Shown one piece after another: positions 1 to 64,000 of a stretch of DNA of 64,000 bases. The number at the start of each line of letters is the position of its first letter. The first letter of the stretch is position 1. The position numbers and the translations under genes are program-made. The DNA comes from Kappaphycus alvarezii (lineage: Eukaryota > Rhodophyta > Florideophyceae > Gigartinales > Solieriaceae): contig NADL03000655.1 of assembly GCA_002205965.3 (NCBI GenBank), positions 310,001 through 374,000 of the forward strand, in the 5' to 3' direction. The notes beneath the pieces are model-generated. The model was given only the letters and a program-made list of their open reading frames with translations. It searched no databases and was not told the DNA's origin.

Positions 1-155
1 GAGTTCTTCAGATAATGCTGATGTCTCAGTTTTATAACACTGAAAATGTCACGGAGACGATGGTTTCGGAATATCGCTGAGGGGGAAATTTGGGGTGTTT
101 TTAATGCATGAAAAATATGGTCAGCTGTTCCCAAAGGATGTCGTGATGATATCGC

Positions 156-524
156 TTGCATTACAGAGATGACCCTTTTTGCGTTCGTGCTGAGGGTCAG
201 GTACACTTAATGGAGATGCGTAGTCCGCTCGTAAAGCGTTCCGACCTTAAGGTGGAAAACCGAAAGCAAATACTGACGGCGTTGAAGAACGAGAGATATA
301 CTGCCATTGCATCGCGTGGTGGTCAGGGAGAATCCGAAATTGTAACAGACCAAGTGATGGAGAGGAAGCAATGCCGGAAAGATTATAGTGCAGAAAGAAA
401 TCGCACCGAGGTGGGAGTACCTACCACTGACAATCATTTTTCTCATTCCGACTCTACTGATGAAGAGCTCACAGATAACCGTTTTTGTGCTGCCACTTCG
501 GCTTTAAACGCCCCTTCTGAGTAA
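156..524 (+). CDS. Unrecognised ORF at left edge, likely part of decayed element
   Basis: A 122-codon open frame that I do not recognise. It is rich in charged and polar residues with no membrane segment or clear motif. It lies just upstream of the FLYWCH-like ORF of the Mutator-like relic and may be a frame-shifted N-terminal piece of it or unrelated left-flank sequence. The ORF is short enough to occur by chance in a region this decayed. Confidence 0.2.
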   Translation: MHYRDDPFCVRAEGQVHLMEMRSPLVKRSDLKVENRKQILTALKNERYTAIASRGGQGESEIVTDQVMERKQCRKDYSAERNRTEVGVPTTDNHFSHSDSTDEELTDNRFCAATSALNAPSE

Positions 525-527
525 GAA

Positions 528-1587
528 GTGCACTTATGTTCCGCAAGGAATGTGCTTTTATTAAATTCTGCCATGTCTGCGATCCCTCCTCGGAAGTCGG
601 TTCGAAAGATCAGGTTTGAAGATAGCTCTACGATTGAAGAGCGGATCGTGAATGACATTCTCATGAAAGTTGTGGTAAACTATGGCTGTGATGCGCCAAA
701 GGCATGTACAGCACCCGTGGACGACGTCCGAAACAGCTCAGTATTTGCGGAAGCGTGGGTGGATAAAATTCTCATGAAAGCGATTACAAAGAGCGATTGT
801 AATCGGTCAAGAGTTACTAAGAGTCATGAGAAGGAGAATTCACTCGACTTGAGCTGTGTAGACTCCTTGAAGCCTACGAAAGGCTCTATTGGAATTCTAC
901 TCATAGCTCTAATGGTTTCAATTGCGAAGCGGAAGGGTTTTATTTATGGCATAAATTATTTCAGGTATGTTCAACTTCGGAAAAAGAATGGTACTCATCT
1001 TGTCACTGGTTGTTTTCGCTGTCCAAGATACGACAGGAAAGCTGACTTATGCCCTTGTAATATCATCGTATCGCTGCAGAACCTAAATTCAAATCGGGCA
1101 GTATCTGTGAATCTCAATCATTCGTACAAGCCGGGTCATATAACTGATGATGATATTAAGAGGCGACATGATACTCTAGGAAACACTATATGATCACGTT
1201 TCCTTGAGTGGAAAGACAAGGAGAAGAAGAATGACTCTTGGCTACTGGCACGACCTGTACAGAGAATGCTTCCCAAACAGTCACATAGTGCACCCCCAAG
1301 AAAACACCACCGGAGTTGGTGAAGTCTTCGTCCCGGAAGCTTCCACAGTGAAGAGAAGTAGAGACTTAGATAAGTTGGCTATGCAAAGCACTTCCTGTGG
1401 TCTACCAGTATACCAACAATCATTCCATCCAAATGGTTTCATATCTCCTACAAAACAGACCAACACCTCCCTCAAACCGTCTGTCAACATATTACGATCA
1501 TTCTCTCAAGAAAGAGAACGCTCTCTTGATATGCTGTCGTCGATGACTGCAACCATCTCTAGCGAAGATATGAAGGAGAGTGTATGA
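528..1587 (+). pseudogene. FLYWCH-like zinc-finger ORF of MULE relic
   Basis: The first open frame (528-1193, about 220 codons) ends in a segment with Cys pairs (GCFRCPRY, then LCPC) followed about 25 residues later by LNHSYKPGH. This is the C/C/H pattern of FLYWCH-type fingers found in MULE-associated proteins; the family's conserved Trp is not evident. A TGA at 1191-1193 ends the frame and a second frame (1204-1587) without recognisable domains follows. The stretch 1590-2230 holds another short frame (1745-1945, acidic) and no domain I can name. Expected role, from the family: DNA binding for the transposase. The protein is broken here. Confidence 0.45.
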
Positions 1588-2230
1588 TGCCGGGAGGATA
1601 TTCATCGTTTGTCTGTGGGTGACGTCGTGACGTGAAAATGGCCCATTCAAACTACAACACGGACAACACTGCCAATCTGGATGACGTCTCGTTAATGGCG
1701 AAAGCGCTCCAAAGACAAATCAAGAAACCAATAAGGATCCACCCTTGCAATTCAGCAATGAAGAGAACGCAAATCTGAGCTGCGCATTATCAGAGGAGGA
1801 AGCAGATGCTCAGAGGGCCGACACTTTGCCGGATACGGATCAGAACGGAGCTTCTGAAATCATTGAGAGGTTCTTGTTTCTCGATGACGAGGAAGTGACT
1901 ACTGAACTCCTACATACACTCATTGGTGAAGATGGGAGACATTAATCGAACTGGAATGGTTCTAAGGTCAGTGAGGAAATCGGGAAAGAGGCAGTGGGCG
2001 AAGGGGATATAGTTGAAAACATTGTAGGAGAGTGTCAGATGCAGTAGGAGTTCGGCGTTGAGGACTTCTTTAAAGTCGCTTTCATAGCTTATCTTGTAAG
2101 TATACCCGTTGCTTTTCTTGGTCGGGACGTGTTTTGAGAAGTGCGGTATGCTGCGGAGAGCATGGGATAAAATCTCCGGTGTAGAACTTCTAATTTTCTA
2201 CGGAGCGAGCATGAGCAGCGAGAAACAGGA

Positions 2231-4584
2231 GTGAGAGGAGATATTCTTAGTCTGCAGAAGTTCATCTTGAAGTGCAAGAAAATTGACGCGAGGGAACCAT
2301 GCAGATTCTCTTTAACTGTGATGACGCTAACCCCACAGAAAGAAGAGAAGGGGATATTCTACGTTGGGTACTTCCGAGAAGCGCAGCACAATCATCCACC
2401 TTCAAATAGTAGAGCAAGAATTCGACATCTTCCTCCGAGCATGCGCAGGGAGGCTATACACGTGACAAATAATCTGTATATGTCTCTTCCCGATACTGTG
2501 AGATACTTGGAGGACAAGTGTGGCATCGTTATCAACCTAAAGTCTGTGCGTCAAATGCTTGGATATGGGCAATCCATTAGTAATCCAAAAGATCTTGAGT
2601 GCACCAAGCTCTTTAAGAAATTGGTGGCTTTGAACCAGGAGAACTTTCAAAATAAGTACTTCATAAGCCACGATTGAGAAGGTCGTATGATGTCTGCTTG
2701 CTGGGCTTTGCGGAATGGATTGAGGACTACGAAACATTTGGAGTGACACCCGGGGTCTCTTTAGATTGTAAAGCTGTGGCAAATCGCTATGGATTTCCTC
2801 TAATAACTATAAATTGGAGGTGTAACGATGTTTTTTCGTTGACGTTCTTCATGGGATGCATCAGCAGCGAGACCGAGGCTGACTTCATAGTTATTCTGTC
2901 ACAGTTTAAGTCCATGATACCCATATCACCGGCACTGACATCTATGGACCAGAGCGCGGCCTTTATTGCACCTACGGAAAAAGTATTCGATAGATCTTTT
3001 ATAATTATTGATGAGTGGCACCTCAATCAAATCCAAATGAAGAACGTTACCACTTAGTGCGCCCATATAGGCCGTGTTGCGTGGTGTGACGAATTTTCGA
3101 AGGCTTTATTCGAGCTAAGTAGATCTAAAACGTTACTTACATTTATGGAACGACGAGATGACTTTATTGCAAAGTCCTTCAATGGATTCACGACGAAACA
3201 TCCTCTGCAGTTCACATATTTGTTTTTGCGAAGACTACATTTGCTTGTAGCGTGCTTTAGAACAGCTTCAGTTCCAAGAATGTATCTGTTTCAAGGCACA
3301 GGTTATACAGAGGCCTCCAATTCTGGATATCGTGCAAACATCCTGTCCAAAAAAGTACCGTTCTGTGACATACCACGAGAAATGAAAAGACTGACTGAAA
3401 AACGGGCATAAGCTAGAAAAGAAGCTCTATTAAGATATTTATCGCCGCTGAGCTTTCGATATCGAGCCATTATCAGCTTCCATTTACCTCTATCGCCTGC
3501 AATTCTTGATAAACTCATACCTGATCATAGCAGTTATGCTTTGATAAAGTTTCCGGAAATCAGCGTTATACCAGCAGCCAGCTATGCTGTTCGCCGTGCT
3601 TATGTCACTGATTTCGACGAAGTTAACTGGCCTGGACTATGCATGGGGGAAGGAGAGACCGGAGGTCTTGTCGCGTGTATTGAGTTGATGTGGAGCTTCC
3701 AATTAATCCGCAAGAAAGAACCATCAAAATTCACCCCTCCGGACATTGCGCTTCGCGTCATGTTTGCGAGAAAGGAGACGTAGAAAGCCAGCGAAATAGA
3801 AAGCCAGCTGCTGGTTTTCTGTGACTGCCATAGAAAGGTATATCTGGGGTTTCCTTGTCGCCATATTGTGCGATGTTCGATTGTGTACAGAGATTTCGTT
3901 CCGAGTGAGCCACAGCTGGAGAAAGTTATAGACGAATACATAAAACTCGAGTCATTCTTCGATGAGTACTGGAAACACAACAGATCACATGTCCCCTTCG
4001 ACACAGTTTGCGAGCTACGACAGCTTTGCAGTGTACTCGACGTGAAGTCCCTCAAATCCAAGTTAAATTCTCCAAACGAGAAATACAGCGGTGATGTCGA
4101 GGACTTCCTTCAAAGAAATACACAAATTGAAATTAAGAAACATCACAGATGGGCAGATAACAAAGCTATATTCGACGATGTCCATCGCCTAGCGGAGAGC
4201 ATTGGACAAAGAGCAATAGAAGGCTTCACAGAACTGCTACAGGAAGCAAAGAAGCGTTTCACTCAGGGGGAGATAGCAAATAAGAAGCTGTTGGATCAAA
4301 TTGATTTTGATAACAAACCAGAGCAGAGAACGAGAGAAAGGTGTCACTGGTCGAATGAAAATGTTGGGGAACCCCTTTCTGCCATCCAGCAACCATCCCG
4401 TGTAAAAGTTAAGATCAAGAAACAAAAAAAGAGTTTCACAGAGAAATTTAAGGTGAAAAAGACTAATCTTAGATGTTCAGCCTCAGATAGAACCAGCCTT
4501 GTATCCTTTCCACTTGCAGGTCAGCGCGATACCTGCAGTTACGTGGTTTCAATAGTTTTGAATCCGAAGCCATCGCAAGAATAG
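2231..4584 (+). pseudogene. MULE transposase, frameshifted
   Basis: Segments in order: 2231-2677 has a zinc-binding N-terminus with a YFREAQHNHPPS signature; 2674-3057, in the next frame, carries the DDE core. In that core the first acidic residue is in SLDCKAVANRYGFPL (about residue 31), the second in TSMDQSAAF (about residue 92), and the WHL of the third block is near residue 115. Frame remnants continue through 3145-3411. Just before 3868 the alternate frame reads FCDCHRKVYLGFPCRHIV, a SWIM finger (CxC...CxH). The last frame, 3868-4584 (238 codons), is a lysine-rich tail. Expected role: cut-and-paste transposition. At least three frame changes and in-frame stops make it non-functional. The domain order, rather than any one motif, supports the call. 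Confidence 0.6.
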
Positions 4585-5406
4585 ATTGTAAATTCAGTAC
4601 CTGTTACACGAGAGTCGGTCAGAGAGGCACATGAAAAAGCAATTGACATCATTGAAAGCATTCATCGTCAGTAGGCTTGAATTTTAGCAATAACTGAGTT
4701 TGTACTTATGATTGCGCGGTTTCGCAAAGAGCAATGTGTTCATTGCAAGCTGATGCATTGAAGACGGAAGACGAGTGCTTTCCGTGTGTGCAGCTCCGGT
4801 GATCGCAGTGGCAGATACTGTATCTTTAACTTCATCGACGTCCGTCGCTGCTGTTTTTTCGCCGCCACCCAGGTACCCGCCGCTCGCAAATCGCCGCAAT
4901 GCCATCCCCGCCGACCGATCCTCGCGCAGCTTCCCCGCCACCGTTTTCCTCGTCTCCACCGCCGCCGCCGAGTTCCTCGCCCACTTTGACGCCACTGCAG
5001 CCGCATCCCGTGGAGTCGTTGTCCAACACCGACCTTTTCGCATGATCGCTCAGTGCTGTTGACGCCTTGCTGCTTACGTCATCGCTGCCCAATCTTGCAA
5101 ACGCGCTGCTGATTGGGAATAGCTCACGACCTTTATCTGGCTTCCCCTTTTTGTCCTCACTGCGCCACGCATCGTTCTCGAAGAATGCGCTGTTGAATAA
5201 GCAGATTCTGTCCATGAGTTGTCCTCTTCTGCGTGTTTTACAGAAGCGCGGTGTGTTGCATTGATGATTTGTGTCACGAAAGTATGAATTGATCAGTATG
5301 TATAATGCTCTGAGGTAGTGAGAAAGAAGCGAAGATAGGTTTTGATGACAAATCAATGGCACGATAAGCATGAAAGAGAAATGTTGCTGCATAAACCGTA
5401 TTGGTT
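4585..5406. other. Non-coding spacer with GC-rich triplet tract
   Basis: No convincing gene. The stretch 4850-4990 is C-rich with CCGCCG runs, which opens long spurious frames on both strands (for example 4832-5392 minus, 186 codons, glycine-rich end). It separates the MULE relic from the 5' LTR of the copia element. Confidence 0.4.
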
Positions 5407-5750
5407 TGTGGCATTTCTAAATTTAGAGTTGGAATTCCCGGCGTCGGTTAGCCGCCAAAAATAGTTGCAGTATTTGTTTTTCACAGTGCGCGGCGACGGA
5501 GTCCTCCAAATTCTCCAGCCACTGTTCGATATAAATTGACAACCAACCGGAGTCGTCTTAACTCTCCGGGGGTAAGCGCCTGCTACCCTTTCCAACTCGC
5601 CGGCCCTACCCTTTTCCAACCGTCTCGGATCTACAGCTCCCAATCCCTTACAGCACTGCTTACTGCCGGGTATCCTCACTCCCTCTACCACTGGCGCAAT
5701 CGAACCGGGTACCAACCGTCTCTTTACCTCTCTTCCCGTACCGGTTCCCA
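5407..5750 (+). repeat. Copia 5' LTR
   Basis: About 344 bp starting TGTGGCATTT and ending GGTTCCCA (TG...CA). It matches the rejoined 12478-12563 and 18101-18368 sequences along its length, including the CTCCAAATTCTCCAGCC block and the CTCTCCGGGGGTAAGCGCC block. A TATA-like TATAAATT at 5530-5537 is kept in the other copy at 18148-18155, which suggests it is the element's promoter. Confidence 0.8.
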
Positions 5751-5752
5751 CT

Positions 5753-5765
5753 GTTATGGGCCCAG
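5753..5765 (+). promoter_or_regulatory. Copia primer-binding site (initiator Met-tRNA anticodon arm)
   Basis: Two bases after the 5' LTR the sequence GTTATGGGCCCAG is the exact complement of CTGGGCCCATAAC, the anticodon stem-loop of eukaryotic initiator Met-tRNA. Copia-type elements that prime from an internally cleaved half-tRNA (Drosophila copia, yeast Ty5) use this region rather than the tRNA 3' CCA end. The position directly after the LTR is what a primer-binding site requires. Confidence 0.75.
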
Positions 5766-5773
5766 GGATTAGG

Positions 5774-7080
5774 ATGACGAAAAACCACGGACTTTTCGAT
5801 CCTCCCGAATACTCTCCTGATGGTGACCTCGAGATCTGGAGAAAGCGTGTTGGACAGTGGGTTGACTCTCTCAAGTTTACTCACGATCTTGGCACGGATC
5901 TTCAACTCCAAATCATGTTCCGTCTCCTCGGCCGTACCCTCTACGAGAGGGGTCTTCCGGATGCGCAGAAGGCGATCGTCGACGAGGATCAAGCTAAAGG
6001 ATAGATCGACTATCTTCAGACGGAGAACCCTGTCGAGGCTGCACTTCAGATCGTAAGACTCGTCGCTGTTGATCCGCTGATCACAATGGTAGCCCGTTTG
6101 ATTTCGTCCTATCAGAGGGTCACAAGTTGTCGCCGAGAGAATAATTAGAAACTTTCGAACTTCGTCTCTTGCTTCCGTGGTCTGGCAGCCAAGCACTTGT
6201 TGCTCTATCATGCTTCCTCTTCGTCTCAAATTGGAGAAGTATTGGCCATTTATCTTCTAAAAAACGCTATGTTTGAAGAAGGAACATTGATGAACGCCAA
6301 ACTTCAGCTAATCGCTCTCGCCGAGTCAAGGGCTCAGAATGACGAGCAAGCTGATTCCGTCATTAAGGTTTTCAAATCAATAATGGAAGAATTGAAACAA
6401 ATTCATTCCGATTTGGAATCAGTCAACCCTCCTACGGTCACCAATATCGGACCTCGGAACCATCAAGACCTCTTCCGGTTTCGTTGATCCATCTTCTCCA
6501 TTCAAAAACGACTTGGTTCGCATCTTCAGTCTGTTCAGCCTGGACCTCGACCCTCGCAACAGGTCAACGTTGCAGAGATGTTCTTGTCAGAGAGGCATAC
6601 CTGCCGTTTGGAAGATGCAGTTCATGTGCTTCGAAACGTGACAACAGCCACAAGCATGGATACGCCTTCCCTTCCCATGAAAGATGTCCAAGCTCTCGTT
6701 GACCAGAAGGTTCAATGTCTTCTTGCTTTGAACAATTATAATCACGGTTATTTTTCTGGCGGTGTAAATGTTACTCTAGCAAATGGAAACTCAGGTAATC
6801 GAAAAAAGCATCCCAAGCTTAGAAATCAGAACCAACGTACTGGTCGCAAGTGTAATCGCTATGATAATGACCTATTCGATCAGGGTGGTTTACAGCCGCG
6901 TTGTTATGATTGAAACGAGTTTGGTCACTGCCGTGACGATGATGCTTGCAAGTTTCCAACTTTCTTCACTAAGAACAAGAAAGCTCGTGGAGCTGCTTCC
7001 GATTCAAGGTCCGGAGGCAATATTCCTAGATCTTGTGGACCTTTTTTTCGGACAGGCTCCGGCAAGCAACAAGGCAAATG
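5774..7080 (+). pseudogene. Copia gag, broken
   Basis: Starts at the ATG just after the primer-binding site (MTKNHGLF). The early part (to the TAG at about 6003) and the frame 6197-6487 are typical copia gag helices (EIWRKRVGQWV; AIYLLKNAMFEEG). Near 6897-6945 the frame shows CYD, then a TGA where the second zinc-knuckle Cys belongs, then NEFGHCRDDDAC: a CCHC-like knuckle with one Cys codon lost. Expected role: particle shell and RNA binding. At least three disruptions leave no complete product. Confidence 0.65.
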
Positions 7081-7119
7081 AGTTACAATGCCTCTCGCAG
7101 AGCCCGTTCAGACATCCTT

Positions 7120-8893
7120 CGAAAGTCAGCACGATCCCAACCCTATTTTTTGACCCAGGATGTCCGTGCAGCATTAGCGGAGCTCGTGCCGCCTCTGCTC
7201 GTTGCAAAACATAAGGGATCGATTTCAAGCTTCGTGAACTTGATTTCGAGCCTTTTTTCCACGGCTATGGACACAAATGCAGCGACGCCTAGAAAGCAGT
7301 GGGGATTTGGGACTTGCTGATCGCGGAATTGAATTTAGTAAACGTCAAGATTACGTTCTATATCACTTCAGGTGAAAGATTCCTCCTTTTGGGAAACGAC
7401 GTGATGCACAAGTCGTACAAACTCGGACCCCAAAACTTGTTGGCTTTACCTCACGGTGTTCGGAACTTATCTTCAAAACGCCTTTTCTTTCAAACGTACA
7501 CCGAGCCAACATCTTCTATAGATCTGGACGCAGTTCGAACTCACTTGTCCGTTTTTCGGTCAAATACCTTGGCTTTCAAGACTTACTTCAGCTGTCAAAG
7601 CTACTTCTCCGAGACGATCTCCAGAAAAAAAGACATGAAACGTCGCTTCAGATACGGTAACATCGCAAGAGGCTTTGCAAACAAGCTTCATGGTTACTCA
7701 CACCTACCTCTGTGCGATATGGTAACCCTGTGTGAACGCGGTGGTGTCTTGACCCCCGTCTTAAATCAATCCTTGGAGTCAGCAGTCGCCAAGGGCACCA
7801 CTTGTAAGGAGACTGGCTGGGCGTTGCAACTACGGAAAGTTTCATTTGGAGGGATCTTCTCGAGTTTCAACGATCATCTCCAAATCGATTTTGTCTTCTC
7901 TCCCGGTTTCGAAAACGTCCCTATGCTACACATCGCCGATGTATACACTTCATTTTCCGTCACTTCGTCACTTTCCTCGCGAGAAATGGTCAAAGTTGCA
8001 ATACAACTTGAGATACATTGGATTAACGCACATGGCGTCCCCAACAATATCTCAGGTGATATCGAGTTCTTCAACCGCAAGCTTGGTGATGCACTTCGTT
8101 ATTTCGGAATCAAGTTTGATCCCCGCCCAGCAGTCTCCATAACAAGCTTGTTGTCGTCGAACGCAAGAATGCCATGCTTCGTACTCTAGTTGAACGTTTG
8201 CTGAAAGACGCCACACACTTTACTACAACCCGTGGACTAGTGTGGGACAGAGTTGAAGTGTTGTCGCGTGCAACTTTCCTGAGTAATTTGCTTTACGTTA
8301 GTAAGACAATGAGCAGCTTCGAACTTGCTCGGGGCTACACTCCTTCGATAATCGGCCTTCCTCAATCCGAACTCTCTGATGTCGTACGAAAGGCTCACGA
8401 AGATCAGGTTGACAGCAGGGCACTCAAGCTTATACAAAAGGGTCAGAAACCGAACACAGAACCGCAATCTGATCTCAAGCGTGGAGATAAGGTCTACTAC
8501 ATCAAGCGTGGCCCCAAGTTTGGAATATGGAAAAGCGGTTTCGTTCGCTCAACAACACCACATCTTGTGTTCATTTTCCGTAGCGAAGACCTTTCAGGTA
8601 AACCGGTGAAGGCTACATATGAAGACATTCGTCGAGCCCCTTCGTCTAGTCTCTTGAAAGAACTCGATAACATCGATTTCATCGTCCCTCGCAGCTACTC
8701 AGTTATCGATGAGGACTTTCACAATCTTGTCCCCGATTCTACAGATAAGACGCCTCAGATCTTCCCAGAGCTTTACATAGATACAGAAACACATCTTGGA
8801 AAACTCATTCGGGATGAGCCTGCTTCTTCCATTCAAAAGGATTCTCTGCAAGAACTTGATCAGGCGAGCACTGATGGAGTTTCGAGATGGTGA
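7120..8893 (+). pseudogene. Copia protease and integrase, broken
   Basis: The protease active-site region reads FFDPGCPCSISG near 7157, where copia proteases of this type have D-T/S-G; the following segment FLLLGNDVMHKSYKL near 7380 matches the family's C-terminal block. Integrase follows: an HHCC-like N-terminus (HGYSHLPLCDMVTLC, about 7690), core aspartates in QIDFVF (about 7880) and SGDIEFFN (about 8055), then the C-terminal part in the frame 8174-8893 (RGDKVYYIKRG). Stops and frame changes occur in each part. Integrase lying upstream of reverse transcriptase is what separates copia from gypsy elements. Confidence 0.65.
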
Positions 8894-9249
8894 AACAAGA
8901 AAAGGCCCATTGGTCACAGCAATATTCCTCACAATGTTCTTTGAATTCAAACAATGTTCGCGCATCAAACAGCCATTACTGGACATTTTATCCAAAGCAA
9001 TCAAGCTTTGCAACTCCTTTTTCGGCACATAACATCGTGCCTCTACCCCATCTAGTAACAAGGATCAAGCAGTCACGTTTAATCTCTCTCCTTCCCATGA
9101 ACCTCCTCAGCCGGAAAATGACGTCGGTTCCTCAAAATCCAATCCACCACCTTTGCTTTCCCACTCCCTGTAGTCTTCTGAGCAAGAGATACTTCGCAAT
9201 ATGTATAAGGTCCTTGGAGACAAGCCATCCAGCGAATTACAACTGCAGT

Positions 9250-10790
9250 TCTCTCCTAGATGGGTATCGAATGAAGCAATCGACGCAGAGAAGGACAATT
9301 ATGCAAAGGCAGGGGCATAAAAGGAAGTTGAATACAACCTTCTTCCCAATGCCCACATCATATCCTCTCCCCACTTCTTCCAACTTCGCTTCTCCTCAGA
9401 TGCAGGGAAGTTGAAACTGAAGTGCCGCTTGGTACCACATGGTAACCAAGACAAGGAAAAGCACACGGTCCATACTGATTCTTCAACTGCAGAGTTCGGC
9501 GTCATCCGCATCGTCCCTTCCACCGCCTCCATTCTCAAATTTAGTCTTCCTAGCATCGAAATCAATCATGCTTACCTTCAAGCCGGTGATTTTCCTCGCA
9601 ACTTCTTCATGAGACCTCCGAAGGGTTGGGCTTCCTCCTTACGTATGCTCTGGAAAATTCTCAAACCCGCATACGAACTCGTTAAGTATGGGCGTCTCTG
9701 GCAGCTGTTCGTTGAGGAATGGATGAAGAATTACTTTATGGAAACCATCCCTAGTCTGTCACAGTTGTTTGTTCGATACAACTCCGACCTCTCCATAAGC
9801 CTAGTTATCGCAAAATTTCGTTGATGAATTCCTTCTAGCCGGAACTTCGGACGCTATCCATTCCTTCCACGATGCAGTCCGGAAGCGATTCACTGTCGGC
9901 AACTTAGTTTTCAACAAATACATGGTCTCCAATCGTCTGCAAATCCATCAAAAACCGGATGGTTCCGTCCGCGCGGATATGCAAGAATACCTGGACAAGA
10001 TTGAGGCTCTCCAAATCGCCCGGCCCCGTCGAAAGCAAGCCTCGGAACCAGCCGAATCTGAAGAGTTAACATCATACCAGTCACTCGCAGGGGCTTTGAA
10101 CTTCCTCGGCCATGGCATTCTTCCTCAAGCATCTTTCACGCAGAGCTACATCCAGCGTCAAGTCGATCGTTTCTTGGTGTCACATCTACTCACCGCCATC
10201 TCAACGCTTGCCGAGCTCCGCACACTCTCTCCTAAAATCATCTTCCTTTCTCCAAAGTCCCTCAACAACCCTGAATACCTCGCGCTCTCCGATGCCAGTC
10301 AAGACTCAGCTTCCTATGGTCAAACAGGGAAATTTTCAGGGATATTCCAGCGGGGGGTGGCGATATCTTCCATGTCCCCGACTGGAGCAGCAGTAAGCAG
10401 ACAATAGTTAGCTTCTCCTAGATCGGAGCGGAGAGTCTAGCCGCTGCGAGCTCTGCAGATCGGGCATCTGTATTCGCAGACCGCATAGAAGCCGCACGCA
10501 AGAGTCCAGTGAAACTTCCTTTTGTCCTCACAGTAGACTCACACTTATTGTATCCGACAATCACCAAACTTCATGAGGGAACCGACTATCGACTTCGCCC
10601 AGCGGTCTCCCGTCTTCGTGATTCATTTGAGTCTGGAGAGATCACCACAATGCAGTGGGTCAGTGGTCAGCAAAATCTCGCCGACGCATTACCGAAGCGC
10701 AATGTTGTTATGTCCCGAAAGCTTAACTATGCGATGTCATCTGGTCTGCTAAATAAAAAAATCCTACGTTACGCAAAGCGAGTCAAGTGA
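9250..10790 (+). pseudogene. Copia reverse transcriptase and RNase H, broken
   Basis: The clearest block is 9411-9824: KCRLVPHGNQDKEKHT, DSSTAEF, EINHAYLQAGDFPRNFF and GRLWQLF, all hallmarks of the copia RVT_2 domain. The thumb and connection follow in frame 9922-10407. RNase H is visible from SDASQDSASYGQTG (about 10291) to LTVDSHLLYPTITKLHEGTDYRL and the final ADALPKRNV block, with the frame ending at 10790. Stop codons at about 10407 and several shifts disable it. The stretch 8894-9250 is linker with frame remnants only. Confidence 0.75.
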
Positions 10791-10833
10791 ACTGCAAGCA
10801 ATGCTAAAGGCAGTTCGTAGGTCTTCTTTATTA

Positions 10834-12016
10834 CTCATCGGACACCGCTATCTTCTTCTTGGGTCTTTCCTTACGTCCCTGTGCTTCCAATCTTTTCTTC
10901 TTCATTTCGCGTCGAATGGCTACTGGGATTCTTCTGTTTTTCCTCCCTTTACCTGTATTCTGCTTCTTGAGCACTCTGGTTTCCATCACCCTCTCCAACT
11001 CAAATTCATCTCCGACACATGCCCTCAATGTGCTTTCTCCCAGCTTCAGCGCAAAATGCTCCGCCCTATCAGTTATCGTTCGTATCACCGCTTAAAGGAC
11101 AACGATATGGTCCACGGTCTCATCCATCTCGTCCCGTCCGTATATCCGTACAGGATAGACACCTTCCGTCGATCATTCGAGCCAGGAGTCAAGGTTTTCA
11201 AGCAACGGATAGTCTTCTTTCGTCAAATGGTATCGTCCTATGTTCTTTTCTGACTACCACTGCGCATCCGCAAGGCTACGGGCTAAGATTGATCCTCGTC
11301 GTAGGAAATCTACTGCCTCGTCTTCTCCTTCAAGGGCCCGGATCGCATTTCGTAAAGCAGCCCGCACACACTCTCCGTGGGCTGAATGGCAAAAGACCGG
11401 CTGCTCTCTATTAATGAACTACATCCTGCGTATTCCTCTATCCCGTGACCTAGGACCACACAAGGTAACAAACCCATCCGGGTGGGCCCTCCAATAGTCC
11501 TTGAGCCAGTCCATGTACGCTGCTCGATTAATGGAAGATTGCTTGAGCTCGACAAGGTTTCCTCCCACAATCCCGTCACTTCGTGCTTCGAAGTCGCTCT
11601 TCACTGGACCTCCAACGTCTTTTATGTACGCCGGCTGCACCTCGGGGGTGTAGAAGTCGACCTCCCAAAACGTCATCCTCCCTCCAAACTTCTTGTGCAA
11701 AGCGTAGTATCTGTCGACTAGGTAACTTCCTACCCTTCCGGATGCCAACATCAACCGCTTAACTTCGTATCTTGGTGGTTTTGCTTCATTAGACCTTGTG
11801 TTCACGTCCTGTAGAAGACAATACGAGAAAGATCCTTCACTTTGAATGTCTTTCCAACTCGCTAAAGCATCCAGGCCGCGATTACCCCCGCTTCTTATCT
11901 CTTAAATCCAAGCGGAACGCCGTCAGGAACATCGGTATCCAAATTTTGTCCACAAGAACTTCTACCTTTGTATCCTCTTCGTCTCCTTCGGCCAATCTTA
12001 CTGCTGCGATGGACAT
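10834..12016 (-). pseudogene. Antisense extra gene inside copia element, unknown function
   Basis: Between pol and the 3' LTR a coding-like signal runs on the opposite strand to the retrotransposon genes. It starts at the ATG at 12016 (MSIAAVRLAEGDEED), shifts frame near 11880, continues as the 128-codon frame 11805-11419 (VGSYLVDRYYALHKKFGG; NLVELKQSSINRAAYMDW), and after further stops and shifts ends as a lysine/arginine-rich tail (11088-10831, GKGRKNRRIPVAIRRE). The joined length would be about 390 residues. An SDGIV...VELK stretch loosely resembles PD-(D/E)xK nuclease spacing, but this is weak. I do not recognise the family. It could be a captured host gene or an element-borne accessory ORF. 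Confidence 0.45.
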
Positions 12017-12477
12017 CACTGCCCCCCAACCGTCAGCTCAAGTCCCTCACGAGCATGCACTACGCCGCCCGTACCCTGGGCATTCTGTAGGTTGCAGACG
12101 ACGCAGTGAGCACGCGTTGAAGATTGGTGATGTACAAGGGGAAGAATCCATGTTGGTTGGTTACTCGCTGGAGGTAGTCGCAACCGTGATTTGATCAAGG
12201 TATATGGTAAAGAAAGAGAAGGTAAGAACCACGGCTCACTCTAGAGAGAGATGGTTCACTGTAAGGTTCGCACTTGAGCAGCAGAAGGTCGCGTGGATTA
12301 CTTCGTGGAAAATGACTGTCCCGGTAACATGCCGAAGTGAGTGGGCAGTCGGAAGTGTCGTCGGAGGGGTACAGATGTAACGTTGGTCGCCGACGAGAAC
12401 TTCTTTCGAACTACAACGGGTATTTCTGGAGTTATCCTGCCATCCAAAAAATGTAGGAATTCAGGCCAAGGGGGGTG

Positions 12478-12563
12478 TGTGGTATTTCAAAACTTAGAGT
12501 TGGAATTCCCGGTGTCGGTTAACCGCCTAAAATAATTACAGTATTTGTTTTCCGCAATGCGCG
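12478..12563 (+). repeat. Copia 3' LTR, left part
   Basis: The first 86 bp of the 3' LTR (TGTGGTATTT...GTCGGTTAACCGCC), matching 5407-5492. It is cut off by the gypsy insertion at 12564. Confidence 0.8.
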
Positions 12564-12772
12564 TGTAATGCTTGAAAATTCCTTTTATTCTTTCCTGCTT
12601 TTTCCTAGGCCAAGCGGGACCTTTTCTTCTCCCCCTTTTCCGGGCACCCTCGACACAGTACAGTATATATATACTGTACTTTGGCAGGTGGTGGAATACA
12701 GTACCTAGCCCTACACTGGCCGGGGGAGATACAGTACAGTATCTCCCCAGCTCAGCAGTGAGCTCGCACACT
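12564..12772 (-). repeat. Gypsy 3' LTR (element orientation)
   Basis: 209 bp, TGTAATGCTT...GCTCGCACA as written on the plus strand (TG...CA in element orientation as well). It lacks about 85 bp that the other LTR has between two copies of GTATCTCCC, which looks like a deletion by slippage between those direct repeats, and has a shortened CAGTACAGTATATATATACTG hairpin. Confidence 0.85.
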
Positions 12773-13724
12773 CCAAATGCCCCCGCACTCAAAGTGCGTC
12801 ACGGGCGCACAATTAGGCAAGTGTACTCCCTAACCAATCCACAACTGCACCACTCTACCAGCTTGCCGCGGACACCTCCACCTCAACCAACGCCAACCTA
12901 CCAGCTCCTCAGCCACTACGGCACGCCCCCAACCTTCCCCGCCTGCCCTTTGAGAAGTTTCAACTTGCTGCAAAACAGCTGGTATACACGAAGCAGGCTC
13001 CCCTTGGCGTTTCGTTGCAACCACCCCCTGTGGCCTTCTCCACCTGATCTTTTGTTTCACACCCCTCTCTTCCTAACATCTTCCTCTTGCATTCCAAATA
13101 CTAAATTCAACCATCTACACTATCCAACAGGATTCGAACTTCACTCTCCATCTAGAACGCATACAGTCTTTCCAAGCACCGCTCACACAGAATCACTCCC
13201 CCATATCCCTCGAATAGGCAAATCTCCCCTTTTCCAAACATTTATCCTCCTCCGTGGCCATAAAAGATGCCTTGAACTTCGTTGAGTTCCTCATTGGTTC
13301 CCTGGTTAATCTTCCTGATCCACATTTGCCTCTCTATCCCGGGCCCACTTCGATGCTCTTCCACTTACTCCACCAACTCAGCCACTCAAAAGTTCCTCCT
13401 TATCTACACTTGCCTCTCCATGAGGCCCTCTTCTCTCCACATAAAGGGGAAAACCAGCACCAATAAGACGAGAGAGGGGAGGGAAAAGAACGAGGGTCAA
13501 TAGAGTTCTCACGGCGTTAGCTGTCACGCCCACCTTGCGGTCCAGGCCCAAGCAGCCCGTCTCTCATAGCCTCTCGTTCTATTCTCCTAAGTCCAGTTCC
13601 CTAATCCCTATTTAGCTCCTCTACCGATCCTTTTGTTTCTTCTCGCTCCGACAACCATCCTTCATACGCATGTGCTTGCTGGGTCACCCCTTCCTACTTG
13701 TTGAAGGACTCAGCAACCGCCGTT
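12773..13724 (-). other. Gypsy 3' untranslated region
   Basis: Pyrimidine-rich on the plus strand. No domain was seen on either strand; the plus-strand frame over 12572-13285 crosses the LTR and has simple Ser/Pro/His composition, so I treat it as spurious. GCGGGGGCATTTGGAG directly inside the LTR (12773-12788, minus strand) is a candidate polypurine tract. Confidence 0.5.
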
Positions 13725-15120
13725 TTACTCCCCTGAATTGAATCTCCTTGATGACCTAGTATACCCGACCAGTCGAAGCGTGTGGATCGCCTTTCGGGTC
13801 ACCCGACCCGTTGAGGAAGCCAGCCCATAACGCGGATGATCAGCCTTGTTTACCCGGCACGGTCCGTAGTAGAACGACTCGAACGCCGGCCACTTCCTAG
13901 CCTTACCGAATTCTGTCCCATGCGCCACCAGCACTTCGTCCCCAACCTCGAACCGTTTAAGCCCTCCCTTAGCCTTCCGCGGAGCGCGCGACCTTTCCAC
14001 TACAGCAGCCCTTACGCTATCTTCCCCCAACATCTCGACGAGGCTGTTACCTGGGTTTTCTTCGCCTAGAAGGGCTACCGCATCGCTTGCCATCATCTTT
14101 GGGTTTATCACATACATCAATCGAAAAGGGGAAGCGATACCCCCACGATCGCGTCGGTGATAGCCATACAAGACATTAGGCAGGGCTTCTGCCCAGTCAC
14201 CACCGCTTTACATCACAGACCTTTTGATAGCGTGTTTCAGCGTCCCCAACATCCGCTCGGCCCACCCATCTGCTATCAGGGCGTACGGAAGGACGGCCTT
14301 CCAATCGATTCTATGCTTCACCATGAACTCTTGGACGGAAGCCACCACAAAAGGCTGTTGCATTGTCCGAGACTATCCTTCTCGGCGGTCGAAACGGCAT
14401 AATGATTTCCTGTTCCACAAACCTGAGGACGGTGCTCGACGTAGCTTCTTTAGTGGCCCAAGCGATTCGCCATCCGGTCATGCGTTCCACCGCGATTAGC
14501 GCGAACTTTTGCCCTGCCCTCGAGGGCTTAAACGGCCCCGCGAAGTCAATCGAGAACATCTCGAGCAGACCGGTCACGGGAGCCCTGAGGCTGGTATGGT
14601 ACGTCAGGAGTCTGCGGGCATGTTGGCAACCGTCGCAGGCCGCTACCTAATCCGTGATATCGCGATATACTCCCGGCCACCAGAACCGATCCCTTATGAA
14701 CTTCCTTGTAGACGCGACATCCCAATGGCCTATATCATCGTGAAAGGTGGCCAGGATCTCCAACCGTTGGCCGAGAGGTGGGACGACGCGCAGCCCGTCC
14801 TTTTCCCGTCGGAATAAGGTATCGCTCCATAGCATGAACTTCTTCGCACCCCTTTTGATCGAAACCCTCTTCTTCAGATCAGTCTTTTGCACCCTTTCGC
14901 GGACTAAGAACCTCACAACATCCAGCAAATGTGGTTCTAGTCCTGCCAGTTTAGGGTCAGCCCAGCGTACAGTGGCCACCAACCCCTCCGTGAGGTTCGC
15001 TTCCTCACCTTTTGTACCTCTTAAAGCTCCATCAGTGATGCGCGACAGATAGTCAGCCGCCTTATTCGCCGAACCAGGCCGGAATTTAATCTCAAAATCG
15101 TACTCGGCCATCAGATCCAT
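13725..15120 (-). pseudogene. Gypsy integrase and end of RNase H
   Basis: The frame continues directly from RT through a TAG at 15121-15123. The first residues (MDLMAEYDFEIKFRPG...ADYLSR) are the C-terminal block of gypsy RNase H. The integrase zinc domain follows (FHDDIGHWD...WWPGVYRDITD, a TAG at 14647, then ACDGCQ), then the catalytic core: D in SIDFAGPF, D in VSDNATAF and E in GWAERMLGTLKH. The last recognisable part is the 13725-14171 frame (YGYHRRDRGG...RFEVGDEVLVAHG), in another frame. Role: insertion of the cDNA. Two in-frame TAG codons and one shift disrupt it, although all catalytic residues are present. Confidence 0.75.
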
Positions 15121-16422
15121 CTACCTCGCCAACCTCCCATGAATATCCTTTTTCTTGAAAGCCGTCTGCAGGGCCTGATGGTCCGTATACACGACGAACG
15201 GTTTATTGGAAAGCAGATACACTCGGAAATTCTTCAGCGCGAAGACCATTGCGAGTGCTTCTCGCTCGCTCATGGAGTAGCGGATTTCTTGTTCGGTCAT
15301 GGTCCGAGAGGTGTATTGTATCGGGTGCACCTTCCCGTTCTCCTTCTTCTGCGAGAGGACTACCCCGAGAGCAACCGAAGACGCATCCTTCTCCTCTATG
15401 AAAGCTGAGCCGAAGTCCGGAAACGAAAGCACCGGAGGCGACGTCATCTTCTCCTTTAGGTACTCAAAAGCCACCTGCATCTCGGAAGTCCACTCAAAGG
15501 CCTTCTTCACCGAAGTTGCTTCATGCGGCACAGCTGAACTATCGGCAAATTTCCTCATAAAGCGCCTATAGTACCCTGCCAACCTAAGAAAGCTTCTTAA
15601 CTCTGTCACATTCGTTGGCGCGGGGGCTTCCACTATTGCCTTGATTTTTTCCTTGTAGACCTTCACACACACCTTGCTGACGACATGACGGAGAAACTTT
15701 ACCTCTGACTGCGCGAAGCTGCACTTCGTCGCCTTAAGCTTCAACCTAGCCTCTAGGATCCTCTCGAACACTTTCCTACAATGGTCCAGATGCTCCTCCA
15801 TCCTCTGAGAAAAGATCACCACATCATCTACATATACCAAAGCGAACGTGAAATAACGCACAACCTCGTCCATCGTGCGTTGAAATGTTGCGGGTGCATT
15901 CATCAGTACGAAAGGCATCACTTCGAACTTGGATGTTCCGTATCGAGACACGACCGTTGTCTTGTCCTTACAGGCTTCGGCCATCCTCACCTGCCAATAA
16001 CCTGTATATAGATCCAGTGTCGTGAAGACCTTCGCGCCCGTTAACTCATCGAAAAGCTCCTCAATCTTCGGTAACGGCCAACGGTCCGGTTTCATGACCC
16101 TGTTCAGCTGGCGGTAGTCAACGCAGAACCGGGGTTTCTCGTCCTTCTTCGTTGCGATAACTACCTGAAAAGACCAGGCGGAACTCGGCGGCGTAATAAC
16201 TCCAGCTTCCAGTAGTTTTCCTACCTCTTTCTTAACTATGGCGTTATGCTTCGGAGGCATCTGACGAGGCTTCGAGTGTATCGGCGTCTCGTCGACCAGC
16301 TCTAAAGAGTGCAGTACCGGTACTTGGGCTGGTTCCAAATCATGAATGTCCCAAGCAATCACGCCCGTCTCCTTGAGCGCATTCACCAACTTCTTCTGGT
16401 TCTCCTCCTTGAGATGCTTCAC
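15121..16422 (-). CDS. Gypsy reverse transcriptase-RNase H polyprotein segment
   Basis: An uninterrupted 433-codon frame. RT motifs in order: PRFCVDYRQLN (residues 97-107), LDLYTGYWQVRM (first catalytic Asp at about 137), FVLMNAPATFQ (171-181) and LVYVDD (195-200, catalytic pair). The connection (TELRSFLRLAGYYRRF) and the RNase H domain (DASSVALGVVLSQ; the SEREALA block; TDHQALQT) follow. It ends at a TAG where gypsy elements have the Trp of a RLARWMDL-type block, and the same frame resumes immediately after. Role: copying genomic RNA into cDNA and removing the RNA strand. Confidence 0.9.
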   Translation of the reverse strand: MKHLKEENQKKLVNALKETGVIAWDIHDLEPAQVPVLHSLELVDETPIHSKPRQMPPKHNAIVKKEVGKLLEAGVITPPSSAWSFQVVIATKKDEKPRFCVDYRQLNRVMKPDRWPLPKIEELFDELTGAKVFTTLDLYTGYWQVRMAEACKDKTTVVSRYGTSKFEVMPFVLMNAPATFQRTMDEVVRYFTFALVYVDDVVIFSQRMEEHLDHCRKVFERILEARLKLKATKCSFAQSEVKFLRHVVSKVCVKVYKEKIKAIVEAPAPTNVTELRSFLRLAGYYRRFMRKFADSSAVPHEATSVKKAFEWTSEMQVAFEYLKEKMTSPPVLSFPDFGSAFIEEKDASSVALGVVLSQKKENGKVHPIQYTSRTMTEQEIRYSMSEREALAMVFALKNFRVYLLSNKPFVVYTDHQALQTAFKKKDIHGRLAR

Positions 16423-16523
16423 CTTCGGGACGAGAAACGCGGCGCGATCCGCTTCCTAATCTTCCTCGGTGGAACCTTCCTCCAACTTCGGGCCCTCTAA
16501 ATCGGGCTCATACGTTTCCTTGT

Positions 16524-17761
16524 TCAAGATCGCCAGCACCAATTCATGCTCGGTGTCCGACCCACCATCGCTGCCGCCTGACTCTGAAGAGGACGAAGCA
16601 GGAAACTGCTCTCCGACTCTCCAGGGGATGTTAAATCCTCACTATCAGTCCGTCCCTCGTCAATCACTGATGGCTCACCTAGTAGCGGTAAAAGGTCCTT
16701 CTTCCTCCCAACCGCCAGGGTGACCTGCTGCCTCCCGTAATCCAAATTTGCCTGCATAGATTCTAGTGCAGGACTACCAATAATAGTGTCAAATGGCGCG
16801 TTCCATACCACCAAGAAGCCCAGAGGTACCACCAGGGTTCCAAAGGAGACTGGAACCTTCTGTATGCACCCAATAACTTCAGCCACCGTTCCGTCGGCGA
16901 CGGTGACCTGACGATCCGTAGCCATCGGAGCTGGTGCAAGCCTCTCGCAAAAGTCCCAGGACATCAAGTTTGGAACTGCACCCGTGTCCAACAGGGCGTG
17001 CGTATCCGTTCCATAAGCCTTCACGGCAACGACCTTCAACCGACGAGAGACTTCGGGGTGCCTTTTCATGGACGCCTGTGTGACTGTGACAGTCTTGGAA
17101 ACCTGACGCTTCAACTGTTTCCTTGCTTCATCCGCGTCACAGGAGAGAAGCTGCCCGAAGTTCATTCCCGACGAGGCCGGAGCCAGTTGCGCGACCACAT
17201 CATACTTCTCTACGTGGTCCTGGAGGGCTCTCGACGGCTTTTTGGTCTTCCTTGCCTTAGTTTTCTTCTTCCTTGGCTCCGACACGACCATCGGCGGCCG
17301 AACGAGCGGGTTCTTATTCATAAGCGCGTCGATGTCCATAAAATTGTCCTTGCGTTGCTTCGGTAGGGCTTGGTCGTCGGCTTTTCTCTTCGCCAAGGCC
17401 ACTACATCGCCCTTGCGAGCCTCCTGGACGACGACAACGGGCTCGTCGTCATTCTTTTCCCTCAGTTTCAGTTCTTCTTTCGACTCCGAACCTGCTCCGG
17501 CAATTACTACACGGCGTCTTCCCTCTTGCTTCTTCTTGACGATGTCATACTTCTCGGTGTCTTCGGTGAGGGACCAATCCTGCGCAAACGATTTATAGTA
17601 GAAGTCGAAAGCTGCCCCTCCAGATGACGCATAATCTGGAGGTCCTTCTCGCTGTCCATCTTTCCGCGCGTGACGACGTTCTCGAACGCGAAAAGGAATC
17701 GGGCAATGTCTGAAGAGGAGCATCCATAAAAGGAAAGGTGAGGGGCGTTGGAGTCTGTCAT
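16524..17761 (-). pseudogene. Gypsy gag and aspartic protease, one frameshift
   Basis: Gag probably begins at the ATG at 17761 (MTDSNAPHLSFYG), close behind the primer-binding site, and shifts frame near 17615 into the long frame that ends at 16524. The middle is lysine/arginine-rich. The aspartic protease follows with its active site LLDTGAVPNLM (Asp codon near 16988) and the closing DTIIGSPAL flap block. A zinc knuckle was not evident. The frame then ends before RT, which starts about 100 bp downstream in a separate frame. Confidence 0.75.
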
Positions 17762-17773
17762 GGGGTCGTCGAA

Positions 17774-17790
17774 CCTTGGATGCGATACCA
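17774..17790 (-). promoter_or_regulatory. Gypsy primer-binding site
   Basis: Directly inside the 5' LTR the element strand reads TGGTATCGCATCCAAGG. The leading TGG pairs with a tRNA 3' CCA and the following bases would pair with an acceptor stem. Continuing inward, GTTCGA resembles the complement of a T-loop. The donor tRNA was not identified. Confidence 0.65.
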
Positions 17791-18100
17791 TGTAATGCTT
17801 GAAAATTCCTTTTATTCTTTCCTGCTTTTTCCTAGGCCAAGCGGAACCTTTTCTTCTCCCCCTTTTCCGAGCACCCTCGACACAGTACAGTTTATATACC
17901 ACCCGCCACAGTACAGTACGTATATACTGTACTGTGGCGGGTGTTGGAATGCAGAACCTCACCCTACACTGGCCGGGGGAGATACAGTACAGTACAGTAT
18001 CTCCCATTAGCCGCGTGGGTATAACCGACCGCATCTTCCATGCATTAAAATAACCCAAAAATTCCCCCGTATCTCCCCAGCTCAGCAGTGAGCTCGCACA
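17791..18100 (-). repeat. Gypsy 5' LTR (element orientation) with hairpin
   Basis: 310 bp, matching 12564-12772 apart from an extra 85 bp block. Bases 17902-17918 and 17925-17941 form a perfect 17 bp stem (CCCGCCACAGTACAGTA and its complement) with a 6-base loop CGTATA. Its core CAGTACAGTA/TACTGTACTG is the motif seen upstream of several host genes in this window. Confidence 0.85.
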
Positions 18101-18368
18101 GTCCGCAGCAGGCACGGAGTCCTCCAAATTCTCCAGCCGCTATTCGATATAAATTGACAAGCAACCGGAGTTTTAGCTCTCCGGGGGTAAGCGCCTGCTA
18201 CCCTTTCCACCTCGCCAGCCCTACCCTTTTCCAACCGTCTCGGATCTACCGCTCCCCAATCCCTTACAGCACTGCTTACTGCTGGGGTATCCGCACTCCC
18301 TCTACCACTCGCGCGATCGAACCGGGTACTAACCGTCTCTTTACCTCTCTCCCCGCACCGGTTCCCCC
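18101..18368 (+). repeat. Copia 3' LTR, right part
   Basis: The remaining part of the LTR split by the gypsy insertion; it matches 5500-5750 including the TATA-like TATAAATT. It ends GGTTCCCC, followed by CTAGGTTTT, where the target duplication is expected. The next 200 bp (18369-18574) hold nothing recognisable. Confidence 0.8.
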
Positions 18369-18574
18369 TAGGTTTTGTAAAGCGGTTTGAAATGCGCGCC
18401 TTTTTTGTGTTGACTTGTATGCAAACAATTGGATGCAGGGGTCATAAAGGTTGAGCCGACTGAGTTTATTGGGAGAGAGGTGCTATGGAGGGATCGGATT
18501 GGCTTGGGGAGAATCCCCTCAGACGGGCTGCATCGCGGAGTAGGAGAGGTTGAGCCTGCCGATATCATTGGCTG

Positions 18575-19141
18575 TTAGAAGTTGAGCCTGCTTCTCTGAT
18601 TGGACCAGGTGTTACGTCGGCCACGCCGTGTATTTTCCGCTCTTGCCGTCGCACCACTGTCGCCAAGGCTTCGCAGCTGCCCGGCGTAAATTATGCTCGT
18701 AGCGTATGCTGCGAAATTGAGCATCGCCACCGGTGTTAAGCCGTGACCGCCGTAGCGGAGAGGTAAGAATACCTGGTGTCGAACTGCACCGGTCATCGGC
18801 ACGTTGTTGGAGCTTGTGTGGAACTCGAATTGGTCGTCGTCAAATCTCAGTGCAATGGCAGTGGTCACACTCGGCGGAGTCAGCTTCACCTCATGTTGAA
18901 GCTTGCAAGCGGAGGCACATATCCGGTGAAGGTGAAACCGAATTCGAGCATCTCCGATACCGTCGATCAGCGCCAATGTCTGCTTGCAGCTTCTAATTTT
19001 CTCGTTGAGAATATCCTCCACGAATTGGGGCCTCAAGAAGGGTGATGCCTTCGGTGGAAAAGTTCTGAAGTGGGAAGCGGTGGTGTAGTGGCGACGTCCA
19101 GTTGCCGGGTCGGTGCGGCGAGAACAGACGGGTATTTGCAT
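18575..19141 (-). pseudogene. Copy A post-RT helical region
   Basis: The segment includes SCKQTLALIDGIGDARIRFH and LHRICASACKLQHEVKL, and VFLPLRYGGHGLTPVAML. This lies between the RT thumb and the CCHC/REL domain in this family; the same blocks recur in copy B (22196-22440, IRLCGYGFSEIGP) and in the relic at 48.03-48.25 kb. The element breaks off at about 18575 before the endonuclease. Confidence 0.65.
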
Positions 19142-19219
19142 GGTTCAAATACAAGCCATGATCGGGTCCTCTAGAGCTGAGTATGTCGACAGCCTTTTCG
19201 AGCTCTGCACGAGTGCCTA

Positions 19220-20521
19220 TTAGAGTGCGTCGTCAGCATACCATCTATGTAGACTAAGCTGTGTCTGCTGGGCAATTTCTGTTGCTAATGGATGCACTAC
19301 AAAAGAAAACATAAGCATGCTTGCAGGATCCCCCTGTTGCATCCCTTCCTTGCTAGGGATGTCTTCTGCGGACGCTACGGGCAATATCAGCGATGGCGTG
19401 TTCCGAGCGTACACCATGTTGAGAAAACGACACAGCGACGGTACTTTGGTCGGCAGCAGGTTTATCATGCGCTGTCTCGAGAACCGATTAAATGCTTTGT
19501 GGGTATCCACGGATACCAGTGCATACTCTTCGTGTTGGTATTCCACCAGTCTTCGTGCTTCGTGTACAATGGAGTCCAGTCCGCCGGGCACGCCATTGGC
19601 CACTTGCAAGGGTGCGAGGTAATCTCTCGTGTCTTCTATTGCTTGTGGTAGAAGCACCTTTGCTGCGAGCCGCCGCAAGGCAGTCCCAATAGCAATGGGG
19701 CGGATCTTGTCTGGCCGAGGTTGGATGGGCAGCAGCGTCGCAGAAGAGATCAGAGGGATTGTGTCATCTGGTAAGTCCCCTTGGGCTAGTCTTGTCACAA
19801 CTGCAGTTAGCGGCGAGATGCCCGTCACACCTGCTTCAGGACTCACCGTTGTGTTGGCCAAGAATCGAAGAAGCCGAGGGTACATTCTGTCCGGACCCGG
19901 CGCGGAGTTTGGGTTCAGGCGTCGGACGGCGCAGAGGACTGCCTCCTCAGTGATGTCCATCGGGAACGGAAGGACTCTCGTTTCGATGGCCATCACAGGA
20001 GAGTTCGGTGCAGGGTGCAACTCTCGCAGACGTTCTAAACCGTGTGGGTCATGCACGTCCGCAATGTGCGACTGATGCAGGGTGCGCATCGCACGCCCGT
20101 ATTGTGCATCTGCAGCTAGGTGGGCTGCCCGTCGAAACTTTGGGTCGCGTTTGTTGTCCGTCTGGGTTTGCTGCGGGCGACGTCGGACGGTTCGCTCTTC
20201 TCTGTTCTGGTGTGCTTGAATGGCTCTTCTCCGAAGTTCACTCCATTCGCCTGCGGTGGCGCGACGGATGCGTTCACGGAGTTCTTGGCTTTGCCTTGTG
20301 TAGGACCGCCATTCGGGTTCCCCTCGCATTAAACGTTGCAAGACAGAGGTCGGGAGAAGGTGTATCCGGAGGAAGGCAGTGTGGACTGATTCCGCGCTCC
20401 GTGCGTTTGCAGCAGATCGAAAGAGCCGAATGAGCAATATGGCGAGACTGTGAATGCAATTCCCAGGAATGCGGTCGAAGATGTCGGAAGGCCTTAGCGG
20501 GCCGTGCAATGCATCATACAC
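19220..20521 (-). pseudogene. Copy A reverse transcriptase
   Basis: A 433-codon frame containing the non-LTR RT blocks: VRRLNPNSAPGPDRMYPRLL (block 1), RPDKIRPIAIGTALRRLAAK (block 3), LVSVDTHKAFNRFSRQRM (palm A, catalytic Asp), GMQQGDPASMLMFSFVVHPL (palm B) and HRWYADDAL (palm C). Two stops (TAA, TAG) follow YADDAL immediately, and the homologous sequence continues in the next frame (GPDHGLYLNHANTRLF, about 19175-19130), so a shift has occurred at that point. Confidence 0.85.
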
Positions 20522-20626
20522 CGAAGGAGGGGGGTGGTAGGGGTAAGCTGGTCGTTGGTTGCGGAGAAAATCGTCGGGGGCATCATCAGGGGCATTGTTA
20601 CGGGGGAGAGGGTAAGGAGGGAGGGG

Positions 20627-21834
20627 CTAATGGTGAGAGGCCTTGCTCGCCCGTTTTCCCAATGGGGGAGTAGGGTCGAGTTGTGCCTTCGCCATCCGTA
20701 TCTCCTTCATGCGTTGTGACAGGGCGCGGGTGCGGTTCGTGCGTCTCTGGGCATTCCCCATGGCATTCCCCTTGAGTATGGAGGGGGCTTCGGGGACGTC
20801 CGGCTTTGGTTGCGCAAGCCGCTGAGCAACACCTGTTTCCTTGGGTTTTGCGACCCTGAGGTTGGCAGGTGAGGGCGCTATAGTTTTGGGGACCGGGGCA
20901 CTTTTGTTTGGCGCCGGTGGGGTTTCTTTTTGGACTGTGGTGGTCTGCGGTATTTCCACAACACTGTCTGGGGTCTCTTCATTGTTGTCATGGTGGGCCG
21001 ATGATGGAGTATCTGGCTCCGGTGCTGCGCGTGGGGTGTCTTGCGATTCCGAGTCAACCTGTTGGATGTCGCTGTTTTCAGAGTCAGTCTTTGGGGGAGC
21101 CCGGTTTTCGCACCCCGCGTAGAATTTCGCGATGAAGTTCTCGACAAAAGCATCCCCTCTCGGAAGGCTTGCAGCTGCTGCGTCAATGAGGCGAGTGATT
21201 GCTCCCGCTAAGGCTTTCCGGTTTTCCATAGTTATTTCGGAGGCCACAGTCTTGAGCTTTGCAACTTAGCGCACAGCAGCGATGCAAGTGCCAACTTTCC
21301 ACTCTGTCGTGGGGAGCTCGGTGATGAGCTCAGAAAGCGGGCTTGTGGAGAGGCGGGTGCCATTGTAGATGTTTAGGATCTCCTGGAGTATTTTTAGGAG
21401 ATCCTGGGAATCCGCGGCGTAGTGTACAACAATTGTCCAATCTCCTGATCTGAGGAGTGCATGCTTGGGCAAGGATATTCCAGCATCCTCGGCTGCGATT
21501 AGCAGGCTTGCTTGTGCTTCTTCGTAAGCCGGCAGGGCTCCGCAGCCTGGAGGACCTGCAAAGAAAGCCAGCGTGGACATCGTGGGGGCCAGCGTGGGGG
21601 CAATCCTATCATACCATTGAGAGCAAAAGGTGCTCTCGGTTTGGGGGCGCGAGACCAACGCGTCGGAGTCAGTTCTTGCGTTGGGGCGGTCAGGTCAAGC
21701 GATCCTGCCTGCATTCGGCAGAAATCGCGCAGGGTCGAGGGGACAGTAGCTACACGAGGGCTCTTGTGCGCCTTCACGATCTGTGCCCAAGAAGGCGGGC
21801 GCGCCTTGGCTTTAGCCTTGGCGTCTGTCTCCAT
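20627..21834 (-). pseudogene. Copy A N-terminal region
   Basis: Starts at the ATG at 21834 (METDAKAKAKARPPSWAQIV), shifts frame near 21650, then has a compact segment (ALPAYEEAQASLLIAAEDAG...GDWTIVVHY, 21353-21540) also present in inverted orientation at 21944-22125. It continues as the 20627-21247 frame, which is Pro/Thr/Glu-rich and ends in a basic stretch (RRTNRTRALSQRMKE). No zinc finger was seen. By analogy it is the nucleic-acid-binding N-terminus of the retrotransposon protein. Copy C shows this region fused in frame to RT. Confidence 0.55.
21352..21541 (-). repeat. Inverted repeat, left arm (fold-back)
   Basis: About 190 bp on the minus strand encoding the segment from NIYNG back to GALPAYEE. 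It matches 21944-22125 on the plus strand with only scattered mismatches and a few short indels, giving a head-to-head inverted repeat with a spacer of about 400 bp. Confidence 0.85.
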
Positions 21835-21943
21835 GCTGCTAGATCGAAGAATTGTGGGGAGCGTTGGAGGAAGAAGAAGAAAGAAAGGAGAAACGAAAGG
21901 AGGGGGAGAAGAAAAGAGATGGATTTATTTGGTATAGGAGCCC

Positions 21944-22125
21944 TGCCGGCTTACGAAGAAGCACAAGCAAGCCTGCTAATCGCAGCTGAGGATGCTGGAA
22001 TATCCTTGTCCAAGCATGCACTCCTCACATCAGGAGATTGGACAATTGTTGTACACTACGCCGCAGATTCCCAAGATCTCCTAAAAATACACCGGGAGAT
22101 CCCAAACATCTACAATGGCGCCCGC
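21944..22125 (+). repeat. Inverted repeat, right arm (fold-back)
   Basis: Plus-strand copy of the block described at 21352-21541 (GAGCCCTGCCGGCTTACGAA...). It is the 5' end of retrotransposon copy B. Confidence 0.85.
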
Positions 22126-22679
22126 CGAGCTTTCCCTCGTCCAAGACCCTCAAAGTCGCTTCCACATGCATCGCCTTTGAGCTTCCGCATGTCTGATGTC
22201 GCATGTGCTTCGCCTCTCGGACCCCCAACATTCGTCGGACGCCGCGACCGTCTTTGACTCGCTGCAACGGGAGTTCTACGAGAAAACCAACAATCTTGCC
22301 GTCACTGGCCATGCCTGGACCCATGCCTGCCTCCCGATCCGTCTGTGCGGATATGGTTTCTCCGAAATCGGCCCAATCCTCCACGGCATCGAGGCCGCCA
22401 TCATCATCGATGCTGCCCCGCTCGCGAACGCACCGCTTGATACGCCTCCCCCAGGCTGCAGACATTCTGCACTTGCACTGCCCTCTAGACCGGCGTTCCC
22501 TCCTCGATTCAGACCGTCCTCTCTTTCACGCCTTGGTCTGCCGTATGCCCGGCCACCCCAATCGCGCCACCCTAAGAGACCTTGACCCTATTGGCCTCGC
22601 TACATCCCCTTAAAACACTCAATCCATATTAACGAGAGTGCAGTAAGACGCAGACTCGCCTCCGCAGGCACGACACGGA

Positions 22680-23306
22680 TTGGGACGCCAACCCCACCCA
22701 TCCCAATATAGTGACGAAGACATCCCAATCCGCATTCGGGGCCTCCGCCACAGTCCCGCTACCGCCTTTCTCTACGCTCACCCCACCTCTTCCTGCCGGA
22801 TCCCCGACACGCAGTGGTCAGTAATGCTGCAAAGGCACCTCGATCTGCCTATGTACTACGACCCCCCGCCTGTCCTCTGCCTGCACTGTGACAAGCCGAT
22901 GGACAACCATGGCGACCATGCAGCAGACCTCTGCCCCACCGGATTTGGCAGCCTGCACCGGCACAACTCCGTGCGCAATGCCCCAGTCACACACGTCATT
23001 CGTGACGCTGGCCGCGACTGCGAGCTTGAGGAACCGCTCCTTATCCCGGGGACTGACCTCCGTGCCGCGTATATATCAGTCCTTCCCCTGGCTGACACCA
23101 TGCCGCCGCAACCCCGTTCATTCGCCTGCGACATCACCGTTGATCGCCTTTTTAAATCGGCTACCCGCACGAAAGCTGCTCGGATAGCAGGTAGCGCAAT
23201 GTACTCGGCGCAACGGGACAAGATTCGCGACCTCGACCGCAAGCGGGAACGTCGCGCACTTGACCACCCCGATGGTCCTCGAAGCGAACCACCTTTCCAA
23301 TTCTGA
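22680..23306 (+). pseudogene. Copy B CCHC zinc finger and restriction-like endonuclease
   Basis: The best preserved C-terminal domain of the family in this window (208 codons). Order: conserved LQRHLDLP block, CLHC, GDHAADLC (giving CxxC...H....C), GSLHRHNSVRN, EEPLLIPGTDLRAA, ACDITVDRLF, then a basic region. R2-type elements have a CCHC finger followed by a PD...D endonuclease with the same order (established knowledge); placement in that group is inference. The usual PAD is changed to AAY, so the nuclease is probably dead. Confidence 0.65.
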
Positions 23307-23515
23307 TCCCTAGCTTTGGATTCCGTCGGTGCCCCCTCGACTGAGACTGCTCGTTTTCTCAACAATAGTTTTCCGGCCATCCCACGCCGCCATTAAACCT
23401 CCACGGAGGTTACTTATCGTTGCACCTACCAGCGCCTCAGCGCCGCCATCTGGTCCGCGATTGGTATGGCAACAGTCACTTGCACACCATCGCACGCGCG
23501 TGATATTGGCCAACT

Positions 23516-24467
23516 AGTTCGCTCCTAACTGTAAGCCCGGACCCATTAGTGCATATTTTCCGGAATATTAGCGAATCCATTTAATGCTAGTTCTGTAACA
23601 CCATTGTTCTATACCCCTCCTCACCTAGTGTTTCTCGATTTCATTGCCCGCTTCACCTTTTGCCTGCACAGCATATAGGCCCTCTAGATTCTTTCCCGGC
23701 GTCTTCCCGAACGAATTCCATCCTACTCCTCGGAGCCTCTGAGTGCTTGTTCCCACCGCCATAAAGATTTGCCACCCACACCTTTAATCAGTAAAGCAAC
23801 CCGAACCCGCGCCCCGTATTGTTTTGTACAGTAGTAGGTTACAGTCGTGTAGAATATCCAAGAGATATGCTGTACTGTACAGTACATTAACATGTTACTG
23901 TGGGTTTCGTTACTCATTTCTTTCAACTCGTTTGTACAGTACAGGGTGTACAGTAACTCCGTTCGTTAGATACAACTCTTGTAAATACAAAAGGAAATAA
24001 ACAATTGATTGACGCACTTGCAAAAGGATTCAACCAACCACCACATTGAGCACATTACAGAATATCCTCCTTACATCAATAAAATCCACTCATCCGCCAA
24101 CAGTACGATACAGTGCGTCAAAAACTTGTACGTCACGGACAGCCTGTCCACGTTTGTATTGACTGTCAGGAATTTGTCGGCCTGCCCGATGCATTTCTGG
24201 CCGCCACACGGCCCTGCACTCGACCACTGCCAATTCGAGGGTGACCGCCACTTGGAGCATCAGCACCTCACCTTCTGGTACTTGAATTCTGTCCATGTGC
24301 CAAATACAGCTCGATACGTCATTTCCAACAACTTTCTAAAACCCGAGAATCAACTACTCATCTGCCCTTCCTCATCTCAACGCCTCCCCACACACCTTTC
24401 CCCAACCTTCCCTCCGCCCCCGCGACTGCATTCTCCCGACCCGTCTCACTCGTCAATCCCGTCCACC
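23516..24467. other. Spacer and upstream region of the PRA1 gene
   Basis: No gene seen. Bases 23827-23955 carry several CTGTAC/GTACAG elements (for example TGCTGTACTGTACAGTACAT near 23870 and TTGTACAGTACAGGGTGTAC near 23931). The last 120 bp before 24468 are C/T-rich, as upstream of the other host genes here. The long open frame starting at 24009 is upstream read-through, not part of the protein. Confidence 0.4.
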
Positions 24468-25064
24468 ATGTCGACCTTTACCGAGCTTCAAGCCCCGGCA
24501 ACGGCTGAAACCCCGGCCCCCTCGGCGGACGCCGCCGCCACCCCTTCCCCCTCCACCCTTTCCACCCTCGCCGGCATGATCCCCTCACTCGACTCGATCA
24601 AGTCCCGCATGGGTGATGTATGGTCCCGCAGTCGTCCGTGGTCCGAGTTTCTCAACACCTCTCAAATGTCCAAGCCCGAGTTTGCAGACCTTTTCGACCG
24701 TATCAAGGAGAACTTTGAATACTATGCATTCAACTACCTGGTCATTCTGCTTGTCATGTCCGCACTCACCATTCTCACCTCTCCCCTTGCTTTTCTTGGC
24801 GGACTCTTCATAGTTCTCGCCTACTTTTATCTCTTCTTCCTCAACCCTGAACCGCTTGTCATCGCCGGCCTCACTGTGGACAACAACGTGAAAGCCGCGG
24901 CGATCACACTGTTTTCGTTGATCGTGTTGTGGTTGACTGGTGCCGGCGCAACTTTCACCGTCCTCGTGGTTGTTGTTGCCATCGTCGCAGTTACTCACGC
25001 CTCTATTCGTAGACCGCAAGGGGAGGCCGATTTTGAGACTGCCTACACCCCAGCTACTGTCTAG
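24468..25064 (+). CDS. PRA1 family protein (prenylated Rab acceptor)
   Basis: 198 residues from an ATG in a good context (CCACCATG). The frame is open for 150 codons upstream, but that part has no homology features and the PRA1-like length begins here. Residues 1-60 are Pro/Ala/Thr-rich. The conserved core begins at about 60 with RIKENFEYYAFNYLVI, a variant of the family's NxxYFxxNY signature. Two long hydrophobic hairpins follow (about 85-125 and 142-178) with the Asn-Pro-Glu-Pro turn between them; the C-terminus is acidic and soluble. PRA1 proteins sit in Golgi/ER membranes and bind prenylated Rab GTPases during vesicle trafficking. A single intact exon, one of the few undamaged genes here. 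Confidence 0.85.
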   Translation: MSTFTELQAPATAETPAPSADAAATPSPSTLSTLAGMIPSLDSIKSRMGDVWSRSRPWSEFLNTSQMSKPEFADLFDRIKENFEYYAFNYLVILLVMSALTILTSPLAFLGGLFIVLAYFYLFFLNPEPLVIAGLTVDNNVKAAAITLFSLIVLWLTGAGATFTVLVVVVAIVAVTHASIRRPQGEADFETAYTPATV

Positions 25065-25153
25065 ACTCGTCCGTTTTCCATTTCAGTGGCAGGGGGCTTG
25101 GGCTTGTTGCAGTCGGTTTTCCTCCAGCTTAGTACCGCATGTGACAAGCGAAT

Positions 25154-25159
25154 AATAAA
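25154..25159 (+). terminator. Candidate polyadenylation signal of the PRA1 gene
   Basis: AATAAA about 90 bp after the stop codon, inside AATAATAAAA. Position and sequence fit a polyadenylation hexamer; nothing else supports it. Confidence 0.4.
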
Positions 25160-25979
25160 AGGCCTACGGGTGCCGTGTGGTGTCTTATCTCAGTTGATTA
25201 CGTGATGAGACATGTGTGGTCAGGTTGAGGAGGTCGTCTGGGCGGGAAAGAGGGTCACGCTCTCAGGTTTGATTATGTTTTCGCGTGTTTTTTCGAATTT
25301 CTTGCTGTTGGAAAGTTGATGGTAGAAGAAGAGCGAGTGTGGTATGTTGTTGGTTCCGACGTGCAGCAATTGTAATTTGGATTATCGCGAATTTGAGTGT
25401 TGTTATGGTTTTGTTACGAGTGGCGTTTAGTGATTGTTACTTCTTATTCAAAGTAAACTACCAGAGCATGCGTTTGATGCTTGCTTATTTGCATTCAGAG
25501 TTTCGAGGAGGAAAAGGCCCTTGGTTTTGGGTGCTTGGAGATTGAGTTGAGACAGATTTGCAAGTAGACAAGGGGAAGAGATATGGTCGGGGCCTTTTAT
25601 GTGGATGGCAAAGTCCCTGATAGACAAGAACAAGGCGATATGATAGGATGGCTGTCATTGCAAAACGGCTATGAACAAGCCGCCGAGAGGTGGCCTCTAA
25701 AAATGGGACAAAGTCGACGCACCGTAGTTCTTTGAACGAACCACAGTAACAAGATGATATTTACTCATTACTTTTCGAGAGTGTGCACCAACTTTTCAGT
25801 TAAAGAGCTAACCGGATGGACAAAATCGGCCATGTGGGGCGCGCGATGTGATGGCCATAGCCACAGACGACCACAAGGCGCACTTAATACGCGGGTAGAT
25901 GCGCGTGCAATTAGTAGCTTCCGAGGTCTGGCATTTCCTGGCAACGCGGGCTACGAACTCTTTAGTGAATAACACAGTC
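25160..25979. other. Spacer without recognisable gene
   Basis: No domain on either strand. An 86-codon plus frame (25285-25545) is hydrophobic but has no context or start that supports it. Traces of the retrotransposon C-terminus may begin from about 25810 on the minus strand. Confidence 0.4.
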
Positions 25980-26016
25980 TCGGGAGAAGGGGCACCGAGG
26001 GAATCAAAACCAGGGG

Positions 26017-26325
26017 CTAGAGGGGCTGGGATCGGAAACCCGGGTCGCGGGAGGGTTGGGACACAGGTGCCTTGACAGCTTGTGTTGTAGGTCCTGGACC
26101 TTGCGTTGGTGCGTGTGGATGGCAGCCCCACTGGCGACTTGCGTCGCTTTCGTAAGTCAGGACTGCTTGAACCGGGACGTCACATGCGATGGGCCGGTCC
26201 GGGAGGCCACGGGGTGGATGCACGAGGAGGATGTCGGCTGGCCTTTGCTCCGTACCGAGGACAAGGTTCTCAACTTCAAACTCATAGTCCAGGCCGGCGG
26301 AGCGGAAAACGTGCCACGCGAACAC
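26017..26325 (-). pseudogene. Copy C restriction-like endonuclease region
   Basis: VFRSAGLDYEFEVENLVLG, then RPADILLVHPPRG and IACDVPVQ: the RPAD...DV pair that marks the endonuclease in this family. A zinc-finger segment should lie just upstream but is frame-broken. The frame then degrades and the next frame (25808-26131) carries the rest. Confidence 0.6.
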
Positions 26326-26650
26326 GTTGTGGACGGAGTTGTGGCGGTGAATGCGTCCAAACTCTGAGACGCAGCGGTCTGCGGTATGGTCACCGTGGGT
26401 ATCTAGGCCCCGCTGCTAGTAGTGACAATTCAAGCGCGAAAAGTCAGTGTAGGCTGGGAGACCGAGATGCCTGCGCAGCATGATGCTCCAGTGCTCCGAC
26501 GACACCTTCGTCGCAGTGGTGGGATGCGCATGTAGGAAAGGCGGCAGCGCTGTGTCGAAAGACCAGGCCGCCTAAGCGGCGACGGGTGGTTTCCTCGGAG
26601 TGGCAGTTGGGACGGGGCACTCTCCTCTATAGGTCATCTTCCCAAAACAC

Positions 26651-27805
26651 CTATGCCTTGGCCTTTTGCTGTACCCGATTTAGATGGGGTTGAAGATTGA
26701 AGGGCCTGTCAACAAGGGAGGCAGAGTCAAAGGCGTCTTGATCGATGACGAACGGATCGCCTTGGATCCGGCGGACAAAGTTGAACAAAGGCGAGCGTGC
26801 CTGGTTGACCAGGAAGGATCTATCGCCACGAGCGCGATTCCCGATTACGGCGACGGAGCCGGGTGTAGAGTAGGCGGCCGTGCGTAAGCGGGCCCTGATA
26901 AGCTCAAAACCGTCGCCAGGACATTCCGAGAGCGGAAACTCGGCCAGGAAGTCCGTGCGGCCAAATGGCAAAGAGTGCGGCCAGGAGATGCGGGTCTTGT
27001 GGTGGTCAATGAAAAGACCATAGGACGGCCGTAGAACGCAAGAGACCGGAGGGCTCGCCATAGACCGTAGTGCTACCCCGTTACTGCACTGTCATCGGCG
27101 TACCACTGATTAAATATGATGCCCTCCTCTTCGGCGACCCGCCGAATGAGCGGCTGGATCGTCAAGGAGAAAAGCAGCATGCTCGCGGGATCCCCTTGCT
27201 GGGTTCCCTGGGCGCTAGAAAGAATAGTCTGCTCGCAATTTGGAACAATTAGCTGTGGTTAGGAGCGACCGTACACCATGTTTGCAGATCGGGCGAGCGA
27301 GGGGGCATGGGATGGCAGCATGTTCAGCATTAATTGCCTATCAACGCAATTGAAGGGTTGCGGGCATCGATGAGGACGGTGGCATCGTTTGGGTCTGATG
27401 AGACCCTTCGAAGCATAGTGCGCACGTCATGGACGATAGCATCTATGCCGCCCTTGATCCCAATGGCCGTTTGGAAGGGGCCAAAAGGGCACAGGAGTCA
27501 TCAATAGCCAACGGGAGCAGCGTCTTTGTGACCATGCGCCGGAGTACAGAGACGACCGCAATGGAACAGCTCTTCCCTGGCTTGGGCAGAAGCGGGAGGA
27601 GGGTCGCAGCAGAGAGCAGGGGCAGAACCGAATAGGGAAGGTCTCCGTTTGCTATGCTATTGACAAGTTTCGTCAGTACTCTGATGCCAGCGACACCAGC
27701 CTCGGGGCTAAAAGCAGCCTTGGCAAGCAGGTGGAACCACCGCGAGGGCGTCCTGTCCGGCTCCGCCGTGGTGTACCGCGTGATGCGACGCGCAGCCCGA
27801 TCCAC
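26651..27805 (-). pseudogene. Copy C reverse transcriptase and post-RT region
   Basis: Block AKAAFSPEAGVAGIRVLTKL and PKPGKSCSIAVVSVLRRM (27805-27443) match copy A's FLANTTVSPEAGVTGISPL and RPDKIRPIAIGTALRRL. The palm Asp-Asp is in WYADDSAVTG (27110-27080), in another frame; after it comes YGLFIDHHKTRISWPH (27061-26651). At least three shifts separate these pieces. Confidence 0.65.
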
Positions 27806-28919
27806 GGGGCTTCAATGAGTTGCGGGGGTGGTGGGAGGCGGTCCTCAGGAAGCGGGGCGATGGGCCGCGGCGAAGACGGGTGAAGTTCCCGCAGGAGCTG
27901 GATGGTACTAGGCGCGTTGACTTCGGCGCACGGAGCATTTTGGAGTGTCCGCGTCGCCTTCGCATAGCGAGCATCTGCACAGAGGGCCTCAGCCCGCCGA
28001 GAATGATTGACCTTCGTGGAATGAGCGGGAGCGCGAGCACTAGGGCAGTGCTCAATGACACACTCCGCTCGGTTGTGACCGCGGTGGGCAGCATATGAAG
28101 GAGCAGGAAAGCGCGATAAATGGCAGCTTCATCACGGCGCGCTAGCAGCTGCTTTGACCCACTTGATGAGGGGACGACGAACTGGCGGAGATATGCGGAG
28201 GGGATGTTCTGGAAGATGGCCGCCTCCCGGTAAGGGGTTCGCAGGATGTCATGCAGGTCGGCAAACGGAAAGAGGACGGGGAAACGGGGGATGTGGTAGA
28301 CGACGCCATGGCCAACAATAGGTGGAGTGGCCCGCGGCGGCTGCCTCCAGGGGGGATCCTTTACCGCAGCGTGTGCCGAGGTGTCCTTGTGCGGGGGTTC
28401 CGCCAGCACCACATCATCTAATTTCTGCGTAGGTAAAGGGGGACATGGGATGTCAGCAGGGGTCAGTGCCTGCTGGTCAGGGGCGGGGTGGAGGGGAGTG
28501 TGAACTCCATGTGAGGATCCACGCGGGCAATGGCCTTGTCCCTGGAAGCCTGGGAGCAACGGGCTTTGCCAACGGCCGCAGAGCAGACGCGGCGGCGAGG
28601 CCCGATGGTGGGAGCGGCGGTCTTGGGCTGAAGGCTCCGGCAGGTGTAGGATCCACTGTGTCAGGACCCAATAGGGCTCCATCTTGACGGCACTGGGGGC
28701 CTCCTTGGCGGGGACGACAGTGTCCTTATGGGAGCCCACTTTCCGGGGCTCCCTGAACTTACGGCGTAAATCCGCGATTTCATTAATGTGGCCGGAGAGG
28801 GCCGATGCAAACGCTTGGAGGGTGCACCGTCTGGCGGAACGGCGGTCGGCGCGGCGGACGGCATTGCAGAGGCGCCAGGTTTCCTTCTGCAGCCGGTCAG
28901 GATATCCCCGGCAGCGCAA
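27806..28919 (-). pseudogene. Copy C N-terminal region
   Basis: A 403-codon frame (28919-27708) that runs from a basic helical N-terminus (RRADRRSARRCTLQAFASAL) through a Pro/His-rich linker to YHIPRFPVLFPFADLHDIL and AIYRAFLLLHMLPTAV. The last two correspond to copy A's VYDALHGPLRPSDIF and VHTAFLRIHLLPTSV just before RT. The N-terminal and pre-RT parts are in one frame here, unlike copy A where a TAG intervenes. The stretch 28920-29500 has further Pro-rich frames that are probably the decayed 5' end. Confidence 0.5.
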
Positions 28920-29500
28920 GCATCGAGGGCCCTCACTGCGGTGGGTAGCGCATGCACGGAGTGTAGTGACGGCCGGGGAACACCGCCTTGATGTGTGTGA
29001 GGGTGGGCTTCATGTAGTCGGCCCGGAGGCCGGAACGTAGATGTACTGTACGTCCACTTGGCGACAGAGGGAGGATGAACTGGTTTGGGCGGGGTACGTA
29101 GGCCCGACAAGACGCTTCAAGAGAAACCGCAGGGTAGCTTCAGCCGACGGAAACGCAAAGCCCTGTGCGGGGCCTCTTCTCGGCCTCCGTGGTTCGCGGG
29201 TCAAGGCGGGCAGCAGAGCGAGTGACACCAGCAAGCAGGCGACGTGCGCTTGCGACGGCGGCGGAATCGGGAGTATTTGCCTTTTGGCTAATGATAACCG
29301 GAGCGTCGGGATGCGGAAAAGCCAAGCATTGCAGAGAGAGGAAGGAGGTGGAGGGCGTCGGAGGGGAATGAAGCGACGCGGGCACTGCGACCTAGCGGAG
29401 CGTGTCAACCTGCGTGCGGGGGCAGTGCCCTGGGGAGAAGGGGTGTCGGGGGAAGGGGGAAAAGGCATTCGGAAAGGGACAAGTTGCAAAGGAGGCACTT

Positions 29501-31032
29501 TGAATGCACACGAGTTTCAGACCGAGAGGGCTACACGTTAGCATGCTTTGGATCCGTTTGTATCGATGAGTTGGTTGGTACGGTAGAGTTGATCATGCAA
29601 CTAGAGAACAGCGACGCTGTTTTCTTTGAAAGGCATGGTCCACAGACGCGGCTCGAACAGACTCGGTTTTGAACGCTGCAACGCCATCAGACCCCAAGCT
29701 GCCCAGATACTCACGACGCCATCTCCTGCGTTCCCGACACGTGGGCGAAGATTACGGTACCGTCACATTCCCTGAAGCGACGCGCGATAAGATTGCAACC
29801 ACACGCGCATCCCCCATGACCCGTCCAAGCAAATCCAAACGCACGCGCACTACTCAAGACCCAAAACTCCCGGGACACACGGGCCCACCTGCCTCTGCTT
29901 GCCCGCTCTACACACCGTCTGCCCAGCGCGACACTCCACGCCCCAGCGCGTTATCCTCCGCTCCACAGTGGCGCACTACAAGGCGTGCGTGGTGAGTCAC
30001 AGGCGCGACGGGAAGTTGACAGCAGGTTGTGCATGGTGGCTGGTGGGGCGGTGGGGTTGGAGTGTGGGTGTGTGTGACGGGGGTGTTTGTGGTGGTTTTC
30101 TTGTTTGGGTTGGGAGGTGGAGGTTTGGCGGTGGGATGGTGGACGAGCTATGTGGATGGCGTTGGGTGCAATAGGCTGTCGGGGAGTCTGTGGGTTGATT
30201 TCGGTTGACTCTTTTGGAGTTGGACATGGAATCAATGGATCGCTGGGCAATGTCGCGATCTTTGCCGACTTTTACTCCAGTCTTTGTGTGACACTGTACG
30301 TACAGTACAGTACTGTACAGTAGCGTGCAATGTGGTCCGTTGTGTCTCATCAACAGTGACGATGATTGCTTTCGTGTGTACTGAACGTTTTGAGCACGTG
30401 ATCGAGGGGATGGCCTGTAAGTGATGCCACACAATACACGTGGCACATTTTCATGGGCCAGTTGCATAGATTAGCAATAACAGCACTAGCCCTGGTTACC
30501 GGATATTTCAAAAAAAAATGGATGCAACTGTAATGTAATTGCAATAAGGACAATGTACGAATCGGAAAAAAAAGAGCTTACAGTGGCGGATGTAGGAAAT
30601 ATCTTGGCTGTTGAGATTCGACCCAATCAAGAAACAAAGGGCACAACTGGAATTGCAAAGTGTGCTGTGATTGGACATATCAAACCAATCAAATGCATCA
30701 CCCATTATCTCCACTCATACAATAGTATACATCACACCGCCTCCATTCCGAAGATCTACTACTCACCCTTCCACCCTGCCCCCTGCTTTCCCAAAGCCCC
30801 TTAGTCGACAACCAAATAAATCGCACAATCACTCACCCCGCTCACCACTACTTCCCCAGCCTCTCTTCATCCCCAAACACCAGACTGAACCTTCTCCACT
30901 TTACCAACTGCACCACCACCACCAAACGACTTTCTCCTCCCTCCCTAAACCTCCTTCATTATCACCTCAAATAAACCCTACCAACATCCCCCCCCCCCAA
31001 AACCCATCGCCCCATACCCCCCCATCCCCACC
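29501..31032. other. Spacer and upstream region of bifunctional nuclease gene
   Basis: No gene supported. 30050-30175 is G/T-rich. At 30290-30325 there is a dense palindromic cluster (ACTGTACGTACAGTACAGTA, then CTGTACAG). From 30800 to 31030 the plus strand is almost pure C/T/A with a 10-base C run at about 30990, the C-rich leader type seen before other host genes here. The 246-codon Pro/Ser-rich frame across 30671-31411 is composition-driven. Confidence 0.4.
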
Positions 31033-32091
31033 ATGCCCCTCCCCGCCTTCACCACCCCTGCCCAATACCCTTCCACCTACACCCCCCCATCTCCACCAAC
31101 ACCACCCACCCTTCCAACCAACCACTCCCCAACCCCGCGTCGTCTCCGACTCCTCCCTCGCATGCACACCCCAACCACACCCCCCGACTACACCTCCGGT
31201 TTTTCCCCCGAGACCTCCCCCAATTACACGAAGTTCGCGTCCTCTCCTTCGGTCCCACCCGTCACGACGGCTCCCTTCTCACCCTACGTCCCGTGTCCGG
31301 CGGCGACCGTGCCTTCAAAATGTCCGTCACTACCGCACAGGTAGACTCTATTCGTGCCGCCCTTCGCTCCAAATGCCCCGATTCTGTCGTCTATCGCCCG
31401 GCTACCCATGACTTGTTTAAAAAAGTCATGGATTTGTTCGGGGGTTTGTCACAAAGGCAGCAATCACTCATATTCAAGATGAGGTTTTCATCGCACGCGT
31501 TTGGATCCGCGGTGGTATGATCGTCAGTCAGGAGGAGGTGCACATTGATAGTCGACCCAGTGACGCTATAGCCATGGCTTTGCGCTCACGAGCTCCTATT
31601 TACTTGCACAAAGGCTTGCTCGATGCGTGGAACGTGTCTGTCAAGTCGGTCTGCAATGACCCCAGAATGGCTTGTGTGAATGTGTCATGGATTACCCGGA
31701 TGAGGTCAAGAGCACTACCAGCATTGTTCATGAGATTAAGGGCAGTCCCGAGCATCTCACCTTGGCAAAGCTGCGCATGGAGCTGGATTTGGCCGTTCGA
31801 TTGCAACGCTTCCGCGAGGCTACCGTGTTGAAGGATCGAATCGCAGAGATTTGCCCTATCGATCGTCTCTGTGAGATGTTGCAACTTGCTATAGATGAGG
31901 AGCGGTACTTGGATGCCGCAAAACTGCAAGATCAGATTACGTTGTGGAAGGCACGACTACGAATGTGGGAAAAGGGCTCCATCGATTTGGAGAATTTCAG
32001 CGAGGACTGCCAGACTCGTGAGCCGCATCTGTTTTGGTTTCGTGCTACTGGCTTTCGGATAGGGAGCTTGGTTTTGGTTGCAACGTCATAG
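31033..32091 (+). pseudogene. Bifunctional nuclease (DNase/RNase, DUF151) with UVR motif, frameshifted
   Basis: Likely starts at ATG 31033 (CCACCATG) with a Ser/Thr/Pro-rich leader that could be a plastid targeting peptide. The nuclease domain is visible from about 31248 (FGPTRHDGSLLTLRPVSGG), through VYRPATHDLFKKVMDLFG and VFIARVWIRGG, to IDSRPSDAIAMALRSRAPIY (about 31550-31610), the family's D-x-R-P-S-D signature. A C-terminal UVR motif follows (LAIDEERYLDAAKLQDQITL, 31890-31950). Plant and algal bifunctional nucleases have this same fusion. Frame changes lie between 31033 and 31250, near 31440 (GGGGGTTTG) and near 31670, so it is either a recent pseudogene or carries sequencing indels. No introns fit these positions well. 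Confidence 0.75.
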
Positions 32092-32559
32092 TCCCGCTGT
32101 CGCTCCATCCGCTTGCCTCCTTGCGAGTGCCATGCTCTGGTGGCACGCTGGCACGCTCACATACACGATGCTGCGTATGGCTGATCCCGGACCTGCTTTG
32201 TTTTGACGCTGTAGATTGTGTGTAGTAATAGTTTGTTTTTAAACAAAGTTCAAACCTCAATATCATGCATCAACTGATTATCTTGAGAGGGACTGCGTGC
32301 TTGGGCAAACACGAACCATCGCGTTGTACGAATACGGCAAATGAGACCAAGAATGCTGCCGGTCAAGATTTGCACTTCTTTCTAGCAACCACGCCTCTGA
32401 AAACCTGCATCACACGGGGATTCTCACTAACGGAGCTCCAATCTCCGTCACCTTGGCCATATCTCCCCAACTATGCGAACCCAACAAGGCAGAGACATAC
32501 TTTGCCTAGTTTGCCATCACCACCCTGATGTCGAAATCATCGTCACCCTAGGCACGACC

Positions 32560-32740
32560 TATCACCTTGGAATTGCAACCCCGCCTGTGCCACCAACGCG
32601 AATGCACGAATACCCACCCCCACACACAGAATCACCCGTGCGGCCTAGGTCCCGGACCTCTTCGCAATGCCCCAGTCACGACATTCATAGCGTCCACAAA
32701 ACGATCCAAACATCTAGCCCCACCCCACAGCACCAGCACA
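32560..32740 (+). pseudogene. Non-LTR retrotransposon relic (copy M)
   Basis: GLGPGPLRNAPVTTFIAST in the frame near 32640-32700 matches copy B's TGFGSLHRHNSVRNAPVTHV region behind the CCHC finger. Upstream NPACATNANARIPTPTHRI-like sequence is too decayed to place. A fragment of about 180 bp, in the 3' flank of the Tim gene. Confidence 0.4.
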
Positions 32741-32778
32741 GGAACCGCGTGCAGTATATCACACATGCAACACCCACT

Positions 32779-33030
32779 TCAAGTCAGCAGACTGCATCCA
32801 CGATTTCCCCGCATCGCGGGGGAAATTCGAGGAAAGAAAAGAGTTGAAAGCTTTACGCACCGTTCCATGCAGTCGGTCTCGCGTGAAGTCATGCTCTTCT
32901 TGGAGACGTCGGCACACACGTTGAAACATTTGTCGGTGACTTGCTCTCGGAAAATTTCGGACATTTGGGCGTTGACCTGGGCTTCTATGCGGGCCATCAG
33001 GTCATTGGGGTTCAGAGTCGGGTCATCCAT
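32779..33030 (-). CDS. Small Tim chaperone (Tim8/Tim13 type), first exon
   Basis: Starts at the ATG at 33030 (MDDPTLNPNDLMARIEAQVN). Twin CX3C motifs at residues 35-39 (CFNVC) and 54-58 (CMERC), separated by 14 residues. VTDKCF before the first pair is like Tim13. Small Tims form hexamers in the mitochondrial intermembrane space and escort membrane proteins to the inner or outer membrane. After CMERC the reading frame meets a good 5' splice site (CGGTGCGTAAAG, about 32855) and then unrelated sequence, so the normal C-terminal helix is probably on a second exon I could not place between 32.3 and 32.8 kb. The listed end is the read-through stop. Confidence 0.7.
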   Translation of the reverse strand: MDDPTLNPNDLMARIEAQVNAQMSEIFREQVTDKCFNVCADVSKKSMTSRETDCMERCVKLSTLFFPRISPAMRGNRGCSLLT

Positions 33031-33692
33031 TGTAACTTTTGGAGATGTTGGGAGGGAGTGAAGTGCTTGGACTGGGGAGGGATTGGTTTGGTATTAATGC
33101 CACTGGAATGCGGGCGACGAGGCCTCGCTATCTATGTACTGTGCGTACAGTATGAGATACGCCACAACAATTATTCGTCGCGGATCATTCAGGGTCATTG
33201 TACTATACGGTATACACCTTAATTACATGACTCGTTTTTTAAACTGTGAAAGTAACATATTCGCACGCTCATCCGACCGTGACACCCCCAGAGCGGTCGC
33301 ATTGGGGGTTTTTATCTCCGTTACTCTAAGGGCACTTTCAGGATGTAAGTTGGCGCCTTAATTAGGGAAAGTCGGTATGCCTGATGATGCCTGATGTGTC
33401 GCCATAGTGACACACAGCCGTTACTGTAATTAATTGACCATTGACAGTTAACCCCAACGTCAGACAGTTTCGCTTCTGACTTGGCCGAAATCAACCGAGT
33501 CTCTTGTGCTCGCACGTGCACAACCGTGTCTGGGAGTCATTCATACCCGACCAGATACTAGTCCCAGTTTCGGTACTTGTTCACGTTCCCAGACTACTGT
33601 ACGTGAGACCGCGAAGGCCAAGGGTTTCGTTGTCTCGCCACTGTGTTTCCCTATCGAGATTACCTGTGTCATCTACTGATATCAAGTGAAGT
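33031..33692. other. Spacer; CTGTAC-motif cluster upstream of the Tim gene
   Basis: ATGTACTGTGCGTACAGTATGAG at 33134-33156 lies about 100 bp upstream of the Tim start (minus strand). No gene. TGTGTCGCCATAGTGACACACA near 33394-33415 is a short imperfect palindrome of the GTGTCGC type also found in the tandem arrays at 36 and 41 kb. Confidence 0.35.
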
Positions 33693-35822
33693 ATGGCTGC
33701 CATTCATGGCGCTGATCCTAATGTTCAGAACCATATCGCGCACGAAATCAACTCCTTAGACATACAGCATCTGGTGGACAAGACACTAGCAGGAAATGGA
33801 ATCGACCCAGCTGCAATTAACCTGCTTCTTTCTTTCGCAGACTCCGACATTCTCGTTGAGGCCAATGAACATGGGAGCTTGTTCTGGTTTTCTACTGTTC
33901 CGTTTAGCCAGACTATGTTTTCTATTCTAGACCAGGATGGAAACCATTCTGCCAATTGCCAAACAGTAAAATTGACTGTTGATAATGGCTTACTGGAAAA
34001 ACTTAGTGATGTGGTGGGTTCTACTCGAGAAGGGAAGCTATCGAAAACCAAGTTGAAAGTGGTTTGCACGTATCACAAACTAAGGATTGTGGAGTACCAC
34101 ACTATGCTGTCTTGTCTAATAAAAATTGGATTGAAAGGAGGAATGCTGAAATCTGCTCTCAGTGATGTAAAAGCGGCCTTTGAAGAACTGAAGACTAAAT
34201 TTAGGGAACGACAGAGAAGAGCGGCACCAAAAAAAGAGTGGCAGATGAAATTTGGTCGTGTTCTAGAGAGCAAAAGCGCGTCATTTTCATTTCGATTGAA
34301 AAAAATTGCACGCACTATGATGTCTTTAGGTTCAATATATCCTAGTTTTGACCTACCTTCTTTTCATATAAGTTGCGCTTTAGGGTGTTTCTTGTTTATG
34401 AAGGGAATTGAGGTATGGGCTGATTCGGTCGGAATTGATTTTACAAGAAGGTTTGGAAAGGAATTGATGACGTTCGATATTTGTCGTCTCAACTACTAGA
34501 TTATGATGCTCTTTTTGTTGTCGAAGGTAACTTCATCATTGAAAAGAGGAGTGCAGTACCTGCTGGACATCTTCAAAGACAGGAAAAAGCTGTGGATGAG
34601 GCATGTGAGTCCTGCGATGCGCTCAAAGAACTTTTTTATCAGTTGAGCTCTCCAATTCGGAAAAAGAAGTAAAGAAATTTGCGATGTCCATTTATGAATA
34701 TGGATCAGTCAAGTAATACGTGGAAGGAGTTCAAAGATAACGCATTGTTGAGTTATCATCAAGTCGTGGTCTGCCGACCGCAATTCGCTTGATTGCGCAA
34801 CGTCTTCGATCTGTTATCTGCAGGGAATCGGCAACTACTGCTATAGAGATGGAGTATTCTGAGGTTTTCTCCCAAGTGCAGGAGTGGTAAGATATCGCTG
34901 TTTTGCAAAGAAAAATGAAGGGGAATAATCAATCAACGTTTTGGAATACGACTTTTGCCGGTTATAGCGAGGACGGTAGGGTTTACTGTCATGTAAAAGG
35001 TCACTCAGCTTTCGTGCGGAAGTTTTGGTCGCAGATCGAGAGGCTTGCCTTGTTGCTGGAGGAACTCTAAGGCTTTCATGTTACTGTTATGGAACAGGAG
35101 GTTATAGATGGAGAACATAAAGAGGGCTACCCATCAGTTGAAATGGCAGAGGTAGTGCATAAGGTAGCTCCGACTCTCGCGCAGGTTCTTACTATACAAC
35201 ATCAGGTGTGTGAGGACATTTTTGCCAACTTTTCGTTGTATTACATGGTCGATGTAGTGGAATTATAAAAGAAGACAAAGGTACAGTCTGAGTTCCTGAG
35301 TTCGATGATATCCGCGAAAAATATCTTTTTCAACACCTATGAGGAGCGCAGTCACAAGCGGCGAAAAGATGAGCCCGAGAAAGCCGATGCTGGGGGTAAT
35401 AGTAATACTAAAAAAAGCCCAGCGCCATTTTCGCGTCGACGGATCAGTACAAGTAATGCCAGTATTGCTTAGACAGCAACAGACATACAAAAAGATGAAG
35501 TTACATCGATAAAGACCTAAGGGCAGGGCGCAACAGCAGAGACGGGGCCGGAAGGAGTGCTTCAGACGACAAATGAGGTTCAGCCACAAGCTTTAGAGAA
35601 AGAAGATTTGGATGCCGGCTTAGTAGGTGTAGTAAGAGGTCACCCTGTCGACGATATTGGGAATGCTTGCTTGATTTTTGACCCGGAGGAGCCTCCTGAG
35701 GTGGTCTAGTTCTAAAATGCGCAAGAGCAAGGACAGGAGGACAACGAAAGGGAGACGCAGAAGCAGAAAGAGAGGGTCAACAATGGGGAGGCCCCCCTGA
35801 TGAGGAGGATAACAACGGTATG
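33693..35822 (+). pseudogene. Long decayed gene of unknown function, convergent with recombinase
   Basis: Starts with a clean 268-codon frame (ATG 33693, MAAIHGADPNVQNHIAHEIN), then the coding signal passes to the next frame at about 34480 (LLDYDALFVVEGNFIIEKR) and continues with isolated stops to about 35822, ending in a charged Glu/Gln/Arg-rich tail. The joined product would be about 700 residues. Mixed helical character with a Lys/Arg-rich segment (FRERQRRAAPKKEW) near residue 170; no membrane segments or motif I recognise. It faces the tyrosine recombinase gene tail to tail, as do both gene pairs of the Harbinger elements in this window, so it may be an accessory gene of the same element. 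No function can be assigned. Confidence 0.45.
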
Positions 35823-36057
35823 AGTAGTTCGTGTTCAATTTTGGACACTTGGTGAGTCGTGATACTGGTTTAATATGTGACAGTCTCCAAACAAATGAAG
35901 AGTTGACTGTGTTGTGGTAGATTATTGTGTCAATACCAAGACATCAAGTTGACCTGCATGTGCTTGGCCACTGTTGTAGGATGGTGATACCTCAGAAATT
36001 GTGTACCACCCTCAGGGTGCATGAGGCTCATGCAATAAGCGACAAGATTTTTATTGT

Positions 36058-36352
36058 GTTGGCAGTGCGACACAGGATAAATTTCGTCGACCCGGTGACA
36101 CATTACTTGTGTTCCCTGTGCCACACAGGATACATTGTGTCAACCCAGCAACACAGTGCTTGTGCTTACTTGTGTTGGCAGTGCGACACAATTTATGGCA
36201 GTGCGACACAGGATAAATTGCGTCGACCCGGTGACACATTACTTGTGTTGCCTGTGCGACACAGGATAAATTGTGTCGACCCGGTGACACATTACTTGTG
36301 TTGCCTGTGGGACACAGGATAAATTGTTTCGACCCAGCGACACATTTTACTT
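36058..36352 (+). repeat. Minisatellite, about 53 bp unit, 5-6 copies
   Basis: Unit GTGTTGCCTGTGCGACACAG + GATAAATTGTGTCGACCCGG + TGACACATTACTT repeated head to tail, the last two full units almost identical and earlier ones carrying changes and one short insertion. Each unit contains the pair GTGCGACAC / GTGTCGAC, which can form a small hairpin. It lies in the intergenic region between the unknown gene and the recombinase. Confidence 0.85.
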
Positions 36353-38206
36353 CGTTTTCTTCACAATGATAAATTTATACCGCAATTATGTACTACATAT
36401 CTCCAACAATACTGTTGAATGTAATGGTGTCCAAAACTTGGCAATATCCTCGACACACTTCACCTTGAACATTGATTGTGATACTCTCCCCACAAAACTT
36501 AACAAATATATCGTTGCGATTCTTACGAAGTCGGCGTTCCAAACAGCGCTCTTGTACAGGAGGACAGCCTGTGTCCTTTATGGGGTGACCCGACGGCAAA
36601 ATAATTGCCTCAGTCAATCACACCTTCCGCACATCTTCATTTGAAGAAGGGTGAGTTATTGCGGACCTCCCATGCATATGCAGTCACTGCAGTGGAGTGC
36701 TGGCAGCACTCCATCTCACCTCCCTTCCATTCCTACATCGGCGGGCCGCCGACTCGACCATGGAGACAGGGTAACAGTTTTGATTGCTCGTCCTTAAATA
36801 TACTCCCCTCCCCTCACCATCCTCCATCAATTCCCTCACAGAAAACATCCAAACCCTACTAAACTACCACTCTAACTCCAACTCTGAGAGTGATTCTTGG
36901 ATTATTCCACTTCCCTCCCTACTGAGTCCAGATCTTCCTCACCCTCTTTTACTGCAGCAACCCTCCTTCCAAACGACACCCTAGTATATGCATCCAACAA
37001 ACATTTCTGCACAACACCACGTACCTCAGCGATCTTCTTCCATAATCCACCCTGTCCACATGCATGCGCCATGATGGCTTCTTAATAAGCCTTCAACAAT
37101 TTCACCGCATACCACCACCATCCAAAGAGATCTTCATGTACATGTCTGAACTATGAGGGATGTACAATAGTGGACCACTGCTGCCCTTGACGACCACTGG
37201 ACTTGTAGTTGACCTATTCAATTGTTATAATTGAGATCAATATTGTGGAACGGGTACATTATCTTGTTAGTAGCGATGAATTTCATCTGTTTAAGGTACC
37301 AGATTGGTCAGCATTACTCTCAACACCCTCGACCCATAAATGTGTTACCGTATCGTCACATTTATGGTACTCATCATTCACGCAGTACTTCATGCAGTCC
37401 ATACTTAATATTTGGGTCTCTTCATCTGCTCATAATCGCACCACATACGCAACATCTCGAGCATACAAATCCGCAACTGTGTTCATTCGGCCTGACCTTC
37501 TTTCTGTACACGATAACCCACACCATTCCCTATCGGAATCAGGCTTCCTTCGCATTCACCAATCTCAGATGTTTGATCTTGTTTCGCATGTCGTCCAACT
37601 GGTCTTGTAGACTGTTTTTGTTATGTCTACAGGAACAATATCCTTTAACGATTATGAGAGATATGTTCGATCAGGCCTTCGAAGACTTCGTACTCACCCA
37701 GCTAGCTGCCCAACTGAACATAACTTCCTCCGAGGCTCTTAACAGCAAAAACTTATTCCTGATATATGTAAAGTAATGTAGCATATTGAGGAGCGATAAT
37801 GAGCCGAAGGTGAACACAACCGGGGACTGTAAAAGGTTCGCAAAGGAGTTAATTATAAGACAGGATCGTATGAAGGTGGTTCATGACCCGGATGTGGCCG
37901 TGAAGGATTGGAAAAGGTGAGCTGGAAAAGACCCCTTCATCGGAAGAATTACTGCCCAAAGGCGCCCAGGATTTGTCACCACTCCTCGCGATGACTTCGG
38001 TGACGTGATGTGCGGCAATTCTGGTCTGCTATGTACCGACCTTGCAGGCTTATGTTCTTTGAGGTGCTCATTCTGCTCACGCCCATTGAACGCCACATGT
38101 GTTAACAAATACATCGACACAACCACATGGCAATACGACGACGTTGGAAATGCCATAAATGTTGTTTTCTTCAACTGCGCTGTTGACTCGGAGGACGAAA
38201 ACTGAT
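36353..38206. other. Intergenic stretch without recognisable gene
   Basis: A few 60-180 codon frames (for example 37231-37776 plus) show no domain. The only coding-like piece is a short plus frame near 37650-37775 (MFDQAFEDFVLTQLAAQLN), which I cannot assign. Confidence 0.35.
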
Positions 38207-39941
38207 TCATTCGCACAAATACATGGCTTCTTTACTGTGCAGTTCCTCACTCAGATGTCTCCTACCTGTCCTTATAAGGCTCTTAAATTCAACAGTTGTC
38301 ACGTTATATGGATCGTACATATCAATAAAAGCATCCTGTCCCAGTCTAATGTACTGCTCCGCTATTAGCTTCCTATCGTGATATTTAGACTTGAATGCGG
38401 ATGTATGAGCTCTATCAGGCCATTCCTTAAGAGCGAAGACGAGATTCTTTTGGGGGCATCCCGACTCCCAGTGGGCAATTACCTCCCTCCAGTTTTGCAC
38501 TCTTGGTATTGATGTGCATTTGCGGACAATGTCGGTAAGCGCCATTTCTAATCTCATTCCCACCCCCGCGATTGCTCTTTCCAAGTTATTGCTTTGACTG
38601 GCGGTAAATCTAGGCAGAGTACGTGACTCAATTTATTTCACTGCTTTTGTGACCTTGGCAGTCTGGACGGAAATGTACAACTTGATCCGCTGTTCCAGAT
38701 CATTAAACGACTTCCCAACCTCATCCCTGAATCCTGATATTTAACTTCCCAGCTCCTCATTCGTCTTCATGGGTGCTCCCAAATCCAAATAATTACCTCT
38801 CGTGAACAAATAATGGCTGTAAATCTCTTCGTATTTCCACGTCTCCTCAAGCAAATATCTCATGATAGTGTTAACATCATCTCCCGACCCCTATCCACCC
38901 CACCACTTCACCACATGTAACAGCCACCGATTATGAACAGTTAGAAACCTGTGCTGGGCTAGCACCCGACGGAAACAATGCAAAGTGAAATTTCCAAGTT
39001 CCTCCCCCGTTACACTACGAGGAAATATGCTGCATCTGTCAACCCATATGTTTATCGTCTTCATGAAATTTTGTGTGTTCATTTTCTCCCCCACAGCCAG
39101 TTCTTTAACCAGATCGTCTGCGCGGAGAAAAAGTGGGTCTTCTTCTGAGAAATCTCTGTTCAAAACTCTTCGATACGTTCTAATCCAACGGTGCAAGTGT
39201 GTGCATGCACATGTGCAGGGCTCATCCTGCATTTCATATAACTCGTACATCTGTCCCTCGCTTGACTGCTCGAACTTGCGATTCCTCAGCGTTACTTCAA
39301 TATGGGGCACCCTTTGATCATTCATAGCGTCCAATTTCACATCGGCCCATCTAAGTGATATGAGCTCGTCTATTCGCAACCATAATGTGAAAGACAAAGC
39401 TGCGGCAGCCATAAAATACGTCGCTTCTAGCGATTCAGATCCAATTCTCCGTGCACACTGCATCATCTTGTCCATGTATTTGTACCGGAACGGCAGTGAT
39501 GTCTTGTAACCGACATCTTTCTTTCCGAGCTTGTAACACTTCATACATCCTTCGATTTCCGACGCATCAACAGGACTCCCCTCTGTCCTACCCCCAAAAA
39601 CGTCCTCTATCTTCCTTCCCTTCCAAGACGGCGCTTTAAAACGCTTGCTAATCCCGATCGTATGTTAACTACCTCACCTGGATCGCACCGTAGCTCATCT
39701 ACTTTGTAATGAAAAAAACCAGCTATTTTCCCAGCTATCGCTTCGCTGGGTTCCCGTGGACCATCAGGATCAACTGCATGACTTTTTTCACCCTGAACGC
39801 TTTCATTCAAACAAAAATATACCATTTTATATCATAAACGGACTGAGTGGACTATCGTACGAACTCCTCTGTTGTAATTTCGGCTTGTAATCGACGATCT
39901 TCAGATGTCATCACTCTTAATCGCTTCTTAGATGGAGCCAT
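38207..39941 (-). pseudogene. Crypton-like tyrosine recombinase with GCR1_C-like DNA-binding domain
   Basis: Begins at ATG 39941 (MAPSKKRLRVMTSEDRRLQA), shifts near 39835 and again near 39620 (IRSGLASVLKRRLGREG into KIEDVFGG), then runs as a long frame from 39544. Recombinase residues: Arg in LWLRIDELISLRW (codon near 39376), His and Arg in LHCFRRVLAQH (about 38980), the WWGG block (about 38900), a TAG at 38891-38893 where a Trp is expected, and then in the same frame TIMRYLLEE with the nucleophilic Tyr. After a coiled linker the GCR1_C-like domain follows (VQNWREVIAHWESG...WP...SKYHDRKLIAEQYIRLG, 38500-38330). This pairing is typical of Crypton DNA transposons, which integrate by recombination. 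Terminal features were not found. Confidence 0.7.
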
Positions 39942-40924
39942 TTCCCATTCAGCGATACTAACCACAACAAATACTCACTTCACTGGCCTTGTGGCATAGA
40001 AAGTTAAAAACGTTAGTTTTGAGGCCTATTGTATTGTATGGTATGTGATTGAAGGAGAATATTGGTGGAGAAACAATAGGCTGGATCGTATGTTTAGCGC
40101 ACTGAAGCATTCAGTAAAAGTTCTGGAAGGGATCAAATGGGAAGTGATGCAGTTCCGGATTAGAGAGATAGGAATGGGCAACTGGGAAAAAGATTTTTTT
40201 CAAAAATATAAAGAGTAGGTTAGTCAAGACATTAAATTTGGCAAGTGGATAGTTCAGTTACGTCAAACAGAACTCTTTCTGATAGTAATATCTAGATGAA
40301 AAGGTGACAGAGGTGACAGAACGATTTCGGTGACGAAATATGCCGGCTTATGTGATTGAAGCAGCGACGATTCTTAGCCACGATGATGGGAGCGGCAAGG
40401 GAATGAAAACGGCAACGAATACGATGCTATGGTAATGCAGGAGTATTGATGACCTAACAGATGGAAGCGTAAATAATATTGGGTTTTTGTCAGCGAGACC
40501 GAGATCGCGACTGGAGCAGGAACGAGGTAGAATCTGGGTGAAAGTCGGGTGGATGACTAAACGGAGACAGGGAGGGAGCCAGAGCGAGACTCAAAGCGAG
40601 AACGAGAGCGGGAGCGGTACCTGGATTAGTCCGTTGATGGCATGCGAGTTGATGTAAAGTGGTTCTTAGCGTTGAAGGAAATGTAACTACGAAAAGACGA
40701 TGATTTACGTTGGTGGTTCTTGTATTTTAAAGGGAGGTGGGGTGGAGGTTGTAATGATGTCGGTGATCGGGGTGAGGATAACGGAAGGAAGAGTGATGTA
40801 GGTAATCGGGTTGAGTTTCAGTCTTATGAGGATGTCCACGCTTTCCGATTAAAATGAAAACACCCGCCTTTTTGTCGATATAACGACAAGAGTGTAGAAA
40901 TTCAATTGTGCTGTGTTAACCCCT
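39942..40924. other. Upstream flank of recombinase, no gene
   Basis: No frame of note on either strand. 40550-40620 contains a purine-rich GAGCGAGAC-type degenerate repeat (AGCCAGAGCGAGACTCAAAG, AGCGAGAACGAGAGCGGGAG). Confidence 0.4.
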
Positions 40925-41065
40925 TTTCTAAAATTATAGAACCGTGTCGTAGCCCCGATAACGTTATAGATTTGTGTCGCACCATCGACAAAATTGTAGA
41001 TTTCTGTTGCCACTCCGACACGCGCAGGTGCGACACATGTGTCGCACACGCGACACAGTTCTGTT
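40925..41065 (+). repeat. Short tandem array, about 30 bp unit, plus GTGTCGC palindromes
   Basis: At least three diverged 30 bp units: TTATAGAACCGTGTCGTAGC..., TTATAGATTTGTGTCGCACC... and TTGTAGATTTCTGTTGCCAC.... They are followed by GCGCAGGTGCGACACATGTG and TCGCACACGCGACACAG, overlapping palindromes. The GTGTCGC core is the same as in the 36 kb minisatellite. Confidence 0.6.
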
Positions 41066-42733
41066 CAAAAATTTTTTGTCAACCCTCTGCGATCACGCAT
41101 ACTTATCGCCGTCCATTTACCATTACATTGCCGTGAGTTGAAGTGAGTATCAAAACTTCGTACATCCGAGAATGTTGGTACAGTACACCACTATTCCTGT
41201 TTTTTTTTACTCCTTGTTCATAATATACATCTTAAACAGTACTTGAACATCTTCTAAATGATACAATTAAATTCATATTGGTGTTATTGCTATTAAGAAC
41301 AACATTATCTGGTTGTATTCATGTGAACATGAACATGAGAGTGATTTTGATGCCAAATAATGATAGAGTTAGGTGATATAAGTATGACCCTTGAAGCATC
41401 TCATAACTCTTAATATTCTGCTCAATGATAGCCTTTAGCGGCTCTAATTGTTGTTAAACCCATAGAAGAACCAATATCACCATCAAGTTTGTCACCAAAA
41501 GTAGGTAAATACTTGTACTTTTCCATTTTTATCTATATACACTCACAAAACCACCTGTACTTGCCCATCCGTCATATGAAGAAATCTTATGTCCCTCTAA
41601 ACTATAAAATACTTATTTCTCCTTCCTCGGCTTGAGGGAGTTACAAAAGTTCAAAAACAACACTCATAGATGTGATGTATCATGACGAATTAATGCATTA
41701 ACAACATGTTATTTCTGATGTCCGGATGCCTGCCGTGGACATATTAAATTATTTCCATCGTCAACCGACTTTTGCTGATTGCGACTTTGCATTTTATGAT
41801 GAAGGATGATGAAAGCAATGAGTAGTGCCGATTTATATCGAGAATTTAATACTTATCTCCATCACCTTTGCTTGTTCAGTGCAGTTCATTTATTAGTTAG
41901 TGCTCACATGAATACCACCATAGTGGTTATATTAGAATGAACTAAACATTTCTCGCCGCATGTTTATATACCCGTTCACCTTCCCCTTCCGGACGTCATT
42001 CAATTTTTATAACGATTTTTATTCAGTCACTTAACCTTATTATATCTGCACTACAGCAATATATGAAGCACTCCACCTCAGAGTACACAGTTAATAACAC
42101 ATTTAGTTGGAGTGAATCACAATTTCATCTTCACTGTTTGATTTATCCTACCATGCTCCCAGAACCTCCATTTTAATACTCTTTGCAATTCCTAATGTAA
42201 TTCCTAGGCACTATTGCTATGAATCGCGACTAAAGAAGGGGATTTGCTACATCGTATTGTGAATTTAGTAAGCTCTGTTTCACTTTGAGTTGATCTTTTC
42301 TCAAGCACGTCTCTACGTAAAGCTTTCAAATAATAAGAACAAGTATTAATGGCTTTATTCTGGATATCATTGGTAAAGAAGTCATAGAACTAAGCAGCTT
42401 TGAGCACTGAAGAGCATCTCTATGCCTCGATTACGACGCTTACGCCAGTTCATTCTGCACAGATTAATCTTATTGTTTAAATAATTATTTTTGGGGGGCT
42501 CTTGGCAACTACAAAAGTATCAATAACTAGGTCGTATTCTATTTCGAATAATTTGCAAATGTACCCTGGAAGTACCGGAAATGCCGCTTCTACATTTGGG
42601 CCCTTTATATGACTTGAAAGGTGACATGAAATGACCGTGTAAGTATACAATTCTCAAAAAATTGGTTGCAAGCATGACGATTTCGGCGGCCGCCGTTCCA
42701 ACTTCGCGCCCACTCCATAAAAAGTAATGAAGA
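41066..42733. other. AT-rich stretch without recognisable gene
   Basis: No frame over 60 codons except a 73-codon minus frame at its right end. No domain, RNA or clear repeat seen. The base composition is clearly more AT-rich than neighbouring host genes, as also seen in the transposon-rich 33-44 kb block. Confidence 0.5.
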
Positions 42734-42830
42734 ATGTACATACGGCCATACTAGGTTATGTCACGCCAAATGGTAAAATATGAGTCGAAGGCGAGCTTGC
42801 AAGGGCCACGTCACGCTAAATGGTAAAATA

Positions 42831-43020
42831 CAGTGCACGAAATAAAATTAAGGACACCTGACGAGCCCCTTTGGGAACCAGCCTTCTTTTACATACCGTT
42901 TCGAAGAGCTTTTTAAACTATATGAAGCTATCTAACCAAAACAAAGGAAGTCGTGATCATGTTACATTAATAGTAAAAAAAGGTATGAGAAATTTTTTAA
43001 GGCCGCGAAATAATACATGG
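42831..43020 (+). repeat. Mariner left terminal inverted repeat
   Basis: About 190 bp, matching the complement of 44193-44400 with an extra 20 bp or so in the right copy. Much longer than the 20-30 bp typical of mariners. Confidence 0.85.
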
Positions 43021-43129
43021 GATAGCTTCAAGAAAAACCTCTATCTCCCACCAAATAAATAGAACTGCTACCATTTTTTGCGCTAATATAGATGTACTCA
43101 TACTCATATTAATGCGGCCAAGAATCGCT

Positions 43130-44161
43130 GAATGGGTCTCCCCAACAAAAGAAAACCGCCGAAACCAAATTTCACGGGGAAAAGACTCACCGATATTGAA
43201 AAAGGCTAAATTTTGGCTTACCGAAGTCAACTGCTCAGCATAAAGGACATAGCGGAGGAGATTGGACGTTCAGAAGGGGCAGTAGAAAACTTTCTCAGCA
43301 AGCAGAGGCGCGGGGATATTCGAAAAAGTTGGGAGGCCATGCAAGACTTCGCAGATTCAAACTCGCGTGCTTATCTGAGAGTCACCTAAAGGAAATTCAC
43401 CAGCAAAAAATTTTCAGGCGAATCTGCAACTGGTCGTAGGTGTTCGTCGAGTCCATCAATTACTGCATAGGACGCCACATTTGGCGTCTACAAAGATGAA
43501 AAAGGTAACATCGCTTCGTCTGCATCATAAAGAAACTCGAGTTGGATGCGCATCGGAGATGCTGAAGCATAGACCGGATTACTACAAGAAAATTATCTTT
43601 TCGGACGAAAAGAAATTTAAACATGACGATCCCGATGGCCTAGCTTACTACTGGAGTGATTTAAGGAAAGAACCGCATATGTTCTCTACAAATTGTCAAA
43701 ATGGTGAATCTATGATGGTTTAGGGAGCAATTTCTTTTTACAGTTTGAGTGATATAGTCATCTTAAAGGAATTAATTGACTACAAATCGTATTGCGCGTT
43801 ATTGTAACAGTAAATTCTACCATTTACTGAAGAACATTGTGAGAGAACTATATTTTCAGCACCACAAGGCCGCTCCGCACCGATCAAACTACACTAAAAA
43901 GTGTTTTAAAGAAAAAGGGTTGATTTTTTAGCCTGGTCCGCGAATTCCCCAAACCAGAACATTGTAGAAAATATCTGGAGACTGTTGGTGAGGAAATTCT
44001 ACGGAGGAGGGAAGCAATACACTAGTGTAGAGGAATTGGGGAAGGCTGGTGTGGACTCCTGGTGTGATGTCAAATATGAATACATTGGCACACTGCGCGA
44101 CTCCATTCTTAAACGGCTTATTGATTTTGTGGGGAAGGAAGGGTCCAAAAAGTCTTATTAA
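43130..44161 (+). pseudogene. Tc1/mariner transposase, dead
   Basis: N-terminal helix-turn-helix visible from about 43200 (SQLLSIKDIAEEIGRSEGAV). The frame 43481-43723 holds the first catalytic region (IIFSDEKKFKHDDPDG, then YYW) and reads MMV then TAG then GAIS, where the family has a Trp. Near 43930-43980 the block LAWSANSPNQNIVENIWRLL replaces the usual D-W-P-x-x-S-P-D-x-N-P-I-E-N-x-W: the second catalytic Asp is Ala here. Several other stops and shifts (TAA near 43208, TAG 43721-43723, shift near 43880). Role: TA-targeted cut and paste; this copy cannot work. Confidence 0.75.
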
Positions 44162-44192
44162 CGGATAGATTGTGGTAATAAACACTTTCTGT

Positions 44193-44400
44193 CCTACATA
44201 TTATTTCGTGTCCTTAAATTATTTCTCATACCTTTATGAACTATTATTTTAATATGACCGTGGCTTCCTTTTTTATGGTTAGATAGCTTTATACAATTTG
44301 AAAAGCCCTTCGAAACGGTATGTAAATGAAGGCCGGTGCCCTTAGGGTTGCGAAAATACGGTATGCTCGTCCGGTGTCCTTCATTTTATTTCGTGCACTG
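44193..44400 (-). repeat. Mariner right terminal inverted repeat
   Basis: Inverted partner of 42831-43020; ends in TCGTGCACTG. Confidence 0.85.
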
Positions 44401-44709
44401 CATGAGCTGGGGGCGAGCTCGCGAGCCTCCGGCTTATACTTTACCATTTAGCATAACATAGCCTAGTATGGTCGTATGTACATGATATGTTTTTTTTCCC
44501 CTTGTGCCAATACTGTACGCGGTCCAGACTTTCCGAGTTCAGGGAGCGCTCAGAATCGGATTTGGCTTCAGGACGAAATCTGACTGATGGTACTGTAGCA
44601 AAAAGACGCTGTACTAATCCCGCCAATGGTTTGATTACAAATACAGAGGACTCTCAACCGTTCCATTACTCGCAGTAAACTAAACCAATTTTCCCCCCCT
44701 TTACCACTT

Positions 44710-44830
44710 TAATTTGTATGTGCAACACAGTGAACTCGCCACAAAATTAATTTTGAATACGGTGACAAACTTTTGCGTGTTGCGGGGCACGACAAATTAC
44801 AGACGCCGCACATGCGGACCAAATAGCGTA
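44710..44830 (-). pseudogene. Non-LTR retrotransposon 3' tail relic (copy L)
   Basis: GTGACAAACTTTTGCGTGTT, GCACGACAAATTAC and GCACATGCGGACCAAATAGC parallel 46030-46110 of copy F (GTGACTAAGCTCTGCGTGTT, GCGACAAATTACGG, GCACATGTTGACCAGATTGA). Tail end only. 44484-44709 in between has nothing recognisable. Confidence 0.6.
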
Positions 44831-44840
44831 GCTAATCGCA

Positions 44841-45590
44841 AATAGCGTGGCTCATCGCGCATTCCTCAAAGGCTATTCATATTTCCCCGAGGTCTTGTCC
44901 GTCACGCTTCGTCGACACCTCGACCTCCCTGTCTTCGACTTGTCAATTCCCCTTGTTTGCACCCACTGTCTCGCATACATGGACGCCCAAGGCGACCATG
45001 CCTCGAGTTGCACCTCAGGATACAACGCCGCTACCCGACACAACTTCCTCCGGAACCTCCTCATGTCCGACTTGTTCCGACCTGCCGGTCTCGCTCACAG
45101 ACGAGAAGTTCCCAACCTTATGCCGGGTACAGACCTCCGGCCAGCCGACATCCTCATCCAATGTGGACCGGAACCTACTGACACGCTCATTGCGCCGACG
45201 TGAGTCGCATATGATGTTACCATTCGCAGTCCCATGGCCCGATCTTACCTCAAACAAGCTGCATTGGCACCTTGCGGCAGCCGAATCGGCCTACGTTGAC
45301 AAGCGCTCAGTGAGAGCTGCGTTTAACCTGAGACCCGACGCTACCTTTCCGAAGCTCGGTTTTCACTTTGTTCCGCTTGCTTTCAACTCTTTCGCCGCGC
45401 CCTGTAAGTCAACCTCTGGGGTGATTGAGACCCATGCGAAATTGATAGCGCGACGACTGCCCTGTACACCAGCGGCGGCCCTTGACCACCTGCGGCAACG
45501 AATCTCGTCGACTATATGGTCTACCTTTGCAACACCGATCCTAGCGCGTACTCCGAAGCTGGGTAGTGACGATCTTCAACTATCTTAGCT
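44841..45590 (+). mobile_element. Non-LTR retrotransposon copy D, 3' part with REL domain
   Basis: Frame 44847-45203: VTLRRHLDLPVFD, CTHC...QGDHASSC (CCHC finger), ATRHNFLRN, MPGTDLRPADILIQCG. The frame then shifts by one near 45205, the second Asp block reading ALDVTIR in the alternative frame. The rest (45210-45588) has LGFHFVPLAFNSFAAP and RISSTIWSTFATPILARTP, the family's C-terminal block. Catalytic RPAD and DVT are both kept. The 5' truncation is typical of this retrotransposon type. Confidence 0.75.
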
Positions 45591-45654
45591 TACACTGTCA
45601 GCTAGGCTTGTACGCCTTTTATAATACATGAAGTACAGTAAAGATGATTACAAA

Positions 45655-45910
45655 TAATAGCGTAGCTGAGTTTCTGGCCAGTCTTCACTCTCCCCGTAGA
45701 ACAGCCGCTGCGAGACGCGACAGCTCCGCAAAAGACAGTACTGTACTGTGCAGTACAGTACAGTGCGTGACTGCACAGAGATTTTCAACTGCAAGGGCCG
45801 TGCGTGCGGCTGATTGGGCCTTCTCAACTGTTGTGCTGAAAGTGCTCAGCGCTGCATCTATGTATTCAGACACCGCTGCCATGGCGATAACTATGGCAAT
45901 AGTTTGACGG
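45655..45910 (-). pseudogene. Non-LTR retrotransposon relic (copy E)
   Basis: AATAGCGTAGCTGAGTTTCT...GTCTTCACTCTCCC...GCCGCTGCGAGACGCGAC resembles 46100-46170 of copy F (GAGTAGCTAAGCTTCTGATA...GTCTTCACTCCCCC...CCGCTACGAGACGCTAC). The minus frame MAAVSEYIDAALSTFSTTVE is the counterpart of IETYAAAVASRS. A CTGTAC cluster (45738-45770) interrupts it. Confidence 0.55.
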
Positions 45911-45960
45911 GTGTCCGCTGCAGACTCCGGCCAAATTGCTAGCTAAGAGCTAACCGAGTT

Positions 45961-46950
45961 GTTCTTTATCATTGGTGTACAGTCCAAATGTGCAACGTTG
46001 CAAAGTACTTAAAATTACTGTAAATTGGAATTGGGTGACTAAGCTCTGCGTGTTGCGGTGCGCGACAAATTACGGATGCTGCACATGTTGACCAGATTGA
46101 GTAGCTAAGCTTCTGATACAGGCGAGTCTTCACTCCCCCAGTCGAGCATCCGCTACGAGACGCTACTGCTGCCGCGTATGTCTCTATAGCCTTGGATGTT
46201 TCTAAAGAGGGTGTTCCTAACGAGTCGAAGGCTAGTGGTACAAAATCCCATCCTAGCCTTGATCGTCCCGGCATTGCCTCGCCTGGAATCGCTGCCACTT
46301 TCGTGGCTAAGTCTCTCTTCTTCCGCTTTCCTGCTGCGTTTGCAACAGCTCGCGCTTCTCGTGCTGCCATTGACTTATAGCTCTCCTGGAACGGGGATGA
46401 TACAGTCACGTCATACGCCAATGGGAGAGGGGACTGGGTGTTTGTTGCATCAGACCTTGGGTACACCAGAATGTCCGCAGGTCGCGCGTTCAGTCCAGGA
46501 AGTAGGTACTTCACTTCGTATTGAACGCTGAATCCTGCTGCCTTGAACAGCTCTCGGCCAAGTACCTTTACCACCGCTGTGTGATGGTTGGTCCATCCGA
46601 GGCCTTTGTTGCATAAGTCTGCTGCATGGTCTCCTAGAGCGTCCATGGGCCTGTAACCGAGTAGTCCATGTCGGCCACGTGTAGCGACATTCGCGAAAAC
46701 ATAGATTGTGCAATAGACGACCAGGTTGCACAACTAAAGCGCCTATAGATACATCTGTGGATAACTCCAACGGATGTGTTGAACTTCTCCGCCATGTGCG
46801 GCAACAGACCTTCTGTGAAGAGGATGGTTGCAAGGGAAGGCAAACCGGGGAATCAAAGGCCAGCGGCTGCAACTCGAAATTGGGGGCCTGTGTGGGTCAT
46901 CATGACCATTCCTCTTCACTGTGGCATGTAACAGGTTTTCCGCTCCACTC
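45961..46950 (-). mobile_element. Non-LTR retrotransposon copy F, 3' part with REL domain
   Basis: The 254-codon minus frame 46733-45969 has the finger remnant (ALGDHAADLC; the first Cys pair is lost), TNHHTAVVKVLG, EVKYLLPGLNARPADILV, LAYDVTVSSPFQES, a basic segment and LGWDFVPLAFDSLGTPS. It ends with KLSYSIWSTCAASVICRAPQ. Frames 46450-46872 continue further upstream. This is one of the best preserved endonuclease domains in the window. Its last 340 bp are repeated in inverted orientation at 50097-50446. Confidence 0.8.
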
Positions 46951-48029
46951 GTAGCTCACTTCCGGATGAGACTTAGGTCCTGTTCCGTCATCAAGGACTG
47001 AGGCAGGGCCTTACATTTTCTTCCGCGTTGTCGCTCTAGCACAACTCTTGCGTCAGCCCAAGGATATCTAGTATAGCTGTCATGCCAGGGCGTTTTCCAA
47101 GCTGTGATTCCTCAGGACACTCCTGCATCATGGGTTGCATGCAAGGCACAGCTGAGTTCGACCTTCCTCGTGACTGTCAAACGATTTGCTTTCCGATACT
47201 GCTTCGTGTCCTATCTGATCCCACTGAGCTCCGCTTCGGCGCTTTGGCCACTGCAAAACAAGATGATTTAGCATGGTGGAGCGCAGTCTTATGTCGCTTT
47301 TTCGGTGAGTGGAATACAGGCTCCATGGTGTAACATTTTATTCAGGGGTTTCAGGAAGCTCAGGTGCGCATGAAGTTTCTTGTTAGAAGGCTCCATGCGC
47401 TTACAGAATCTTTTGGTGTGCTTTGATTTGGTATAATTTAGAGGCGAGGCGGGTATTTCAAGTTGTCAGGGCAGCATGGCGGCTTGTTTTTGGAATTGCT
47501 AATCAGCCGATAGGACTTCATCCTAGACACAAATGAGCAAATTTGAAAAGAACTGACTGCAGATTCCCATGGGCTTCGAAATGGTTTATCCCGTGGTGTG
47601 GCGATCCCGAGTCTCTAGCTGGGTTGAATCACTGTTTGGAGATGAGAAAACGATTTGAGCAGGACGAACGGGTGCGGCCTCGATAGGCAGGAATCGTAAT
47701 GACCACAATTGGTGGCCCTTGTCGCGGATTCAGGCGACAACGATCAACGATCTCTGAGGAACTGCAAAGGTGATTTGTGCGGTCCGGTTTGTCTCAATGA
47801 AATTGTTGCAGTACAAAGCGAGAGAGCAAACCCTCCCCTGAGTTGCATTATTATCCTAGGTGGGATAAATGGGCTGGATAACTGCGAGTGGTGCAAAAGT
47901 TGGGTGTCCTATGAACTTCCATCAAAACCATGATTCAGGATCCACTGTACCGGACGATTAACGGAGCTTTGGTACCAACTAAAAAGTAGCAGGTAGACCC
48001 GTCTACAAGCAAGTCGCGTTGGAGGTGAC
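46951..48029. other. No recognisable feature
   Basis: Short frames only (for example 47082-47333 and 47709-47933 plus), none with a domain or matching the retrotransposon blocks. Confidence 0.35.
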
Positions 48030-48280
48030 CATCAACGTGGTGTGTCGTTGAAGGATGTTGTTCTTAATTGCAAATGATTATCAGAACACGATACTGGGTC
48101 TTCACGTAATAATCGAGAGTCAATAAGCATTACTCTCCTTTTGAGACTACTTACCGATGAGGTGACACGGTGGAGGTAGAAGCGGGTGTGGGCATGGTAA
48201 ATCGTGTCAAGCAGGTCCCATGCAGATTTGCAGCTGTCTACGGAAGCCTGCAATTGTTGACGCGTGAACTCCCCAGAGCC
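48030..48280 (-). pseudogene. Non-LTR retrotransposon relic (copy G), post-RT region
   Basis: SCKSAWDLLDTIYHAHTRFY and LHRVTSSVSSLKRRVML match copy A's SCKQTLALIDGIGDARIRFH and LHRICASACKLQHEVKL in the same spacing. The flanking minus frame 48312-48650 may be its upstream part but shows no recognisable block. Confidence 0.5.
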
Positions 48281-50096
48281 CAGGGGGGCGGGACATGGAC
48301 GAGTGTGAAGTTCATTTCGGGACCGAGCCTATGCAAGATCTGAAGCGCCTTGCTTCTTCCGGGTTGCGACCAATATGCATGTCGTCTTCTGCGGACCAGC
48401 GGTTCGACAGAAGGTCGCATTCAGCGGACTCGCGGTTGATAAGGTGGATCTCGGCGGGGGTCGCAGCCTCCCGAAGAAGAAAGCGTTGAGTCACCTCAAA
48501 GGACGAGAACGCATGTGGGAGGGTTGAGGATATGCCCAGGTGAAAGAGCTGCGGAGTGGGGAGGAAGTGGACGAGGGTTAAAGAAGCCGAGAGCGACGGA
48601 CTTCCGGGCACGAGTGGGGGCAGCAGCGGAGAGGTTAACCGGTTGGCCAATCAGTGCCAGTGCTTGCGGATTTCTCATGATCTGTGTTTCAGTAACAGGG
48701 TCGATGCGTGCAAGCTGGACCTTGGTAACTGGCGAAAGGGCGACAGCGGTTGTGGGGGAAGGAGGGAGTCAGGAGGCAACGGCGGCGTACCTAGACCCAT
48801 TTACGCTCCTTTATTGAGCGTGGGGTGATGCCGGCGAGCGCAAAGAGCCCGCGCCAGCTGATGAACGGGGTTGGGAAAAAGGATGCTACTGGTTACGAGT
48901 GGGAGAATGCTTGATTGTTTTCGGACGAGATGCCATACTTCAGTGCGGTTTTCAATGACTCCGCACAGGTTTGGTTACACACAGCAACGAGCACGAGCAA
49001 CCACAGCCACTAGGGCACCGATTACTACGACATTACCGTCGTGAAGCCTATTCACAATCAAAGCACCATTTGCAAACTGTTCATCGGGTATGTCCTCAAA
49101 CCCGCTGGTTTCGTGTGACAGCCGGAGGTTCCCCACCTAATCCCTGCCCACCGCTCACAATGATATCATCGTGCGCTCTTCGTCTGACATGCCTCGATCC
49201 GTTATGCCGCTCTGAGGGCTGCAGGTGCAGGTAATCTCGCTGATACTGCCAAATTGTGCACATTCCAGCGGTTGGTGCGCAGCGCGCTCCGCGCATGCTG
49301 ATGACTCGGCCCTCTTTATCCCACGGCATATTGTTAACGTTGCTTTCGATACTCTCGCTACTATACATCCATGCGTTCGGAATGTGTCGCTGATGAACAT
49401 GCCAAATATATTAGGCTCCGCTCTACTCGTGCATACGACGCGCAACTTGTACAGCCGAGCTTTTCGCCAATCACGGGCAGCATCGCCGTCGTCGGCCTTG
49501 TTGGTATGCCACCTCCAGGCCCGGTTTGTCTAAGTTTAGAGTTGTCTGAATTTCAGTTAGTCTTAAACCGTTGAGACTGTGTGCAAAATGCATTTCTTTC
49601 GGGTAGTACTGTACATGTGGCGAACAACCGATTATGGACCTGGTGTCAGAAATGGTGTCAGAAAAAGTACCATGCGCTTGCACGGACATAAAATTTGTAC
49701 TGACGGCTCTGCACGGCTCTGCAAGCCTGGATGTTGAGTACAAGTGAGTGTAGGTGATGCTGGATCAACATTCCAGGGAAAGGTCCTCGAACTTTGAAGA
49801 CCTTTGTGCGAGCGGATGCGGGTGATTATAAACACGCGACCGCGGGAAGAATTCCAAGTTTGGAAGATCCTCGTGACAGCGGGCGAGGGTTGAAGTCCCT
49901 ACACCCACGGGTGAATCAGTCGAGCCCTGTCGGCACGAGCGTCAGTACGTGGCCGGCTGTTAAGCGGGCAGTGCTATGCATCCCGCTTGGCCACGGACGA
50001 GTTTTACGCCTTCCCGAGGCGTTTAAGAAGCCACAGGAAATTTTATTTGAACTGGGGATAAACAGCTCACCACGTGGCCGACGTGGACCACCCGGT
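48281..50096. other. No firmly recognisable feature
   Basis: A G-rich stretch at 48520-48820 opens several overlapping plus frames. In 49225-49533 a plus frame has HADDSALFI, which looks superficially like an RT palm C box, but no other RT block is near. Nothing else seen. Confidence 0.3.
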
Positions 50097-50446
50097 TAGC
50101 TACGAAAAGTGGCAGCGATTCCAGGCGAGGCAATGCCGGGACGATCAAGGCTAGGATGGGATTTTGTACCACTAGCCTTCGACTCGTTAGGAACACCCTC
50201 TTTAGAAACATCCAAGGTTATAGAGACATACGCGGCAGCAGTAGCGTGTCGTAGCGGATGCTCGACTGGGGGAGTGAAGGCTCGCCTGTATCAGAAGCTT
50301 ACGGTAGCTACTCAAATCTGGTCAACATGTGCAGCATCCGTAATTTGTCGCGCACCGCAACACGCAGAGCTTAGTCACCCAATTCCAATTTACAGTAATT
50401 TTAAGTACTTTGCAACGTTGCACATTTGGACTGTACACCAATGATA
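50097..50446 (+). mobile_element. Non-LTR retrotransposon copy H, 3' end only
   Basis: Encodes VAAIPGEAMPGRSRLG to HIWTVHQ with only about eight residue differences from the end of copy F, followed by the same terminus (GTACACCAATGATAA). Heavily 5' truncated, as expected from incomplete target-primed reverse transcription. Together with copy F it is a recent pair in inverted orientation. Confidence 0.85.
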
Positions 50447-50748
50447 AGAGACCTATGTACTGTACAGTACTGTACTGAACTGTGAAGTACAGGCAAGGCA
50501 AATTGGAATCCAATACTGTACTGTAATGGAGATGTTGGCTTTCAGTTTTAATATTGAGCTAGGATCAATTCCTTTCCGATCGTTCTCTACTAGAGCTAGC
50601 TAGTTCCAAGTTGAACCAAGTCGCGGTCCCGGTCGTGGGCCTGGACAAGTCGTAGTTTACCACAGCTCTCCACTCTCAAACTGGTTCCTTCTATCCCCCT
50701 GCGCCTCTGCAATCATGCCCCACCGATTCGCCTAAACATATCATCACA
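50447..50748. other. Upstream region of the 50.7 kb gene
   Basis: ATGTACTGTACAGTACTGTA at 50455-50474 and TACTGTACTGTAATG near 50515 are CTGTAC-motif clusters. The final 80 bp before the ATG at 50749 are C-rich, as before the other host genes. Confidence 0.4.
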
Positions 50749-52249
50749 ATGCCCAACCTCACCCCCACCAACCTCTCACTGCCTTTGCCAACCATCTCTA
50801 CACACGTTTGCTCCCTGCCCCCCATCCTCCAATTTCCAACCTCGAAGCTCATCTAGCCTCCTTTTATCTTGCCCACTCTCGAGACCCCACCCTCTCTCCT
50901 CTTCCCGTCCTACCCATCCTATTCGAAGCGCTTTTCTGCCTCGCACGCGCCGATACCACCCACCGACCCCGCTTCCTTACCATCCTGCTCATCCTTGCCA
51001 CCACCTCGCTCAGGCGTGGCATTTGTTACACGCGTCCCATGCGTTGGATGAGATGCATCAACTGGGCTCCATTTCTGTACAATTGTTACTCGGAAATTGG
51101 GATTGTGCGAACCATGCCCTGCGCGCCGCGATTGCACAAGCCATGAAACAGCTATGTGTCGACTATGACGTTGAGGACAGTCCTGTGGCTATGGCGCTTA
51201 GATATACCGTGCAGAGGGGTGAGGTTGTGGACGGGGAGGAGAACCGGGATGCCGTGGGACGCGCGTTGGGTATCGTCGGGGTTGAGGGGTTGGGTGCGGT
51301 GCGTGATGAGGAATGGGTGGAAGTGGTGCGCATGTTGGGGTTGAGAGGGTGGGCAATGGCTGTCGTGAGGGAACGTACGGCGGTAGTTACTGCCAGGGGG
51401 GATGGGTCGATTGTTGTGGCGCGGATGAAGGCAGTGCTTGAGGAAATGGGGGTTGCGGAGATGCATCAGGTGGGGGAGCGGGTTGGGGTGGATGATGAGC
51501 GGGTGAGTGTGGGGGTTTGGAGGGGGAGTTGATTGGCGTGTTTGACAGGGTGAGAAGGGAGGCCGCTGGTGGGATGACTGGGATTATTTTGTCTATGGTT
51601 CGGGAGTGGGTGGAGAAGGGGGACTTGCGTCGGGCTGCGGCTGCGTATTTGGCGGCACCGCAGGTTGTGGGGAGGGTGGTGGAGAGGGTGAAGGGTATGA
51701 GTGAGGTTGTGGGGGTATGTCGTCGCAGTTGTGGTCGGTTGTGGATGATGAGATTGATGGGAGTTTGAGGGAGCTGGTGTGTGGCGTTGAGGAGATAGCG
51801 GTGGTACTTGGACAACGGTGTATGGACAATGGGGATCGCTCGAGGATGCGGCTGAAACGGGTTGCGCTTATGCATCCTTGGATTTTGCGGCGGAGGACCA
51901 AGAGTGTGGAGGGAGTGGTGCACACTGTGTTGCATGGCTTGATTGATGGGATGGGGAAGTATGGGCCGGGGGAATCAAAGTTTTGGAAGTTTGTGTGGAA
52001 ATTATGGGAATGATTGATGGGGATCTGTACGGGAGCGTGAGTAGAGATATCCTGCGATTTATGATGGAGGAGGGTAGAGATGTGAATGGCGTGCCGGATA
52101 TGTTTGGGGATTTGGCTGTGGCACTTTTCCGCTTGCTGGCAAGAGGACCCGTTGGGAAGGAAACAAGCGAGTTGATACAGTTGGTGATACGCGGTAAAGG
52201 GACAAGCGACCGGATACGACAGGCCGCCGAAGGTCTGCTTGCGCGATGA
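50749..52249 (+). pseudogene. Unrecognised helical protein gene, frame changes at four or more points
   Basis: A continuous coding signal of about 480 residues that changes frame near 51015 (ILATTSL into QAWHLLHASHAL), 51515 (GVWRG into ELIGVFDRV), 51715 (VKGM into SSQLWSVVDDE) and 51975 (PGES into KVLEVCVEI). The open frame upstream of 51015 has no ATG of its own; ATG 50749 is in another frame. Composition is Val/Gly/Arg-rich with amphipathic helices and no membrane segment or known motif; a helical-repeat or scaffold protein is possible but unproven. Two of the changes (near 51515 and 51715) are bounded by GTGAG...AG and GTGAAG...GCAG, so very short introns of about 20 and 41 bases cannot be excluded. 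Confidence 0.5.
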
Positions 52250-52467
52250 GTCTGTGTGTCACAAGTAATTTACAGGGGTTGAAATATGTGGAACTTTCAG
52301 CATATTATGAAGAGGAAGAAGTTGGATGCGAAAAGTCGGTCATTAGCGCTCGAGATTAGCAGGGCAAATAACATTTCTAATGACCTCAACAAGGGTCTGG
52401 ACACCGCAAAGTAGTCAATCGAATCTGGGAGTTATGTCCCAAAGAATAACGCGGTCTTATTAAACTA

Positions 52468-52562
52468 CAGTGCTCCCCGCAACACGCCGAGTTCTTGTCA
52501 CCCTATTTAAATTTCACGTTCTAAGGACCCTGCGACGTTGCACATTCATACATCAGTGATAG
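52468..52562 (+). pseudogene. Non-LTR retrotransposon 3' tail relic (copy I)
   Basis: CCCCGCAACACGCCGAGTTC, GTCACCCTATTTAAATTTCA, GACGTTGCACATTCATACAT and CAGTGATAGA follow the last 95 bp of copy H (CACCGCAACACGCAGAGCTT, GTCACCCAATTCCAATTTAC, CAACGTTGCACATTTGGACT, CAATGATAAGA). Confidence 0.7.
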
Positions 52563-53600
52563 ACGAATCAAACACTGGACTTTTGTGAATACTACCGCGT
52601 TTCTAAAGGCAATGGGCCACCACCCTCGTCTTTGCAAGACTCTTTAAAAGGAACCTGATGTCCTAATCACGAGCATACTGTGCAGTGCATTCGCTGCAAC
52701 GCTATCCAAATCCTTTCCCATCAGGACTTTGGGTTTCATCCGATGTAGGCCCGTTTGGTCGAACTTCTTCCTTCTAATCGCATGTGCGTACTACGTCATA
52801 CAAGCTCTCGATGCGATCCACAGAGTGTTTCCCTCAATTTGTCGTTATTGTCCCAAAACATTCGCGTGCGTGCCAATGCCTTCCAACACAACTTTAGGAT
52901 CCTCCTGCGAAACGCGAGCGATGAACAAAATCACACAAAATCATCTTATTCCTGGGCTAACCTTTACGCGGAGGAATGAAGGACGTGGTTTACAAAGTTC
53001 CCAGTGATATGGTCGAGAGTCTAGCAAAGCTCGAGCGAGCGCAATGGTTCAAAACAAAGTAAATGTTCTTCAGCGAATACCGTTGCTAACAACAGTATTT
53101 GTGTTTACCAAGGTTTTAAATCTCCACTCTGGTTATCCGTTTCACAGTCGCGGGTTTATCCTGGAGCACCCTGTCTCTACCACCCTACCTACCCCTTTTT
53201 ACCCCCTATTGCGCCAATCCCTGGTCTCTGTGTTTTTCGCAGCCATACCAGGTCCAATCTCCATCTCTTTGAGTGATTCGACCGGAACTACATACCACGC
53301 CTGTCGCATGCAATCTCCTCCTTTGCACTGCAATTTGGCAAGAGGTACGGTACTCTGCGGCTGAGCAGTTCGAATCCTGACCGTCACCATGGAGAATGAT
53401 GCGCGGGAGCGGAGGTTGCGGGTCTTTATGGAGAACGAGCACGAAGTTTGGCGGCGTTGACGTCAGTTCGCGGAACAGGCGGGGCGTGAGAGGTGAGAGC
53501 TCGGGCAGCTTTCAGCGGGAAACCAAGGAGGAGACTGCGCTTGGATTATTCCGCCGGGGTGGACGGCGGGGGAACTTTGCGGGTAGCGATTGCGTGGAAA
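52563..53600. other. No recognisable feature
   Basis: A few 60-145 codon frames without domains. AGTTCGAATCC near 53371 resembles a tRNA B box but no tRNA folds around it. Confidence 0.4.
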
Positions 53601-54955
53601 ACGTCTGTGAGCTCATCAAGGGGGCAGATCAATTGACCTGTCTGCGCGCGAGAGATGCGGCGCTTGAGAGAGGCGACAAAGCCCGGCTGATGGCGATTCC
53701 GAGGCTCCAATCATCCGTTGGTTGGATCGAGATTCGACGTATTGTCGACAGATGTCGGCGACAGGCGAATGGAAGGGTGCGTGATGGAAGTTGGGCAGGT
53801 AAGGGGGTTGGGACAGAAAGTGGAATAACATGAGAGGGAGCGGGGCAGTGTTGGGGGTTCTTGGGCATGGAGATTCACGAATTGGAGGGGAGTGGAGGGA
53901 TCGGCAGTGGTCCGTCCTCGGGGGAGCGGGGATCGCCGGCACGCAGACGCTTGTGTGGAGATTCAGCCGGGGTGCGGGGAGGGGTGGGGCGGATGAAGTA
54001 AGAACAGGGTCGGGAGGGGGCGAACCCCAGGGAAGCAGGTGAGGATGTCAGAGATGGATGTGTGCATCACATCGATGAAACGGGCCAGGCCGCCAAGCAC
54101 AGGAGGGGTGGAGGAGGCGAGAAAGCTCTGCGTAGAGGGTAGGAAGGAGATAGCAAACATCGTCGACCGTTTTGCAATCGTCAACAACCGGGGAGGGAGG
54201 GGAGACGGCGAAGGGGCGCGAAGAAGACGGACAGTGTTTGTAGAAGGCGCCATGGGCGGTTAAGGTGTGGCGGAGAGTGTCGCTGGCGGCGCAGACTGAA
54301 GTGCGGTGGTCAGCGTTGAGAACAACTGTAACGGGGCCTGGTAATACTCCACCAATGACGGCTTCCTGGGGGAAAGGGGTTGCGGGGGGGCGCTTGACAC
54401 GAGGGGTCATCACTGGGGCGAACTGTTTGGGACTATGTTTGACGAGACGGGAGCCAATGCGGTTGATGCTCTGTTGGGGGATTGGAGAAGTGAGGCGACA
54501 TCTGGTTGCGGAGGGGTAGGAGGGCGGCCAAGGACAGGAAGGCAAGTTGGGGACTGGGTTGAAAGGTGGATGACGTTAAGGTAATGGGTGTGGGACGGTT
54601 GGCGCGGCGGTGAGGGGTCAGTGGAGCCGTTGTTGAAGGCAACGAGAGATGGGAATGGAAGACATTTTTGGCTGCTTTTGTGCTTCGTAGGCAGCCGAGA
54701 GCGGTGGGGAGGGCGAAATCTGACTTTTGGAGCTCGAAGAGCACGGTGGGAGCATCCAGAGCGGTTAGATCTGTGATTGGGGAGAGTGGCGAGTCATATC
54801 AGCGACAAAGTCCAGCGAGGCATGGGCGGCGGCGCACATCGATCTCTGGGAGGCTGGCGGGCTGGCTGGGCCGTTACAGCCGGCCGGACAGGGAAGAAGA
54901 GATGTTGTCGTTGATGAAAGGTTTGACAAGTAGAGAGCGGGAAAACGACAGGTAA
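53600..54955 (-). pseudogene. Non-LTR retrotransposon N-terminal region relic (copy J)
   Basis: Minus-strand Pro/Ser/Thr-rich frames with the block PVTVVLNADHRTSVCAASDT and, in the next frame, TIAKRSTMFAISFLPSTQSF and ARFIDVMHTSISDILTCFPG. Order and character parallel copy A's N-terminal region (GDWTIVVHYAADSQDLL, then TMENRKALAGAITRLIDAAA and FVENFIAKFYAGCEN). No RT follows at lower coordinates. The assignment rests on weak similarity. Confidence 0.35.
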
Positions 54956-55134
54956 TCAGCGTTGCAGTTGACTCCCTTCATTGATCAATTGATGTGTCCT
55001 CCCGCCGTTGGTTGAGTAATGTCCTTGGTTGATCATGGAAAGCAAAGTGCAGTAACATTCAGGCGAAGCGTTCGAGGGTGTTATCTGGCTCTCAACAGCT
55101 CCCAACGACAGAAAATTAGTATGTTAGCAGACTC

Positions 55135-56286
55135 CTAGGACGGGTATCGGGACATCGAAGTCACTGTCACTGCTGACATCGTTGATAACGTGGAGGGTGA
55201 GAGCGTTGGGGGCCGGTTTTGTCGGTGAAAGTGACAGAAACCAGAAGGGCGAAGATCAGCAGCATGGTCATCCAAGACTTTCATGTTCTTGCGACAGTAA
55301 TGGCAAGTTATGCAGGAGTCGTTCAGTGAAGATCGAAAGGCCAAGGTGCCGTTGGGGCATAACGTTCGAGTGGGTGGCAGGGATAGTGGTAGCGTTGGTG
55401 GTGAGGGCGGTAAGAAAGGACGCGGTAGGGCTGTGGCGGTAGGCTTGATCGCGATTACGGGGACATATGTTGTCGTCGCTATGGTGATGATGGCTTTGGC
55501 GTGGGCAAGGGAAAAATCCGGTCACTGCGGAACGGGGGTCCGAGCAGCGACGAGGAGTGCTGTATCAAACACTGGGCGGGCCGCGCACGGGCTCACGCCG
55601 CGCCAACAATGGCCGTGACAGCGCCGCGGAGGGTGGGGTGAATCGCGGGGAAGCCTCGGTTACCCGGACGGACTGGAACGCACACTTCTGACGATTGGTC
55701 CGTGATAGTGACGGCATTATTGAGATCGTACTGGTTCCTGAACGGCGCAACCGGTGGGATGGCATTTGACGGTCGCCAAAATGGGGGCAGTGTGGGCGGG
55801 ATGCAGCAGGCTGGAGGATAGAGGGCGAAGCTCAGGAGACATGCCGATGCGCGCAGCAAATACATATGACAACGTTTGCAGGGGTTACGGACGCTGGTGC
55901 AGATAAAAGGTGCGCCGGAACGCCTTGAATTTGTCATCTTTGATCGAGGAGGGTCCTGGCGTTCGATGGATTGCAAGGGATAGCAATAGCATGCTGGCGG
56001 GATCACCTTGTGCACACTGGGCATTGCGGATCAGGGCATAATGGCAGTTTAAGATAAGAAGAGGTGATTGCGTACGTCCGACCAGCATGTTCAGGAAACG
56101 GGCGAGTGTGGGCTCAAGGATTGGGAGGTCGAGTATGGACTGTCGGTTTGCAGGAATTGTGAGCATCAACAGCAACATCTTCAGGCGGCTGGGGGGTGGG
56201 GCCACATCTCGTATGACTCTGCGACGGTAGGTCAACAAATATGAAGAGGTCTTCACAACAAAAGCCCAAAGAGACCATCTATCCAC
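55135..56286 (-). mobile_element. Non-LTR retrotransposon copy K, RT palm to zinc finger
   Basis: RT palm B block QCAQGDPASMLLLSLAIH at about 56020-55965, preceded by LARFLNMLVGRTQSPLLIL (compare copy A LCRFLNMVYARNTPSLILP). After an internal gap comes YRHSPTASF...MPQRHLGLS (55525-55268) and then, in another frame, CHYCRKN...DDHAADLRP (55345-55280), a CCHC finger with its last Cys changed to Arg. The endonuclease itself is not recognisable. Confidence 0.65.
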
Positions 56287-56521
56287 GCCGCCACATTAGC
56301 CAAGCCAACTCTGCTTTCCCGATCGCACTCTTGACGCACAAAAAGCGCTAATCCCTCACCCCTATCACGCATCCCTAATCCTTCGTCTGCAGAAACGATA
56401 AACGCTCGCAAATCCCGCGACATACACACCTCTCCAACCTAACCAAGCTGAACACCGCGGCGCGAAAACAGCGAAAACAGCCGGATTCCACAGCAGCTGC
56501 AACTCCCCCAGCCTTCACACC
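56287..56521. other. Spacer after mitochondrial carrier stop
   Basis: Short C/A-rich spacer between copy K and the carrier gene's 3' end. No feature. Confidence 0.4.
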
Positions 56522-57409
56522 CTAACCGCCCGACCCAGTACAACCATCACCCCCATGCTCACCCTCCATCCACTCCCTCATACGCTCAAACACCGCAAAG
56601 AAGAGCCCCGACCCCACCGCCTCCTTCCCCACCTTCCAAACGCCGCCCTTCAACAACGCCTCCCCCCCACCTCTCCCCACGGCACCCCATCCACCCCCCA
56701 CAAGCACCCGCGTAGCCACCATATCCATCGGGGCCGCCACTCCACCCGCCACCCCACCAGCCACCATTCCCAGCGCCACCAAATCCAGCCCTGTCAACCG
56801 ACCCCTCACCCTCAGCCACCGTCGCTTTGCCCACTCATACACCCCAAACTCCAGCACCTCGAATGGCATATCGCGCAACAGCCCCACAAACGTCCCACGC
56901 CACAACTCGCGCCACCCCACACGAGCCCACCCCGTGCGCCCCAGCACCCGCACACGCTCCCGTGTCACCTCGAACGGCGTTGTCACCACCCCACTCGCCA
57001 CACATGCAATCCCTGCCGACACCATTGCCACAAACTCCGGTCCCTTCCCACCACCACCCCCACCCCGCTCTTGCTGCAGATGTTTCACAGACGTGGAAAA
57101 CACGCCGGTAAACACGGCGGCATCCAGCGCATGACCCACCAACGCAGGCAACGCACCTGCGAAAAGTGCGCGGTAAGGATGGGGATGGGTGTGAGATACT
57201 TGCAAACGAGCTTTGAGGGTGTCGAGGGGGTATACGCACAGGGCGACGATGGATTCGGCGACGGCGCCGGAAAGAGCGGAACGAAGTGTGGGGAGGGGGG
57301 AAGGGGAACTGGAGGGGGGGGAGAAATACGCCGCCGGGGCGGGGGTGGCAGGGGTGGCGCAGGGCAATCGTGGCTTGCAGGGGACGCCCCGGACGGTGGA
57401 CGTGGGGCG
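56522..57409 (-). CDS. Mitochondrial carrier family protein (SAM-carrier-like)
   Basis: The frame has the threefold carrier signature: PLDTLK-A-R at residues 47-54, PFEVTRER at 131-138 and PMDMVATR at 213-220 (numbered from 57367), each at the end of an odd-numbered helix, about 83 residues apart, and Gly-rich loops after each. The third repeat has Ala in place of the usual Lys. PLDTLKARLQ and the overall pattern resemble S-adenosylmethionine carriers; mitoferrin-like carriers are an alternative. It would exchange a solute across the mitochondrial or plastid inner membrane. There is no in-frame ATG before the first motif: the frame is open back to 57438 with TACTAAC at 57448-57454 and CCCACAG ending at 57410 on the coding strand, so this is probably exon 2 after an intron. 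Confidence 0.8.
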   Translation of the reverse strand, partial: RPTSTVRGVPCKPRLPCATPATPAPAAYFSPPSSSPSPLPTLRSALSGAVAESIVALCVYPLDTLKARLQVSHTHPHPYRALFAGALPALVGHALDAAVFTGVFSTSVKHLQQERGGGGGGKGPEFVAMVSAGIACVASGVVTTPFEVTRERVRVLGRTGWARVGWRELWRGTFVGLLRDMPFEVLEFGVYEWAKRRWLRVRGRLTGLDLVALGMVAGGVAGGVAAPMDMVATRVLVGGGWGAVGRGGGEALLKGGVWKVGKEAVGSGLFFAVFERMREWMEGEHGGDGCTGSGG

Positions 57410-57456
57410 CTGTGGGGAGGGATGTATGGTGGCGGAGGGCAGTGAGGGTTAGTATT
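57410..57456 (-). other. Predicted intron 3' end (branch point and acceptor) of carrier gene
   Basis: The coding strand reads TACTAAC, about 35 C/T/A-rich bases, then CCCACAG directly before the carrier coding exon. TACTAAC is the consensus branch site of yeast-like introns and the spacing to the acceptor is normal. The donor and first exon upstream (57.5-57.8 kb) were not identified; the Ser/Thr-rich minus frame 57455-57775 has no carrier-like features. Confidence 0.5.
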
Positions 57457-57835
57457 AACTATTAGGGCATGGCGGGTGATGAGGGCAGCGGGGTGGAGTG
57501 CACGGCGCGGGCTGGCGGATTAGGCGGACTAGGAGGGGTTTAGTGATCTGAAATTTAATAAAGTTTTTGGGTGGGTCAAATGGATCTGTGCGCTGATCGG
57601 TTCGAGGCGTTTTGCTCAACGGGGTTTTGGGTGTGCGGACCGCGTTGCTTCGGGATTTTGACGCTTTCGACGTATCGCAGATCTGAGAGGACAGCAAGCC
57701 GTCGTTCATTTTGAAATTGCATGGCCATGGACCAATATTGCGCGTTGAGTTGGTCAGAACAACACTGAATGGCACTGTATTCCATTGTCATCACTGTAAA
57801 GGGGATTCGAAATCGTCAAAATTCTCTACACATTA

Positions 57836-57881
57836 GAGCATCCCCACCAGTTGCAGCAAATGATCAAATTATCTTTTCTTG
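57836..57881 (+). repeat. Harbinger left terminal inverted repeat
   Basis: GAGCATCCCCACCAGTTGCA and the following bases pair with 60608-60652 on the other strand, about 80 percent by eye. Confidence 0.85.
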
Positions 57882-58180
57882 CTGAGTTTTAATGGTTTGA
57901 TCAAGCTTGCAGACTTCCCAGCGGTAAAACTAAAAAAGCAAATTTTTACAATGAGCTAAAAGCAGGTGCTATATTTCACAAATACAGCCCCCAAAAATAG
58001 CTCTTTGATCAACTCTAGAAACCAGTTGGCGCAATACTATTGGATGAATGCACTTCACAATTCACTTCCCGCCAATTCTTTTCTCTTGCCTCGCACAAGT
58101 CTGCGGGGCAATCTCTTCGACATTCATCTCTCCGTTGAAGCCGAACTCTTTCTACCCCTTCGCACATTGCACACCCGGCC

Positions 58181-59056
58181 ATGTCCAGCTCTACGCAGGC
58201 GCAGCAGCCTCAATAGAGGGCTCCGATGCGTTCCAGAGGAACTAACTATTCGTCCTTGGAGGACTGTGCGCTCGCAACAGCTTGGCTCAAAGCGTCAGAG
58301 GATCCAATTCTTGGATCAGAGCAAAAGTCTTTGATGTTTTCACAAAAATCTTCGAGCTTTACGGGCAGTTGAAACCCCAAACAGCTGAGGAGAGAACTAT
58401 AGAATCCCTCAAGAGCCGCTGCAAACTCATCAACAAGGAGAGCGTAAAATTCACGGGCTGCGTTCAAAAAATCCGACGATCCAAGCCAACCGGCGTGAAT
58501 GATGAAGACATTTATCGAATGGCAACAACCTTGTACAATGGGTGAATATTAATTCCGCAGCTGAAAACTGTGGAAAGCCTTTCAAATTCTTTGCAGCATG
58601 GAAGCTATTGCGTAACCATCAAAAGTTCATGGTGGTTATTCAAACGACACACCGAAGTCCTCTATGGACGACTATACGCCAGACGAGGATGATGCTGCTG
58701 TTGTGATCAGTGATGAAGGCGAACGGTTGGCAAAAACGTCTGAAAAACGCTCCGATGGTCGCCGTAAGGGACGGCGTAAGGCGAAGGAAGCGCTTGCAAG
58801 AGCAATTTCAGCTGTGAAGAAACTCAAGCTGGCCCAAGTTGCTGTTGACGTGCAGAAAGAACGCAACGAAGCTCTGGATCGCCACAATGAAATTTTACTC
58901 TTCTCCAACGCGCCAGCCGAATGTGATACTGCCGAAACGGTTGAGTTTTTCAACCTTCTCCGCGCGGAAGCCCTTCGCAAGGCACGCACACGAGCGTCGT
59001 CAAATATTATTCCTCTAAAACCTTATGGTTCGTCTTCTCCCGATGCGCCGTTGTGA
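58181..59056 (+). pseudogene. Harbinger accessory protein: Myb/SANT-like plus NAM-associated region
   Basis: ATG 58181 (MSSSTQAQQPQ, then a TAG at codon 12), then TNYSSLEDCALATAWLKASE and, in the next frame, KVFDVFTKIFELYGQLKP, SLKSRCKLINKESVKFTGCV and GVNDEDIYRMATTLY. This is the trihelix/SANT domain of plant PIF-type accessory proteins. A further change gives GKPFKFFAAWKLLRNHQKFM and then the long frame 58664-59056 with the basic block GRRKGRRKAKEALARA (NAM-associated region). In known elements this partner binds the transposon ends and brings in the transposase. Three breaks make it non-functional. Confidence 0.7.
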
Positions 59057-59109
59057 TGCCATACAGGATGATTAACTTTATGTAGCAGAGGTGACCTCCT
59101 AAATCGAGG

Positions 59110-60423
59110 CTACAATAAAGAAGCGCCTTTTTCTTCCCACAAGTGGTCCATTACTAACTTCCGAGTATTGTAATACTCCGTCGCATTCATTGTAAACGAT
59201 GTCACATTGCACAAGGAAGCAAGCGAGCCAGGCGGTACTACTGTATTTTCGTCCATCGATTCCAAAGATCCCCACATTGGCATTGCTTCGTCTCCAATAG
59301 TAACGTCTTCCGCAAGTTCTTGTTCGTCAAACGATCTCCCAGAGTCAACTTCCCTTTCCTCCACGCCAATATTGTGAAGTATAATGACACACTTCATTAT
59401 TTTGTGCATCAGCGATTTGGACCAGAACCTTCCTGGACGAGAAATAATATGCCGCTTTCCTTTTAGTACTCCGAAAGCTCTTTCTACGTCTTTGCGGACA
59501 CCCTCTTGGCCTTTTGAGAGCATTTTCTCCTTTGCGGTGAGCGGTTCTAAGATCATATGCAAGAAGCACGGCCACATGGGGTAAATTCCATCAACCATCC
59601 AGTATGGGACATTTCTCCTCTGTCCACAGATATTATATTCTATAGGAGGCGGATATGACCCATTGGCAATGTTAGACAACAAGGGAGAACAGTCCAATAC
59701 ATTGATGTCATTACAAGAGCCAGGCATGCCGAAAAAGACGTGCTAGATCCATAATGAGTCATCCGCAATAGCTTCTAAGGTAATTGTTGGAACAACTTCC
59801 TTTCCCTCGAACTGCCCATGCCAAGCGGTCGGGCAGTTCTTCCAAACCCATTTGCAGCAGTCCAGGCTGCCAAGCATCCCTGGGAATCCCCGCTTCTCGA
59901 AACGGCGCAGTATCCTTTTTAAATCTTCTTCTGTTGGAGAGCGCAGATATTCATCAGCAAAGTTATCTACGACAACTGTAACAAACTCTTGAAGACATTG
60001 GTCAGTTGTTGAGGATCCGATGCGCAGGTACTCATCAACAGAGTCTGATGCACAACCGTAAGCAAGATAACGCATTGCTGCGGTTGCTTTTTGCAACCCT
60101 GTCAGACCAAGTTTTCCAGTACAGTCCCGTCGCTGTGTGAAATAACGATATGTCTTCAGAACGTCGTATATTCGGAAAAAGGATCTTCTTGAGATGCGAA
60201 AGCGGCGTTTAAACAGTGCTTCGTTGTATACGGGTTCTGAGCTGAAGTAATCTTCGAATAGACGCTGTGCGCCTTGCAGGCGGTTGCGATCAATATTGGC
60301 TGCTCTGCCGGGTCTTGATCCACCTCTTTGTGGTTCCTCATCGTCGCTGTCGGAAGACAGCAACTCATTTAAAGTAGTGAAGAGACTATCGGACGTCAAC
60401 TCCTCGAGAATGTAAGCCTGCAT
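59110..60423 (-). pseudogene. PIF/Harbinger transposase, one nonsense codon
   Basis: 437 codons from ATG 60423 (MQAYILEELTSD) in one uninterrupted frame except a TAG at 59743-59745. Acidic N-terminus, then FKRRFRISRRSFFRIYDVL, AYGCASDSVDEYLRIG and the catalytic core: first Asp in GSLDCCKW, second in YWMVDGIYPMWP, Glu in DVERAFGVLKGK; C-terminal KCVIILHNIGVEE. The TAG sits in DSLWI-stop-HVFFG where relatives have WIWHxFFG, so it is a Trp codon changed by a single base. All catalytic residues remain. The frame ends 54 bp from the accessory gene's stop on the other strand. Confidence 0.9.
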
Positions 60424-60607
60424 GGCTTCCGATACAGACTGTTTCAAAGGAATTGGCGCCGTGCGGAGTTTTGGAGTTCAGCACCTGCCAAGTATAAGCC
60501 AAGTACGAGCAATGCGTCAATGGGTTTGGTTTGGCCGGTGGGGAAACACGGCTGTGAACAAAAAATCAAAAGGGCAAAATTTTACACTACCAATCAGAGC
60601 TCCCCAC

Positions 60608-60652
60608 GTTAGAAAGAAATTTGATCAATTGAGACCACTGGTGGGGATGCCC
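60608..60652 (-). repeat. Harbinger right terminal inverted repeat
   Basis: Inverted partner of 57836-57881, followed directly by the TTA target duplication. Confidence 0.85.
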
Positions 60653-60675
60653 TTAGAAAGCTTACGCCTCGTTGT
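60653..60675. other. Junction between two Harbinger-like elements
   Basis: About 20 bp containing the TTA target duplication of the first element and leading into the candidate left end of the second. Confidence 0.4.
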
Positions 60676-60989
60676 CGTGAGTCAGAATTCTGCCAAAATC
60701 TGTTACACGTGTGCTCGCTGTTTTGAACAAAATTTGACTCACGAATTTTGCATTGTCCATACGCAAAAAAGTATATTGTATTAGAATCTACCCCAGCTAC
60801 ACGATGAGACAAAAGGAAAACTCCTTTGGGCGTTGTAGCCAGAGGGCTGCGCAAACCGCCGTTGCTTTGGCTTGCATCGCGAAGCGCTACAGCCAACGGC
60901 TTAGAAAAAGTTCTGCATTCTCTTCTAGCACTAGCCTCTCTGTAGTAGCTGCAATATACGCAGAAAACCAACAGGAAGTACATTTTTAA

Positions 60990-61963
60990 CGGACAGGGCT
61001 AACCGAGTCGCTACGACGGACTTCCCTTTTAACCTCAATCGCTTTCGCGATAGGGAGGCGCTAACTTTGTTCCGATTTCGAATTGAAGAAATAAGCATTC
61101 TTGTTCCCGTTTTCAGCTGGCCGTCAACACAAACCAATACTCACCGTAACAGGTATGATGTATCCTCTATTCTGGTAACCTGCGTTGTTCTCCGCAGAAT
61201 GGTCGTGCCGGACAGGTGGGAAGACATATCCTACTTGTTCGGGAAATACCCTTTTTAGTTGTCAGAAATATTTTAGGAGGACATTGACAAATTTGTAGCT
61301 ACAAGAGGTCATCTACTGTTGAATCCTGTTCCGCAATCGTACATGCAAGATAGGGCTGCGGTGTGTAGTAAAGCCATCAAGGACAAGGGTGTGGCGTTGG
61401 GTAACTGCATTGGATTTGTAGTTGGAACTGTTGTTGGTGTGGCTCGACCTACGGGACACATGCAACAGATGGTTGTGGCACATGGGCCGGTTGAAGGGCG
61501 TAGACATGACTGATATCTTTACTACTGTAGCGGTATAAAGTAAAACGTAACGGAGATACTAGTTATCGATAGTGTGCAGTACGTGGTGTATGGGGCCTCG
61601 GGCTACAATTGGAGATACTTCATGGAAGTACCGCTTCAATGTAGCAAATTGAACGCGAACCAAAAAGCTTTCAACAAGTCGATGTCTAAGGTTCGTATCA
61701 CGGTGTGATGGATTTTCAAGGAAATCAGGATGTATTTTCCCCTCTTCGAAAACAAACGCAAGCTAAAAATTTGGGAATCACCAGTCTGGTTAATGTACTT
61801 AGGGACGATGAAAATGTGCAATATGCGTAATTGCATATATACGAACCAGGTATCTACATACTTTGGGGTGCGGTCACCAACATTCGCGGAATACATCTCC
61901 AGCAGGACTGCGGATATTCCTGAGGAGTTAGGAACAAAGTATATTTCGCCGCTCGTAACCTAG
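60990..61963 (+). pseudogene. Harbinger-like DDE transposase, catalytic residues lost
   Basis: Pieces in order: DFPFNLNRFRDREALTLFRF (from about 61015), RIEEISILVPVFSWP, LRRMVVPDRWEDISYLFGKY, GHLLLNPVPQSYMQD, AIKDKGVALGNCIGFVVGTV (relatives have GFIDGTV, so the first Asp is Val), ARPTGHMQQMV, GPVEGRRHD, VVYGASGYNW (relatives have YGDPAY), FNKSMSKVRITV then TGA where Glu of VEW belongs, and finally NCIYTNQVSTYFGVRSPTFA, closing at 61963. All three catalytic positions are altered, so it is firmly dead. The family call rests on the order of these blocks. Confidence 0.65.
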
Positions 61964-62044
61964 AGGAGGTAAAAAGATCCACAGCCTTTCTCATGCAGGA
62001 TAAGAGTACTTCGCTCCTCAATGAGCCTGGTAACGATAAAAGCT

Positions 62045-62839
62045 TTACTTTCGCTTGTCCTTCAACATGTCTATCATGAGCTTGAACTTGTCTAGTTCAA
62101 GTCTGTTCGCTTGTTCCTGCTCGATGCACCTCTCTTCTCCGTCTTTCTGCCGCTCGCTTATCTCAACATAATGCTTGTGTTTGTCAAATTGCAGCGCTTC
62201 CTCAATCCAATTGCACACGGGCCTCATCTGCATCTTTCAGTTTCTCCGCAAACATTGCTAAACTAGACGTCACATCTACCCTCTCGACTGTTCTACGTCT
62301 CTGCCTCTTCCTAGCGCTTTCTTATCCTTGTCCCTCACTTCCGCCTTGCTCCTCTACACCGCTTTCTTCGTGCGAAATGCGCTGCGCCTTCCGTAGTAGC
62401 GCCAAATCAACCACTCTCTTCCCCATTGATTCTTTTTCCTCCTCTTTCCTCACCATTTAGTTCTTCGCGGATTGTTTCTTGTCCACAAACGATTACCTCC
62501 CTTCCCGCATCTGCGATAAAGCCTGGTAAAGCTCCCTCATTTCTCCCCAGACACACCAGAAATCCCACCATTCCTCACATCGTCGCTGTCGAAGTCTTCT
62601 TAAAGTCGCTTTTACCCGTCCTGTCCGGACTTAAAAGTGACTTTTTGGGTCATGTGTAGGTTTTGGTTAACCTTGGCAGCTGCTTTCTCAAATTTCTGAC
62701 GAACGGTACCATACTGCGCGACATGAGCGCGCAACGCGCTTACTTCTCGGACAATGATGAGATCCTCCGACGGCAAAAACTTACCTCTCTTTTTCGCGGC
62801 ACAATCTGCTGCTGTTCCGTATGAAATCACTTCCGCCAT
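62045..62839 (-). pseudogene. Trihelix/SANT-like partner gene of second Harbinger element
   Basis: ATG 62839 (MAEVISYGTAADCAAKKRGK), then LPSEDLIIVREVSALRAHVA and FEKAAAKVNQN, then FKSGQDG-stop-KRL, where relatives have WKSVQDRYKRL. The frame is interrupted between 62612 and 62233 but ends in the expected coiled tail (RLELDKFKLMIDMLKDKRK, stop at 62045). Similar proteins with a trihelix head and a LELDKFxLM tail occur beside transposase genes in oomycetes and algae (recollection, not checked). It is 80 bp from the transposase end, tail to tail. Confidence 0.5.
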
Positions 62840-63090
62840 GTTGAGAAAGAAAACAGTAGGTCAATGATGGTGTTAAGGTGTAAGAATGTTGTCGCGGTGT
62901 ATGTGTGCTCTGATACGGGTTTTGGGAACTCATTTGGCGCCAATTATTAAACATTTTCCCTCAAATAACACAGAAATACCGAGAAAAATGTGCATTTTAC
63001 AGCTCTTTTGCTCCTGAAATTTTTGCATTATCGGACAACACTGAAAGCTCTGTAATTTTTTTCCAATATTTCACTCAAATCTGGCTCACG

Positions 63091-63633
63091 AAATCAGCGC
63101 TAAGCTCCCTTTTATGTGCGACGGAAATGAAACATTCAGTGGAAAGGGCAGGATTTGGCGTGTTTGTGTTGGAATGCTGGGTGAAGTACTGTACGTACAA
63201 CTGAAGTTAAGTGTACAGTACTGTGAAAATCAATCAATGTCCTCTGATAGCACCTACAGTGCTGTGAACTGTAATGAAAATCGTCAAATTATCTCGCTGT
63301 AATTTATTGCGAGATCGCTCTCCACACAGCCGGTGGTTATCCGCTGGCCTGGTAGCTCCACATTTATATGCTCTGCACCTGCTGTTCAAAGCTATGGTAA
63401 GGAAGGATAGTGAACTGGGTAAATGGCATGCCAAGCTTTACTTTCTCAGTACCAATGCAGGCGGTCGGCCTCAACCCTATCCTATAGCCACCTCTCAACA
63501 GACCTACAGTCATAGAGAACTCCTCGCCATCCGCAAGATTGTGCTCGCTCGTAAGATTCTCTCGCGATACTGAAGAGTTCACTAATAATCCGGATTAGAG
63601 CTCTACATAACGTGAAGGAAGGTAGGATACAAT
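63091..63633. other. Spacer with CTGTAC motif
   Basis: TACTGTACGTACAACTG at 63186-63202 and GTGTACAGTACTGTG at 63211-63225 are motif clusters about 420 bp before the last gene. A plus frame 63274-63573 (99 codons) has no recognisable domain. Confidence 0.35.
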
Positions 63634-64000
63634 ATGTCTGGAAATCGTCAAACTATCTTGCAGATGCGAGCCAAGTATGATTGTCTACTCAAAAGCGTTG
63701 TAAAAATCAACCCAAGTGATGAGATCTCCAGGGAGATTATTCATATTTCAAAATATGTTCCTGAAATATTTTCCTCTCTCTGGGGATATTTTGACGTCGC
63801 AATATGGACAAGAGGAGATAACAGAGATGATACAATCTATGTTTCCATCGCCAAGTGATGTGTTTAATGAATCTTTTTTCCGAAAATATTTATTCCCGGT
63901 GGCTACCCTTCATGATGTTTCTTTTCTTTACGGTTCAACTGCAGCTCCAGATGAATTATTTGATCACCTTGGCCTATCTGATGCCGAAAAGCCAAATAAA
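63634..64000 (+). CDS. Partial unrecognised gene running off right end
   Basis: ATG 63634 (MSGNRQTILQMRAKYDCLLK) opens a 74-codon frame. Near 63810 the signal passes to the next frame (QEEITEMIQSMFPSPSDVFN...LFPVATLHDVSFLYGSTAAP...DELFDHLGLSDAEK) and is still open at the window end. The change could be an indel or a short intron. I do not recognise the protein; it is mixed helical and acidic, and neither upstream element obviously includes it. Confidence 0.4.

Follow-up and report, generated by a model that had tools for sequence, protein, structure and literature searches.

Introduction

Cryptons, among them CryptonF and CryptonS, are DNA transposons that encode a tyrosine recombinase (YR); passages of Kojima and Jurka 2011 (PMC3212892) describe a second gene in some oomycete Cryptons and call the boundaries of Crypton-type YR transposons difficult to define. 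Cryptons have short direct repeats of 4-6 bp at both ends, and in CryptonF a GCR1_C DNA-binding domain follows the recombinase domain. DIRS and Ngaro elements have a reverse transcriptase (RT) and RNase H beside the recombinase. The Starships of fungi combine a tyrosine recombinase with accessory genes, the captain recombinase being a DUF3435 protein. The yeast 2-micron plasmid combines a tyrosine recombinase with two more proteins and a locus of tandem repeats; its STB has an array layout, and summary accounts attribute partitioning of the plasmid to Rep1, Rep2 and STB. Polinton-like viruses with a YREC integrase also place a tyrosine recombinase in algal genomes and, according to PMC12220804, are 14-40 kb long.

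The window (the whole stretch of 64,000 nucleotides that was analysed) contains a decayed element with a tyrosine recombinase gene, here called R, and two further genes, A and B. Its tyrosine recombinase and the absence of a visible reverse transcriptase in the unit are held in common with the Cryptons as portrayed in passages of PMC3212892. It differs from them in its two accessory genes, neither of which matches the C48 peptidase in Pfam, in its length of 9.6 kb, in giving no GCR1_C match, in that no constant 4-6 bp terminal direct repeat was found, and in its arrays of a fixed 20-bp palindrome. A first, sequence-only reading had called the locus Crypton-derived; the recombinase and the lack of an RT match agree with this, no GCR1_C match and no shared short terminal repeat were found, and Crypton membership is unproven. 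Unlike DIRS and Ngaro, the element has no RT or RNase H match in its 13 frames. Compared with Starships it has no DUF3435 match, its recombinase lies inside the right end and points inward, and it is smaller than Starships are known to be. The 2-micron plasmid has the same kinds of parts, whereas the present unit is chromosomal, multi-copy and bounded by fixed ends. No Pfam match ties A or B to viral genes, and the element is shorter than the Polinton-like viruses.

No such red-algal element was found among the titles and abstract openings listed in searches of open-access papers; Repbase holds 1181 Chondrus families. In the present case, copies within a single genome fix the two ends of the unit, show a three-gene order that recurs, and reveal a candidate protein-binding site with exact spacing, which makes the role of accessory proteins and internal sites in YR transposition testable, as well as the existence of a stable circular stage. 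The locus is probably a member of an old family of YR-encoding DNA transposons with two accessory genes and arrays of putative dimeric protein-binding sites.

Sequence data and searches

The genome searched comprises 336,021,096 bases in 884 contigs. Match rows of R and A were merged into places by hand, and match counts for the genome are lower bounds. Thirty R loci were cut out. L010 represents the window; among the remaining 29, five agree with the window in DNA sequence along almost all of the stretch cut out (close copies), and 24 are diverged. The downstream side was taken at seven diverged R loci chosen blind to content and at an eighth, L031, chosen because A had already been seen there. 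The palindrome counts were compared with 101,805 bp of control DNA: 54,469 bp of the window outside the element, 24,096 bp from six other genome loci (L002-L005, L008 and L009) that had themselves been selected for their GTGTCGC pairs, and 23,240 bp of DNA flanking the copies on the outside.

Extent and ends of the element

Five close copies elsewhere in the genome are about 85% identical to the window at the DNA level: C1, C33 and C49 along the whole unit, C837 and C668 up to an insert. On the left, C1, C33 and C49 stop at 33243, 33244 and 33249, respectively. On the right, C1, C33 and C837 stop at 42803 and C49 at 42800; C668 is covered only to 42669. Because the copies stop sharply at 33243 and 42803, these positions delimit the unit:

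33243..42803, no strand: whole element, from the ends of the copies, about 9.56 kb
33243..33252, no strand: left end; copies agree from about TWACATATTCGC inward
42734..42803, no strand: right-terminal 70 bp, with an inverted copy also at 44424-44490

The borders are thus conserved, three copies fixing the left end at about 33243 and three the right end at 42803, and the element reaches beyond the limits first proposed on both sides, where a size of about 7.7 kb had been given. Outside the ends the copies do not continue the window's sequence, shared repeats excepted; in C33 and C49 the flanks correspond to window sequence situated about 4 kb away, and C837 is adjoined by an inverted copy of the element end. 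Compared in bins of 500 bp, C1, C33 and C49 share 85-92% of aligned bases with the window throughout, which indicates one unit that has decayed evenly. Decay has affected the window copy as well as all five close copies. A comparison of the junctions in four old copies found no constant direct repeat or target duplication.

In C837 and C668 a different sequence replaces most of gene A, starting beyond the point that matches window position 35424 (L040, L043); it is 87.5% identical between the two copies, and its peptides look retro-like by eye. This common insert suggests either spread after the insertion or a segmental duplication.

Gene content

33693..35822, plus strand: gene A, protein without assigned family, predicted mostly helical (low confidence); decayed after 34499
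37623..38205, plus strand: gene B, located between the array and R; decayed, encoding a small, zinc-finger-like protein rich in Cys
38207..39941, minus strand: gene R, tyrosine recombinase; decayed, stretch 39664-38891 open

Gene R begins with an ATG at 39941 and ends with a stop at 38207; its reading frame is broken by internal stops and by shifts, and a stretch of 257 codons is open. It lies about 2.9 kb inside the right end. A joint alignment of R pieces, most of which share no overlap, was discarded as probably misaligned. Its core matches Pfam Phage_integrase with an E-value of 0.0081, below the Pfam cut-off. Among the 30 loci, the R of RIDEL is kept in 18, the H and the R of HxxR (which reads HCFRR) in 20 and 23, and the Y of TIxRYLL in 24; these correspond to the catalytic residues (R-H-R-Y) of tyrosine recombinases. 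The family has at least 149 match rows, corresponding to at least 87 places, in its own genome. R matched no solved structure in the PDB by sequence and nothing in phages; a single 20-residue match in viral contigs was taken as chance. With E-values up to 10 allowed, and with HMMER filters that drop most weak matches, GCR1_C was not matched in P0001 or in six R pieces, nor was DUF3435 matched by R.

Gene A starts with an ATG at 33693, is open to 34499 and continues in other frames, with stops, to about 35822. Its relatives in the genome account for at least 101 match rows, or at least 72 places, and protein identity in the diverged loci is roughly 31-44%. A search for an ordinary host orthologue of A in Pfam, PHROGs and the PDB gave no convincing match, and viral contigs gave no match to A at all. 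A profile of A matched ZapD in the PDB (E 0.0035), which was taken as a helical, coiled-coil-type match. AlphaFold2 models were all helical with 12 alignment rows (pLDDT 53) and reached pLDDT 34 from the single sequence, too poor for a fold search.

Gene B, missed in the two-gene count of the sequence-only reading, which had A and R right, ends 1 bp from the end of R. It was recognised at 24 of the 30 R loci, namely the window, the five close copies and 18 of the 24 diverged loci, and was not found at L023, L026, L028, L031, L032 and L034. In the 24 loci the cysteines C90, C108, C111, C142, C145 and C104 are kept 16, 18, 15, 18, 19 and 11 times, and the histidines H47 and H116 15 times each; this recurrence of Cys and His residues suggests that B is a zinc finger protein. 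RING-, C1- and PHD-type zinc fingers of Pfam matched weakly, each in one of 16 members (best E 0.0091). A match of one member to PilI (E 0.0071) was taken as chance.

The frame across the array has one weak Pfam match, DUF7630 (E 0.0013). A fourth gene was looked for in the 2.85 kb upstream of R: no peptide of at least 30 aa encoded there reappears in the 24 diverged loci, where the flanks on that side span 1.5 kb.

Linkage of A and R across the genome

The convergence of A, on the plus strand, upon the recombinase is present as first described, and it recurs elsewhere. Of at least 72 A places, 57 have R within 12 kb, and all 57 pairs are convergent; random placement would give 0.45 A-R pairs. 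Counted from the recombinase, 56 of 87 R places, and 28 of the 40 best R matches, have a convergent A no farther than 12 kb away. The remaining 31 R places are without a convergent A in that range, and 30 of these are without any A, many matches being fragments. Among the five closest copies, A is present in three, and the other two keep only a short end of it. The downstream side of the seven diverged loci chosen blind carried both A and palindrome sites in all seven.

Fifteen of the 72 A places have no detected R within 16 kb, for example C590:503665, C824:725941 and C22:5670. The strict palindrome described below lies within 4.6 kb of three A places lacking R (C513:1623839, C598:1422943 and C26:101582).

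Palindromic sites and arrays

The repeats of the element reduce to one 20-bp palindrome, TGTGTY-N8-RACACA, which occurs as follows:

33395..33414, no strand: exact 20-bp palindrome near the left end
36054..36346, no strand: 53-bp tandem array with six exact palindromes, at 36055, 36136, 36171, 36244, 36272 and 36297
40870..41060, no strand: region upstream of R with one exact palindrome (41038-41057), degenerate half-sites and a 30-nt inverted pair

The 53-bp array reported earlier between the genes is real (TRF 36054-36164 and 36201-36346), as is the palindrome near 33400, which obeys the same 20-bp rule as the array and as the site at 41038. A 30-bp array upstream of R was absent from the TRF output. 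Instead of just the GTGTCGC/GCGACAC cores first singled out, the repeats share one 20-bp palindromic site. Exact GTGTCGC pairs with a 12-bp period were rejected as a family tag: they occur at 7 places, equal to the 7 of a reversed control, and at E 1e-3 these seven loci show no match to the element. The 20-bp inverted site, by contrast, is a useful tag, with which the family may be sought in other algae.

All eight exact sites of the window lie inside the element and none in the remaining 54,469 bp, so their distribution is not due to chance. The spacing is strict. Family DNA contains 130 sites with a spacer of 8, and each of the other spacers between 0 and 24 accounts for no more than 2; with flanks, the 130 comprise 128 distinct sequences, and since neighbouring stretches overlap by up to about 200 bp double counting is possible. 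The window element contributes 8 sites at spacer 8 and 1 at other spacers, the five close copies 17 and 1, the 24 diverged R loci 47 and 2, and the stretches L049-L056 58 and 2. The controls had no site at any spacer from 0 to 24 in 101,805 bp. At least one exact site is present at 22 of the 30 R loci and in all eight downstream stretches; the eight R loci that lack an exact palindrome in the approximately 3.7 kb examined include two close copies.

Adjacent to the arms there is a preference for G and C, giving TGTGTCG-N6-CGACACA, with T in place of C as CpG decay would produce; conservation of the six central bases is weak or absent. In its strict form the site is found at 58 places in the genome, compared with 1 for a reversed-pattern control. 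The array unit differs among subfamilies (20-21, 26, 31, 53, 62 and about 90 bp) and the 20-bp site is constant. Downstream of A, TRF arrays with the motif were obtained in six of the seven stretches L049-L055, with units of 26, 31, 62 or about 90 bp; the array of L053 has another unit, and L056 has no array by TRF. Shorter TRF arrays of 20-21 bp lie upstream of R in L018, L020, L022 and L037.

A fixed 20-bp inverted site combined with free spacing between sites is the trace expected from a dimeric binding protein. A crossover site would need matching centres, and as the centres vary the site is read as a putative binding site instead.

Interpretation

In full units of the family R lies on one strand and, on the other, A and the zinc-finger-like B point at R, with palindrome arrays between A and B and fewer sites upstream of R and near the left end. 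R would cut and rejoin the element, and a circular intermediate, which has been proposed for Cryptons, is the probable route. A protein encoded by the element (A, B or the C-terminal part of R) may bind the 20-bp sites as a dimer, and this protein would either assemble the recombination complex or control the genes of the element.

Instead, the element might exploit a transcription or chromatin factor of the host, for which the palindromes would be the sites. This is considered unlikely, if worth keeping in view: the sites flank A, B and R, and binding by a protein of the element is itself deduced from the pattern of the letters. Against it, 45 of the 50 listed strict sites lie within 8 kb of R, where 0.2 would be expected, and three of the other five within 4.6 kb of A, which brings 48 of the 50 near one gene or the other; outside the element, the 54 kb of the window contain no site even of the looser form. 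Since the strict site hardly occurs apart from the family, a host factor would find this exact form at few host loci.

The same list of parts (a tyrosine recombinase, two further proteins and a tandem array as candidate binding locus) would also be expected if the copies were remnants of an integrated nuclear plasmid organised like the 2-micron circle, in which R recombines and A and B bind the array for hitchhiking on chromosomes or partition. Sites also occur upstream of R and near the left end and not at one locus only, and a transposon would equally account for the many sharply ended copies in the chromosomes; a plasmid origin is judged quite improbable. A similarly small probability is given to an undescribed class of eukaryotic selfish DNA that arose independently of the 2-micron circle, a plasmid-like YR element integrating into chromosomes, whose two-protein system would read the arrays of 20-bp palindromes as a partition, tethering or copy-control locus.

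A, B, the palindromes and R could further be passengers of a transposon moved by another transposase, with the YR as an accessory. No terminal repeat typical of Cryptons was found, the right-terminal 70 bp of the element recur in the repeat at 44424-44490 and, inverted, in the flank of C837, and large multi-gene EnSpm elements are reported from a red alga, the Chondrus families being given as 16-20 kb with 4-5 ORFs in PMC6431247. None of the 13 frames of at least 80 aa at 33243-42500, however, matches an RT or a DDE transposase in Pfam, the search upstream of R yielded no recurring peptide in the 1.5 kb flanks of the 24 diverged loci, and the copies end sharply on both sides; passenger status is accordingly held to be very doubtful. 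That a host gene, minisatellites and a recombinase remnant became neighbours by chance, as the decay of all pieces might suggest, is refuted to near certainty by the 57 convergent pairs against 0.45 expected and by the five long copies, which bear out the earlier proposal that the pieces belong together. The YR transposon family with accessory genes and internal binding sites thus remains the preferred explanation.

Genomic surroundings

The window is rich in transposon pieces and has a few host genes. Likely host genes are those for a PRA1 protein (24009-25064), a UVR-motif protein (31672-32091), a Tim10-type zinc finger (32779-33030) and a mitochondrial carrier (56522-57448). Other transposon genes encode an RT with RNase H (15121-16455), a second RVT_1 protein (19220-20626) and a Plant_tran protein (59110-60477), the last of which we take to be of Harbinger type.

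To the right of the element an inverted pair, 42734-43015 and 44199-44490, comprises the 70-bp right end and about 200 bp of flank and is 73.9% identical; near 44411 there is possibly the start of a second related element or a shared target repeat. In copy C49 (L047/L044) about 55 extra bases lie just inside the 70-bp right end, and by eye they resemble the sequence beside the inverted copy at window position 44490.
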